A stretch of DNA of 64,000 nucleotides, taken from Macrolepiota albuminosa. Its lineage: Eukaryota; Basidiomycota; Agaricomycetes; Agaricales; Agaricaceae. Positions within the stretch are counted from its first letter, which is position 1; each line of letters starts with the position of its first letter. Shown here one piece after another: positions 1 through 64,000 of this stretch. The position numbers and the translations under genes are program-made. The stretch is from assembly GCA_027475525.1 (NCBI GenBank), contig JAMWFC010000005.1:1302001-1366000 (forward strand), read 5' to 3'. The notes beneath the pieces were generated by a model. The model saw only the letters and a list, made by a program, of their open reading frames with translations, ran no database searches and had not been told where the DNA came from.

Positions 1-1245
1 TCGCCCCGTCGATAGTACAAGCGCGTTTGAGGGCGCCACAACGATAGCACGGCTGGGCCCCAGTCGGGAACCAACAGCCTTCTGGGTCGTTATCCGCCCA
101 GCACTTATCACACTAGCGCTATAAGTCAGCAAGAGCTCAAAAAGACAGAAGAGTTACTTGCCGCTCCACGCGCCTCCTTAAATGCTTGCCGGGTCGCCAG
201 GGAAACGGTCTTCTTTCCCTTCATCTCCTCCATTACGACCCCGGCCTCCTGTCCTTTGTCAAGGACAGCTTCCTCCCGACGCGGCAAAAGCAAACCTCGC
301 AGTTCCTTGTCATCAAAGGAACGTTGTGTTGGCGCCTACAGAAACTTAGTAATTCACGTCCAAAGAAAAAAGTACCACTCACCGCGTATTGAGGAGCCGC
401 CTTGCGACTCTGTGAATGTCGTTAGCGACCGTCGGCAACGGCAAGCAAAATCAGCACTTACCTTGCGTTTGGAAGCACCTGCCGGCTTCCTCGGCGAGCC
501 CGACTTGCTAGCCGGCAGCACTGGGCTCGAAGTGCTACCGGCGCGACCTACCTTGCCGGATCCCTCTGCTACCGCCTGCCTCTCAACGGCAGGCGCCTTC
601 CCCGCGGCAACTTCCTCCATCTCTGCCGCCAACGCTGCCACCCTCTCTCGCTCCTCTATCCCCCTCATAATCTCGCGGGCGTCCTAGGAAACCTCCTCTT
701 GCCTTGCCGCGATCTCTTCTTCTACCTGCATACGCGCCAAGGGCGCCAACAACTCTTGCTTGCTATGGGGAGACAGATCAGACCACAGCTAAGTTAGAAA
801 TCAAAAATCAGAGATACTTACTCAGGCGCGGGAGCGCTTACTGTCATTGGCAAGGCACCAGACAAAATATCCTCCAACTCGTCCTCGATTGTAGGGACGG
901 GAGGAGGCGCCTGGCAATTCGATCAGCTAGCGATACGACAGGCAACAAAAGCAACTTACGAAACGGGAGAAGGGCGCTAACCACTCGGCGCCAAGATTGT
1001 CAACGTACCGCGCACGGCACCACTCCCGCACTTCAATCTCTCTGTCCCAGCCCATGCCAAGGACACGAACCTCGTACCATCGCTCAAGAAGTTTCATCAC
1101 GCCAACGACTAATTTTTGGGGCGCCTCGGCGCCAACGCCCTCAATATGACGGATGAAATTGTTGGCCTTCGCTATGTAGGCGTACGCCGCCTCTTGGGCA
1201 GCCTGAGAGGGAACAGGGGGGCGGAGTTGGAATGCGGAAAGACAT
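1..1245 (-). pseudogene. Family-A antisense accessory gene, partial copy (Zn-cluster protein)
   Basis: This is a second copy of the accessory gene found intact at 12404-14642, here on the minus strand and cut by the window start. The ATG is at 1245-1243. Exons match the A2 copy in order: N-terminal helical segment, a coiled-coil/Ser-rich exon (about 668-450), and the start of the cysteine-cluster exon at 112-1. The cluster (112-17) keeps all six cysteines with spacing x2, x8, x8, x2, x6, and the preceding intron ends in TAG at 114-113. Over the 37 codons compared by eye about 19 differ synonymously and 2 change the residue. One extra C in a run near 1213 shifts the frame about ten codons after the start, so the copy is probably broken unless that is a sequencing error. 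The protein is inferred to bind zinc and perhaps DNA. Confidence 0.75.
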
Positions 1246-1313
1246 TTTATTTAAAAATGAGCGCCAGGTAAATCAGGGGGGGGAGAAGTGAAGTCCAAAC
1301 TTATGCGCTAGGA

Positions 1314-1320
1314 CTATAAA
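1314..1320 (-). promoter_or_regulatory. TATA-like box of accessory gene
   Basis: TTTATAG on the minus strand lies about 70 nt upstream of the ATG at 1245. The same heptamer with its flanks is at 12331-12337, about 70 nt before the ATG of the intact copy. Conservation between diverged copies suggests a core promoter; no transcript data are available. Confidence 0.4.
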
Positions 1321-1406
1321 CAAAATCTCAAGAACGCACGGACCACATGTCACAAAAGCGGTAACGGTAACCATATTTGGTGACTGAGGACAGTCAATTT
1401 TTCAGT

Positions 1407-1416
1407 TGGGGGGAGA
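1407..1416 (+). other. Polypurine tract of family-A element
   Basis: A G-rich purine run (GGGGGGAGA core) directly abuts the LTR start at 1417. This is the expected plus-strand primer site upstream of a 3' LTR and shows that this element's gag-pol lies to the left, on the plus strand, outside the window. Confidence 0.7.
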
Positions 1417-1699
1417 TGATAGGACCCCATACAGGATCAGCGCATCAACGGCAGGCTACGGCAACGTGGCACCAACTCAAAATACCTTAGCGCGCGCTAA
1501 TTATCTAATTTTGGCGATATTTGACGGCCGCGCACGGCAAGAAGCAGATCCGATCAGTGATAGCGCCGATGGCAGACAGAATGACAACTGACAGATGGCA
1601 TCAGTCACTGACGACAGCGCTTAGCGAGAAGTCTGATGATCTATCAAAAACTGACGGACAGCTTGGCGTTTGACCTTGGCGTCTGACACCGCTTAGCGC

Positions 1700-1853
1700 C
1701 TCGATTCGGCGCCTGACATTGCTAAGCACTTTGGACAGACAGAAGGGTGATGAATTGATGGTTTAGCACCGCGATCCTCGATTCGGCGCCTGACATTGCT
1801 AAGCACTTTGGACAGACAGAAGGGTGATGAATTGATGGTTTAGCACCGCGATC
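1700..1853. repeat. 77-bp tandem duplication (probable assembly artefact)
   Basis: 1700-1776 and 1777-1853 are identical. The A2 LTRs have the sequence once. Confidence 0.85.
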
Positions 1854-2055
1854 TGCCGCCTGGTGGTGCCAAGGGTCTTGAAAAGACGGTAGGGATCTGA
1901 AACCGTTGGAGCTACCCCTATGAAATTTTCCAGTTTACTGCACTTTGGCGATGGTTGGTCACTGGCGACGGTGAACTCCTTGTAGTATATATATTACTTA
2001 CCGACTTGTACATACACAAGGGACGAATAGACCAGAGTTCACTACTCCCCTTTTC

Positions 2056-2209
2056 TCAGTCTCCCTTACGCTCAAGAGCTCATTTACGCTACGATCGGCA
2101 ACGTCAAACTCATCGGCAGTTGCAGACGTTCGTCAGTCTCCCTTACGCTCAAGAGCTCATTTACGCTACGATCGGCAACGTCAAACTCATCGGCAGTTGC
2201 AGACGTTCG
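2056..2209. repeat. 77-bp tandem duplication (probable assembly artefact)
   Basis: 2056-2132 and 2133-2209 are identical. The sequence is unrelated to the copy at 1700, but the period is the same. Confidence 0.85.
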
Positions 2210-2511
2210 CTAATACTCGACATACTCGCACCTTGCAACTATGGCAGGCATTATCGACGCTTAGACTTCGCTAAGCTTATCGTGCTCTTGCCGCTTACCT
2301 TTGCCGTGTTCGCTTACCGCTCTTTCCTAGGCGCTTTACCTTAGTGCTTTACATTTGCCAACTCCGTTACCGATTTTTACCCTTTTTCACAGACGTGTTC
2401 TCTGGGACCTGCCCGGGACTCCTCACCACACTTTTAGCGCGCCCAACGCACACTCTTGGTACGGTAACACAATTGCTACATTTGTTGCTGACCAAACTTT
2501 GGGCGTCATCA

Positions 2512-3515
2512 ACGTCCTCTAGGCGCAGGGGACCCTGTTTTACCCCCTGCTGCCTTTCCTCGTCAGGAAGACGCCGGCCGTCGTGCCCCGGGCATCTTCT
2601 TGGGTGAGGAGGCAGACGATCGACAGGCCCGCATCAGTCGTTCGATGCATGGTCGGCCTCCCATGGTGGGACATCAATTGTCTTCAGCGGACAAGGTGTT
2701 CCCACACAAGGTCAAGCGGGCGTTAGAGGCCGGTATGCTGGAGTATATACCCTTGGACTTGGTGACGGACGACGCCTGTCGCCACGCGGCAAGGAAACCT
2801 CCTGGCCCTGAGTCGGCATTCATTATCTCGAATGGGAAACTTCGTTTACCTAACGCCACTTTCGATGTAACAAAGGAGAGTAAGCTTTCCTTTGACAACT
2901 GGGTCAGCACCAGTATGAATCTCGTGGCTGCTATGCGGAAACATCTCAGAGCTCAGGGGGATCACGGTGCCGGAGGACCCATTGCCTTGGAGATTGCAGC
3001 TTCGTTCGAAGGTCATTTCAACTACCTTAAGAATTTGCCGGACGCCAGGGTCCAATTCGAGGTGGTGTTTGACTACGACCGTCGTCTCCGTTCTCTTTTT
3101 GTCCTCGAGTCTCATACCTTTCGCATGGATGATTTCCACGCTCATGTATGGCAAGAATGTCTCAACTTGCAACACGCATCGAGAGTCGCATATCTGGACA
3201 ACAGAATTTCTCAGATGGAGTCCTTAGCAGAAGAGCAAGCCTCGCGACTCCACAAACTCCTTTCCGTCTTCCCAGCCTGTCAGACGGTCACGCTGCATTG
3301 CCTGTGGTTCCGTCGAGCATAAACTCCCGACGTGTCGTAAGGACGCCAAGTACCTCCACAAGGACGGAAGAATCTGGAAAACTCCGAAAGGAGAGTCCGT
3401 CTGTTATGCTTTCAACAGCTTCTCCACATGTAATAGGGGAACCACATGCACTCATATGCATGTGTGCTCGCTCTGTGGGTCGTCTGCTCACGGAGCGCAG
3501 ACGTGTGCGGCTTGA
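2512..3515 (+). pseudogene. Gag-like protein of tyrosine-recombinase retroelement (5' truncated)
   Basis: An open frame runs from the LTR junction to about 3230 and encodes a helical Gag-like region with the block VFPHKVKRALEAG near 2700. After a frame change near 3230 another frame, ending at 3515, encodes a CCHC zinc knuckle (C-x2-C-x4-H-x4-C, about 3297-3338) and then a second Cys/His cluster (3402-3506). Gag followed by knuckles upstream of RT fits DIRS/Ngaro-like elements of basidiomycetes. The LTR at 1417-2511 cuts off the N-terminus. Frameshifted, so probably inactive. Confidence 0.6.
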
Positions 3516-5180
3516 GGAGATATTTCCTCTGTCCACCCCCTTGTTGGCTGATAGGTGGGAAACCGCCTTACGCGAAGCGGGGGTACTGAACAGATTCGCT
3601 GGGGTGCCGGAAGGCCTCAGCAATGGCTTTAGCATTGGATTGGAATCTTACTGTTTGCACAAATCATTTTCCCCTCTTAATCATTACAATTCTCGAGACG
3701 CTCATCAGTTTGTTATTACAAAATATTCTACAGAAATTGCACTTGGACGAGTTTCTCCCGGTTTTTTTCCTGAAGAGGCCGAAATGTTATTTGGCCCTTT
3801 TCGAACCACTCCTTTGAACGTGATATCGAGCGCCGGAGGAAAACAACGTGTTACCTTGGATCTGTCTTATCCTTGTGGTGATCCGAGTATGGCGTCGATT
3901 AACTCCATGATTGATTCTTCGATTTTTCAGTGCGATTGGGGGACTTTCGCAGATTGCTGGTTACTGGTGGCTGACGCACCTATCGGCACGCAGGCGGCGG
4001 TTTTTGATGTCGAATCAGCTTTTAGAATTATTCCAACTCGACCGTGGGATTGGCCTCTCTTGGCGGTTTCTATCAACGGTCTAATACACTACGACTTTCG
4101 ACTTAATTTTGGGGCTTCTTGCTCGCCCGGCATCTTCGGTTCTGTTGCAGACGCTATTGTTCAAATATTTCTCTATCGAGGCGTCGACGCCATACTCAAA
4201 TGGGTCGACGACTTCGTCTTCTTCCAATATCCAATTTTGAGCTCGGACACAGATAGCCATCAACATTCATATTCTTACGACAAGTCACTCATCTGGGCCA
4301 TGGCCAGACACTTAGGGTGGCCATGGGCCCCCGACAAACATACTCCGTTTGCTGATTCCTTCAGGTATATCAGTTTCGATTGGTCTATATGTAATAGAAT
4401 GGTTTCTTTACCGCCGAATAAAAAGGAAAAATACTTGGCAAAGTTGGAAGAATGGTCAGTACTCGCTTCGATGACCCTTAAGTCCACCGAGTCCTTGATT
4501 GGTACCTTAAATCACGTTTGTTTAGTGGTTCCTACTGGGCGTTCTCACCTCCCATCTTTGTACGCCTTTCGAGCGGGCTTCTCACCACTCAGCATTTGGT
4601 TTGTCAGACACCGCGTAACTGGTTTGGTCTTGTCAGACATTGAATGGTGGAAGAAAACTTTGCGGAAAGATTGGTGTGGGATTGATATTATTCGACCTCC
4701 TGATCCACTGCACGTGCAGTTACATGTCGACGTGTCTACATCATGGGGGATCGGACTTGTGCTTGATGGTAGATGGCTTGCCTGGAGACTTAAAGAGGAT
4801 TGGAAGTGTGATGGAAGGGACATTGGTTGGACCGAGATGGTCGCCGTGGATCTGGCCGTGCGCACGCTGACAACCGCAAGTTTCTGCAACTGTCATGTCG
4901 TGCTTCAATCGGACAACGCAGGTGTTGTCGGTGCCCTCGCCGCCGGTTACTCCAGAAGCGTCCAGCAAATTTGATTCTTTGTCACGTTGTGGACTGTTTT
5001 CAAGCTCGAGGCATATGGATTACGATGAAATGGATACCTTCTGGTTCAAATTTAGCAGACGGACCTTCCCGGGGTCTCTTCCCCCCTAGAAACAGATTGC
5101 TCCCGTGCCCACCAAAGATACCAAGATATCTGGTTGACTATGTTTATCACAGCGTTCGACACAACGATCTACCTGTCTGA
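3510..5180 (+). pseudogene. Reverse transcriptase-RNase H of tyrosine-recombinase retroelement
   Basis: The frame open to 4974 carries RT motifs of the DIRS group: FDVESAFRIIP, FGASCSPGIF and the catalytic WVDDFVFF (about 4201-4224, variant of YxDD). RNase H follows: DVSTSWGIG, the TEMVAVDLA glutamate and SDNAGVVGAL (about 4910-4940). A frame change near 4970 moves the C-terminal RNase H (NLADGPSRG) into the frame ending at 5180. The recombinase gene follows in the same orientation. No aspartic protease or DDE integrase is present, as expected for this class. One frameshift suggests decay. Confidence 0.8.
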
Positions 5181-5405
5181 ACAGCGCTCGTGTGTTACAT
5201 CAGACGGCCTTTAATCCCCTGCATTATAAAATAGTCTTATTTCCCTACCTTATGTTGCATTCTTATTCACAGTTCCTTCTTATTCGCTCTGCCTTAGGAC
5301 TTTGTATGCACTGCAGACGGTTGATTGCCTCTCATTGTACATTAGTAGAAATAAAAGGTCAAGGGGCTGACAAAACTCCTTTTTGATCAGACATTAGGGG
5401 TATAC

Positions 5406-6541
5406 ATGAGCGCTCGATCAGCTTCTACCCTTGTGCTTTCACACCCACTGATGCCAAAGTCAGAAGGGTTTATCTTTGCCAGGTGCAAAATCTCGCGATC
5501 TTCGAATGGGGCGAAAACGTCGTGTCCTTCTAATGATGCGAGTCATAGCGCTATGACTCATCCCGGTCGATTTCACCCTTATGGTTCTTCTTACGATAGA
5601 GAAAGACTCTCTAGGTCTTCTGTGTCGCGGGTCCAGGCGTTGACCACACCTTCCCAAGAGCCCAATGTGAAAATAAAAGCCGACAAAACGCACATTAATT
5701 TTGTGATCAACCACGCGTGGTCAACCTCTACCCTGAGTAGATACAACACTTACATCAAAGAGTTTTTCTCGTTCTGTCACACTTGTGACATTACTCCTTC
5801 GACCACACGTCCAGCATCTGAAGACGTGCTCTGCGCGTTTGCTGCTTCTATGGCAGGGTCTAGGGCGGGAGGAACTGCGTCTGCGAAGATTTCAGCTGTT
5901 AAAGCGTGGCATATACAGAACGACTTGCCTTGGTTGGGATCCTTCAGATTAAAGTACACCTTGAAAGGTACCGAGAACCTGCGGCCGCCTGAGTCCATTA
6001 AACAACCTCGGCCTCCTGTGTCATCCGATATGCTAGAGATGGTTCGGAGAGAATTGAATCTTGCAGACCCGGAAGACGCGTGTATCTGGGCGATAGCCAC
6101 CACTTCCTTCTGGGCGCAAATCCGCATGGAGGAGATATGTCCGAAGACCGAACGCAACTTTGACACGGCACACACCCCTACATGGAACCACTTTGGTCCT
6201 CCTAGCCCTACGAGTACTCGCACTCTTCATTTGCCAAAGACTAAGCGAGGAGGCACCAAAGGGGAGACTGTCTTAGTATCACAGCAAAATCAGCTTGATC
6301 CCATCTTTGCATTGGAGAACCATGCACGTGTCAACATCTGTGCTACGACGGACACGGTCGGCACTTTTAGGTCGGCGTCCGGACAAATGATTGGTCTGAC
6401 TTTGCGCCGGTTGTTAAGAAGGATTAACTCCATTGTTGAGCGGAATAACGGACCTCGAATTACAGGTCACTGTTTTCGGATTGGTGGCACTACTATGTTG
6501 TTGCTTCAAGGGATTCCTCCGGACGTTGTGAAATCGTTAGG
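5406..6541 (+). CDS. Tyrosine recombinase of DIRS/Ngaro-like retroelement (3' truncated by gap)
   Basis: An open frame from ATG 5406 runs into the N gap (379 codons). The N-terminal half has a SAM-like core-binding domain (STLSRYNTYIKEFFSF, SAKISAVKAWHIQ). The catalytic half has an arginine in the AQIRMEE block (about 6115-6135) and the HxxR motif GHCFRIGGTT (about 6466-6495). The catalytic tyrosine would lie beyond 6541 and cannot be seen. Next to the RT-RNase H this is the enzyme that integrates the circular DNA copy of such retroelements. Confidence 0.8.
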
Positions 6542-6641
6542 NNNNNNNNNNNNNNNNNNNNNNNNNNNNNNNNNNNNNNNNNNNNNNNNNNNNNNNNNNN
6601 NNNNNNNNNNNNNNNNNNNNNNNNNNNNNNNNNNNNNNNNN
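6542..6641. other. Scaffold gap of 100 N
   Basis: Exactly 100 N, a conventional placeholder of unknown true length. Sequence on the right is AT-rich and unrelated to the recombinase on the left. Confidence 1.
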
Positions 6642-6783
6642 ATATCCTACTTGAACAAAAATCACTAGCATCAGTAGTCATAAATATAGTCTTTGATGTA
6701 TCTTTATAATTAATCATGGTGAGACAATCACATTCAATGACCAATGCTTTCACAGCATCAAAGGCAACTTGGTGCTTCCTTGT

Positions 6784-7550
6784 CTATGTTAGAAATTTGA
6801 GATCATATTTATAAGTGGCCAATGGGTGCAATATCTCTATATATTCTGCTAATCCTGGCAAAAATACCATGATGTATCTCTTATAAGTGGCCAATGTGTG
6901 CAATATCTCTATATATTCTGCTAATCCTGGCAAAAATACCATGATGTATCTCATCAATCCTAAAAAAAACCTGACTTCTTTCACCAACTTGGGCATTGGC
7001 CATGCCAAAATGTGATTGACCTTTTTACAGTCAGCTTCTATTCTGTCTGCTAAAATACGATAACTTAAAAAGTCAATGCTCATTTAATATAAGTGCAACT
7101 TCTTCAAATTTACAAACATCTGAGCAGCTCTTAGTATCTTCTATATTTTTCATACATTCTCATGATATTTCTCTACTGTTTCTGACTATATTACAATGTC
7201 ATCAAGATAGATGTGACAAATGACACCAATGCACTTTTGTAGTGCTTCTGTCACTCTTCATTGCTGAATAGCCAGCATATTGCATAAACCCATGGGCATT
7301 ACTAACCATTTGTACAGTCCATATAGAGTAGACACTATGGTCAGATGAACATGGTCAGAATGCATTGGAGTTTGGAAGAATACATTCATCAAATCCAAGA
7401 CTGCAAAAATCTTTCTCTTTGCACAATTGTGTAATATATCTTCAATCTGTGAAATTAAATAATTATTAGGAACTGTTGCTGCGTTTAAATCTTGGTAATC
7501 ATTTATCCATCTTAGCAGTGCCATAGGATCTGCTTTGGAAGTCAAAAATG
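6784..7550 (-). pseudogene. Decayed Ty3/Gypsy reverse transcriptase
   Basis: Minus-strand fragments around 7550-7258 keep RT blocks (INDYQDLNAATVPNNY, FAVLDLMNVFF, LVMPMGLCN). Fragments around 7083-6784 keep the region after the active site (KKVNHILAWPMPKLVKEVR, FFLGLMRYIM). Frames are broken by stops and the DNA is strongly AT-shifted. It belongs to the same dead element as the protease and Gag pieces to the right, which follow in the correct order for minus-strand gag-PR-RT. Confidence 0.65.
6809..6952. repeat. 72-bp tandem duplication
   Basis: 6809-6880 and 6881-6952 differ at one base and lie within the decayed RT. The period of 72 is in-frame and differs from the 77-bp duplications elsewhere, so this one may be real. 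Confidence 0.7.
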
Positions 7551-8160
7551 CTGGAGAAGCAAAAGAGGAACAGGAAGAATGAATATGGCTGGCTTATAAA
7601 TGCTCATTGATTAGTATCTTTTATGCCTTCTTATATTTCTGAGAACACTGATAAGACCATGTTTTTATACAATGGTCTGTACTTTTCAGATAAATCTCTG
7701 CCAGGACATCTTGTGGTAAGTCTCAAGTATTCACAACTGGCTCAAAAACATCTTTAAACCTTTTCTTCATTTTTAAGTCAAATGCTGACAATGTTTCTTG
7801 TATTGCCAGCTGTTCAATCTGTTTACACACCACAGCTACCATATTTACTTTGGCTATGCTTTTAAAAAGACCTAGACATTTTATTCATTCTAGTCTCATG
7901 GCACAGATAAACTTTAACTCCTTCATGAACTCCTTCTGTTATTATAATATATCCTCAAATTTCTTGTGCATAGGCACAAAAACCTGTGAGGGTGCCTTCT
8001 TTCCAACCTCTAGATTTAAGAGGTCATAATTACATGATTTGTTTATAGCTGTTCAATCATCTACATCAATCACAATTTTATTTATTTTTAAAAAGGACAA
8101 GCCAAATATTACAGGGAAATATAAATTTGATGCAATGACAGCATGTACAGTACAAGAAGT

Positions 8161-8442
8161 CTACCTTTGATCTATAGATGTAACTGATAACTTGTAGTAT
8201 TCAGACAATGTAGTAGTCACTCTTGTCTTTGAATTTGAAATAGCCACATCTACTATGAGAGGTTCCTTTAAATGACAGCAATGTATGCCCAAATGGTCTA
8301 CTAAACTTGTGTTAATCAAAATAATGTGAGAACTATCATCTAATAAAATAGACACTTTCAGTGGAAAATCAACATTTGGGCCTGCAATTATGCTTGTCCA
8401 TACTAAATGTGAAACAGCAATAAGAATGTCACTCACATCCAA
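8161..8442 (-). pseudogene. Decayed retroviral-type aspartic protease
   Basis: The minus-strand frame holds VSILLDDSSHIILINTSL, a retropepsin active-site block with D-S/G altered to D-D-S-S, followed by the beta-strand pattern of Ty3/Gypsy proteases. It lies upstream of the RT fragments in the same orientation. Confidence 0.5.
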
Positions 8443-8639
8443 ATTGGTGTCAGAATTAACAAAATCAATATGTGCTATTGTTACAGGTGATTGTGGCAGA
8501 ATGGTGGCAACAGTTATAAATAAAGAAGCAGCAATAATAGATGTGACAGCAGCAACAGGTCTAGATGCTTGAGCTTCTGAGACTTTTACTACATCGACTA
8601 ATGTCTAAGTCAATAGCTAGTACTTAGCTAGATCAGGAA

Positions 8640-9433
8640 ACAGCTTCATGCAATTACTTGTTTGATATGATACAAACAGACAATGGCAATAAAAGCAACT
8701 ACTATTTTCATGTAAAAGACATTTCTCCTTATTGGTCAATGGAGGAATCCTTCCTTTGAGATTGGAAAAGTTCTCCTAAGTTGTTGAAGCATTTGATCTA
8801 TTTGCATTTGTAAGTAGCTTCTTAGCCTGACAGTATATCTCATCTGCAATTTTCCTTGCTCTTTTCTCATTTGCTGATATGTTTCATTGATAAGGCGAAT
8901 ACTGTTCAACCAGATATAGAAGTCAGTGATTACAAATTATGTTTGAAATAAATGACAAATAATGCTGAGTCCAATTTAGCTTCAATCTATGTTTGTAATT
9001 TTTCAAGTTCAAAATGTAAAGAAGTGCCTAGCAAAAGAGAATTTTGTTTTTAAATATATGATGCAAAATCCCAAAAAGTCTGTTTTCTGTGGTTGAAATT
9101 TGCCAAGAGAATTTGAATTCAAACTATTAGCTCCTAATCATGCGAAAGGTACTTTGATCAGATTTCTTTCATAAAGTCTTCAAACAACAGTTTCACAATG
9201 TGATTATGTTGACCTGAAATCCAATCATGCATACAATGGTCTTTAATTCCCACCAATACACAACAGACATGGTCTTCTTCATCTATTTCCTTAGTATCAA
9301 AAAAATTGCAGCAGGCAGTCTTATAATTTTTAGCAGTTTCAGAGCTCAGATTGCCCTCAGTCAAAATGAGCAGCTTGGTATAACAATCCTTTACTGTGGC
9401 CTGTTTAGGCCCAGTTTCTGTAGTGGTGTTCAT
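8640..9433 (-). pseudogene. Decayed Gag with zinc-knuckle remnant
   Basis: Minus-strand translation at 9433-9158 gives a Gag-like stretch (TVKDCYTKLLILTEGNLS). Around 8740-8650 a Cys-rich block (CFYC with CLLHENSS upstream) resembles the LCxxH..CFxC knuckle of Gag proteins. It is broken by many stops. It is the 5' part of the dead element at 6784-9433. Confidence 0.45.
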
Positions 9434-11283
9434 GATTTGGCTAATACAAGATGGTGATGAAGAGCTGTTTGAAGAAAGTATGTGTTTATATCATGTACAA
9501 TTTTGCAGCATAACAGAAATCAGAATGTTTCCAGTTGCTTCCAATCAGTAGTCAGTATCTTCAGTTTTACCTGTAGTAGACAGAATTGAAGTCAATGGCA
9601 ATAATAATTCTATTTGTTTCTGCATTATACTTTGCATTGTCAAGAAAATGAAAATTGAAAGTGTGTAAGACAGTTTGATCTTTAACAAATGATGTGGCAC
9701 CTCCAACCTGAGCAATGCACACAATATATGCATAAAAAAAACTAGCGATAGTCTCAGAAGAATACTATCAAAACTCTTCATGCCAAGTCTAAGGTAATGG
9801 ATGAAATTCTTTTTAAAAGCTGCCATCCTAATGCTGCCAACCAATCATGCCAATTGCAAAAGGTTGTTATCATCAAAAAAGCATAGGACATAGTCCTCAG
9901 TTAAGAAAAAAAAACTGACACAGCCAGATGATAGAACCCGGCTATATTTTTAGTGGTAAGCAATGTATGTACATAGAGAGAGAAAAACACAAAGAGCAAG
10001 ATGATGAGTATCCAGATCTAAAAGGTCCCTCCCTCCGAATGCCAAATAATGGAAGTAAAGTAAGTTAAACTTGTATAAATAACTAGGTGGTTGTAATTGT
10101 AAAGATTATAGGGCAAGAAGAAAGAAAAACAAAAAGAGGACAAAAAAAAATTAGAGAAGAAAAAGAAGGAGTAAAAGATTCTTGGTGCACTAGTGGCATT
10201 AGATCAGATGCATAATGAGATGTCTGAAAAGACAAAGGATTGTCTTGAAAAAAAGAACCATGAAAAGAAGATGAATTTGGTTTAGGTGTTTAGGTGCTAA
10301 ATTAGAATGTGCCAAACAATGTAAAAAAGGTTTAGATGAGAAATATACAGGAGTGGGTTTGTATAAAGATTTAAGTAAAGGAATCTGAGAACCAGAAGAT
10401 GGGAATGTATGTGTATGTAATAGATTGAAAATAAACAAATCAGCTAGGAAGGAAGATATATGTGGACAATATAATGAAATACAAGAAGGACAAGTGCAAA
10501 GGATCAGAAATGAGAGTATCAGAAGAATTCAAAGGAAAAGAATGCAAATGAGGAGGTAAATCCTAAAAGAACTCTGAAGATTGAGACCAGAAATATAGGA
10601 CAAAGAGCCCAAATTGAATTGTGAAGGATGCAAGTTTGTAACTAGAAGAGATAGAAACAGGAAAAAGGACAAATTGATGGTTGTGCAAGGCACACTGATA
10701 AAATGAGATAAAAGAGGCACAAAAATATGGATAAGAGAAGGAAGAGTAGTTTCTGGCAACTCAGATAGTGCTAGCAATTCCAGAAGAGATGCTCATAACC
10801 TGCCAGACCAAAACTAAGAGCCTACATGACAGAGGAATGATACCTCAGTGACTGTCTGAATATAAGAAGCAACTGAGGTAGTAACTGCCACATTGGTGCA
10901 TATCTAATTTATGTCACATGACCACGCAATATACTTAGAAACTATAAGACATGCAGTCTAACAAAAAGACTCTTGAGATGGGGCTTGGCAGCTTCAGTGC
11001 AGTCATGCCAATGGTATTGACACCAGGGTTTAATGGTTGTGAAGGGTAAATGATCATTGATGTAAGAACTATTTGAGCAAAGTGGGCTGAATGCAGCACA
11101 AGGAGCATACAGATCTTTGGGCAGATGTTTTTCTAATAGATAATTTTGTTAGTTTGAAAACTTGCATTCCTAGTGATTTAATCTGCCAATTGATGTTGTT
11201 CCTGTTGCGAGTACTAAGTAAGTGGTTGTGGCCACTGACCTCTGCAGCTTGTTGTGTAGAAATGTCTGAATCAAAGTTTTAGC
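9434..11283. other. AT-rich stretch without recognisable gene
   Basis: Purine-rich, AT-rich DNA with only short random frames. I see no conserved motif. It probably contains the degraded 5' end of the dead element and older repeats, up to the A2 insertion site. Confidence 0.6.
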
Positions 11284-11287
11284 GCAT
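11284..11287. repeat. Target-site duplication (left) of A2
   Basis: GCAT directly precedes the LTR start TGATGACG and is repeated at 22508-22511 after the other LTR. Confidence 0.8.
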
Positions 11288-12234
11288 TGATGACGCCCAA
11301 GGTTTGGTCAGTAACAAATGTAACGATTGTGTTACCGTACCAAGAGTGTGCGTTGGGCGCGCTAAAAGTAATGTGAGGAGTCCCGGGCAGGTCCCAGAGA
11401 ACGCGTCTGTGAAAAAGGGTAAAGTCGGTAACGAGGTCGGCAAGTGTCAAGCGCTAAGGTAAAGCGCCTAAGGAAATGCGGTAAGTGAACACGGCAATGT
11501 GAGCGGCAAGAGCACGATATGCTTAGCGAAGTCTAAGCGTCGATAATGCCTGCCGTAGTTGCAAGGCGCGAGTATGTCGAGTGTTGGCGAGCGTCTGCAA
11601 CTGCCGATGAGTTTTGACGTTGCCGACCATAGCGTAAATGAGCTCTTGACCGTAAGGGAGACTGAAGTAAAGGGGGAAACTCTGGTCTTTTCGTCTGTTT
11701 TTCTATGTACAAGTCGGTAAGTACTTTTATACTACAATGAGTTCGCCGTCGCCAGTGGCTAATGACGCCAGAGTGCGGTAAACTGGAAAATTTCAAAGGG
11801 GTAGCTCCAACGGTTTCAGATCCCTACCGTCCATTCAAGAGCCTTAGCGACGCCAGGCGACAGATCGCGAAGCTAAACCATCACTCCATCACCCTTCTGT
11901 CCGTCAGAGCACCTAAGCGATGTCAGGCGCCAAATTGAGACGCTAAGCGGTGTCAGACGCCAAGGTCAAACGCCAAGCTGTCCGTCAGTTTTTGATAGAT
12001 CATCAAGCTTCTCGCTAAGCGCTGTCGTCAGTGACTGATGCCATCTGTCAGTTGTCATTCTGTCTGCCGATCGGCGCTATCACTGATTGGATCTGCTTCT
12101 TGCCGTGCGCGGCCGTCAGAAATGGCTTAAAATAGGTAGAACACGTGCGCTAAGTTCGGAACGAGTGCGGCAAGGTTTCCGGAGCCGGTGCCGAGCCTGC
12201 CGTTGATGCGCCTAACCTGTATAGGGTCCTATCA
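11288..12234 (-). repeat. A2 3' LTR (element sense), 947 bp
   Basis: Matches 21484-22430 except for four transitions (two near 11623-11629, two near 12155-12160). It contains about twenty copies of CGSYAA/TTRSCG hexamers. The accessory gene starts 170 bp inside it on the opposite strand. Confidence 0.93.
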
Positions 12235-12243
12235 TCTCCCCCC
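12235..12243 (-). other. Polypurine tract of A2
   Basis: On the minus strand GGGGGGAGA abuts the 3' LTR. It is identical to the tract at 1408-1416 in copy A1. Confidence 0.75.
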
Positions 12244-12330
12244 AACTGAAAAATTGACTGTCCTCAGTCACCAAATAAGGCTACCGTTACCGCTTTTGTG
12301 ACAGGTGGTCCGTGCGTTCTTGAAATTTTG

Positions 12331-12337
12331 TTTATAG
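12331..12337 (+). promoter_or_regulatory. TATA-like box of accessory gene
   Basis: TTTATAG lies 67-73 nt before the ATG at 12404. The same box and surrounding bases are conserved in copy A1, so the accessory gene may have its own promoter beside the LTR. Confidence 0.4.
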
Positions 12338-12403
12338 TCCTGGCGTGTGAATTTGGACTTCGTTTCTTCTCCCCATCTTTTTCTGGCGCTCAACAATAAA
12401 AAT

Positions 12404-14642
12404 ATGTCCTTCCGTATTCCAACTCCGCCCCCCGTCCCATCTCAAGCTGCTCAAGAAGCCGCATACGCCTACATCGCCAAGGCAAACCGTTTCATTCGGC
12501 ATATTGAGGGCGTTGGCGCCGAGGCGTCTCAAAACTTGGTGGTTGGCGTGATGAAGTTGCTGGAGAGGTGGTATGAGGTGAGAGTCCTTGGCGTTGGGTG
12601 GGACCGCGAGATCGAGGTGCGGGAGTGGTGCCGCGCACGGTATGTCGACAATCGTGGTGCTGAGTGGTTAGCGCCCTTCTCCCGCTTTGTAAGTTGTTGT
12701 TTTTGCCTGGCGTGTCGCTAAGCTGATTGCTCTCTAGGCGCCTCCCCCTGTCCCCACCATCGAAGATGAGCTGGAGGACATCCTTTCTGGCGCGTTGCCG
12801 ATGACCGTAAGCGCATCGGCAACCGAGTGAGTATCTCCTGACCTTTCCTTCCTTAGCTATGGACTGAACTATCCCCTCGTAGCAAGCAAGAGGTACTGGA
12901 GCCTCTTGCTCGATTGCAGATCGAGCAAGAGCAGGAGGAGGCTGCCGCTGCCGCTGCCGCGCACTCCTTGGCGGTGGCGAGGGCAGAGCTCGCCAAGGAG
13001 CAGAAGAAGGAGTCCGTTGCCGAGGGTTCCAGCAAGGGGTCTCGCGCCGGCAGTGTTCAGAGCCCCACACTGCCGGCAGGCACACAGGGTTCGCCTTCAA
13101 AGCCTGGAAAGGCTTTGAAGAAAAAGGTAAGTCTGCTGTCGTTGGCGCTTCTTCTTACCGGTGGTAACTGTCGCTAGTCTCGCAAGGGGAAGGGTCCTCA
13201 ATACGAGGTACGCCGTCGTGACACTTTGCCGACCTTCTACTGACTCTCTCCCAGCTCCCTAGTCAGACTACTTTCGACGACAAGGAGTTGAAGGGTCTGC
13301 TCTTGCCGCGCCGGGAAGATGTAGTGATGGACGAGGGCATCGAGGGAGGAGTGGAGATTCCCGAGATGAAGAACAAGCGCACGGTTTCCCTGGCGACGCG
13401 CCAGGAGTTCAAAGATTCGCGTGGAGCGGTAAGTTGTCTTAGCCTTTTCGTATGATTTTTTGTTCTCAAGCAAAGTAGTGTGACAAATGTTGGGCCGATA
13501 ACGACCCAGAAAGTTGCTGGTTCCCCACTGGCGCCCAACCCTGTTACCGCTGCGGCACTCTCAAGCGTGCTTGCACAATCGACGGCGCCAAGAGTCGTGA
13601 GCGTGGCGGGGCGCCTGATGCCTTTGTCGAGAAGACCTTTTCCCGGGCGGTTTTGGTCAAGCGGGCTAGGGAGTTTGTCGAGGGGGAACGTAGGGAGGTT
13701 GCCGCTGGGAGAGCGGCGAAGATCAGCAAGTCCTCCTTGGCGCTGCCGACGCGCCAAGGAGATGAATCGGAATCGGTCGGACAGCGCGGCGCTGGCGAGC
13801 GCCAAGAAAAGCGCAAGGCCTCCTCCCCAAGCAAGGGCAAGGGTAAGGCCAAGCGCGTACGTATCGAGTCGCCCTCCCCCTCTCCAATTGCTGAGGACAC
13901 GGAGATGAGGGAGCTTGGAGAAGCTCTTGCCGCCAGCCGTCTTCCTCCCGTTAGCGGTGAGGCTGGCCCCAGCCGCCTACTGTCCCCTCTCTCTTTGCCT
14001 GAAGACGCGCCACACGATGTTTCGACTGCTGGCGCCCCAGGAGATGAGGGTGACGTGGTAATGGGGGAGCCCGCTGGCGCACAGGAGTTGGCCGGGGAGG
14101 AGGAGAAAAGGGAAGGGTCGCCAAGCCGCGAGGAGGAAGAGGGCGGCAATGAGGATGCTGAGGGGGAGTTGGAGGAGACTTTGCGGGACGGTCCTGGCGA
14201 GTCCCAGGAGTTGCCGACGGTGGAGCCTGCCGCCCCCTGGGTAAGTGAAGGCGACTTGGCGACACAGCTCTGGACGAGCTCGAGTGGGCCCTCGTCGTGG
14301 ACCCCCCAGCCTCAGCCACGAGTCACTGGCGACTCTTACGAGTGGCTGGGGGAGGACTTGGTGTATCCCGTGGTGGCCCTTTACCCGCCTCAGGTTATAG
14401 AGCGGCTGGGGGTTCGTGCGGCAAGCATGCGTGCGGTTTTGGGTCGCGAGCGCGAACGCGCTCGTCAACAGATCATGGCTTCGCGACTCAGGTACTCCAA
14501 CTTGACCCGTAGCATGGAGACCCTGGAGGAATACCAAGCCGACTGCAACGAGGCGCTAGAGTGGCAAGTCCTCAATCAGGTCCAGGTTGGCGACCTTCTG
14601 CCATTCGACGACTCCTTGCCGCTTTCCGATCGTGAAGACTGA
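12404..14642 (+). CDS. Antisense accessory gene: Zn2Cys6-like coiled-coil protein, 661 aa
   Basis: Exons 12404-12688, 12738-12826, 12883-13126, 13178-13207, 13255-13428 and 13479-14642 join in frame. All five introns are GT-AG, 47-56 nt. No product of this kind belongs to standard gag-pol. Residues 1-95 are helical with conserved Trp. Exon 3 is Glu/Ala-rich, probably coiled coil. Exon 6 opens with six cysteines, C-x2-C-x8-C-x8-C-x2-C-x6-C (residues 275-306), resembling the GAL4-type binuclear zinc cluster but with a longer first loop. A basic stretch, an acidic region and a C-terminal helix follow. The gene lies opposite gag-pol and converges on pol. A copy at 1-1245 keeps the cluster. Role unknown; DNA binding is inferred. 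I see no internal stop. Confidence 0.85.
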
Positions 14643-15065
14643 CGGACCTTAGGGTAGATAGGCCGTCGTGTATTTAGTTTTTGTTTTGTACTCGTAAATA
14701 TATTTCTTGCCGCCTTCTTGCCGAGTGGAAGGACAAGTCCCGTAATTTGAGTTAGCGCAGCCGCAGAGAGCAAGGAAAGTATAGCAAAGAGAAAGCAAGC
14801 GGTAAGTATTCTGAGGTAGGTATTAGCAAGAGGAGTAGTAGGTGAGGGACTTAGACAAGTTTTGAGGAAAAGGGAAACGCTCAGTAAATCATCATAGCGA
14901 AAAACCCTTGGCGAGAGTTGCGCAAGGCGCTAAGCGTTGGCGATACGCTAGCGCTGCGACTTGACTATGTAAAGAAATGTCTGTTGAATATAGTATAATA
15001 AGTAACGGCAAGAAAGATAAGTAAAGTAAGTAATAGAAAAAGGAGCTTATCAATAATATTCTTTT
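14643..15065. other. Intergenic region between convergent accessory gene and pol
   Basis: AT-richer spacer of about 420 bp holding the 3' ends of two converging transcripts. No frame is supported. Family-A hexamers such as CGCTAA occur in it. Confidence 0.6.
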
Positions 15066-18000
15066 CTAATCGTTTTCTTCTTCTTCAACTAAAGTCGGCA
15101 AGTCATCATCGTCCAATAGTTCGGTTTCCTCAAGTTCTCTTAACTTGGCGGTGTCGATATCTAGCGCTTCAAGCGGCAAGTCAATGTGTTCTCTGGCGAG
15201 ATACGGCAATAGACGAAAGGCGGCAACAGGTCGATGTAGCACTGAACCATCTAGTTCACAGAGCACGTAAGCGCCTCCACGGTTACGGGAGATAACTACC
15301 AAAGGTCCAAGATAGCGCGGGCGCATTTTCTTGTTGTATGAGGTTTCAATTTTGGAGTTGCGCATAAGCACTAGCGCTCCTCTCGGGAAGTTGTAATCTT
15401 TGATAGTGGCGCTATGCTCGGTTTCGAATCGTAGGGCTGCTTGGCGACGGGCGCTAAAAACTACCTCGTGAAGTCGCTCCAAATCTTCTTTCCTTCGCTG
15501 GAGATCAATGGCTCGTCTGGCGATAAGGTCGGTAGTCGCTAAGATACTGTTGGGTGCTGGCTGAAGATAGGTCGCTTCTATAATGTCGGCAGGGAGTAAC
15601 GGATGGGTGCCAGTAGCCGCGTAATAGGGAGAGCAACCCATGCGCTTACGAATAGTAACCCTTTCTGACCAGAACACTGAATAGGTCGCTTCGCTCCAAC
15701 GAGATTCGTCGCCATCGACTGCCTTGAAAAGTGCTTGCCGAACGTCAAAGTGTGGTCTCTCTACCAGGCCATTGGCGCGCTTGTTGTAGCCAGATACTCG
15801 AATGTGGTGAATGTTGTATTTCTTGGCGAGGTATGTTAGCGCTTTGATGATGGGCGCACCGTTATCCGTGACGATTTCTCTTAGCGCTCCCCAACGGCAG
15901 ATGACGTCCTCAAACAGCCACTTGGCGACCGCCTCGGTATTTTCTCTTTGAAGCATGCGAAACTCAGGCCAGTGGATTAGCGAGCAACGACCTTGGATGA
16001 TGTACTTATAGCGACCAGATTTGGGCATGTGCATGGTATCAACGTAGATTTTGCTGAAGAGGGGAGCTGGCGTTGCAACGGTTGGCGGTATGAGCACTTG
16101 GCGTGTCTGTTGGATTTGGCAGAGGTGGCAAGTCCTGATGTACCAGGCGATGTCGGCACTAGCGTGTGGCCACCAGAATCGTTCTAACAGAGAAGCTCGG
16201 GTAGCGTACAGACCTCTATGTCCTAGCTCGTCATGCATAGCGCGCAAGACTCGTAAGCGACCATCTGGCTTGATGATCAACTTGTGAGCGCCATCTCGAT
16301 TTCGTCGCCAAAGTCGGTTGTCGGTAAAGAAGAAGTGGGTAGCATATCGGATAAAGGTAGCGTATTGTTCGTCGGTAAGGTCTGGGGGTCGCTTAAGGTC
16401 TTGTATCCATTGCTCGACTACTAACAGACGACTATCTTCCGCCTTTGCCTTGGCGGATCGGGGGACGGCATCGTAGGTCAGGTTTCTGCTGTCTTCTCTT
16501 AGCGACTGGGGTTCCTGTACGACTTTTACTGGAGGCAAGTCTTGTCCAAGGATGCTTGCCGTGTAGAATGTGAGGGGTGCGCTAAAGGTCTCGGGGCGGT
16601 AAGGGATAATGGGATGTAGAAGGATGCTGGTAGGCTGTTGCCGTCGTAGTAGGGGTATTGGCTGTTGTATAAGGTGCACGAAACCATGTAAACGGTCGAT
16701 CCAATCCTCGAAATCGCTATCAGCCTGTGGATCCACTGCCGGGTCGCCAAGCTGCCGTGGTCGCCTAGAGAGTCCATCTGGTCCGTGGAAAGAGCTCTTG
16801 ACGTGTACCAGTTCAAAGTGAAACATGAGGATAGCGACTACCCACCGGTTCATGCTAGCGGATGGCTGGATGTCGGGATTCTGCAGCATGCCTTTGATGT
16901 ACCTAGCGTCGACTTCAACAATAAGGTTGCGCACGCCAATCAAATACATCTTTAGCGACCGGAAGGTTTTGAAAAGCCCATAGAGCTCTAGCTTAGGCTG
17001 ACTGTAGCGAGATTCTCGATCGTTTAGCGTAATAGACCCAAAGCGGTTGTAGCGTCGCTGTTTCCGATTGTCGCTAAGGCATTGGCACAAGAAGTAGCCA
17101 ACGGCAATGTACGAGGTGTCCACCGCCAAGATAACAGGGTCGGCAGAAGTATAGTCGATTGGAACTAGGGGCTTGGCGTCTTGTAGGGCTTTTACTAAGT
17201 CTCGTTGTGCGGTAACCTGGTCTGGCCCAAATTCGAAGGGCTCGTTAGCGCGGGTGAGTCGGTTAAGAGCATGTGCGCGATGGGCAAAGTTTTTGACGAA
17301 GATCCTGAGAACGCCAACGGTACCAAGAAAGGCGCGAACTTCAGATAAGTCGCGGCAAGGACCCCATCGCTCCAGGAGTGCTAAGCGAGACTCGTCGGGA
17401 ACACGACCGTCGGGAGTGCAGATGTGACCGAGTATTTTGAACCTTGGCGCGCATAGGAGGAGTTTGTGGCCGCTAAAAGTACCACTGCTATACTTCATAC
17501 GTTGGAGAACTCGATTGAGCAGCAAGAAAAATTCCCATAGCGCTAAGCGAATGTTGGAGTTGTCGGGATGGGTCGCCGGTAAGCCGTTTACAAGTCGCCA
17601 GTCTTTGGGGCCTTTGACGCCAACGTCATCAATGAAGCTTAGGACGTTATGTGGTATCTCGGGTTGGAGGATGAATGTGATGTCGTCATGGAATATGGGG
17701 ACTGAGTTTGTCCAGCCCATCGGTAAGGTGACTAGGCGCAGTGCGCCAAACGGAGTTTGAAACGTAGTGAGATCCCGGGAAGAGGGGTGTATTAAGCGTT
17801 CATCGTAGCCAACGTAGAGATCAAGGGTGGCGCCACAAATGCGCCCGGCAAAGGACTCGGCAACGTGATCAGGGAAAGGCGGTACGCCAGAGTGTCGTAT
17901 GGTGACTCTATTCAGTGGTTCAAGACTGTGGACTATGCGTAGATTGCCGTTCTTTTTGAGGACGCAGAACCAACGGGAGCGGTAAGAACTATTTGAGGGC

Positions 18001-18815
18001 TCGTAGACGCCAGCCTGTATCTTGGTCCTAATGATTTGGCAGACCTCGGCTTCGATTCCCGGCGGTAACGGTCGATTGTGCTCAGTCCATGGCACGTGAG
18101 GGATGGTCGGGATCACCACAGGCGGGAAGAAGTCTGTACGTAGGCTGCCGCGTTCTGAGTCCTCCCAAGCGAAGGCTTTGTCTTGCTTAGCGACAAGATC
18201 GGTAAGGACGTTCAACTCATCTTTGGTCAAAAATCCTGTGTCGTGCTCCTTGGCGAACTGCTGCTGGCGCTCCGTGGTAAAACGTCCTGTGGGCTGAAAG
18301 GGTGGCGGATTCGGCGATAAAGTTGGCATGTCGGCAAGAGGGTCGCCAATGATCTGGCGCTCGATTCTAAACGTCTCGGGAGAGTGCGTAGCGATGGGTT
18401 TTGTTTTAAGCGCAACTGGCTTATATTTCTTTTTAACTTGTACCCCTTTCCTTTTGGGAGCGTTAGCTTGGTTATACACAAATGTGGAAAGGGGAACTGT
18501 AGCCTGAGGAGCGGCAAGTCCGAGAACGGCAGGAGCTGAGGCCCCGGGAAGGGTAGTGAGATAAGTATCGGTAGACGCAATATTTTGAAAAGATTCGGAA
18601 GCGGTAAGGTACAAGTAGGCAAGAGAGGAGTCGGTAATGTTTTGGTTTTTCTGGGAAGGCTCTGCGTCGATAGTGGGTAAAGTAGTTAAAACGTCTTGGT
18701 CAAGAAAAGCAGTAGACATAACAGTTACAAGACCAGTTGAATGGTCATATTCCAGCGTTAGCGCTACATCTCCGTGATCGTCGCCAATCACCTCCTCGAT
18801 GGTCTGTGAAAACAC
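15066..18815 (-). CDS. pol: A2 Pol: reverse transcriptase, RNase H, integrase
   Basis: One uninterrupted frame of about 1250 codons. An N-terminal linker precedes the RT, whose active site is FIDDVGVKGP (about residue 392) after TLDLYVGYDER and TLPMGWTNS. RNase H follows (AVDTSYIAVGYFLCQ, about 557). Integrase has the HHCC zinc domain (HDELGHRGLY ... CHLCQ, from about 858) and catalytic D, D, E at YVDTMHMP (about 923), VTDNGAP (about 978) and LVERPHF (about 1016). A GPY/F-like module (MRPRYLGPLVVIS) lies near the end. The frame is -1 relative to the protease frame and overlaps it, so expression probably needs frameshifting; the frame is open back to about 18862 and 18815 is not a real start codon. 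It encodes cDNA synthesis and integration enzymes. Confidence 0.93.
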   Translation of the reverse strand: MFSQTIEEVIGDDHGDVALTLEYDHSTGLVTVMSTAFLDQDVLTTLPTIDAEPSQKNQNITDSSLAYLYLTASESFQNIASTDTYLTTLPGASAPAVLGLAAPQATVPLSTFVYNQANAPKRKGVQVKKKYKPVALKTKPIATHSPETFRIERQIIGDPLADMPTLSPNPPPFQPTGRFTTERQQQFAKEHDTGFLTKDELNVLTDLVAKQDKAFAWEDSERGSLRTDFFPPVVIPTIPHVPWTEHNRPLPPGIEAEVCQIIRTKIQAGVYEPSNSSYRSRWFCVLKKNGNLRIVHSLEPLNRVTIRHSGVPPFPDHVAESFAGRICGATLDLYVGYDERLIHPSSRDLTTFQTPFGALRLVTLPMGWTNSVPIFHDDITFILQPEIPHNVLSFIDDVGVKGPKDWRLVNGLPATHPDNSNIRLALWEFFLLLNRVLQRMKYSSGTFSGHKLLLCAPRFKILGHICTPDGRVPDESRLALLERWGPCRDLSEVRAFLGTVGVLRIFVKNFAHRAHALNRLTRANEPFEFGPDQVTAQRDLVKALQDAKPLVPIDYTSADPVILAVDTSYIAVGYFLCQCLSDNRKQRRYNRFGSITLNDRESRYSQPKLELYGLFKTFRSLKMYLIGVRNLIVEVDARYIKGMLQNPDIQPSASMNRWVVAILMFHFELVHVKSSFHGPDGLSRRPRQLGDPAVDPQADSDFEDWIDRLHGFVHLIQQPIPLLRRQQPTSILLHPIIPYRPETFSAPLTFYTASILGQDLPPVKVVQEPQSLREDSRNLTYDAVPRSAKAKAEDSRLLVVEQWIQDLKRPPDLTDEQYATFIRYATHFFFTDNRLWRRNRDGAHKLIIKPDGRLRVLRAMHDELGHRGLYATRASLLERFWWPHASADIAWYIRTCHLCQIQQTRQVLIPPTVATPAPLFSKIYVDTMHMPKSGRYKYIIQGRCSLIHWPEFRMLQRENTEAVAKWLFEDVICRWGALREIVTDNGAPIIKALTYLAKKYNIHHIRVSGYNKRANGLVERPHFDVRQALFKAVDGDESRWSEATYSVFWSERVTIRKRMGCSPYYAATGTHPLLPADIIEATYLQPAPNSILATTDLIARRAIDLQRRKEDLERLHEVVFSARRQAALRFETEHSATIKDYNFPRGALVLMRNSKIETSYNKKMRPRYLGPLVVISRNRGGAYVLCELDGSVLHRPVAAFRLLPYLAREHIDLPLEALDIDTAKLRELEETELLDDDDLPTLVEEEEND

Positions 18816-19945
18816 CTGTGGGGAGGCTCGTTGGCGTGCTGGTCGGTAAACTCCGGGGGCTTAGCGCGGGCGCCTTTTCGTTGTCCCCTAGGGAACGTTG
18901 GCACCGTTCGTCGGATTCCGGAATTGGGGTCGCTAATTGTGAGGGTCGTTTCCTCGTCGGTAACTGTCTTGACGACTGATCGCGCCAAGACGTCGAAGGG
19001 TCTGCCAAGTAGTAGGTCGTAAGCTGGTGAGCGTAAAATGTGTATCTGAAGATAGAACGTAATGTCGCCAAGAGTGCACGGCACATTCTTGGCGAGGCCT
19101 AGGGATCGGTCTACTGTGCCGTTAGCACTCTGCATATTTAGTATAACCGTAGGGTCGTAAATGAGGCCTAGATCGTTAGCGACTTCTGCTGCCATAGAAA
19201 TAATCTGAGACCCGCTATCCACGATTGCTTCTACCTCGTGTTTATTGTCTACGGTTAGCGCGACCGAGCGGATAGCGTGCGATTCTTGAGCGACGGTAAG
19301 AATTGCGGGGTCCTCTCCATGGTCTACAGACCTAAGGTAGGTCTCTACTGGGTCCACAGAAGTGGCGTTAGCGATGGGGTCGGCAAGAGAATCTTCAGCG
19401 TCCAGCGAGTTGACGGTAACAGAGAAACCAGGAAGCGCATCGTCGAGTTCATCAACCTCGGCAACGGCTGTCGCCAAGGGTCGTCGGGGAGTGACTGCCG
19501 TCTTGACCTGGTTGCGGACGTCGGGAGCAATACTACAAAGTTCTTCTACAGATAAGGTAACATTGGTTTTCATGATGCGGTTAAAGACGTGATTCGATTT
19601 TTCAATGTCGAAAATTGGCGCGGTAGGTCGGTAGCCACCCTCAGGACGTTTCTCGGGAGCGGCAAAGTTTCGTTGTGCGGGAGCGTGATAACGGTCGGGA
19701 ATCCCTGAATAGGGATGGAGAGGCGGCAAAGGCGGTTCGGGAGCGGTAGCGGACGACGATGGTTCTGAAGCAGGAGCAGGGGCAGTGGCAGGAGGTGCGG
19801 CAGGAGCAGGTGTCGGTAACTTGCTAGCGGGAGGCATCGGCTTGTATCCTTTAAGAGGTTGTTTGGGCTGCTTAACTTCAACCCCATCAAAGACCTGATT
19901 CTTAAGCGAATCCAACTCCTGTTGGAGCTTGGCGATACGTTCTTC
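18788..19945 (-). CDS. A2 spacer-protease (retropepsin)
   Basis: This frame is continuous with gag, separated only by the TGA at 19948-19946, and ends at 18788. A Pro/Ala-rich linker of about 80 residues is followed by a conserved block (APIFDIEKSNHVFNRIMKT) and then the aspartic protease: VEAIVDSGSQIISM (active-site D-S-G) and the DLLLGRPFDVLA strand. It would process Gag and Pol. There is no ATG for the first 30 codons after the TGA, so synthesis by readthrough, or a recent nonsense mutation in a gag-PR fusion, is likely. The decayed relative at 63.3 kb has a sense codon (CAG) at this position. Confidence 0.85.
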   Translation of the reverse strand, partial: EERIAKLQQELDSLKNQVFDGVEVKQPKQPLKGYKPMPPASKLPTPAPAAPPATAPAPASEPSSSATAPEPPLPPLHPYSGIPDRYHAPAQRNFAAPEKRPEGGYRPTAPIFDIEKSNHVFNRIMKTNVTLSVEELCSIAPDVRNQVKTAVTPRRPLATAVAEVDELDDALPGFSVTVNSLDAEDSLADPIANATSVDPVETYLRSVDHGEDPAILTVAQESHAIRSVALTVDNKHEVEAIVDSGSQIISMAAEVANDLGLIYDPTVILNMQSANGTVDRSLGLAKNVPCTLGDITFYLQIHILRSPAYDLLLGRPFDVLARSVVKTVTDEETTLTISDPNSGIRRTVPTFPRGQRKGARAKPPEFTDQHANEPPHRCFHRPSRR

Positions 19946-21100
19946 TCACGAGAATGTAGGATGGTCGCCAACGCTGTCGAAATGTAAAACCTCGTGAATC
20001 ATCTGCTGTTGAGTCGCCTGTTCTGGGTCGGGGTTGGCGTTGCCAGATAGCGTGCCGGTAACGATTTGTCCTGGGTTGCGCCTATGCCATTCATCAACTC
20101 GCTCCTGGAAGGACTTCTTGTCTGGGTAGTTGGGAATGATGGCGCCAGTGGTGAGAACTATCTTGCCGTCGATAGCCCGTCGAATTTTCCCTTGCCGAAT
20201 ATAATTCTCCAAAGTCGCGCAGCGTCCTCTCGTCATGGTGTGGCCAATTTCCCCACAGAAGTGGCAAGGGCCAGGTGCGGGTACGTTAGCGGGTCGGTTA
20301 GCAGTCAGGTTGGTGGTAATCATAGTTTCAATACGCGTCATAGCGGAAGCGACGGCGGCGGTAATAGCAGCGTTGAGTTCCTCCTTCTTAACAAAGTCGG
20401 CAACAGGAGGTGGGATGGGAATGATACCGTTAGTTCGCTCAGGTGGTGGGCTCGTCCTAGCGCGCTGCAGCCCAACGCCAGTGTCCGTTCCCTTGAGAAC
20501 CCATTTACCAGCTTCAAAGACGTCGGCAACGTTATAGGGCTCGTCTGGGTGATGAGCCTGGTGAACTATCTCTAGGCGACGAGCAATACGAGTCCACAAT
20601 GAAGTCGGGATGCCTTGCTGAAATAGGCGACGCTCCTCGTTAATATAGAGCTTGCCGTTCTGCAGAAGCCACCTAGCGATTTTCTGGAATTTGCGGTAAT
20701 ATGTAGAGAATGCGCCAAGGGACGAAGTGCCACTGTCGAAAGATTCCTGAACTAGTTTTTGGAGCTCGTTTACCGTGTATCGGGTAGCCTCCTCGGCGCC
20801 AGGGTACAGCTGGATTACTGCCGTCTTCCAGTCCTCATACGAAGCGCCTTGGGCTGGAGCTGGTGGGGCGGCAGGAACAAAGGCGGCAAACTCGGTCAAA
20901 CCTGTCCACGTCTCTGCCGTGTCATACGATACGTATCTTGCCGCATACTCCTTCATCTGCGTATGGTCGGTAATGTTACAATCTCTGAATAGATACTCCA
21001 ACTCCTTAAAATACTGGGAGAGCTCCCGTGGCTTGGACTCGTCCCATTTCGGTGCCAAGAAGTGGTTGCGTGGCGGCATGCGCTGAACTTGTTGTTCCAT
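19946..21100 (-). CDS. gag: A2 Gag (capsid-nucleocapsid), 384 aa
   Basis: Starts at the first ATG in frame, 21100. The capsid-like region has KPRELSQYFKELEYLFRDC and YRKFQKIARWLLQNGKL. A CCHC-type knuckle CHFCGEIGHTMTRGRC (C-x2-C-x4-H-x6-C) lies at about residues 280-295. It forms the virus-like particle and binds RNA. The frame stays open upstream of the ATG for about 110 codons to a TAG next to the primer-binding site, without another ATG, so a longer product from a non-AUG start is possible. It ends at a TGA followed in frame by the protease. Confidence 0.9.
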   Translation of the reverse strand: MEQQVQRMPPRNHFLAPKWDESKPRELSQYFKELEYLFRDCNITDHTQMKEYAARYVSYDTAETWTGLTEFAAFVPAAPPAPAQGASYEDWKTAVIQLYPGAEEATRYTVNELQKLVQESFDSGTSSLGAFSTYYRKFQKIARWLLQNGKLYINEERRLFQQGIPTSLWTRIARRLEIVHQAHHPDEPYNVADVFEAGKWVLKGTDTGVGLQRARTSPPPERTNGIIPIPPPVADFVKKEELNAAITAAVASAMTRIETMITTNLTANRPANVPAPGPCHFCGEIGHTMTRGRCATLENYIRQGKIRRAIDGKIVLTTGAIIPNYPDKKSFQERVDEWHRRNPGQIVTGTLSGNANPDPEQATQQQMIHEVLHFDSVGDHPTFS

Positions 21101-21463
21101 AGCGACTGTGTTGGCGAGTTCGGTTAGCGGTAGTGGGGAAGGGGTTCTAGAGATTGGCGACGGGGTAAGAGAAATGGCGAATTGAGAAAGCGGTGTTAAA
21201 GGAGTGATGGGAGTGACTGATTGTGGTAAGGCAAAGGGCGACGCTAAGGGGTCGTCGGCGCTATAATCGAGGGAATGCGGGAAAAGATCAGGAAATGCGT
21301 CTACAGTGGCGTTCTGTAGTTCCTGGGCTAGAGAGAGACCCGGTAAGGCACCAGGTGGTTGTGGGGTTGATGGGTGGGAAGGGGCTATGCCTTCTGCCGA
21401 CTGGTCTAGCAGGCGGCGCCTACGCTGGAGACGGGTTTCTGGCGGAATTCTGCCCTAGAGATC

Positions 21464-21480
21464 CCTCGCGGTGGGCTCCA
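21464..21480 (-). other. Primer-binding site of A2
   Basis: On the minus strand TGGAGCCCACCGCGAGG begins three bases after the 5' LTR, the usual form for a tRNA 3' CCA end. The decayed copy A3 has TGGAGCTCACTGCAAGG at the same place (61754-61770). I did not identify the primer tRNA. Confidence 0.7.
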
Positions 21481-21483
21481 ATT

Positions 21484-22507
21484 TGATGACGCCCAAGGTT
21501 TGGTCAGTAACAAATGTAACGATTGTGTTACCGTACCAAGAGTGTGCGTTGGGCGCGCTAAAAGTAATGTGAGGAGTCCCGGGCAGGTCCCAGAGAACGC
21601 GTCTGTGAAAAAGGGTAAAGTCGGTAACGAGGTCGGCAAGTGTCAAGCGCTAAGGTAAAGCGCCTAAGGAAATGCGGTAAGTGAACACGGCAATGTGAGC
21701 GGCAAGAGCACGATATGCTTAGCGAAGTCTAAGCGTCGATAATGCCTGCCGTAGTTGCAAGGCGCGAGTATGTCGAGTGTTGGCGAGCGTCTGCAACTGC
21801 CGATGAGTTTTGACGTTGCTGACCGTAGCGTAAATGAGCTCTTGACCGTAAGGGAGACTGAAGTAAAGGGGGAAACTCTGGTCTTTTCGTCTGTTTTTCT
21901 ATGTACAAGTCGGTAAGTACTTTTATACTACAATGAGTTCGCCGTCGCCAGTGGCTAATGACGCCAGAGTGCGGTAAACTGGAAAATTTCAAAGGGGTAG
22001 CTCCAACGGTTTCAGATCCCTACCGTCCATTCAAGAGCCTTAGCGACGCCAGGCGACAGATCGCGAAGCTAAACCATCACTCCATCACCCTTCTGTCCGT
22101 CAGAGCACCTAAGCGATGTCAGGCGCCAAATTGAGACGCTAAGCGGTGTCAGACGCCAAGGTCAAACGCCAAGCTGTCCGTCAGTTTTTGATAGATCATC
22201 AAGCTTCTCGCTAAGCGCTGTCGTCAGTGACTGATGCCATCTGTCAGTTGTCATTCTGTCTGCCGATCGGCGCTATCACTGATTGGATCTGCTTCTTGCC
22301 GTGCGCGGCCGTCAGAAATGGCTTAAAATAGGTAGAACACGTGCGCTAAGTTTGAAACGAGTGCGGCAAGGTTTCCGGAGCCGGTGCCGAGCCTGCCGTT
22401 GATGCGCCTAACCTGTATAGGGTCCTATCAGAAACGAGTGCGGCAAGGTTTCCGGAGCCGGTGCCGAGCCTGCCGTTGATGCGCCTAACCTGTATAGGGT
22501 CCTATCA
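21484..22507 (-). repeat. A2 5' LTR (element sense) with duplicated end
   Basis: 21484-22430 is the 947-bp LTR. 22431-22507 repeats the preceding 77 bp exactly (22354-22430), so the outer LTR end appears twice as assembled. Confidence 0.9.
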
Positions 22508-22511
22508 GCAT
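22508..22511. repeat. Target-site duplication (right) of A2
   Basis: GCAT, identical to 11284-11287. Confidence 0.8.
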
Positions 22512-23757
22512 ATCGATTGCCGAGGCAATTACTTTTTCTTTTTCTGTATTTTCTCAAAATGTAATTTTTCGAGGCAGCAGTGTAGCAATGGCTAAACAGT
22601 AGTATGTACTGAAGTGTAACTGAAAATAGATAATTGTTATCAGGAAGTGGTGGAAGGGTGTGCAAAAAACAAGGTGACTAAACGTATCAATTTCTAATAC
22701 CAAAAATGAAAGAATTAGATTGACAAAACGATGTCTATACTGATCTTTTCTTACTGCTGTAAATCAATTTCTAATACCAAAAATGAAAGAATTAGATTGA
22801 CAAAACGATGTCTATACTGATCTTTTCTTACTGCTGTAATGGAAAATGCCCATAAGGATAATTCCTTTTAGAAGCAAGTCCGTTTTTGATCTGCTGTGAC
22901 TGATGAGATGGGCCTGTCATCGACTGATACTGTGAGATCTTACATCCATCTCAGAGTAGTGAAGCTTTCTGTATGTAGGACTGAGAAAACACTGTGAGGG
23001 CCAATCACTACTCTGTGAGATGTATGAAGCTGTGATCTGTGATGACTGAGCGACTCTGCACTCACCTATGGTGCTGGGTGCTTAGTCAGCACTACTTTTG
23101 TACAGCGGCCAAATTGGAGGTTCAAAAAAATTTTCTTATCGGGAGAGGTGGGTGGGTAGCTACGCAGAAATGAATTTTTACTAACTCCTGCTTCGGGTCA
23201 TCTTCAGCTGCACTCCCTTCAAGTCGTACTGCTTACCTGGAGAGTGGTCGTCGAAGTGAGACTCCCTTGGGGATAGGTCTCACTTGCGCCCTCTCTCAGG
23301 TAGATTCACGTGACCTCGCAGGTAAGCTCATATTGGTCGCATAAAAACACGGTTTTGATTGCCACCAATTGGCGCACTTAGTAGAGGTCTTTACCGAATA
23401 AGTCGGGAGGAACCACAGGAGGGCCACATGTGCCTGTCCCGGCTCCCGACGCGTGTATAAGTGAAGTGATAGTACAAAATTATTCGCCGCCTACCGCTAA
23501 CACTCTAAAGTATGAGTGCAACGATAAAAACAGGCGGCGGAGACAACAAAATTTTTTTTTTTTTTTTTTATATATATTAATTTTTTTTTTTTTTTTATAT
23601 TGTCGTCAAATATATAATAATTTTTTTTTTTTTTTCACTTCGAGTCAATCATTGGTAGTGCAGGAGGCCATCGCGTGTATGACGATGGGGTTTTTACGAA
23701 TATAACGCTGAAAAGCTTTTGAAGACCATCTCCCAGCGGCCTGGATAAGATGGGGGG
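22512..23757. other. Non-coding stretch with duplication and homopolymer tracts
   Basis: No gene seen. 22686-22762 is repeated exactly at 22763-22839 (77 bp). 23253-23282 can form a GTGAGAC/GTCTCAC hairpin. Three long T tracts separated by short AT repeats lie at about 23551-23635. It may be the terminal region of the recombinase element that follows. Confidence 0.5.
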
Positions 23758-24230
23758 CTACTCCCGTCTCTGCCAAAAAGGTGGCACCACCCTGAGTAGA
23801 CCGTAAAACCCCGTGAGAAGGAGCGCAACAAAGAGGAGGTCGTCGTAGATGGAAAAGTTTGCCGAATTGACAACTTGAAGTAAATGCTCGCGTGACAATG
23901 GTAATTTCCTGTTGACAGGTGCAGACCTCATGCGTATGCAGCCTGCGAGTGTATAACGACTAAGCTTGAGCGACGGATTTCTCGGATTTGCGGGTAGTAC
24001 ACCTCGAGCTGGCTGCAAATCCCTGAGAGGTAGGTGCGGACCGATCGAGGTTCAATGTGATGAGACATGAAAACAATGTAGAAGGACAAAGTATCCGGTG
24101 TCGGTTCTATCTCCATATTGTGGAGACGAACAAAGTTTAAGTAAGAGTTAAGAGCGGAACAGTAAGAAAGATAAGTGCGGTGAAGGAGGGGAGCGTAGAC
24201 GATCCGCTAGGTTGAGACGGTCTTTGGGAA
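23758..24230 (-). pseudogene. Tyrosine recombinase fragment (Crypton/Ngaro type)
   Basis: Minus strand. Upstream, LHRTYLSYCSALNSYLNF and PTPDTLSFYIVFMSHHIE with SVRTYLSGICSQLE give the core-binding domain (about 24200-24000). After a frame change, SREHLLQVVNSANFSIYDDL and FVALLLTGFYGLLR (about 23890-23800) give the start of the catalytic domain with its first arginine. The HxxR and Tyr motifs are missing. A truncated, frameshifted remnant. Confidence 0.6.
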
Positions 24231-24429
24231 GATGGTTCACCATGAAAACTCATTTACTTCGAAATGATGCACAGAAGTTGAGGAGGTGTAGCCGAATGAT
24301 GAACGCAGTTCCCAGATCTAGACTAAGAAATAAGAACCAACTCGCGACAATCTAGGGAGGAGGACGTCGAAGTGGCTACATAGCAATACACGATTTGTCA
24401 GTAGACATTGGAAATCGAACTTGACATAT

Positions 24430-24948
24430 TTTTCCACCTACATGATACGTCGGAAGGCTCTCAAGACTGCAGCGGCTCGTGCTCATGAAGGACGAGCCAA
24501 AGAAAGAAAAACGAAAAAGAATATGTTGGATATGAGTTCTGCTCAAGAGATCGTTGGTTCGGTTGATGAAGAATGTACAGCCTGAATTGGAGGAGTGAAT
24601 CATGAGCAATCAGAGGAGCAATCTGGGGATGAAAACTGGAATAACACTGACAATGAGATGGAATCAGAGGATGAAGAACTCAAGCAACTGGAGGGAGAAG
24701 AACTAGTCGAAGGACTTAAAAAGAAGTGGGAATGCTTACAAAAGGAGATGGAAAGCTTTGAAAAAGGCTCGCTGTATTTTCAGATGTTGCAACCAAAGAC
24801 ACGAAAAGATTGGAACAAGGCTGAGGCCAACCGGAAACTTGGTTACAATGGGTTGTCAAAGCGCTTGCAATGCAGGACTGCACAGCAACTGTGTGAAAAA
24901 GAAGTAAAGGATAAAGTCACACATGAAAGGTCAGTAATACTGCTTTGA
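24430..24948 (+). pseudogene. Fragment resembling a DNA-transposon protein N-terminus
   Basis: A basic Arg/Lys/Ala-rich stretch (about 24450-24520), a stop, then an acidic segment and the block KDWNKAEANRKLGYNGLSKR (about 24800-24870). This arrangement resembles the N-terminal part of DDE-transposase-associated proteins in basidiomycetes; that is recall, not proof. No catalytic domain follows. AT-rich DNA with small repeats such as ATATATGGTAGG (25187, 25203) continues to about 25370. Confidence 0.3.
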
Positions 24949-25371
24949 CATGGAAAAATGAAATCTGAAGGTACCTTTTGACAGTGAGCAGGCAAACAAA
25001 TTTCGAAGTTTCTTTAATATCAAGACTTTGGATACGGTTATTGCTGAAAAAGAGTTCTTGCTGCAAGAAGGAGCTGCACCAGAAAATCAAGAACAAAAAA
25101 ATTCAGTTCAGCACGGTATACATCACATGGAAGGATTCCAGAGAGAGTCACAGCAGCTCTCGATGTATAGATTACTATATATGGTAGGACCCTTTTTTAC
25201 CATATATGGTAGGTGGCCAAATTGAAGTCGAACAAAAATTCTATCTCCATCAATTTGAAAATCTGTCTTGAGGTTTTATTCCTTTTATAAAACAATGCAT
25301 TTTGGCAAGAGGAATAAAAAATCAGATAAATTCTCAGAGGTATGACTTTGGTTGTACAAAAGTAGCGGTGA

Positions 25372-25569
25372 CTAAGCGCCCAGCACCATAGTAACGATGA
25401 TAACTGTGAGAGTGCAAGACCGTTGCACTGAAAGAAAAAATTTCTTTGCTGATGAATATGCAAGACCGTTGCATGTAAAAGACTGAATCTGTACGACTTC
25501 GGGCCATACCGTTCCCGACTCAACATCCGCCAAAGCAATGGCATCAAGCCGAGAACGACCTTTAGTCAT
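25372..25569 (-). other. Short divergent open frame upstream of MPP-beta
   Basis: Minus-strand frame starting with ATG at 25569, about 200 bp from the MPP-beta ATG and divergent to it. The first 30 codons (MTKGRSRLDAIALADVESG...) look protein-like; the rest is low quality. It could be the first exon of a broken neighbour. No family recognised. Confidence 0.2.
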
Positions 25570-25768
25570 GGTGATCCGGGATGTAACCGTTTGCCACGCA
25601 GAGGCCTCCGAAAACGCTCCTTACCCTTGGAACCCGCGTTTACGCAAGGATCAAATCACGTGACCGGATCACTACCCATCGGTAAAGTCCGAACAGTGAG
25701 TGCGCCGTGAAATCCCGACGAGTTGCACACCAAAAAACTTAACCTCACCGTGGACGACGACGACGACG

Positions 25769-27343
25769 ATGGTCTCTAGAGCCGTCCTCAGCCGCGTTCT
25801 CAGGTCTGCTGCTCGTAGCCAGGCGAGTATGATCTCACCATCGTTTCTCGCCGTCTAATACGTCTATAGCGTCCACTCCGGACATACGCGACAGCGCACA
25901 ACGTTTCTGGACCTTTGACCCAGGTCTCGACGCTCTCTAATGGCCTCACAATAGCCACAGAGACCCAAGCTCATGCTCAAACCGCAACAGTCGGTGTCTG
26001 GATTGATGCTGGTTCACGAGCAGAGACCGACAAAACCAATGGAACTGCCCACTTCTTGGAACATATGGCCTTCAAGGGAACTAACCGTCGTTCACAACAC
26101 TCTCTTGAGCTTGAGGTTGAGAACATTGGTGCTCACCTCAATGCATATACCTCCCGTGAACAGACTGTGTACTATGCCAAGAGCTTCCGCAAGGATGTTC
26201 CAGTTGCTGTCGACATCATCTCTGACATCCTCCAGAACTCTAAGCTCGACAGTTCTGCCATGGAACGCGAACGAGACGTCATTATAAGGGAACAGGAGGA
26301 GGTTGACAAGCAGCTTGAAGAAGTCGTGTTTGACCACCTTCATGCTGTTGCTTTCCAGGGTACGCTATGTCGTTATACATTGCGAACTTCATAAAAACTA
26401 AATATTATTTGATAAACAGGTCAACCCCTTGGTCGTACCATTCTTGGTCCGACAGCGAATATATTGTCCATTAAGCGCGAAGATCTTGCTACGTACATTA
26501 AAACTAACTACACCGCTGATCGCATGGTCCTTGTCGGCACTGGTGGCGTTGAACACGCAGAACTCGTCAGACTCGCTGAAAAGCACTTTGCTTCACTTCC
26601 TGTGTCTTCCAATCCAATTCCTCTTGGACGTCTCTCCCACCCCAAGACCACCTTTGTTGGCTCCGAGGTTCGCATCCGCAACGATGAGCTCCCCACTGCC
26701 AATGTTGCTATTGCTGTCGAGGGTGTCGGCTGGAGCTCCCCTGACTACTTCCCCATGATGGTCATGCAGAGTATCTTTGGCAACTGGGACCGTGCTCTTG
26801 GTGCCTCTCCCCTCTTGTCTTCCCGTCTCTCTCATATCATCTCCTCCAACAACCTTGCCAATTCGTTCATGTCCTTTTCGACTTCGTACTCTGACACGGG
26901 TCTTTGGGGCATCTACCTCGTTTCCGAGAACCTTCGTAACCTCGATGATCTCATGCATTTTACGCTTCGCGAGTGGACGCGTATGAGCATAGCACCAACA
27001 GAGGTGGAGGTTGAGCGGGCCAAGAGCCAGCTCAAGGCTGGACTCCTCCTTAGTCTTGATGGCACGACTGCTATCGCAGAAGACATTGGAAGGCAGCTCG
27101 TGACAAGTGGAAGACGTTTGACCCCTCAACAAATTGAGAGTGCCGTCGATGCTGTGACAGTTGACGAAATCAAGCGCGTTGCACAAAAATACTTGTGGGA
27201 TAAGGACGTGCGTTGTAAACCCTTTTTTCAATGGATCTTATTTTCTCATTGTGAAATAGTTCGCGTTGGCCGCAACTGGTAACATCGAGGGTCTGCTTGA
27301 TTACAACCGTCTCCGGGCCGACATGTCCTCGATGATGTATTAG
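25769..27343 (+). CDS. MAS1: Mitochondrial processing peptidase beta subunit, 471 aa
   Basis: Exons 25769-25822, 25870-26359, 26420-27207 and 27260-27343 join in frame. The first intron (25823-25869) starts with GC rather than GT; the others are GT-AG. Residues 1-30 form an Arg/Ser-rich mitochondrial presequence ([18 protein letters not shown]). The M16 zinc motif HFLEH lies in [14 protein letters not shown], with the downstream glutamates in [15 protein letters not shown]. The glycine-rich C-terminal half and the final [14 protein letters not shown] match the family, and length is normal. It cleaves presequences in the mitochondrial matrix as a heterodimer with the alpha subunit. All key residues are present. 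Confidence 0.95.
25823..25869 (+). other. GC-AG intron of MPP-beta
   Basis: Donor CAG|GCGAGT, acceptor CTATAG, branch-like CTAAT near 25856. Only this junction keeps frame with the presequence; the nearby GT at 25827 gives the wrong frame. Confidence 0.75.
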
Positions 27344-27680
27344 AAGGTGTGTTTACCTTGTCATTCATATTGACGCTGGATTGATTAATGCTCTCGTGTG
27401 CAGTAGACGGACAAAATACATTCATTATAATCATATCATCGCTTTCTCCTTTAGACTTGCAGACCACACAATTAAGGAGAATTAATGATGATGACTGTCA
27501 GATTTCCTGCTTAAGTGATTGCAATATGGCTTTAGTGCCTGACTACAAATAACGAGACGCTAACGTTACAGGGACGTAGAACCATCCACAGAGATATTTC
27601 CTGTTTCCCGATGATCTAACAGATTAAAAACTGATCTAGTACCACCTAAGGATCTGTGCATCGTAATGGGAAGAATTAAT
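27344..27680. other. MPP-beta 3' flank
   Basis: No further gene. Probably the 3' UTR and intergenic DNA up to the inverted-repeat element. Confidence 0.5.
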
Positions 27681-27852
27681 TATGGTGCGGTTCACTTAGT
27701 GACCACATGTTTGTGACAAATAATATCACGCCCTGAAAAATCGGTATTTTTCTTATCCATCTTGCCAAAATGCTCCTTTTGATGAGGGGAACAAAACCCC
27801 AAGACAGATTTTTATTATCTTCAAAACTGACGGAGTTATATTTTCTGTATTC

Positions 27853-27880
27853 CATGGAAAATAGAAAATAGAAAATAGAA
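27853..27880 (-). repeat. LINE 3' microsatellite tail
   Basis: Three tandem GAAAATA units on the plus strand lie about 75 bp beyond the LINE stop codon, in the place where non-LTR elements carry short repeated 3' tails. Confidence 0.45.
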
Positions 27881-27951
27881 ATTAAATTCCCAGCTACATT
27901 ACGTAACGTAATTCAGGTAAGAACCTCGCTGGGAAGCAATATAACAAAGGA

Positions 27952-29617
27952 CTATAGACGGAAAAGATGTCGAACGACGGGAGGAATATCGTAATGCAGA
28001 CTATGTAACCCCGATGAGTGTCTATCTTGGAAAGCCTTCTTCCTGACTGCCGCCCAAATACGTCCCGCAAGCTTTATAGACTCCGAATGCCACAGGTTGG
28101 GCACATTTTGACGAGTATGCCGGGAGAGGTCCGGAAGTGGAGGAGTGAAGCCGACATAGTATTTAGATTGATAAGCCGGCCAAGTCACAGAGTCTCGAAA
28201 GAGGTCGTGAGCTATGGTTACAATCGCGTTCTTTTTATTGGGACTTGTTTCCGGAGAGAGGAGATTACGTGTGGCATCGATAACGGTGTTACAAGCAGAA
28301 AATCGGAAGGAGTCGAAATACGGGCAAGATACGAATAAGTGATGAGGTGTTTCGATTTTGTCGCATCCGAATCTGCACCATGGGGAGTGTCCATTATCAA
28401 GGCGATCGGACAAAATGTCTCTTGAGTCTAACTGAGCGCTTCGGGCGTATAATTGGATGATGGCGGAGTAGGCATAGGGTGATCTCTCATAGGGGAATGA
28501 AGGTAGAGGGCAAGAATTATACAGGTCGGGAGCAATCAGAATTTTCGACCAGACGGGATAGGTGTGGATAAATCGTCTGGCACTGTTATCGATGATAGTT
28601 TGTTGTAAACTCCCTTCTATAAATCCCTGAGAGGGGGAAAAAACACAGTATTTTTGAAGCGTAAAGGAGGGTGTTGGAAAAACAGGTGGGGGGTTAGAAG
28701 AGGAATGAGCGTGTGATGCAAGAAAATCGATTGTTCTATTGAGGCGTGCTGGTAATGAAGTGCTGTCTGTGTGTGCCTTGACGTGGGATAAGTGCATTTG
28801 GAATGGGTGGCGCGACATGACATCAAGGAGCCAACGATGGAAGGCCGTAGTGGGTCCGGCAGGAGCCTTTGACCAGTTAACAATAGGGAGGTAGTCGGAC
28901 AATATGACGTGTGGTTGGTCTTCGCTCGCTAAAAGAGCAGCTGTGAGGCAGCCTGCAATTTCGGCATGGGATGTGGAGGCATGGTATTTTGTACGAGAGA
29001 GGGAAGCAATGAGGGCGTGCTGATGGGCAATTACAGAACAAGTGAGGGAGGAATGGTCGAACACGTGTGAAAAAGGCGAAGGCTTGGATACGAATGAAGC
29101 GTCGGATGCAGAGATTTGAAGTGGGATGCGGGACAAGGGTGGAATGGTAGTTGAGCGGAATGTTGAATGGGAAGAAGCGATTGTTTTCAAATAGGTTTCT
29201 GCAATTCTTTGTCGGATGGACCTTGGTAAAAAGACGTCAGGCCCTGAAGGGGAATAATAGGGGAAAGTAGGCAGAACCCTGGCAAGCCATGTGCCAGTCG
29301 TTCAAAAGAGAGGGAGAGGGCCGGGAAAAAGGTTTATAAGTAAAGGTGATAGAGTATGTATTCTGAAAGGAAAAAGTGCCGACATCAGCAAGAGTGCGAA
29401 TGTGATGTCGGAACAGGCGTGAGATAGGAAACCGAGGAGATCTGGGGAGATTTGAAAAGACAGGGTATGTATCAATTATATCAGCAAGGTGTTCTATGGC
29501 AGTATTTAGGAAAAGGACCGGAGATAAATCAGACGGCGGCAAGAGGAGGTTGTTCGTAACCAATGCAGTTACTGCAAACCGCCAAGCGTGAGGAATTTTG
29601 AATGAGAGGTGCACCAT
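27952..29617 (-). pseudogene. LINE (non-LTR retrotransposon) C-terminal part, 5' truncated
   Basis: Frame 29190-27952 encodes an RNase H domain: SDASFVSK (Asp), STSHAEIAGCL (Glu), VILSDYLPIVNW (Asp), then LNRTIDFLASHAH. It is followed by an RVT zinc-binding domain (WCRFGCDKIETPHHLFVSC). The upstream segment 29617-29237 is another frame of the same protein, joined through a frameshift. The RT and endonuclease are missing, typical of 5'-truncated LINE insertions. Inactive. Confidence 0.75.
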
Positions 29618-29986
29618 CGACTACAGACAGGGTGGGTAAAGGCCCTTCCTCGCATTCGATTCGGGATGTTGAACACTGTCAATTCATCGACGGGGTATTC
29701 GCCGTTCCAGCTGAAGTCGGGTTTTTCGCCAAGAGTGCTCCCACCGCTGCACCCACCTCCTTCACACGACACTCCCGCCGAAGATCTCGCGTTGCGTGTC
29801 TTGCTCGAAATCGAACAAAATTACCTCGACGCAATGGATAATTTGATAACGGCAAAGATAAATCAGGCTCACCACGCGAATGGACAACGGGCACCTGAAA
29901 TCGCGTACAAAGTCGGAGATAAAGTAATGTTGTCTACTGTTAATGGATTTTGCGCCATCAATTACATAACTCGGATCACTGCCTAA
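29609..29986 (+). pseudogene. Ty3/Gypsy integrase C-terminal fragment
   Basis: Translation resembles the end of the integrase core and following region: FGMLNTVNSSTGYSPFQLKSG, then LLEIEQNYLDAMDNLITAK and AYKVGDKVMLST. The catalytic DDE residues are absent. It abuts the truncated 5' end of the LINE near 29.6 kb, so the two were joined by nested insertion. Confidence 0.6.
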
Positions 29987-30641
29987 TATAGTATCAGTTT
30001 CCTAAATAGACCTATTTATGTATCAAAAGTTGCTGCAACAGTCTCCGTGATGCGTCGGTGTGACTTGTGCTTTGCAGAACTGAATTGCTTGACCTTCATT
30101 CCGGGAATGGAGAGGTGGCCTGTCTCGCTAACAGAGCTTGAGCACGGGCACGCTGAGCTGCAATTCGAAGGTATAGCTTTTTAGATGGCATATTGAGTGT
30201 AAAATTTCATTTCTACAAACACTCTGGTATGGAAGCCCGTAGTTAGCGACGGTTTCGAGCCTCTAACATGGCAAAAAAAAAAAAAAATTCGACCTCCGGC
30301 CGATTTTGCGCCTGTCCAAACATGCGGTCTCTAAGTGAACCGCACCATAATGGAAAGGAAAAGACAAGGCTCAGAACGTTTATTTGGACAGGATACATAC
30401 GATGAAGTTCGGTTCCATCACGGTAACACGAAAGAGGGGAAACGCAGACTCCTCGTAACGTTGTTGATCGATATTATGTGAATTCTTTTGACTGCGAAAT
30501 TGCGACAAGGATCGACAGCCAAAGAACTAGTACTACTATAGCTACAAATCCAAGATTGACCTACTAATATTTGTGATTTACCTGGGGATCCTGGGCGCAA
30601 TCAAGGTACCCGGTGGTTTGTTTGCATACAATAAGTATATT
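29987..30641. other. Non-coding stretch, end of TIR element and YTM1 3' flank
   Basis: No supported gene. A 14-nt A run lies near 30273-30286 and the right inverted repeat at about 30315-30347. Confidence 0.5.
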
Positions 30642-32127
30642 TTAGCTTGACACATTCTCACTAACCTTCCATACAGAAAACCCGCCTTCCCCGCCCACCG
30701 CAACAACACCTAGCCCCCACTCAACACAAAGCACCTTGACCCCTCTCTCCCATGGGCTGAAGCTCGCCACTGCACCCTTCGTACTCCGCAGATCCCACAA
30801 CCTTACAACTCCGTCGTATGCACCGCTCACAACCTGCTGTGATCCCGAGTCGGATGTGGCGACGCAAGATGGGGTTGCGGGGTGTAAAAAGGAGACTGGT
30901 GCGGGGGTGTCTGAGGGAGAAGGAAGCCGCACATCGTAAAGCATCATCGTGCGGTCCGTAGAAGTTGCGAGAATATTTTCGGGCATTGTTGACAAGGCAC
31001 AAAGAGAAAGGAAGGGCTTATTTGATGCCGTCTGGGGTCAATCACGAGTCATTTAACCATTTAATATGGATGAAAGAGAAGTAAGAACGTACAACAGTAT
31101 GCACTGACACTCCATGCTCTGTGTCCCATACCCGTACCGTCGAGTCAAACCCACAGCTATACGCCTTTTCCTCCTGGCCTGGTGCAAACACCGCCCCGGA
31201 TACGCGTCCCACATGCGATTTAAAAACCTCGATCGGCGCTTTTCTCGGCGGCCTTGAACCTTCCTCCACGCGCCTCTTCTTCTTCCTACCCCCACGCTCG
31301 CCCACCTCTTCTTCGGGTACCTCATCTTTATCTGGCACGGTCGTGTCCCAAAAACCGATGAGCCCATCCCAGGATGCCGTGAGGAGACAGGTTCCTGTGG
31401 TATTAGATGCTATGGATGAGAGCGGGGCAGTGTGGAGATGCAGTGTCGCCAAGGGCACGTATTTTGAGGAGATAGAAGAACCAGGGGGTGGAATGGTGAT
31501 TTGATTAATCTGTGCGGTAAGATCATGTGAAGCACTGGCGATGGTGTAGGTATCGTCTGAGGAAGAGAGGACAGAGATGGAGGATATCGGTGCACTGTGT
31601 GCGGGCGCGCTCGATGTCGCGTTTTGAGAGTAGTCGAATGAACGGATGGAGCCGTCATACGAGGCCGTGAGGAATTGTCTGCGACAAAGCGTAAACGGAG
31701 AGATCGCGTATAAAAATTTGCTATGCAATCGGCATACCCTGGAATTTTGCATGAAGCAGATGAGACCCAATCTTCATGAGGAAAGTCAGAGACCTTTTCC
31801 GGGGCAAGAACAGACTCGATGTATTCGATTTCGAGGGTTTCTTCCTGTCCTCATGTGTTGATAGCATATCAAGCAGCAAAACACCAGACGCACCTCTCCA
31901 ACACCGTTCTCTGCACACCATTCGCCCAAGGTGGTCCTCAGGATCTCTCCCTTGACTAAAAAGTCGAATGGTACAGGTTTCGCAAGCGACAGCGCCTTGT
32001 TAACAAGTTGAGAAAGCTGGTACCGTCGCCATGTCGCTGGGATCATGAACTTTTGAGACGGAAGAGGGTAGGCCGTTTTGGTGGTGAGGACCACCGGCAG
32101 CGAAATGGTGCTCGAGGTCGAGGCCAT
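30642..32127 (-). CDS. YTM1: Ribosome biogenesis WD-repeat protein YTM1/WDR12, 438 aa
   Basis: Exons (minus) 32127-31894, 31844-31738, 31678-31093 and 31031-30642 join in frame; introns are GT-AG, 49-61 nt. The N-terminal NLE domain (about residues 10-95) includes PFDFLVKGEILRTTLGEWC. WD repeats follow (FLTASYDGSIRSFD, LLTASWDGLIGFWDT, AYSCGFDSTVRVWDTE, VVSGAYDGVVRLWDLR). A basic insert, KKKRRVEE, lies between blades as in the family. YTM1 acts in the nucleolus with Nop7 and Erb1 in 27S pre-rRNA processing, and its NLE domain is removed by the Rea1 ATPase. Complete. It starts only about 80 bp downstream of the ORC1 stop, same strand. Confidence 0.93.
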
Positions 32128-32207
32128 GTCTGCGCACGACTCGCGTCGAAGAAGGATTCAAAAAATAAGTCCGTCACGTGGGAAACGCGTCCAAATTTAC
32201 TTGTTAT

Positions 32208-33820
32208 TCATGTATTTAGTGCGTTCTTCCATTTAGTACCTCCCACCTCGCCCAATACACGCTCCACCTCACTTATCTCCAAATTCATTATCACCAGCCT
32301 GTCTCCTTCCGGTTTTCGTACAACTGCAGGACCGTCTTCGATCAGCAGCGCTCGGGAAGCAACCAGAGAGTCCAGAACTATTCTCAGCTCGGCGGGCGTT
32401 GGCTTTCGCATAGAATCAGAAGCCGATGGAAGAACATTCACGTAAACAAGATGTTGGTGCTGAACCTAAACACTTCAGTTGGACACATATTTAATGCATG
32501 TTTATGACTTCACTCACTTCTCCCCACCTAATTTCTTGCACACCTTCGCGCTTTATGCACTTTATCAATGAAGCGAGCATTATCCGCTCATGGAAACTAC
32601 AGTCGCGCAGGTACGCAGCTGTGGGGCTATTCTGCATCACCCGAATGACCTCCTTCACGTCAGGGGGCCGTGCCGTCCGGCGTTCCGGATGGACTAGTTC
32701 AACTGTACGCCTAGAAATGCCATGGTCAACAACAGGAGAGGCAAGGAAAATATATCAGACCTGCAGATATCAAGCACACGCCGTGCATCTCCACTTATAC
32801 CACTAACTTTCATGGCTGCCAATTTAATGGCGTCCGAGCTTATGGCTTCCTGTGAGTCATCACCTAGACCGTCCTTGACACTCTTTAGCCGCGCGTGAAC
32901 AATCTGTTGAAGTTGGACTGCGCTATATGGCGAAAAATTGATTCGTGTCATACCTAGAACTTCTAAGTTGGGTTTCATGAGTTGAAGCGAAATAGAGATG
33001 TACCAAGACGACTTCGAACTCTTCCGGTCATTACTCGTTCCGGAAGATCCATCGTATTGGCGACAGCAATCACAATTAGTCTACTAGCTGTAAGCGTCGG
33101 CCAGTTGAAAAAATTGTATACAACATCCTGTTTAGAAGTGATCAGTTGATCGAGTTCATCCATGAGAACTACGCTTTGCAATCCATGTCACTCTAGAGCA
33201 ATTGAACATAGAAGCTGCCGGTCTCACCATGCATGACTCTCGGGCCCCCGACTGCCACCACTAAAAAATCTCGTCAAGGCTTTCAAGCTCTCCTTCGAGC
33301 TGATACGTTTCCCCCTTTCACCCGACAAACCTGCCCAAAGCACATTGTACGCTGTAGATGGTTCAGGTATTCTGAGTCCATTGATTTCTACATAAGTAAA
33401 TGGATTCGTTTCCTACGACTAAGAAGTTAATCCACTTTCGAACAAGGCAAACATACAGCGGAACGTACACTGTTCTCCGCCATCCGCTTCAATTGGCGAA
33501 CGACTGCGTGGACGGTTGCAGTCTTACCTGTTCCTGGAACACCAGAAATATCTCCAAGACATGCATCAGGCGGTGAAGCAATGTTGATCTATTAAAGTAT
33601 GGTACTTACAAACACAGCCGCCGCTCCCTTCTTCCAGCAAATCTCCGACACAACGTAAAATTTTCTCAAATTCCTCTTCCCTACATGGGAGCGCATCAGG
33701 GCGACTACCAACGTGCAGAACCTGCATGGAACGGAGCCATGGATCGTCCGGAAGATGCAATCGGTCTTGTCCAGCAAAAGTCATAAAGGAATAAATAGCG
33801 AATTTGTTAAAGGTTCTCAA
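32208..33820 (-). CDS. ORC1: Origin recognition complex subunit 1, AAA+ and C-terminal part
   Basis: Exons (minus) about 33820-33610, 33551-33469, 33412-33228, 33173-33004, 32953-32761, 32710-32518 and 32465-32208 keep frame across GT-AG introns of 50-58 nt. Features: [28 protein letters not shown], Walker [17 protein letters not shown], Walker [13 protein letters not shown], sensor 1 [14 protein letters not shown], arginine region GRVRSRLG, and the winged-helix end ...[14 protein letters not shown]1 binds replication origins and loads MCM with Cdc6. The usual N-terminal BAH domain is not contiguous upstream; the 5' limit given is only the edge of the open frame. The ATPase part is intact. 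Confidence 0.9.
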
Positions 33821-33906
33821 TGCTTAAGCGCGTTTCCTGAGCGCAGCTTTAAAATGTGAAGTCGGAGGTAATAAGTAAAGCAAAGAAAGATAGCAACATT
33901 ATTCAC

Positions 33907-34037
33907 CTGACCTTCACGACGTCACCGACTAAGTAGCGTGACGGCATTGTGACCATATCACACCCTATGGTGTTGATAATTACAAACGGCCACGCACTAT
34001 CCAAAACTAAAGCACAAGAATCAACGTCTTCTGACCC
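33907..34037 (-). other. Candidate upstream exon, possibly of ORC1
   Basis: 131 nt open in one frame, bordered by a good acceptor (T-rich then GCAG) and a GTGAAT donor. The C-terminal part reads SRYLVGDVVKVR, reminiscent of the start of a BAH-type domain. Its phase does not join directly to the exon at 33820-33610, so at least one exon would be missing. Weak. Confidence 0.3.
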
Positions 34038-34040
34038 CTG

Positions 34041-37000
34041 CAAAAAAGGAAGCACTTGTTGACTGAATCAAATACCTTGAAATTATAGGCCACTCAGTCA
34101 GCAAAAAAAACTCTTTGTCCTAAAGTAGAAGTGCTTCTTCCAGATGCTCAACAACAGTCTATCTCATCGTAGCGGCGCACGGTGTGCGCCAATCCCTGAC
34201 TCATGAAACAATAATTAGTATAAAACAGTTGAAATTTATTAACAAATAAAATTTAAAAGCAATGCATTGTATTTTGTTCAGCTAGCATAAAAAAAGAGCA
34301 GCATGCTTTTCAGTCAGCTTCCATTGTAAAAGGTTGCAGAGCGTCTTCACTGTCAACCACAGTGTGTTTGATGTGATGAGATTATCTGAATTTTCTCACA
34401 AGAGAAACTTGTGAGATATGCAAGACAGTTGAAAAGGCACTGCTAATTGAAGTTGTGCTATCCTATTATTCAGCAACTAACATGCATTGTTAGGTAAAAA
34501 ATGATAAAAAAAAACATGCACCTGAGTTGCAGTTCTGGCAACAAGCAAAAGTTTATCTAAATAAACCAATAGAGCATTCTTGCATCACACTTTGACTGTG
34601 CAAAATATAACAGTAGCTTCCACTACCTTGTTTCAGAATTAGAGACAAGCTTTTTAAAAGTCACAATATTGTCATCTGTATGTGTGTAGGTATCATTAGA
34701 CAGAATTCAAGCAAGAGCACTTCTAAGTTCACTCGACTTCTGCTTGTCATTGAAAGATGGTATTGGTGTCAGGGGACTCCTCATTTCTTCCTTCTTTCAC
34801 TCCCTATTCCTTCACTCTTCTTTCATTCATTTCCTTACTTCTTCTATCATTCTCTCATTTTGCTGTTTCTATTCTCTCAACACTATTTGTTAGTACTATT
34901 CTCAGCCTTTGAGGTGCTCTGGTTCTTTAGCTATCATTCAGACAAGTGTGGGCCCTTCAGCACTGCTTCCAGACTGCTTATATAAGCTGGAGTTTGCCTT
35001 TCTGACTTCCAAAGTCCAGAGTTTTCCTGCCTTGTTTGCACAGTTGTTTGGTTAGTCAATTTTTGAGTTTTTAAGGTTTTGTTGTACTGTACAGTTGTTT
35101 CCCATGCTTCAGAGGCCCCAGAAGCGTCCAACCTGGCATAGGGAATCCCTAGACTTGTTCTCTTTGGATCTCCCTCTGCCAGGTGAGTAGTTATTATGAT
35201 ATTGTCAGTACATACTCTAATATACTTTGGATCTCCCTCTGCCAGCTGTGTGACTGAGCCACAGCCTCTAGAGGTTGCCCTTACAGTGAGGAGTTATTTT
35301 GATATTGTTACTATATACTTTAATATACTTTGGATCTCTTTCTGCTAGCTGTGTGACTGAGCTATAGCCTCTAGAAGTCACTCTTACAATATGTGAGAGT
35401 AGGCAAGATTAGGACCTCTTCACTAACAAAGAATTCATGCAGCTTGTGCTACTACTTGATTTAATTGATATTTACTTATATTTAATAGCTTCTTTATATG
35501 AATATACATAATTTTTTTTACTTTAGAGATAATTACAGTTTCAAAACCAACCAAGAGATTTTTCTGCTATAATAGCAGTAAAATATGCTTTAATAAAATC
35601 ATGTTCTAAAATTTGACTATTCTGAAATTCTATATAATAGCAACAAAGATGCTTTTTTATTTAAAATTAGAAGTTAATATTATTATTTATTAGCCCAATA
35701 AAAATATAATATATAGCAACTGAAACTCTCTTCAATAAAGCTGTAATCTAATGAATATAGTGGGAGAAAAATGCAATACACAGCTTAAAAATAAAACTTG
35801 TCATGCTATGATATGTCTGAAGTAATATGTAAAGACAACCTCTGAAGGCTACAGCTCAGTCACATAGCTGGCAAAGGAAGATCTAAAGCATCAAAGGGAA
35901 CCTAATAATGACTAAATAATTATAAATACTTATAATTATTTATTTTTAAATCTTGCAATAATAACTGTAATTCTATACTTACACATATTTTCTAACCAGT
36001 AGCTTTACTTAGCATATTACCTTCTTGACTATATATATGATAGCACTGAAGTGCTCTACAAAACTCAGAACCATCTTTGCAAAGCAACTATTAGACATAA
36101 GATAACTTTAGAGAACAACATATGGACTGTCAGAGGATTTCTGATATTTTCTCGCTTTTACTCTTTATTTCTTCCTTTTTTTTCATTTATTTTCTTTTTT
36201 CTTCTTTTATTCTTTAACTTTACTGCTTTTATTCTTTCAATACTATCTATTAATACTACTTTCAGTTTTTAAAGTGCTTTGGTTCTTTAGCTATTATTCA
36301 AACAAGTGTGGCCCCTTCAACACTGCATACAAACTGCTTATATAAGACAGAGTTTGCCTTTTTTAACCTTCAAAATTTAGAGTTTTCCTGCTTTATTTGT
36401 GCAATTGTTTATTTAGGCAATTTTTGACTTTTTTAATGTTTTATTTAAATTGAAAAGATTTAAAATGTTTATTTCAAAAAATAAGTAAGAATAAATGATA
36501 AATTATAACTATATTCTAATTTTAAAAGTAAACAAATAAACTTATAAAAAATATAAGAAGAATAATTTGCTTATAATTATAGTATAAAATATATAAATAG
36601 ATTTGAGCAAAAGTACAAAGCACAAATAAAGTATTTTATATGCAAAGACTGATAACAATAGCTTTAGCCATGCTTGAATAAATAGAATCAAATTTAAAAT
36701 AGCAAAAAAAAATGCAACTGCAAAGGTAAAATATAAAGAGTTTTTTTAAAAAAATTATTTTAAAGTTATAATATTAAAATTAATAAGCTATGATTTGTGT
36801 CTTTGGCATGAATTTTGTAGCTCATTGAAGGCTCTGCTTCTAAACCTCCTCCAACTAAGGCTCTATTCAAATCTCACTTTCAGTTAGGACTTCAAGTATA
36901 TATGTAGAACTTAGTGCTTAATTCTAGCCTCAACCTCAATTTGTTTGGTTAAGGCCTTAGTTTTCACAATTTAGTGCTTAATTCCAGTTTTTTTCAACTT

Positions 37001-38000
37001 AAAATATTATTGTTAAGCCAAATAGAAATTCTTTTTGAATTTTTCAGATTTTTTAACCATTTATAAATATCAAAAAAAAAAAAAACTAACAATCAGTGTA
37101 TCAGTAGCCTTTGAATTTTCTCTGATTTTTCAGTAATTTTTCTGGAATTTTTTCAGCATTTTCTACTAATATCTGCTGAAAAACAAAGCAATTGAATTTT
37201 TCTTGGAATTGTTGGATTTTTTGAGCATTTATAAATCTCAAAAAAACTAAAATCAGTGTATCAGTAACTTTTGAATTTCTTTTGAATTTCTTTTGATTTT
37301 TTGGTGATTTTTCTTCGATTTTTCTAGCATTTTATATCAATATTTACTGAAAACCAAACTAAAAAGGCAATTCTTTGTCAGCCTTAATCAGAACTGACTA
37401 ATCACATCATTTAAAAATTTAGATAAAAATATAATATTTTGAAAAATAAAAAGAAGCTAATCAACAATAGACTAGGCTGATTGAAATATAATTTAGAATA
37501 AAAAAGAGATAATAATAATCTATATAATATTCAATATTTAATGGAGGACATGCATATTCATTTAAGATGCAGAGACCAATACATGCAAATTTTATTAAAA
37601 AATAAACATAAAAAATAAAGAAAATTTATTTATTGCAAAGATGATAAGTTTTGAAGCTAAAGCTCAACAGAGCATGTGATGCACATGACTGCAGCAACTT
37701 TAGCAAAACAAAAACTTTTTGTTTGTGTGCAGAAAAGCAAAGCCAAACAATGCACATGATTGTAGCGACTTTGGCAGGACAAAAACTATTTGTCAAGATA
37801 TAATCCTCTTCTTGTTACTTATATAAGAGAGTCAGAGAAAGTTGTTGGTTCAAAATTTATTGCTTGCCATCCTAAGATCAAGTTAGGATGAGGCAGTAAA
37901 CTTAATTCAAAGTAGGCATGAGTATTCAACTTCATGACAGTTCACAACTATTTAACAATATATGTCACTTCAGGACATGCAGAGATTTCTGGAAAAACAT
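34041..38000. other. AT-rich decayed repeats, no gene
   Basis: No protein signal. Features: a direct repeat with a TATATAAG box (about 34913-35060 and 36271-36428), probably two old LTRs; three copies of CTTTGGATCTCCCTCTGCCAG (35158, 35226, 35328 region) and an inverted copy at about 35836-35892; a degenerate tandem repeat of about 185 bp (37015-37390); and another TATATAAG promoter-like site near 37820. Confidence 0.5.
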
Positions 38001-38968
38001 TGATGACACTTAAATTGAGCTATGTGCACTATCACTAGTACAGCTATTTAGTCAATATTGCTTTGGGCATGCTAAGTGTTTGAGAGAGTCTTAAACAGGT
38101 CTCAGAGAACATGCAAATAGATAGCAAGGGAAGTAGGTGGTTGAAGACATTTATGTAAGGCTTCAAATGTGGCAAGAAAGCACTAAGAGGCATGGAGAAG
38201 AAGTGCTAAGAGGCACTGAAAAGAAGTGCAAAGAGGTGCTAAGTATTAGCACCTAAAATGAGATAATAAAATAAAGAATTGTTTAATAAATCTAAGCACA
38301 ATCACCAAGCCATACATAGTTGCAAGGTGCTAAGAGGTCAGAAAGAGAGAAAAAGCTAAGGCAGAGTCTTCTTGCCAACACATTCAACTAAAAGAAAATC
38401 TGTAATGTGAGATGACCAAAATGGTGGGATACAATTCCTTACTGCCAAGTTGATGATATGCTACTAATAAAAAGTAGGTATTTATACTAAAAGAAGTTAG
38501 CTGTCACTAAGAGGCTAAACATCACCAAAGGGCAGTGAACTGATAAGAATATAAGTAGATATCATGAATTAAACTATATAATAAAAGATCTATAATCATG
38601 CTGTCTATCTAAGTCAGCAAGGTGCTAAGTGGTGTTAGGTGCTAAGATGAAACTCTCAGCTGGCCTGTCATAAAAATACTTTATCATTTTGGCCTGTAAG
38701 CACTGATTGACTGATGCTAACTGTACTGTGAAGTCATTGGATATAACTGTCAAGGGGCCTTGCCATTGGATGAGGTGTAGCAAGATGTCTAGTAGCACTA
38801 AGCATAGGTGATTCCATAAAAAGTGGTCTCAGACTACTAATTGGAGGCTCTAGCTGTGCAAAAATTAGCTCCTGAAGTGCTAGGATGTGCTGCTCTCAGT
38901 GGTACCAATGCACTAAGATGAGATACTTGAATTAGTGCTGTCTGCAGACATCTATAATGAGTGCTCAT
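38001..38968 (-). repeat. Decayed family-A LTR (copy A4, left)
   Basis: Starts TGATGACACTTAA and contains a segment near 38085-38115 parallel to the A2 LTR around 11353-11400. It is followed at about 38969 by a decayed polypurine-tract complement and the same CAACTGAAG...TTGACTG...CAGTCAC order as at 12235-12271. CG dinucleotides are mostly lost. Confidence 0.6.
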
Positions 38969-39159
38969 TATCTTCTTCCAACTGAAGTCTTGACTGTTTT
39001 CAGTCACTTCTCCAGAGGGCCACTAGTCTTGAGGTTGGCAATTGAACAAGTGGTTGTCAAGGTGAGGAATGAAGGTGCTAAGGTGTGCTAGATGTTGGAA
39101 ATGTCAGCAAGGTATAATAGACACTAAATTTGTCAGAAACCTGGCAGCCAGCATATAAA

Positions 39160-39164
39160 AAGAA
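39160..39164. repeat. Target-site duplication (left) of B1
   Basis: AAGAA, repeated at 50142-50146. Confidence 0.85.
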
Positions 39165-39959
39165 TGTCAGGTTCCGCTGAGTCGGGAGCTTTCCGGGAAA
39201 GCAGTCGCCCTTACAATGCGGACTTGACCTACGGATACTCGGGTGTCTGGAACTTCGGGGCTAGAACTCCGGGGTTCAAGACGTGGACAGGGAAATCCTG
39301 GGAGAGAGGACTTAGTTCGGGTGGGGATTGAGTCGTGAACCGGAGGTTCTAAGACAAGACCAAGTTAGTAAGTTAAAGTCGCGAAGTGCGTACCAGTCTT
39401 AAAGCACGCGATTATCCAAGTGTGCCAGTCAAGCGTGCCAGTCAATGCGTACCAGTCAAATAGAGGGCATACAACAATCCAAGTGATGCAAAGTAACAGT
39501 GTATGTAATATCAAGATTAGCGAATACAACAGGGAACTACGCTATAAGTACTACGGGACCGGGTCTCGGGGTTCCGGGGTGTCTGGGATGGGTTCTGGGA
39601 GTCATTGAGTAGTGGCAGGGACTGTATACCTGGATCGCGCGTGTGGAGCGTGCGATCAATTGGTGTGGAGGGGGTTGTGATGCGTGATGCATGAGGGACT
39701 GTATACCTGGATCGCGCGTGTGGAGCGTGCGATCAATTGGTGTGGAGGGGGTTGTGATGCGTGATGCATGATGGCCGGGAGCGAGTCAGTGATCCGATCG
39801 TTGATCGGGGCTGGTGGCGGCTGATGGCGGTCCTTGATGCGCGTGATGGCGGTGTCGGCGGTCGTGATGGCAGGGCGTGTCCTGTGGGGTCGGAGGGAGG
39901 GTCCTGGATGGTATTCCGGGGATGTCCCAGGGTGGGCCCAGAGGGGAGGGGTCGTGACA
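39165..39959 (-). repeat. B1 3' LTR (element sense)
   Basis: 795 bp as assembled, 718 bp once the 77-bp tandem duplication (39618-39694 / 39695-39771) is removed. Compared with the other LTR it has small indels and scattered transitions. Confidence 0.88.
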
Positions 39960-39971
39960 TCACCCTCCCTC
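39960..39971 (-). other. Polypurine tract of B1
   Basis: Minus strand GAGGGAGGGTGA abuts the 3' LTR. Confidence 0.7.
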
Positions 39972-40087
39972 AGCGCCGAGACCCTCCGAGGCGCGCGTAG
40001 CTGGTGGTTCGGACCGGGGTTCAACCGTGGAATCTGGCACCTGACTCGCCATATATCAAAAAAAAAATTTTACCGTCAAGTTCAAAC

Positions 40088-41812
40088 ATGTCGCGTACGC
40101 CAACCCATTCCCCGACGCCCCCCCAAACTAACGAGGTCGCACCCCTCATGGCCTGGGAGGCCCGGGATGCGCGGTACCGAGCGCGCCTGGACTGGGAGCG
40201 TGTGGCAGCTCTTGTGCGACAACGTGAGTGCTTCCCGCGCTGCCCGTTTGTCGTTACTAACCTTCCCTTTTCAGAACAACACATCATTACTGCCCCGGAG
40301 GCGGGTCCCAGCCGGCTCCCGGAGCCTGTCCCTGGTGCAGGTCCCGGGGGTCCTTCAGGTGCCAGTTGTCCCGTGCCCACTTTTGCGTGGATGACCGTGC
40401 GTCCCCCCCGTCCCCCTCCCCCTCCTTGCCCTAGACTGGTTGCCCCTCGTTTCCGTCGCTCTGGGATGGTGGTGAGGGCCATTTCTGAGGTCCTGGAGGC
40501 CCAGCGCGTTGAGTGGGCCAGCGCATCGCAGGAGGCCTTCGAGGGGGCGCTAGTGAGGCCCCAGGGCCTGCCTCCCCATGCCTGGTGTATCAGCAACAGG
40601 CCGGTAAGCAGCTTTGTACCTCTGGTCCCGTGGCTAATCCTTCCTAGTGTCTCCACTGTGCGCGTCGCTTGGTGATGTGCTTGTTTGAGGTCCCGTCCGC
40701 CTCGTCCCAGCGCGACACTTCCATGTGCGAGGCCTGTCACCTCAATCATGAGCAGTGTTCTGTTTTGGCCCTCTAGAGGGCATATTGCGTTTTGCGGGAG
40801 CAAGGTTGGCCGTTGGGGGGAATCACTCGGAGGATGGGGGTGGAGGAGAGGGATTGGGTCGTGGAGGCGGCGGCGGTTCAGGAGGAGGTGCCGGGGGAGG
40901 CCCCTGGGGGTGGGGTGGGAGGGCGGGGGTTTGTCCAGGTGGGCGGCTGAGGCCGGCCCGTGGTCTTGATCACACGCCGGGTGACCCAGTCCGGCGTCCC
41001 AGGGCAGGAGCAATTTGAGGGGTGCCCAGACAAGGGAAAACGGCGGGCATCGCCTAGCCCTTTCCCGGGGCCCTCCAAGAGGGTGCGCTTGCCCCTGGAG
41101 ACCTCATCTCCGGTCTCCCCCCCGCACCTATTCCCAGCAACATTCTCCCCCCTGTCTGGGGGACTCCAAGCTGGCAAAGTCGGGGCCCTGCAGGAGCGGG
41201 GGCAGGGGGGCCACGGGAAGGAGGCGAGGAAGGAGGCGGCAGCTGGGCAGGGTCTGGAGGAGGGCCAGGAGGTGATGATCCGGGACCTGGAGGAGGCCAG
41301 GGTCGCCCAGGGGGAAGCGGAAGCTGAGTTGGAGGCTCTGAGGGCGAGGCTTGGGCAAGGAGTGGGGTTCCCAGGGAGCGAGGGGTTGGCGGAGGCTCTG
41401 TGCCAGGACGTGGTGGTGGCCCGCATGGCCTCGTTAAGTGGGTTTTCTTCTTCTCAGACTTGGTCCCTTACTGACATTCCTAGGCTGGGCCTGAGAGCAC
41501 CGCTTGCTCTTGAACGGGGCGGCCGCAGCACTCGCGGCGCTGCAAGAGGGGCAGCGCCCTGAGGTGACGACCCCCGGAGTGGAGCGGGGCCTCGATTTGC
41601 TGGGGCGAGTGGTAGCGGCACACCGGGGGAAGAACATGCCTGCCCCCAGTTCCTGGTTCGAAAGAGTCCTGGACGAGGGTGAGGCTCTCCCGTCCTGGGA
41701 GCAGTTGGCGGAGGAAGTCTTGCAGGAGCACGGTCCGGAGGGAATGGGGGAGGCCTTCCAGGGCTGGCCGAGGAGGGGGGAGGGTGAGGGTAGTTCGGGG
41801 CCCCAGCTCTAG
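40088..41812 (+). pseudogene. Antisense accessory gene of family B, Zn2Cys6 protein (nonsense-mutated)
   Basis: Plus strand, starting 128 bp inside the LTR, opposite to gag-pol. Predicted exons are 40088-40223, 40275-40603, 40648-41437 and 41484-41812, with introns of 44-51 nt ending in AG. Exon 3 opens with C-x2-C-x6-C-x15-C-x2-C-x6-C (40648 to about 40758), the spacing of fungal binuclear zinc clusters. A Pro-rich segment precedes it; basic (KRRAS, SKRVRL) and Glu-rich coiled-coil parts follow (about 41200-41390). In-frame stops are at 40774-40776 (TAG), 40948-40950 (TGA) and 41492-41494 (TGA), at sites that could have been CAG, CGA and CGA. Position, splicing and cysteine cluster parallel the family-A accessory gene, though sequence similarity is slight. 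Confidence 0.65.
40906..40929 (+). other. G-quadruplex-type motif
   Basis: Five G runs of three to five separated by single bases. It lies on the sense strand of the accessory gene, so the RNA could also fold. Confidence 0.6.
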
Positions 41813-42141
41813 GAGCTCCCTTTTCTTGCTGTCGCCTGTTTCGGGGTCCGTAGTTGTAGTATAGTGTATTTCTATAAAAAATGTATATACTTGGTTGTCC
41901 CGAATCAGTGAGAAGTACGAGTAAGGGGGCGAAGAAACCAAACAAAACCGGAAGAATGTCTTGCCCAGACTCCGGGATATTACTACGAAAAGGTACTAAA
42001 AAAAAGGAGTAAGATCCAGAAAGGGAAGGTAGAAAGTATACATGGGAGTTGAATCCCTACTGAGCCCAGAGGCGGGAGTTACGCCCACTACTGCCGTCTG
42101 TGAGTCCTGCACCCGGGAAGGTCGTTTCCCAGGTGCCGTTG

Positions 42142-45100
42142 TTAAAAGTCCTGGAGTTTGTTGAGGGCGCCTTTGAGGTTTTGACGCAGTTCCCAAGTGT
42201 CGTCTTCTGGGCCGTATCCCTTCCACCGTACAAGGAAGTGGGGTCATCCATGAATGTTTCGGGAGTCGAGGATGTCTTCAACTTCGTAGTGGTACTCGTC
42301 CTCGACCTCGACCGGGGGAGGGGGCTCGGGGCATCGCTCGGGGAAGGGATCCGGGAGGTGTTGTTCCAGGAGGTGGACGTGGAATACCAGGTGCAGACCT
42401 TTTAGTCCTGGGGGAAGCTCGATCTTGTAGGCGTGAGATGAGACCTTCTTCAGTATTTTGAACGGGCCGAGGCGCTTGTGATTGAGTTTTGGGGAGGGCC
42501 AGCGGGTGCGGAGGTGTCGTCGATCTAACCATATCTTTGTCCCGGGGGTCCAGTCGGGGGTGTCTTCTCGTTTCCGGTCAGCGTATTTCATGTAGGCCTG
42601 GTTTGCGGTGTCGATCTCTTCCCAGAGAAACTTGTGAAGGGATTGGAGATCCTGGGCGACCTCGTGGGTGGCATGCGACGGGATGTCCCGGAGCGAGAGT
42701 GTCAGTCGGGGGTGGTATCCCTTGTTGGCAAAGAAGGGGGATACCCCAGTGGCAGAGTGCGGCGTGTTGTTGTAGGTGAACTCGGCCAGGAGGAGCTCGG
42801 CACGCCAGTCGTCCTGCAAGTAGTTGACGTACAGTCGGAGGTATTGTTCGAGAGACTGGTTGACCCTTTCGGTTTGGCTGTCGGTTTTGGGGTGGTAGGC
42901 GGTAGAGAGGTTAGTCTTTACTTCAAGTGCCTTACACAGGGAAGTCCAAAACTTGGACACGAAGAGAGGGCCACGGTCAGAGACGATGTCGTCCAGGAGT
43001 CCATGTTTGGCGAAGACGTGCTCGAGGAACAGCCGGGCGAAGTCCGGAGTGGTGTCTGTGGTGTGGCAGGGTAGGAAGATGCTCTGTTTGGTTAGCCTGC
43101 ACACAACGACGAGAATGGCATCGAACCCTTCAGAGTGGTGTGGCAGGGTAGGAAGATGCTCTGTTTGGTTAGCCTGCACACAACGACGAGAATGGCATCG
43201 AACCCTTCAGATTCTGGGAGTTCGACGATGTGGTCCAGGGATATGGAGGACCAGGGGCGTCGTCCGACTGGCAGGGGTTTCAGGAGTCCATATGGTCGGT
43301 GTCGGGGGACCTTGGCCCGGAGGCAGGGTTCACATGATCGAATGTAGCGGGTCACGTCCTTCTTCAACCCTGGCCAAAAGTAAGTCTGGGAGATCAGCTG
43401 GAGAGTCTTACGTATTCCAGGGTGTCCCCGGAGCTTGTGATCGTGGTGTTGATGGAGGACGTCGTAGCGGAGTCGGGCGTGATTTGGGATGTAGATGTGG
43501 CCATCCTGGAGGAGGAGTTTCTCGTCGGGGAACAGGGAGAAGACGGAGTCGTGGTCGGTCCTGTCAGGGGGGTTGTGGGGGTTGTGGTCAGTGAAGTACT
43601 TGTCCCAGGGGGCGCAGCGGATCTGGCTCAGGGTCCCTTCGTTGTTTAAGGTTAGTACGGCATTCAGATGTTCAGGAGAGATCACTACGCGATGATTGAA
43701 TGCATTGCGCCTCGAACGACTTCTTGGGATAGATGTCCGGATGATGGGTGAGGGCGTCGGGTTTAGCTCTGAGTCATCCCGGGCAGTACTGGATCGTGAA
43801 GTCGTATTCCGAGAGAACCTCGGACCATCGGGCCTGCCGTCGACTAAGTTGTTTGGTCATGGTGAAGTACTGCAGGTTGTTGTGATCCGAGTAGACCTGA
43901 ATCCGGTGCCGGGCTCCCTCGAGGTAGGCTCACCATTGCTTGAAGGCTTCGACGATGGCAAGGAGCTCCTTGTCGATCATGGACCGAGTGTAGAAGGCAA
44001 CTGGCCAGGGCTCCCCTCCATCAGGTTCCATCTGCGAGAGGATCCCGGCAATGGCGTAGTCGGAGGCGTCGCATTCCAGGATAATCGGGAGGGTCGGGTC
44101 GTAGTGCCGGAGTACGGGGGCGGTCGTGAAAGCCTCCTTGAGCAGGTTAAAGACACTCTGGCACTTACTGTCCCAGTTCCAGGCGACGTCCTTGCGTGTG
44201 AGCCGATTGAGGAGTTTCATGATGCCGGAGTAGTTATCTATGAACCTCCGGTAGAAATTAGCAAAACCCAGGAAGGACTGTACTTCCTTGACGTTCCGGG
44301 GCTGCGGCCAGTTGACGATGGCCTCGACCTTGTGGGGGTCCATACGAACACCATTCAGGGATACGATGACGCCAAGATACTCAACTTCTTCCGTATGGAA
44401 TGAACACTTCTCAGGCTTGGCATGGAGATTGTGCTCCCAGAGGCGTTTGAGGACTTGCCGGACATGCTTCTGGTGGTCCTCCGGTGAGTCGGAATAAATG
44501 AGGATGTTGTCCAGGTAGACGATCATGAAGACATTGCTCATGTCGTGGAAGATGTTGTTCATGAAGTATTGGAACGTGGTGGGGGAGTTAGTCATTCCGA
44601 AAGGCATCACAAGATACTCAAACAGACCATACCGCGTGCAGAACGCGGTCTTCCACTCGTGTCCCGGGGTGATGCGGACGTTGTTGTAACCGGAGCAGAG
44701 GTCGATCTTTGTGTAAACCTTGGCACTGCGGAGTCGATCGACCAGATTGCCAATGAGCGGGAGCGGGTAGCGGTTCTTCTTGGTGATCTTATTGAGTCCC
44801 TGGTAGTCGACACAGAGTCGGAGCAAGCCGTCCTTCTTCTTGGCGAATAGAACCGGGGCTCTGGCGGCGGAGGCGGAGGGTCGGATGAATCTCTTACCGA
44901 GCATTTTGTCGAGGTAGTCCTTGAGGGCCTGGAGTTCGACCTCCGACATGTTGTAGACCTTACCAAAAGGGGAGGTGGCTCCTTCCTCGACGTCAATGGT
45001 GTGATCATAGGGGCGGTGAGGGGGGATCTCCTTGGCGTCTCCTTCGGAGAATACGTCAGCGAACTCGTGATACTCTGGGGGAACTACTTCTCGGAGGATT

Positions 45101-45270
45101 TGCTCCTCGGTTTTCTTTTCCAGGGGAATAGCATCCCCTCGTAGATGTTTTTCCGGGAGAGAGGGCGAGGTGTGCAGCTGAAACGTGGGAGTTCCATCCC
45201 TTATGAGGCGGGCAAAGGGGGTGGCCCCAATGATCCTAATGTCGAGTGCACTTGGGTCGATTGGGGTCAT
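42142..45270 (-). pseudogene. pol: B1 Pol: RT, RNase H, integrase, chromodomain
   Basis: ATG at 45270. RT has CVDYQGLNKITKKNRYPLP and LVMPFGMTNSPTTFQ, but the active site reads VYLDNILIYS (44521-44510), Asp to Asn. RNase H follows ([26 protein letters not shown]). The integrase HHCC and core are at about 43500-42700 ([30 protein letters not shown]). The chromodomain is at about 42290-42145 ([10 protein letters not shown] then [17 protein letters not shown]). In-frame TGAs at 43932-43930, 43776-43774 and 42246-42244 replace probable CGA. There is a one-base shift near 43705. A 77-bp duplication at 43058-43211 causes a further apparent shift; removing one copy restores the frame. Confidence 0.9.
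43058..43211. repeat. 77-bp tandem duplication in B1 integrase
   Basis: 43058-43134 and 43135-43211 are identical. Deleting one copy puts the frames on both sides into register. Confidence 0.85.
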
Positions 45271-46454
45271 AGAAGCATCGGCCGGAGCGGGTGTGATGCG
45301 TGTCTGAGACCGGCAGGGGTAGTTCGGCCCTTTGTACTTGTTCCGAGGAATGTTTGGGGGTCGATCAGGGGCCTTGTGGTCTCAGACAGGCGTGGGTGGT
45401 GCATGCGTGGGGGGCGCGGCAGGGGGTGGTCTTCGGGCCCCAGGAAGGTCATGGTGAGCGTCCTCCAATCTATGTCGGGGTTCGTGTCGCGCAGCCAGGG
45501 TAGTCCCAGCACCATCGGGGTTGATTCGTGAAGTCGTGTGACCAGGAAGTCGGAGGTGAACTCGTAGTTGTTGTCCAGGGTCACGCGTCCCGAGTGAGAC
45601 CTCTGGATGGGGCCGGAGGAGGAGGGGGTGCTGTCGAGGCGTTGCAGGCGGAGGGGCTGGTCGAGGGAGTCGTGGGAGAGGTCGAGGGCGTCGCTGATGA
45701 AAACTCCGGTGGCTCCGCTGTCGATGAGGGCCGATACTGGTTCTGGGGCGCCGTCCAGCCTGGCATTGATGACGAAGGATTGGGATGAACAGGATTGGAG
45801 CCCGGGGGGTGGCGGGGGTCCATCCTTCGGGGTAAGATCGGGAGAGTGGGGGATGTCGAAGGGGAGTTGCTGGTCATCGGGCATCAGGTCCCGGGTCAGG
45901 CGAAGGGTAAGATGTCGCCAATTGATGCGGGGATTGGTGTCTCGGAGCCACGGGAGCCCTAGGACCAGAGGTGCGGAAGGGTGGAGTTTGGTTATCAACA
46001 TCCGGAGGGTGTGAGTCTGTCCGTTGGCGAAAGTAACGGGCATATGCACAAAATGAGTGATGTCCCCCGCCGTAGAGGCGTCTCCATCGAAGAGGCAGAG
46101 CCGTACCGGGACTGGGAGTCACTGGGCAGGCTCTGGGGTGAGGGTAGACCATGCTTCATCAATGAAGTTGTCGGTGGTGCCACTGTCAACGAGGGTGTTG
46201 AGGGGGGTTCCGGAGGGGGTGAGGCGGGTTTTGAGGAGGAGGGAGTGTGAGGAGTGGGAGGGTAAGTAAGCCGTGAGGGTGTCCTGTATGAGTGTCGTAG
46301 AGCAAAGATGTGAGACCGGGGCGGAGAAGACGTCGGGGTCAATTCCGCGATTTAGGGCATCTTCCGGGTCTAAATTGCCAGGTCGTTTTCTGAATACTCG
46401 TAGGTGGCGTCCTCCCCTTCGAAGGTCCAGGTGGTACGTCCCATGACCTGTCAT
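45267..46454 (-). pseudogene. B1 protease ORF with two tandem retropepsin domains
   Basis: ATG at 46454 overlaps the gag stop; the stop at 45267 overlaps the pol ATG. Domain 1 has NTLVDSGTTDNFID (about 46205-46165) and the closing strand LVLGLPWLRDTNP with WRHLTL. Domain 2 has ALIDSGATGVFISDAL (about 45740-45690) and closes with MVLGLPWLRDTNP and WRTLTM. Each is a complete D-S-G domain, so the protease is internally duplicated. An in-frame TGA at 46121-46119 interrupts domain 1 where CGA is likely. The protein would process Gag and Pol. Confidence 0.75.
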
Positions 46455-47145
46455 TTGGGACACTCGGAGATGAAATGGTCTTTCTCACCGCAGAGTATGC
46501 AGACGCCCTCCCTTCTCCATCGTTCCTGCATATCCATCAGGACTTCAATCCAGAGTCGTCCCTTCTTTTGAAGCCGGTTGGCCCGGAGGGCCTCCTCGTC
46601 CCGTTTGTCGGTGAAGTTGAGGTCTTCAGAGTCTTCCGGGGGTTCCTTGGGGCTTGGCATGTTGCCTGGGTCGTGGGCGGCCACGGCGGCGTTAAGCTGG
46701 GCTGGGGGGCGGATGCCGCTGCTGGGGTTAGCATTGGGCGGGCTGCGACTCACTGGGGGTCGGCCATCAGGGAACGCGGGGGGACCGGAGTTTTGACTTT
46801 GGAGGTTGGGGACTTCGCCAGAGGGCCAAGGGGGTCCTCCTCTAGGGTTTCAGGGGGGTCGGGAATTCGAGTACTCGCTGCGGTCTTCCCAGTAGCGTTG
46901 GTCGATCTGCATGATGAGGGCCTTGTACCCATTGTAGGAGGGTTGTTTCAGGGCGAGTCGGAGGACGTTCTTGATGCGTTGTGGCAGGGCGCGGCAGAGG
47001 GCGTACCGGAGGGCACTGTAGTTCCAACCTGTTTTGTAAGCTTCCTTCTCAAAACGTACGATAAAAGTGGTGAAATGTTCTTCGGAGCGCATCCGGAGGT
47101 TGAAGAGGTTGTCCTCAGCCTCGGCCACGGTGTCGTAGATCCCGA

Positions 47146-47514
47146 ACTTCCCGGAAAACTCGTCGACGAAGGCCTGCCAGCGAGCGAGTGCCAGGTTGTT
47201 GGGGTCAAACTGGATGAGGGCACTTCCCGGAAAAACTCGTCGACGAAGGCCTGCCAGCGAGCGAGTGCCAGGTTGTTGGGGTCAAACTGGATGAGGGCCG
47301 TGTAGTGATCGAAGGCGATCCCCTGGAGGTATGATGTGGCAAAGGCCACTCAGGAGCTGTCAACCTGAAACGTGAGCGGCTTTGCCTGGAATGTATTGAG
47401 ACACTGAGTGAGGAAGGTACGCCATTTTCGGGGGTCCCAACCTGAAACGTGAGCGGCTTTGCCTGGAATGTATTGAGACACTGAGTGAGGAAGGTACGCC
47501 ATTTTCGGGGTCCC
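47146..47514. repeat. Two 77-bp tandem duplications in B1 gag
   Basis: 47146-47221 with 47222-47298 (one A inserted in the second) and 47361-47437 with 47438-47514 (one G difference at the end). Confidence 0.8.
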
Positions 47515-48833
47515 AGCCCATGAAAGCGTTGGGCTTTTGAATGTCCAGTCATCCTTTGCGGGCGAGGGCGTCGTGAGCATCGTCCGGTCCGGCAGCGTTG
47601 CGGGGAGGGGGGCCAGCATTGTAATAGTAGTAGTAGTAATTACCCCCCCCTCCTTAAGGAGGAAAAGCACCAAGGGTGGGACCCCACCCGCCTGGAGGGC
47701 CTCCTCCAGGTGGCTCACCTGGGGGTCCGTTATCCCAGGGGGGTTCGTTCCTGCCAGGGGGAGGCCCGGATCTCCACGCAGGGAGTGGCGGAGGTGGGGG
47801 CCCTGGGGGTCGTCCTCGAGGTTCGGCTGGGGGTAGCGGAGGCGGTCGGGGAGGGTTCGGCGGTGTCGGGTCGGGCAGAGGGGGCTGGGTGCTGGGTCAG
47901 GTGCTGGGTTGCGTGGGGACGTTCAACCTGGGAGGGTCGTGCTTGTATCGGGGGTCGTGGGGGGTTTTGTAGGTCGAAGTGGGGTGGCGGGTCGTGGCGG
48001 AAGCTGCGTTCCGGAGGGACCAGGGCTGACGTAGGGGTGGTACCGGGACGGGCACAGGCGTGGGGCGTGGTTTGTTGTTGCTATGCGTGAGTTCGTCAAT
48101 GTAGCACAGCGTGTCGTCCGTGCTAGGGGTGTCCGCGCAGGGTCTACCGGGTTTGCCAGGGCCGGGGGTCGGGCATTGTCTGTTTGCGGGAGGGGTTCCA
48201 GGGGTCTTTGGGGCTGTCCCCAGGTCTCAAAGGTACTAGGAACGGAGTTAGCCCTGTGGCGAGTTGACAAGCCTACCGTGCGGGCAGTGGGTTGATCGAA
48301 GAGGCCTCCAGTCAGGTTGAGGGACTGCAATATGGCTGAGGTGTTTTGTCGCTCTTCCCGTTGTCGTTGTTCCGGAGTGGGGTCCACAGGGGCTGTCGGG
48401 GCCACCGGGGCCGGCTCCAGGGGTTCCCGTCAAACGTGGATCGAGCGACCTGGGTCCGCGGGGTCGTTGAGGGGTCGAGGGGAGGGGAACGCATGGACTT
48501 CGTCGAGCAGCTGTTGCAATTCCTCTCAGAGGATTGTATTGTGCCTATACTTTACCATAGTTTGCTCCAGAAGTTCTTCTTGCGTGAGGCGGTCCCCGAA
48601 TTCGACCAAGCAATGAGCCTATTCCTCCAGAGTGCCTTCGAAGTCGTCGTGCCCGAATTCCGTGAGCAGCGCCCTTGTCCATTAAGCGAAGTCCTCCAGC
48701 GTAATCCTGAGTGATCGGAGTACTTCATCCCGTTGCCGTTCATACTCCTCAAGGCGTCGTCGTCCCATTGGTGAGGGAGGGGTTCGAGCGGGTGGAGCGG
48801 TGGTCGGGTAGTGACGAGGGGGGTAGTTGGGGT

Positions 48834-48987
48834 AGGGGGGTCCTCGGGGTTCTCGGGGTTGGGGAACGGGGCGCTGGTAGCCGTAGTAGGGGGTGGGTGC
48901 AAAGGGGCCCAGGGGGGTCCTCGGGGTTCTCGGGGTTGGGGAACGGGGCGCTGGTAGCCGTAGTAGGGGGTGGGTGCAAAGGGGCCC
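48834..48987. repeat. 77-bp tandem duplication in B1 gag
   Basis: 48834-48910 and 48911-48987 are identical. Confidence 0.85.
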
Positions 48988-49132
48988 TCGCTGGGGGGAA
49001 TCGGGCAAGGTCCACTGGGTGCTGGTGGGGTCTCCGGCAGGCCTCCAGGGATGCTCCGGTACGAGGGGACCTCCACGGGTCGTGCCATGGCTAAGTTGGG
49101 CAGAGGAGCCCAGCTGGCTGAGGGCTCCAGAT

Positions 49133-49286
49133 CATAGAGGGATGGGTCGGGGGCCCAGTGGCGGTGGAGGTACGGAGGTTCGTACGGGAGGGGTGGATAG
49201 ACGGGGCGGCATAGAGGGATGGGTCGGGGGCCCAGTGGCGGTGGAGGTACGGAGGTTCGTACGGGAGGGGTGGATAGACGGGGCGG
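49133..49286. repeat. 77-bp tandem duplication in B1 gag
   Basis: 49133-49209 and 49210-49286 are identical. Confidence 0.85.
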
Positions 49287-49398
49287 GGGGTTTGCGCAGA
49301 GTAATGATCGGGGACCGGACGTCCGTAGGGGTCAGTCTGGTAGCCCGTGGGGTAGTAAGTATGAGTATACATAGCCATCAAGAACGGTGTAAGGAGGG

Positions 49399-49411
49399 AG
49401 TCTTGATATTA
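49399..49411 (-). other. Self-complementary primer-binding site of B1
   Basis: Minus strand TAATATCAAGACT directly follows the 5' LTR. It does not start with TGG. Its exact reverse complement, 13 nt, is inside the LTR on the same strand (49799-49787), as expected for Tf1/sushi self-priming, where the mRNA 5' end pairs with the primer site. Confidence 0.7.
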
Positions 49412-50141
49412 TGTCAGGTTCCGCTGAGTCGGGGGCTTTCCGGGAAAGCAATCGCCCTTACAATGCGGACTTGACCCACGGATACTCGGGTGTCTGGAAC
49501 TCCGGGGCTAGGACTCTGGGGTTCAAGACGTGGACAGGGAAATCCCAGGAGAGGGGACTTAGTCCAGGGGTTTTGGGTGGATGGGTAACTGGGGAGTTCG
49601 GGTGGGGGTCGAGTCGTGAACCGGAGGTTCTAAGACGAGACCAAGTTAGTAAGTTAAAGTCGCGAAGTGCGTACCAGTCTTAGAGCACGCGATTATCCAA
49701 GCGTGCCAGTCAAGCGTGCCAGTCAATGCGTACCAGTCAAATAGAGGGCACGCAACAATCCAAGTGATGCAAAGTAACAGTGTATGTAATATCAAGACTA
49801 GCGAATACAACAGGGAACTACGCTATAAGTACTATGGGACTGGGTCTTGGGGTTCCGGAGTGTCTGGGATAGGTTCCGGAAGTCATTGAGTAGCGGCAGG
49901 GACTGTATACCTGGATCGCACGTGTGGAGGGGGTTGTGATGCGTGATGCGTGATGGCCGGGAGCGAGTCAGTGATCCGATCGTTGATCGGGGCTGGTGGC
50001 GGCTGATGGCGGTCCTTGATGCGCGTGATGGCGGTGTCGGCGGTCGTGATGGCGGGGCGTGTCCTGTGGGGTCGGAGGGAGGGTCCCGGATGGTATTCTG
50101 GGGGTGTCCCGAGATGGGCCCGGAGGGGAGGAGTCGTGACA
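49412..50141 (-). repeat. B1 5' LTR (element sense), 730 bp
   Basis: Pairs with 39165-39959; contains the predicted promoter and the self-priming segment. Confidence 0.9.
49787..49828 (-). promoter_or_regulatory. B1 LTR core promoter and predicted transcript start
   Basis: A TATA box (TTATAG, 49828-49823) lies 24-29 nt upstream of the 13-nt segment 49799-49787 that complements the primer site. If transcription starts at 49799 the first 13 nt of RNA are the self-primer, matching the Tf1 arrangement. The other LTR has one mismatch. Confidence 0.6.
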
Positions 50142-50146
50142 AAGAA
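50142..50146. repeat. Target-site duplication (right) of B1
   Basis: AAGAA, identical to 39160-39164. Confidence 0.85.
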
Positions 50147-51400
50147 TCAAGAATAAATAAAAAGTATAACAAAGCATGCAAAAGTAAAAGATAACTCAAG
50201 AGGTAAGTATGTAGCAGAATTGTAGTGATCTTGGCAACAAAATTTAGTATAGGTGGTAACAATGATTGTCCATAAAAAGTATAATAAGAAAGCTAACAAA
50301 AAAATGATTCAAGAAACAAAACTTAGTAAAATATTGATGTTTTTGTACTTTTATTTATTTTTTGAAATAATGTCAGGAAGCACTAGTGCTAGCACTGCAT
50401 TGGAGGTCTTTAGCAGTCCTTCAAAAGCTATATGGGCACCAAACTGGTGCTGCAAAGATTAGTAGATGTACTATTGAAAAAACAAGCTAAAACATTGCTA
50501 GTAAATAATTGTTCCAGCTAGAAGCACTAAGAGTAGCACTACTAGCATGCTTGCATTAGGAGCTATACTGCAGAGTCTTCCAACTGTTGCTATAACTTGT
50601 GTTGCTGTAGTATATTCAATAACTTGATTATGAGTTTCTGTCTTAAAAACTCACAATGTCACCAAGAAGTCTGCTTCAGACTGCTTCTGAGAACTTGAAG
50701 TAGCTAGTAGACAGAGTATTATATGTTGGCAAAATAAGCTGTGCTATTAGCATGTTATAGTGCTAGAGTTTATGTCAGCAAAGACTGACTTCTCATAGAA
50801 GGGGCTAAAAGACATTAAAGAAGTGCTAAGGAGGTGCTATATGGTGCAGTAAGCTAAAGGGCCAATAGCTAAGTCTTAGAGGCATGCTAAGAGGAATACT
50901 AAAGCTGTCATCAATAATAACAAGATTGGTAGCAATTTCTGAAACTTCTGATTAAGCATCTACAGAAGTGGCAAGAGAGGTGCTAAGAGGTACTAGAAAG
51001 GTGCTAGACTGTGCTGGAGGAGTGTTAAGTAGCATGCCAAGTGGGATGTGGCGATGGCATTGTTGGCAAGAGCTAAGTTAATATTAGAGGTGCTCCAAGA
51101 CTTGGATTGAGAAACTACTGATTGTGTTGCTACAGATACTTTAATTTTAGCACTAAGGCTGGTGCTAGAAGTGCTAGAAGTGGTGCTAGACATTGATGAG
51201 GAGATGCTAAGGGTCTGAGTAGTTCCTAGTGTGGCAATTTTATCTTATAGCATTGCCAGTTCCTGTTCTATCTGTGCAATGTATTCTTGGCATGCCAATT
51301 CTATGTGACATGTTATTTTAGTCTATAGTAAAATTGGAATACCCTGCTAAAACAGGCAACTGTAATAAATCATCACACTAGTTATAAGCATCACTGACAC
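50147..51400. other. Interior of decayed family-A copy A4, no gene
   Basis: AT-rich; many AGGTGCTAAG-type words, which look like CG-depleted forms of the family-A vocabulary. No readable frame. Confidence 0.4.
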
Positions 51401-51550
51401 TGATGATGCTCAAAAGTTGGTTAGTAGCAGACATAGTTTATGGCTATTGACAGAGAAATATGCATTGGACATGCTAAGTGTTTTGAGGAAGTCTCAAGCA
51501 AGTCCCAGAGAATAAGTTGAAAAGGAGATAAACAGCAAGAAACAGGGTAG
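51401..51550 (-). repeat. Decayed family-A LTR fragment (copy A4, right)
   Basis: Starts TGATGATGCTC and carries ACATGCTAAGTG...AGTCCCAGAGAA, aligned with the A2 LTR start and with 38001-38120. Similarity is lost after about 51550. Confidence 0.5.
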
Positions 51551-53370
51551 GGCATCACAATAGTATGTGTCATATGTTATAGAGAAGCTCGCTTTGTGCT
51601 ATACAATATGTGTTCAGTGGAGTCCACTACACTGTAGTAAAGCAGTCTCCACAGTGCCGTAGAATACAGAGCCACAGACATGTCACAATGTGCTGTATGA
51701 CATAGTCTAGTAGATCAATGAAAGGCAGGCACACACATGCACATGCAGGCTCAGCAGACACTAGTGGACATCAACATGTGTCAGCAGCCATCAGCAAGCA
51801 TCAGCCCATCAGTGAAAACCTCCTCTGCATGGCATAAGTAAATCCTTCTTGAGGTTCTCCACTTCCCTCCCCTTTTCCTTCCTCCCCATAGCAACTCAAA
51901 ACTGCACACCTCCTCTTCCTTTCTTTTCCCACTCCCAATGCCAGTGTATATCTACAAAAGGGCTCTGCAGACCTATGCAGGCCTATGCAAGCTACCAGCA
52001 GATATCTATGCAGACCTATATTGACCCATTCAAACCTATGCAGGCCCCTGCTGGCCTAGCTGCACAGGGCAGCTATTGGAATCTGCTAGCATCCATCAGC
52101 ATCCATCAGCATCCATGGGCATCTGTCAGCAACCTCCAGCAACCTCCAGCATTGTCTGACATCTGCTGGTATCAGAGCAGGAGAGAAGAACAGAAAGTGC
52201 ATGGACATCTGGAGGAGTGTGAGAAGTGGTGGAAGAGGGATGGGGGTCGGGAAAAAGAGGAGAGTGTGGATGTCCACTGGCACACCAGCAGATGTAGCAG
52301 ATATTGGATGTCAGGTCAGAGAGGAGGAGGGAAGTGGGGTGCATATGGCAAATGGGAGTGGCATGTGAGGTAATGTGAGGAGTAGAAAGAATAGCACTGA
52401 AGAAAAAGAGGGGGAAGAGCAGAAAGAGGGTGCATGAATGTCTGCTGTACATTAATATGTTAGTGGATGGTAGCAGATGTCAGCATGTGAGCCAGCTGAT
52501 GTCAGTAGATGGTAGCTGACATCCAAAGAAATCTTTCTGTGTAAAGATGACAAATATTTTAGTAGGCACAATGCTGGGTTGAAAGAGGGGACACAATTCT
52601 GATAAATCTGTGTCCCATCCATGAGCAGATAAACAGATCAAATAAATTTACCAAGATAATGCACAATACTAGAGTAATATTTATGTATGACCCCCACCAT
52701 GTCCTGTGGTCTAGCAGAGTATTGTCAATTTATGTTTCTTTTAGTGCACAATAGGAGGATCAACTCCCTCCTTGTGTGTTTGTTGACTAGTGTGTAGTTT
52801 TTTGCTGATGCATCCTATCTTCTGTCTATGAGAGTGGCATAATAGATCAAATAAATTTATAATAGATGGATTCATCACTGGCAAAACAGAATGATTAATT
52901 TTAACAAAAAGTAACCAATGAAAAAGCTATAAATTGTTGTAATTAATTATTAAATTACTTGTCTAATGTGTATTTCTTCTTTTCATTAGATCCATATAAT
53001 ACATCTGAATAGAAGAAATATGGCCTCTGAGGTCTGGTAAGTATAATGTCTTCATAATTTGCTACCAAGCATAACAAAAAAGAAGGTGAGGTGACTCTGA
53101 CATATCAGCAGATATATCATCAGTATGATCAGCTGGATTGAAAGGGCCAATAGGCCTACATCAACCATGTTGTACTCTACAAAATTCTTGTTCTGTTGAC
53201 ATAAATAAACTCTGTTTACCAGTGTCAAATTATAACTCATGTTGTTGATACAAGTCATTAATTTTTCTCTTATTCTTACATTGAGTCATATGTTTCATAT
53301 TCTTTCCACCCCTAAAAATTGTTACCAGTAGATACACTTGGAGAACAAAATTGTTAGAAGGAGGAAGACT
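51551..53370. other. Decayed repeat DNA with CAGCAT-rich tract
   Basis: No gene. 52085-52165 contains repeated (CATCAG/CATC) and (CAACCTC) units. Short mirror-like words such as GTGGAGTCCAC lie near 51620. CTGCTGACAT-type words recur to 52510. Confidence 0.45.
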
Positions 53371-53374
53371 GGAA

Positions 53375-54091
53375 TTAAAAAGCCATTACATCAAGTAATA
53401 GAAGAAGGTTTTCTTCGTTATTGGCTGCTATGTCTCCATTTGTCTCTTCTGCCATCACAATAAATAGTGGTGGAAGGTTTTCTTTGTTATTAGCCATCAT
53501 ATGTCTATTGTTACTGACTGCTATATGTTCACTGTCATTGGCTGCCATGATCTCAATCACTGTCAGTCATTCTGCTTGCCCTTTCACCAATAATAAATAA
53601 AGGTGGCAGAGAATCATTTTTTATTTCTTGTTCTGCAGAAATGAACAAAGAAGGCAAAGAATTGTTTTCCATCTCCTATTCTACAAAAATGAACAAAGAA
53701 GGCAAAAAATCCTTTTTTGTCTTTTCTTCTGCAGGAATAAACAGAGGAGACAAAGAATCATTATCCATCTCCTCTTCCACAGGAATGGACAATGGAGGCA
53801 ATGATTTATTTTCCATGTCCTCAACAATAAACAAGGAGGGATGTCTTCACTTTCACTCATGACCTCCAAGTCTAAATCATAAATAGATAAGTTGGAAATG
53901 TCTACCTGGTCATCATCAAATGCCCCTAGCTTCATGAATGTCCAGCAGATATGAGCAGAAGGAAGTTGAAATGCCGCTTGAACCACAATACAAGAGTATT
54001 CCATTGTAAGGCCATACATCTGTCCAGATTTACCTTTACTATAAAAGTGGTGGAATGGATGTTGTGAGTTTGAGGGTTTGATATGTGTCAA
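53375..54091 (-). pseudogene. Decayed gene with 48-bp (16-residue) tandem repeats
   Basis: Four units start at 53641, 53689, 53737 and 53785, period 48, with a shorter fifth near 53827. On the minus strand the repeats read about (D/E)xxSLPPLFIxxEEE, and similar blocks (ENLPPLFIVMAEE) recur at 53375-53560, so minus is the likely coding strand. Stops and shifts interrupt it. No family recognised. Confidence 0.4.
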
Positions 54092-55759
54092 GAATGGCCA
54101 TTGGAGAGAGTTGATATTAGTGAGAGTGGTAGGATAAGCTATAGAGAGGCAGTCTTAAAGATCAGGTTGCTTACTATCAAGACTATTAGTATGAGACTTA
54201 ATGCCTGTCAATTGGCTTATCCAAGCAGAATCCACAGATCTGGCAACAGAACTAACAATGGAAAGAGCAATGGACTTGCTGCCAGAAAACAGGCAAATCA
54301 TATTGTTGGCCATTGGGATATGTTCTGTTCTATCTAGCGACCACTACTTGTCTAGGGCTAGAAGCATCTGCTGGTGGCCAATGGCAGATCTGCTACTTCC
54401 AAACATATGGAGCAAATTGTCTGATGATGAGACAGATACCATTCCATCTGCTAATAGCAATATTATGGGTGGCTAGCAGTTGCATGCCAAGAAGCTTTCA
54501 ATAAAGTGAAAGCCTTGCTGATGTATGAGAAGGAAATGCTGCAGTGTTTTATTGCTTAGAACCTGAATATCCTTTTAGCCAATGTGGTTTCATCAATTAC
54601 AGCCATACAGGTTTCTGATTAGACCTTGACAGCCATTAACAAACTCTAGGATCTCTATGGGCAAGGTTTGTTGATTTTAAAGAGGAAAAAATTAGCTCAA
54701 GCTTTTAATAATGTCTGGGACATTGCAGACTACATTATTCAATGATGTAGCCTCCAGATATAACAATACAAAGTTCTATAGCGCATATTCAGATTATAAT
54801 ATATTTATATTTTTTGAAGTTATCTTACCAACTCCTTGTCTAAATGCTGGATCATTCATGCCTCTTCTGCTTCTTCTGCTTCAACACTTGATGCAAGATT
54901 GCCAAATATAAAAAGTGCCACAATAAAGCATGATTCAATGTAGTCAACAACTTCTTGCAAATTTTTTAATACAATAGCTTGGGAGAGGATATTGTATGGT
55001 ATAAATATAAATGCTATTGTACTCTTGCTTGTAGAAGTGGATACTGCTATATATTAGATTTTTCTGCCTTGTAAACAAAAGTGATTTTCAAGAATTCCAT
55101 TGCATATGACAATGTCACAAATTCATTCTGATCATTTGCTGATAGCAGCAAGCTATACATCTGTCAAATAATCTTCTGCATCTATCAGTTCAATCTGTCT
55201 CTGCATCTATCATGTCAATCCATATTTGTATTCACCATTTTCACAGCAGATCTCTTACAATTTAGGGGGAATAAAATCAAGAAGCACCTACCTAAATTTA
55301 TCAATTGCCATAGAGACCAATTCTTGCTATATGGTCACCTTTTAATGAGCATATAACCAAAGACCTCTTTTCTTCACTGATATACCACACTTTGACCAAA
55401 TTTCTGCCTAATTGAAGAAATACTGAGCTATCCACTCCATTTTACTGATGACAAGCTGGCATTCCTCTGTTTATTTGTTGCATTGTGCTCTAGCACATAG
55501 ATAATAAATGCAATTAACTGAATACATATATTTATAAATAGATGAATTGATAATGGAAATGTTAATCAGAAGACTCACATTCAGAAATAGTAGCAGATTT
55601 ATTTTCTGTATCAGAATTAGATTGCTATATTCAGAATATCTTAATCCTTAATAAACCAGGAATGTTGGAATCTTGTATAGCTGTGCTTGCATTCAAATCT
55701 GCTTTTGCAGGAGTCTTTCAATTTGAATCAAGTGCAAATTATGCTCTATCATTATTAAT
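54092..55759. other. Decayed DNA, no supported gene
   Basis: Short frames only (for example 54201-54476) without recognisable domains. It may include the far end of the KDZ element. Confidence 0.4.
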
Positions 55760-58030
55760 AGTAAGACATTATTCATGATCATAAATGGAAAGAAGATTTC
55801 AAAATCTTCCAGAACAACTACATCTGTTGGTCCAAGACTATCTGTGAGTCATACCAGCAGGTCCATGGGTAGTAACAGTGGATCTGCTAGCTGTACATCT
55901 TCTGCCATTTCATTGTCATCAAAGGCTCTGGGAACTTCATCAAGTTCCAGAGGGGCAGTATGCTTTCCACTGGCAATAAACCCACTCCTTTTTTGAGAAG
56001 CAGCAAGGACATTGAATCAAACTCTTAATAGTTGTCTTTCCATCTTGACCTTTTGCTAGTTATTATTGCTTACATGCCAATTCAAATGACAAATCTGATC
56101 CTGAATTGCAATTTTGAGCTTCCAATTAGTGAGATAGGTTGGGCCATCAGCAATACAACTTACTGCTGCTCCTCAATGTTAAGAGCAAGTTGAATTCAGA
56201 ACCAATGAATATCTATTGCTGCAACATCCATTGAATGGCTTCCACTGTCTGCTGCTATTTGGTTTTCACTTGCATTATTGAAGGTTATTGTAAGAGCTTT
56301 TAGAATATTCATTGCTTTCCAGTTCCTCTCCTTTCTGAGCCTTTCTGCCTTATCTATCCCAGCTTTTCAGCTTGTTAGTAAATTTGTTGATATTCCAACA
56401 GATTGCTCAGTAAAATATTGAATGGCTGCATCTTTCATCTCAACAGCTGTCCTGTACTTTTGATACAAGAATGGAACCATGTCAAGCAGCTTCTTCTAGT
56501 TTGAGTCACACATGTGATAATCAAGTATTTCTGCCCAATGTGTCAAGATAGCTGTATGGGCTATCTGTAAAACTTTATTGAGTATAGACCAGAGACTTTC
56601 AATTATCTCCCCAGCTAAATGACCAGCTCTGGGAATAAAGGACAGGGCAAAGCAGAAAAAACAATCCTTCTTATGTCCATGCATATGAAGCAGTCCTATT
56701 GCAAAGTCCACAAGTAGATTATTCAGCAGGACTTCTCTAGTCTCAGCAAGCCATTCAGAAAATTTGACACACTATTGGTATGTTATATCATATACCAGTA
56801 GGAGACACTGAATTCCATCTATGTTGGTCATCTTAACTACCCATGTGATGGAAAAGTTTGTATAAACCTAGCCTTCATTACAGGTCAAGTTTGTTACACT
56901 ATTAGAAGCAAAGCAGCTATGCTATGTACATGCCATTGCAACAATACCAGTAATATCACATGACTTGTTCCTCATCAGAGTCTTTTCAATAGCTTTGAAT
57001 ATGTTTTCACAAGCTGCTTTCTGGACAGACATAAACTCAGTGAATAGCTGACAGACAGGATTGAATCAATAAGCGAATAGCAGACAAGTAGAAGTAATGA
57101 ATGTCACACACCATTGGCTATTCCTTTGCATGCTTGAGATATTCTGTAAGCTCATCCTTCCTGGCCATCATTCCACCACCTTCTGAATGTCATACATCAT
57201 GAGCAGGATTAAAATATTAGATATGATTTGCCTTGAAGTTGCTGTCTATTATTAAAGAATAATTAAACTTCCACTGGACAGGATCTTCTTCTCAGTTGAA
57301 TGGAAGATTGACTTCTGATTGGGGACAAGTTGGACAGAATATTGCAAGTTAATCATGATCTGGCACCATGGAGTACCTCAATTCATCATGTCCAAAGCCT
57401 GCCCACTTCAACTTCTTTAGCCACTGCTATGAATGAGAAATTTGTTGTAGCTCATAGTAAAGATTATCCACCTTACCAGAAGATGCAATTGGAGAAGTTA
57501 TTCTTGCAATTTTCTGCCAGTACTGGTAGGCAGATGCTTTGTACTCTAGATTTGTCAGACAAAAGTTGTCCAGCACAGCTGTTGTAAAATATGTTTGTGT
57601 CCAATCAAATGTACTGGAGATCAGCTGCAAGCAGATGGTATCCTCTACCAATACATCCATCTCAGAACACTCACATAAAATGACAGTGATGTAGTGTATT
57701 CCAGTGAACAATCTGTTGTATTGAATTCTCAAAACAATTATATCTGTCTATATGGAACTTGTTCATAGCTGGCTAATCTTCTGGAATATCTTCTATTGAT
57801 ACATTATTCTTTGATTTCTGTTGCTCTTTCTCTTTCATGATTTGATCAAGGCTGGCATTCTGAAGTCTGCTCAGAAAATCTGAAGTCATGGATGGATTTA
57901 CTGCCAGATATTTCAGGTTACTATCTGCTGACAGAAGTTTAACATTCATTTGATATTTGAGTCATAAAAACTCTTGCTCCTGAATATTCTTTTTCTGCTC
58001 ATGGTCCTTAAGAGCCTTGACCCTGACCTT
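55760..58030 (-). pseudogene. Decayed KDZ-type transposase
   Basis: Minus-strand pieces in order: an N-terminal helical part (about 58000-57750), then TQTYFTTAVLDNFCLTNLEY and KIARITSPIASSGK (about 57600-57470). A degraded zone (about 57250-57130) parallels ADGNF...GGGM; another (about 56930-56880) keeps the spacing of the ACxRHGCF region. Then GLLHMHGHKKDCFF, SFIPRAGHLAGEIIESLW and LDYHMCDSN (56711-56496), which closely follow the KDZ core of basidiomycete transposases. Stops are frequent and the DNA is AT-shifted. KDZ elements move by cut-and-paste; this copy is dead. No terminal repeats found. Confidence 0.65.
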
Positions 58031-58520
58031 TCCTTGATGACAGTTTGCATGCAATAAATTGTATTGGATATAGAAATACTCTTCAGTATCTGACATGTTC
58101 ATTAATTGGAAATACCTACCATTTCATACTTCAGATTGGTAAAATAAGTTTGAGTAGTACATGCAGTGGAAACATCTGCAACAGAATATTCTTGACCCAA
58201 TATAATTATGGCATTGTCATTGTGCCAGGTGATGGTCAGAACAAGCAAAGCAATCAGTAACCTCATTCATTGATTTACAATTAAGCAATCCATTACGCAA
58301 CTGTAGAATATGGTTGATAAAGTAATTAAAATAATCTGCCTATGTCTATATATGAATTTGAATAATTTGCTCTCAATAATAGCATAAATTTAAATCATCT
58401 TTACATGCCTTATAAATAAAGGCATTATATCATCTATATCATTTATCATTGGATTATTGACCAAGTGTGCAAAGTTATCATTATCTGAAAATGCTGCAGA
58501 TGGTATACCAATTACAATGG

Positions 58521-58525
58521 GAATA
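58521..58525. repeat. Target-site duplication of solo LTR (left)
   Basis: GAATA, repeated at 59315-59319. Confidence 0.75.
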
Positions 58526-59314
58526 TGTCACAACCTCTCCCATTTGGAACCATCCCAGAACACTCCCAAAGCTATATCCAGGGCCCCTCCGCCAACTCCA
58601 CAACACGACCCCCACCATCAGGACCATTCCCACCACTATCACGCACATCAAGCCCCACCATCATATCGCACTCCCTGACAGCTCTGCTTCACAAACTCTG
58701 AAACTGTCCACCAGCATGTGCCAATCACCAGATCATGTCAACTACCCTGGCCATTACGCATCATGCATCAGGACACCCTTCTGTGCCAATTGATCACGCA
58801 CCCTGCATGTATGATCCCTGATATACAGTTTCCCCTTCTTTTGCTGCCACCCATTAACTCTCAGAACTGCCCCAGACATCCTAGGACTCCTCAGAAATCC
58901 AGGGCAACCTCTACCAATATTTAAGAGTAGCTACCCACTTGTCGTATGCCAGTCTTAATATTATATTTGATTGCTTGTGTGCCCTTTGATTGACTGGTAT
59001 GCTTGACTAGCACGTTTTGACTAGCACACTCAACTTGTTCACGTGCTCCTAAGATTAGTACACACTTTGCAACTTAAACTTTACTAACCAGATCTTGTCC
59101 TAGAACCTCCAGCTCTTGATTCAACTCCATCTCCTTAATTCTTTCAACTTCATCCAATCTCTGGACTAAGTCCCTTATTCCAGAAATTCTTCTATTCACG
59201 TCTTGAACCCCAGAGCTCAGTTCAGAGTTCTAGACACCTGAGTATCTATAAGTCAAATCCACCTTGTAAGGGCATTGCTTTCCTGAAAAGCCCCTGACTC
59301 AGCAGAACCTGACA
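58526..59314 (+). repeat. Solo LTR of family B
   Basis: Begins TGTCACAACCTCTCCC and ends CAGAACCTGACA. It aligns throughout with the B1 LTR in the opposite orientation, with CG replaced by TG/CA. Perfect 5-bp duplication GAATA on both sides, so it is a solo LTR left by LTR-LTR recombination. It sits next to the KDZ remnant. Confidence 0.85.
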
Positions 59315-59319
59315 GAATA
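59315..59319. repeat. Target-site duplication of solo LTR (right)
   Basis: GAATA, identical to 58521-58525. Confidence 0.75.
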
Positions 59320-60417
59320 GGACTTAGTGGTAGCTGTTCTGTGATGAGGACTGGCAACCCTCTTGTATTCTGAGTGAGTTGTGTCCTTTTCTCAGCAAAT
59401 GAGATAAGGTCCTTTTGCCTAATGACTGTTGTTTTTAGTTACTTGTGTTTCTTCAGAGAGTTCAGGTTTATGATCAAATATCTATGTCCAGGACCTAGCC
59501 ATTGTACCAGAGATCTTATGAGACCACTTATTAAGAACAAAAATAAATATTTTATCATATGATCCTTCAGTTGAAAACTGCATAGTTGGAGAAGATTATA
59601 TTATCTACAAACATGTCTATTCTCCTGCAACTGTCTGAACCAATATTTTTACTAAAGAAAGGGTGAGTAAAACTGATATTTATAGTGGAAAAAAGATCTA
59701 TCTTTAAATCATACAAGAAACTCTACTGCTCCTCAATTACTCCTCAAGCTTGGACTGCTATCTTGAAGAATAAAACTTAACAGATATCTTCAACTACTGA
59801 GCTACTAAAGAGACAGAGCCAAAGACAGGAGAAGAGTGGGCAGAGAGAATCAAAGTATATATAGCAACTCATTGCAAAGAACTTGACATCATTTGCTTGA
59901 ATAAAAAGTTGTCCAGTATATCAAGAATTGCTGATGCCCTTATTACCAGCATAAAGATCCAAAGATACTTCTGAAAACTTTACTGTGAGACATTGTTCAG
60001 CAAACAATGGCAAGAAGATAAATAAGGAGATCCAGAAATTGTTGAGAGGTAAGGATCACAATGCCTCAGGATTGAAAACCATTTGCACAATATAATATAA
60101 CTGTCAAAAATGTTATGCATTAACTCACACCATAGGAGAAAAGTTGTTTACAGAAGATGGCTGCATAATGAAGCAAAAAAGAAAATCCGCTAAAAATTCA
60201 GCACAAGTTGGTACTCTATCTGTCCTCCTTCTATCTTCTATTCATTGTATATTTGTCTGCTTGATTCCACTTTTTAATAATTGTCTCTCCAAAAAGGCCT
60301 GAAAGCACAATTTGAAGCATGTAGACAATGTGAATATGCTTTGATTTAGAGAGATGGGCATGTTGAGTTAGACTGTTGTTGGTTGATATGCAGATGAAGG
60401 CATGACTATTAGAATGT
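59320..60417. other. Decayed DNA, no supported gene
   Basis: Short open stretches with stops; a possible coding remnant on the plus strand near 59810-59930 (EPKTGEEWAERIK). No family assigned. Confidence 0.35.
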
Positions 60418-60774
60418 ATGTGGTGCCATCATTCTTTAAACAATTTTGACATAAATTATAATCATAACAATATGTCATACTTGACCTATGCTAACTGCCC
60501 TACCTTTCAAGACTTCTTTTCTGACCTAGTTAGTGACTTCAACAAGAAGATGATAGATTTGTCTGCTCTTCTTGGTAAAGATATGCTGTTCAATATGCAA
60601 TCACCTCATAATTTAACTTCTCCTATCCTTACATACCATGATCTCATTCTTGATCTGAATAGGGATGGATTTCCAATATTACCAGCAGATTCAGAACCAA
60701 ATATCTTTCAAACTTGGGCAGAATTAGAAATACTTGTCCTGAACTATCTAAATACTCATTATAGTGAATCCTAG
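60418..60774 (+). CDS. Hypothetical protein, 118 aa, unknown
   Basis: Complete frame from ATG 60418 to TAG, 45 bp before an old LTR. The composition is ordinary (aromatic, Asp, Leu) without low-complexity runs. No motif or family recognised. Because neighbouring DNA is full of stops, a 118-codon frame is notable but may be chance or a remnant of a larger transposon protein. Confidence 0.25.
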   Translation: MWCHHSLNNFDINYNHNNMSYLTYANCPTFQDFFSDLVSDFNKKMIDLSALLGKDMLFNMQSPHNLTSPILTYHDLILDLNRDGFPILPADSEPNIFQTWAELEILVLNYLNTHYSES

Positions 60775-60818
60775 TTTTTTCTATCTTTGCTCATCATTTG
60801 ATCACTGTCAGAAATTGC

Positions 60819-61750
60819 TGATAGGACCCTATAAAGAATCAGCACATCAACAGCAGGCTACGGCAGCATGGCACTGGCTCAGAATATCTTAGTGTGTGCT
60901 ATCTGACCAATTTTGGCAATATTTAACGGCCACACATAGTTAGAAGCAGATCTAATCAATGATAGCACTGACAGCAGACAAAATGACAACTGATAAATAG
61001 CATCAATCACTGATGACTGTGCTTAATAAAAAGACTGATGATATATCAAAAATAACAGACAGTGTGGCATTTGACCTTGGCATTTAACAGTGCTTAGCAC
61101 TTCAATCTAGTACCTGACATCACTTAACATATTAGACAGACAGAATGTTTAATGGATTGATAATTTAGCATTGTGATCTGCTGCCTAGCACCACTTAATG
61201 CATTGAATAGATGGTAGAAATCTGAAACTGTTAGAGCCACCCTATAAAATTTTTCAGTTCACAGTACTTTGGCATTATTAGTTACTTAGTGATAGTAAAC
61301 TCCTTATAGTATAAAAAAGTACTTACCAACTTGTGCATACTCAGCAAAACAGAGTTTCTTGCCCCCACTCACTCTAGTCTCCCTTATAGTCTAGATCTTG
61401 TTTACAGTTAGCAATGTTGAAGTAATAGGCAGTTGTAGACTTTCACTATTTTATAGAACTTGGTGCCTTGCATTTATGGCAGGCATTAATGTCACTTAGA
61501 AATTGCTAAGCTTATCGTGTTCTTGCCACTCATCTTTGCCATGCTCACTTACCACTCCTTCAACAGGCACTTTTTACCCTTAGCACTTAATACTTGCCAA
61601 TTTTCTTCCTGACTCTTTATTACTTTACAGGTGTGATCTCTGAGACCTGCCTGAGACTTCCCACAATACATTAAAGCATGCCCAATGCTAGCTTTTGGCT
61701 TGGTAACAGTAGTCCTACATTTGTTACTAACCAAACTTTGGGCATCATCA
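60819..61750 (+). repeat. Decayed family-A 5' LTR (A3)
   Basis: 932 bp, TGATAGGACC to GCATCATCA, colinear with the A2 LTR. Confidence 0.85.
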
Positions 61751-61753
61751 AAT

Positions 61754-61770
61754 TGGAGCTCACTGCAAGG
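61754..61770 (+). other. Primer-binding site of A3
   Basis: TGGAGCTCACTGCAAGG three bases after the LTR; three differences from A2, all C/T or G/A transitions. Confidence 0.65.
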
Positions 61771-62189
61771 CTTACTTTAGGGCAGAATTCTGCTAGAAAC
61801 CTGTCTCTAGCACAAACACTGTCTGCTAGAGCAGTTGGCAGAAGGCATTCTTTCTTTTCGCCTGTCTCCATCTACTTCTCAACTTCCAGGTGCCTTACTA
61901 TGCCATACTTTAGAGCAGGAACTACAAAACACTGAAGACAAGCTTATTGTAAACAACATTCCTAATATTTTTCTGCATTTCTTAGAATATAATTTTAGCA
62001 CCGACAATCCCTTAGCATCTCTGCTTGCTGCCATATAATTGTTTACTTTACTAATGCCATTAACTTCTCTTTCTTAGCTCTTCATTTCCTGCAACCTGTC
62101 ATCAAGACTTAAAACTCCTTCCCCACCTCTGCTAACTGAGCTCAGCACTACAGTCACTATAGAACAACCTGTTCAGTGCATGCCACCAT

Positions 62190-63345
62190 GCAACCACTTC
62201 TCAGCATCTAAATGGGACAAATCTAAGCCAAGAAAACTCCCAGTATTTTAAAGAATTAGAGTATTTATTCAGGGATTATGAAGTTACTGACCACACATAA
62301 ATGAAGAAATACGTGGCACAATACATATCTTATGATATGACAGAGACATGAACAGATCTTTCCAAGTTTGCCATATTCATTCCTGCTGTGCAATTGGCTT
62401 AAGCTCAAGGTGCCTTGTATGAAGGTTGGAAAATAGCAGTCATACAGTTATATTCTGGTGCTCAAGAGGCTATCTAATACATGGTAAATGAGTTACAGAA
62501 ACTGGTACAGGAATTATTTGACAATGGCACATATTCTCTTAACATGTTCTCCATGTATTACTGAGAATTTCAAAAGATTGCTAGATGGCTTCTGCAAAAT
62601 GGCAAGCTTTATATTAATAAAAAACATCACCTATTCCAACAGAGCATATCAACTTCACTTTGGACTTGTATTGCTCATCGCCTAGAAATCGTTCAACCAA
62701 CACACCATCCAAAGGAGCCATATAATGTTGCCAACATCTTCAAAGCAGGCAAATGGATTCTCAAGGGTATGGACACTAGTGTTGGCATGCATCACATTAG
62801 GATGAGCCCATCTTTTAAACAAACTAACAGTATTATTCCCATCTCACCAGCTGTTTTCGATTTTATTAAGAAAGAAGATCTAAATACTGCTATTACTGCT
62901 GCTGTTGCTTCTGCTATGACACAAATTTAAATCATGATCACTACCAATCTCACTGCTAACCAACCTGCTAATGCACCCATGTCTGGCCCTTGCCACTTTT
63001 GTGGGGAAATTGGCCACACAATAACTAAAGGACGTTATGCCACTTTAGAAAATTATGTTTGGCAAGGAAGAATTAAAAGGGCTATTGACAGCAAGATAGT
63101 CCTAACCACTGGTGCCACCATCCCCAACTATCCAGACAAAAAGTCTTTCCAGGAATAGGTTGATGAATGGCATAGACGCAATCTAGGGCAAATAGTTATA
63201 AACACATTTTCTGACAACGCTAATCTAGATCCAGAACAGGCAACCCAGCAACAAATAATTCACAAGGTTTTACACTTTGACAGTGTTGGCAACCACCCCA
63301 TCTTCTTGCAGGAAGAATGTATTGCTAAGCTACAGAAGGAGTTAG
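62190..63345 (+). pseudogene. A3 Gag remnant
   Basis: Colinear with A2 Gag. The longest open piece, 62934-63158, holds CHFCGEIGHTITKGR with the last knuckle cysteine changed to Tyr. Upstream pieces read like A2 (KYLFRD-type block) but are full of stops. At the position of the A2 gag TGA this copy has CAG, so gag and protease are joined in frame. Confidence 0.75.
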
Positions 63346-64000
63346 ATTTACTTAAAAATTAGGTTTTTGATGAGGTTGAAGTTAAATAGCTTAAACAGTC
63401 TTTTAAAGAATATAAGCCAATGCCTTCTACTAGCAACATGCTGACTTCCACTCCTGCTGCACTTTCAGCTTTAAACTTGGAACTATCCTCATTTTTTGCT
63501 GCTCCCAAAGCACCTTTGCCATTTCTCCACCCCTATGCAGGGATCTCTGATCAATATCATGCACCTACACAACAAAACTTTGCTGCTCTTGAGAAACATC
63601 CTGAGGGCAATTACCAACCTACTGCACCAATATTTGACATAGAGAAATCTAACCACATCTTCAGTCATATTATGAAAACTGCAGTCATCTTGTCAGTAGA
63701 AGAATTGTGTAGCATAGTGCCTGATGTTTAAAACCAGGTCAAAACAGCAGTCACTCCCAGACAACCTTTGGCAACATCTCTTGCCAAAGCAAACAAACTT
63801 GATAATGCACTTCCTGGTTTTTCTATTACTGTCGACTCACCTAGCAATGACAAACCCTCTGCTGATGCTGTCGCTAACACCACTTCTATGGACCTGAAAG
63901 AGACTTACCTTAGATTAGTAGAAAACAATAAAGACCTGGCAATTCTTACCATCACTCAGGAGTTATATATCAGATCAGTTGCGCTTACCATGGACAACAA
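63346..64000 (+). pseudogene. A3 linker-protease remnant, cut by window end
   Basis: Matches the A2 spacer-protease from its start. The block APIFDIEKSNHIFSHIMKT (about 63625-63685) is conserved, with a TAA shortly after and a TAG near 63361. The D-S-G site lies outside the window. Confidence 0.75.

Follow-up and report, generated by a model that had tools for sequence, protein, structure and literature searches.

An intron-bearing antisense gene under protein-level selection between pol and the 3′ LTR of a Ty3/gypsy retrotransposon of Macrolepiota albuminosa

The window analyzed here, 64,000 nucleotides of the Macrolepiota albuminosa genome, contains an LTR retrotransposon, A2, on the minus strand (Table 1). 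Each of its two LTRs begins with TG and ends with CA, and a comparison over 946 positions shows 4 differences between them. A polypurine tract abuts the 3′ LTR on the element strand, and GCAT is common to both outer flanks, a likely target duplication judged by eye and allowing for a 77-bp repeat at the 5′ LTR. The LTRs, the polypurine tract and the order protease, reverse transcriptase (RT), RNase H, integrase identify A2 as a Ty3/gypsy element. RNase H and the integrase zinc-binding domain were located by profile, and the RT and the integrase core were recognized by eye from their motifs.

The interval from pol to the 3′ LTR holds, in antisense to gag-pol, six exons that can be joined through five introns into 661 codons followed by TGA. 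This gene model, rebuilt from the sequence, reproduces the preliminary description in its six exons, its five GT-AG introns of 47–56 nt, its length and its antisense location. Both the place (between pol and the 3′ LTR) and the orientation (antisense to gag-pol) are those that define the class of antisense ORFs named aORF-3R. The start codon lies 170 bp from the 3′ LTR, and the intervening stretch is 86–96% identical to the window copy in the 11 other copies compared. Exon 6 opens with the cysteine pattern reported earlier, C-x2-C-x8-C-x8-C-x2-C-x6-C, the first cysteine being residue 275.

Table 1. Features of element A2, of the neighboring copy A1 and of element family B in the window (position 1 is the first nucleotide of the window).
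Feature	Position	Strand	Remarks
A1 antisense gene, part	1..1245	-	neighboring copy, element on + strand; divergent type; GC intron-5 donor
3′ LTR of A2	11288..12234	-	
LTR-to-start stretch	12235..12403	+	polypurine tract on the element strand, adjoining the LTR; putative promoter and presumed leader of the antisense gene
Exon 1	12404..12688	+	start codon at 12404; encodes the N-terminal part, modeled as helical in the relative P0001
Intron 1	12689..12737	+	GT-AG, 49 nt
Exon 2	12738..12826	+	
Intron 2	12827..12882	+	GT-AG, 56 nt
Exon 3	12883..13126	+	
Intron 3	13127..13177	+	GT-AG, 51 nt
Exon 4	13178..13207	+	
Intron 4	13208..13254	+	GT-AG, 47 nt
Exon 5	13255..13428	+	
Intron 5	13429..13478	+	GT-AG, 50 nt; phase 0; immediately 5′ of the first cysteine codon
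Exon 6	13479..14642	+	six-cysteine cluster at 13479-13574, then a basic stretch, an acidic one modeled with low confidence, a long helix at the C-terminus and the stop codon
pol ORF of A2	15066..18815	-	profile matches for RNase H and the integrase zinc-binding domain; RT and integrase core by eye
Protease ORF of A2	18788..19945	-	
gag ORF of A2	19946..21100	-	CCHC-like knuckle; profile match under cut-off, E 0.27
5′ LTR of A2	21484..22430	-	exact 77-bp tandem repeat from 22354 extends past outer end
Family B antisense gene	40088..41812	+	limits approximate, by eye; introns 40224-40274 and 40604-40647; further intron near 41432-41485
Family B six-cysteine exon (exon 3)	from 40648	+	stops in window copy

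The repeat at the 5′ LTR is one of eight exact 77-bp tandem duplications in the window (at 1699, 2056, 22354, 22686, 39617, 43058, 48834 and 49133). Fifty occur in 261 kb of fetched loci, and many gene copies were found as two pieces that overlap by 77 bp or slightly more. Most likely, these duplications are k-mer overlap artefacts of the assembly. Elsewhere in the window, a gag-like stretch (62237-63469) is 75% like the A2 gag and lies in the opposite orientation; neither pol nor the antisense gene was found in G000:C126:1369600-1373600. An ORF at 26464-27282 encodes a peptidase M16 inactive domain and is probably a host gene.

A search of the window's own genome (G000, 100.1 Mb) with the gene gave 58 matching pieces (40 scored of 521 candidates). 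Forty copies (L001–L040) were fetched, and 25 of them, the window copy (L001) and 24 others, were aligned, each having one piece of at least 2,200 of the 2,239 bases; the alignment did not include the 15 copies that were split over two or more pieces. For the spliced frame, dN/dS is 0.12 as a ratio of means (mean dN 0.0446, mean dS 0.3675) with a median of 0.11, based on those pairs (289 of 300) whose dS exceeds 0.02. The corresponding ratios are 1.64 and 1.85 in the two shifted frames and 0.50 to 1.15 in the three sense-strand frames. Variation at first, second and third codon positions is 0.056, 0.039 and 0.198, respectively, with 0.173 in the introns; the corresponding values for exon 1 are 0.044, 0.020 and 0.247. 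In blocks of 60 codons, the N-terminus has the lowest dN/dS of the protein (0.04) and codons 361–540 have the highest (0.21–0.28). Indel events relative to the window copy number 4 in exons and 82 in introns, as counts over copies rather than independent events. With projected exon borders, the frame is unbroken in 16 of the 25 copies and broken in nine. The antisense gene of A2 is a real protein-coding gene and not a chance reading frame, a case that can now be made more strongly than the preliminary description could make it, and we have little doubt that it is encoded by the element and maintained by selection on its protein.

Individual copies depart from the gene model at single borders. 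The donor of intron 3 lies 3 nt earlier in some copies (L017, L018, L022), still within a GT-AG intron, and AT replaces GT at a donor in L016, L022 and L026, at intron 1 in L022, which is one of the 16 copies with an unbroken frame, and at intron 3 in L026. The neighboring copy A1 has GC in place of GT at the intron-5 donor, a gap spans the start of intron 2 in L047, and the start codon of L044 is absent from the alignment. One junction, that of intron 5 with exon 6, was followed through the entire genome. Its acceptor/exon border pattern (at most two mismatches) occurs at 575 sites and its backward control at none; a few of the 575 are single copies counted twice via the 77-bp duplication, such as two listed C74 sites that are 77 bases apart. 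No intron-less exon-5/exon-6 junction was found in the genome, the three matches, at two mismatches, all reading as intron acceptors. At this junction, the earlier proposal that the introns survive retrotransposition is borne out. Since intron 5 survives and the intron-less form was not found, spliced antisense mRNA does not seem to have returned to the genome by reverse transcription. It follows from the orientation of the gene that its introns pass through reverse transcription because the genomic RNA is the complementary strand, on which they are unrecognized. The gene shows how a spliced gene can persist in an element that replicates through RNA.

The linkage of the gene to the element was assessed in 50 loci, picked by their match to the gene and not by pol, which include the window copy (L001) and A1 (L041), a copy extending into the window. 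A pol gene adjoins the antisense gene on the opposite strand in 49 of them; the sole exception, L031, has no pol inside its 1.5 kb flank. None of the printed best pol matches (up to two per locus) is in the same sense. In these loci, therefore, the relatives are linked to pol rather than being unlinked host genes, and the gene is not a lone captured pseudogene. The only relatives found by protein searches are hypothetical proteins of Termitomyces: eight in a first search (34–55% identity) and 61 in a profile search, 66 different proteins in total (P0001–P0066). These are homologous to the A2 protein along its length (P0001 has 37% identity over 98% of the query), and many contain a related CDKCW cysteine segment. 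The full cysteine spacing is kept in 19 of the 66, many of which, unlike the A2 protein, are fragments. These relatives suggest that the window belongs to an Agaricales lineage.

The canonical Zn2Cys6 motif of fungal transcription factors is C-x2-C-x6-C-x5-12-C-x2-C-x6-8-C. Judged by its spacing, the cysteine segment of the A2 protein resembles this pattern but fails to fit it. It shares with the Zn2Cys6 factors (Zn_clus) the six cysteines in two C-x2-C groups and the basic residues, followed by helical and acidic parts. However, its first loop has eight residues instead of six, and no Zn_clus match was obtained for nine family members at E <= 10, a search in which the HMMER filters drop most weak matches. 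Neither spacing nor profile therefore supports a Zn2Cys6 domain (PF00172) or the label "Zn2Cys6-like" that the gene had been given. The window protein has no Pfam match at E <= 1, TRP28 (PF04195) and bZIP included. Neither a related solved structure by sequence search nor a trustworthy fold match for the models was found. The model of P0001 has confident helices at residues 6–104 and 542–606 and little confidence over most of the remainder, and the model of the window exon 6 agrees with it on the long C-terminal helix, with high confidence. Both models have low confidence over the cysteines, for which a two-zinc fold is at most a candidate.

The antisense gene exists in divergent types. A search with the protein sequence of exon 6 gave 126 matched rows (107 scored of 1,248 candidates) at 58 to 100% identity, with a stop in 25 of the 126. 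Three loci (L047, L049 and L050) are close to A2 in the LTR (92–94% identity), the LTR-to-start stretch (91–92%) and the last 1 kb of pol (91–96%), whereas their antisense genes have only 71% identity in exons and 49–50% in introns. Synonymous divergence from A2 in these loci ranges, by segment, from 0.85 to saturation in the gene, compared to 0.25–0.29 in pol. Similarly, the exon 6 of A1 is 55% identical to that of A2, yet the adjoining pol is 97% identical. In other copies of the comparison, such as L042, the LTR is as low as 80% and the gene 89%, so that LTR and gene run parallel in neither direction. The intron positions are common to these divergent types, even though intron identity is just 43–53% in the five most divergent of the 11 copies compared. 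That gene types so divergent share their intron positions and occur on backbones with similar LTRs and pol goes beyond what the preliminary description had noticed. Tree tests for a single origin gave p = 0.33 for pol and p = 0.0545 for the LTR (43 of the 50 loci, with three divergent rows only).

As the gene is far more divergent than LTR and pol in these loci, its lineages seem to predate their present backbones. Elements exchanging the gene, or homogenization of everything else, would explain this mismatch. The independence of LTR sequence and gene type means that there is no sign of the LTR and the protein changing together. We tentatively suggest, as a possibility that we would not yet favor, that the antisense gene is an exchangeable module, old types of which circulate under purifying selection among similar backbones, and that the second, distant Ty3/gypsy family has a related one. 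Retrotransposons of this fungal lineage would then share a recombining module for control or self-recognition, comparable to phages, where regulator types differ between otherwise similar genomes.

The second family, also unnoticed before, has its own intron-bearing antisense gene with a six-cysteine exon in the window. Element B has repeated ends near 39.2-40.0 and 49.4-50.1 kb. Its pol contains RVT_1, RNase H and Tf2-type domains, and about 2 kb separates pol from the 3′ LTR. From the genome search (59 matching pieces, 40 scored of 755 candidates), eight further copies were picked for comparison with the window copy. Third-position variation in these nine rows marks a plus-strand frame from about 40600 to 41400 and a different frame from 41410 onward, as a further intron there would require; the signal is weak in the exon before the cysteines and absent in the first exon. 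The GT donor of the putative intron 2 is present in nine of nine rows, and that of the putative intron 1 is lost in two (L063 and L066). The six-cysteine exon reads C-x2-C-x6-C-x15-C-x2-C-x6-C in six of the nine copies, with the x6 first loop of the Zn2Cys6 motif but a middle loop of 15 residues. By hand count, the intron before this exon is of phase 0 and the first cysteine codon opens the exon, an arrangement also seen in family A. The common phase-0 intron before the first cysteine hints that the antisense genes of the two families may be of common descent.

Taken as a whole, the data are best explained by an accessory protein gene owned by the element, whose product may be a nuclear DNA-binding regulator, and we regard this explanation as moderately probable; for DNA-binding regulation by itself, we put the chances at about even. 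Transcription would run towards pol, with a promoter most likely located either in the 3′ LTR or within the 170-bp LTR-to-start stretch, and the transcript would be spliced five times to encode the protein of 661 residues. From the models and composition, this protein would consist of a helical N-terminal domain, a basic six-cysteine segment, an acidic stretch that is probably disordered and, at the C-terminus, a long helix that probably forms a coiled coil. It may enter the nucleus, dimerize through the C-terminal helix and bind DNA via the cysteine segment, possibly with zinc, the most likely target being the LTR of the element itself. By doing so, it could tune transcription or integration of the element, like the antisense regulator HBZ of HTLV-1. 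A possible target is CGCTAAG, which occurs six times in the A2 LTR (11288-12234), where the maximum for any 7-mer in 300 resamples is five, and four to six times per LTR end in ten other copies, with none in the window at 23-39 kb. This word is a lead only, having been chosen after the fact, and enrichment of 6- or 8-letter words in the LTR does not exceed the resample maximum.

Alternatively, the protein could be an accessory factor of the particle, of nuclear entry or of integration (a nucleic-acid chaperone, tether or import factor) rather than a regulator of transcription. We find this doubtful, although its basic segments, low-order stretches and coiled coil would suit such a role equally well, LTR sequence is independent of gene type, and accessory-type roles have been suggested for plant antisense ORFs in the portion of PMC7264820 that treats them. 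Against it, gag, protease and pol are present without the antisense protein, and antisense expression with its own splicing would better suit a separately timed product than a part of the particle. It is improbable that the antisense transcript matters instead of the protein, by pairing with the genomic RNA and feeding or blocking silencing. Such transcripts are discussed as sources of double-stranded RNA in a section of PMC7264820, but the constraint observed here falls on codons and splice sites, and a role of the RNA alone needs no open frame; the RNA may act in addition to the protein. More improbable still is a host gene captured by the element that is now a passenger or a decaying pseudogene. 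The introns and the look of an ordinary fungal gene would fit such a capture, and the nine broken copies would fit decay; the low dN/dS of the spliced frame (0.12), the 575 border sites and the adjoining pol in 49 of 50 loci oppose it and largely refute it already. An accident of sequence composition opposite a true sense-strand gene is ruled out by the codon-position variation and has a negligible probability: the sense-strand frames also have stop-free runs (median up to 255 codons), but their dN/dS of 0.50–1.15 against 0.12, and splice sites mostly retained across copies, speak for the spliced frame.

Antisense accessory genes of retrotransposons are known, but their purpose is not. For the element-owned protein gene favored here, function becomes directly testable through the combination of protein-level selection, introns, hundreds of border sites, several natural types whose backbones are similar and the parallel offered by family B. 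Its five introns also ease the detection of antisense expression, since a read across any of the junctions must derive from the antisense mRNA.

The layout itself has precedents. The preliminary description did not recognize it among described Ty3/gypsy elements, but plant elements are known to have antisense ORFs in this interval between pol and the 3′ LTR, as covered by the relevant part of a review that names Boty of Botrytis as a non-plant case (PMC7264820). Among the papers searched for such a gene in fungi or basidiomycetes, none was found beyond the Botrytis brtn gene, and the available portion of PMC5408684 describes no antisense genes in rotifer elements with extra ORFs. The plant Ty3/gypsy elements (Grande gene23, RIRE2, Retand TRP28) resemble A2 in the place and orientation of the gene. 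In the plants, it is kept in most copies of a family, and DNA binding or nuclear location has been suggested for the proteins, according to parts of PMC7264820 and PMC11963269. They differ from the A2 gene, which lacks a TRP28 match and has five introns and the six-cysteine exon; as the word "intron" is absent from the main text of these two papers, the contrast in introns is not an established one. The brtn gene of the Boty-like elements of Botrytis cinerea is likewise an extra gene of a fungal Ty3/gypsy element, placed in antisense between pol and the 3′ LTR, in passages of PMC7264820, PMC8365987 and PMC4227169. Boty differs in being an ascomycete element with a chromodomain, in a passage of PMC4227169, and brtn is compared with the A2 gene by description only. 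HBZ of HTLV-1 and the APH proteins of HTLV-2 to 4 differ from the A2 protein, which has no bZIP match and whose gene has five introns, and no sequence relation is seen or expected. They nevertheless offer the likeness of a spliced antisense gene under the control of a 3′ LTR, and HBZ is nuclear and regulatory, as outlined in part of PMC10186651.
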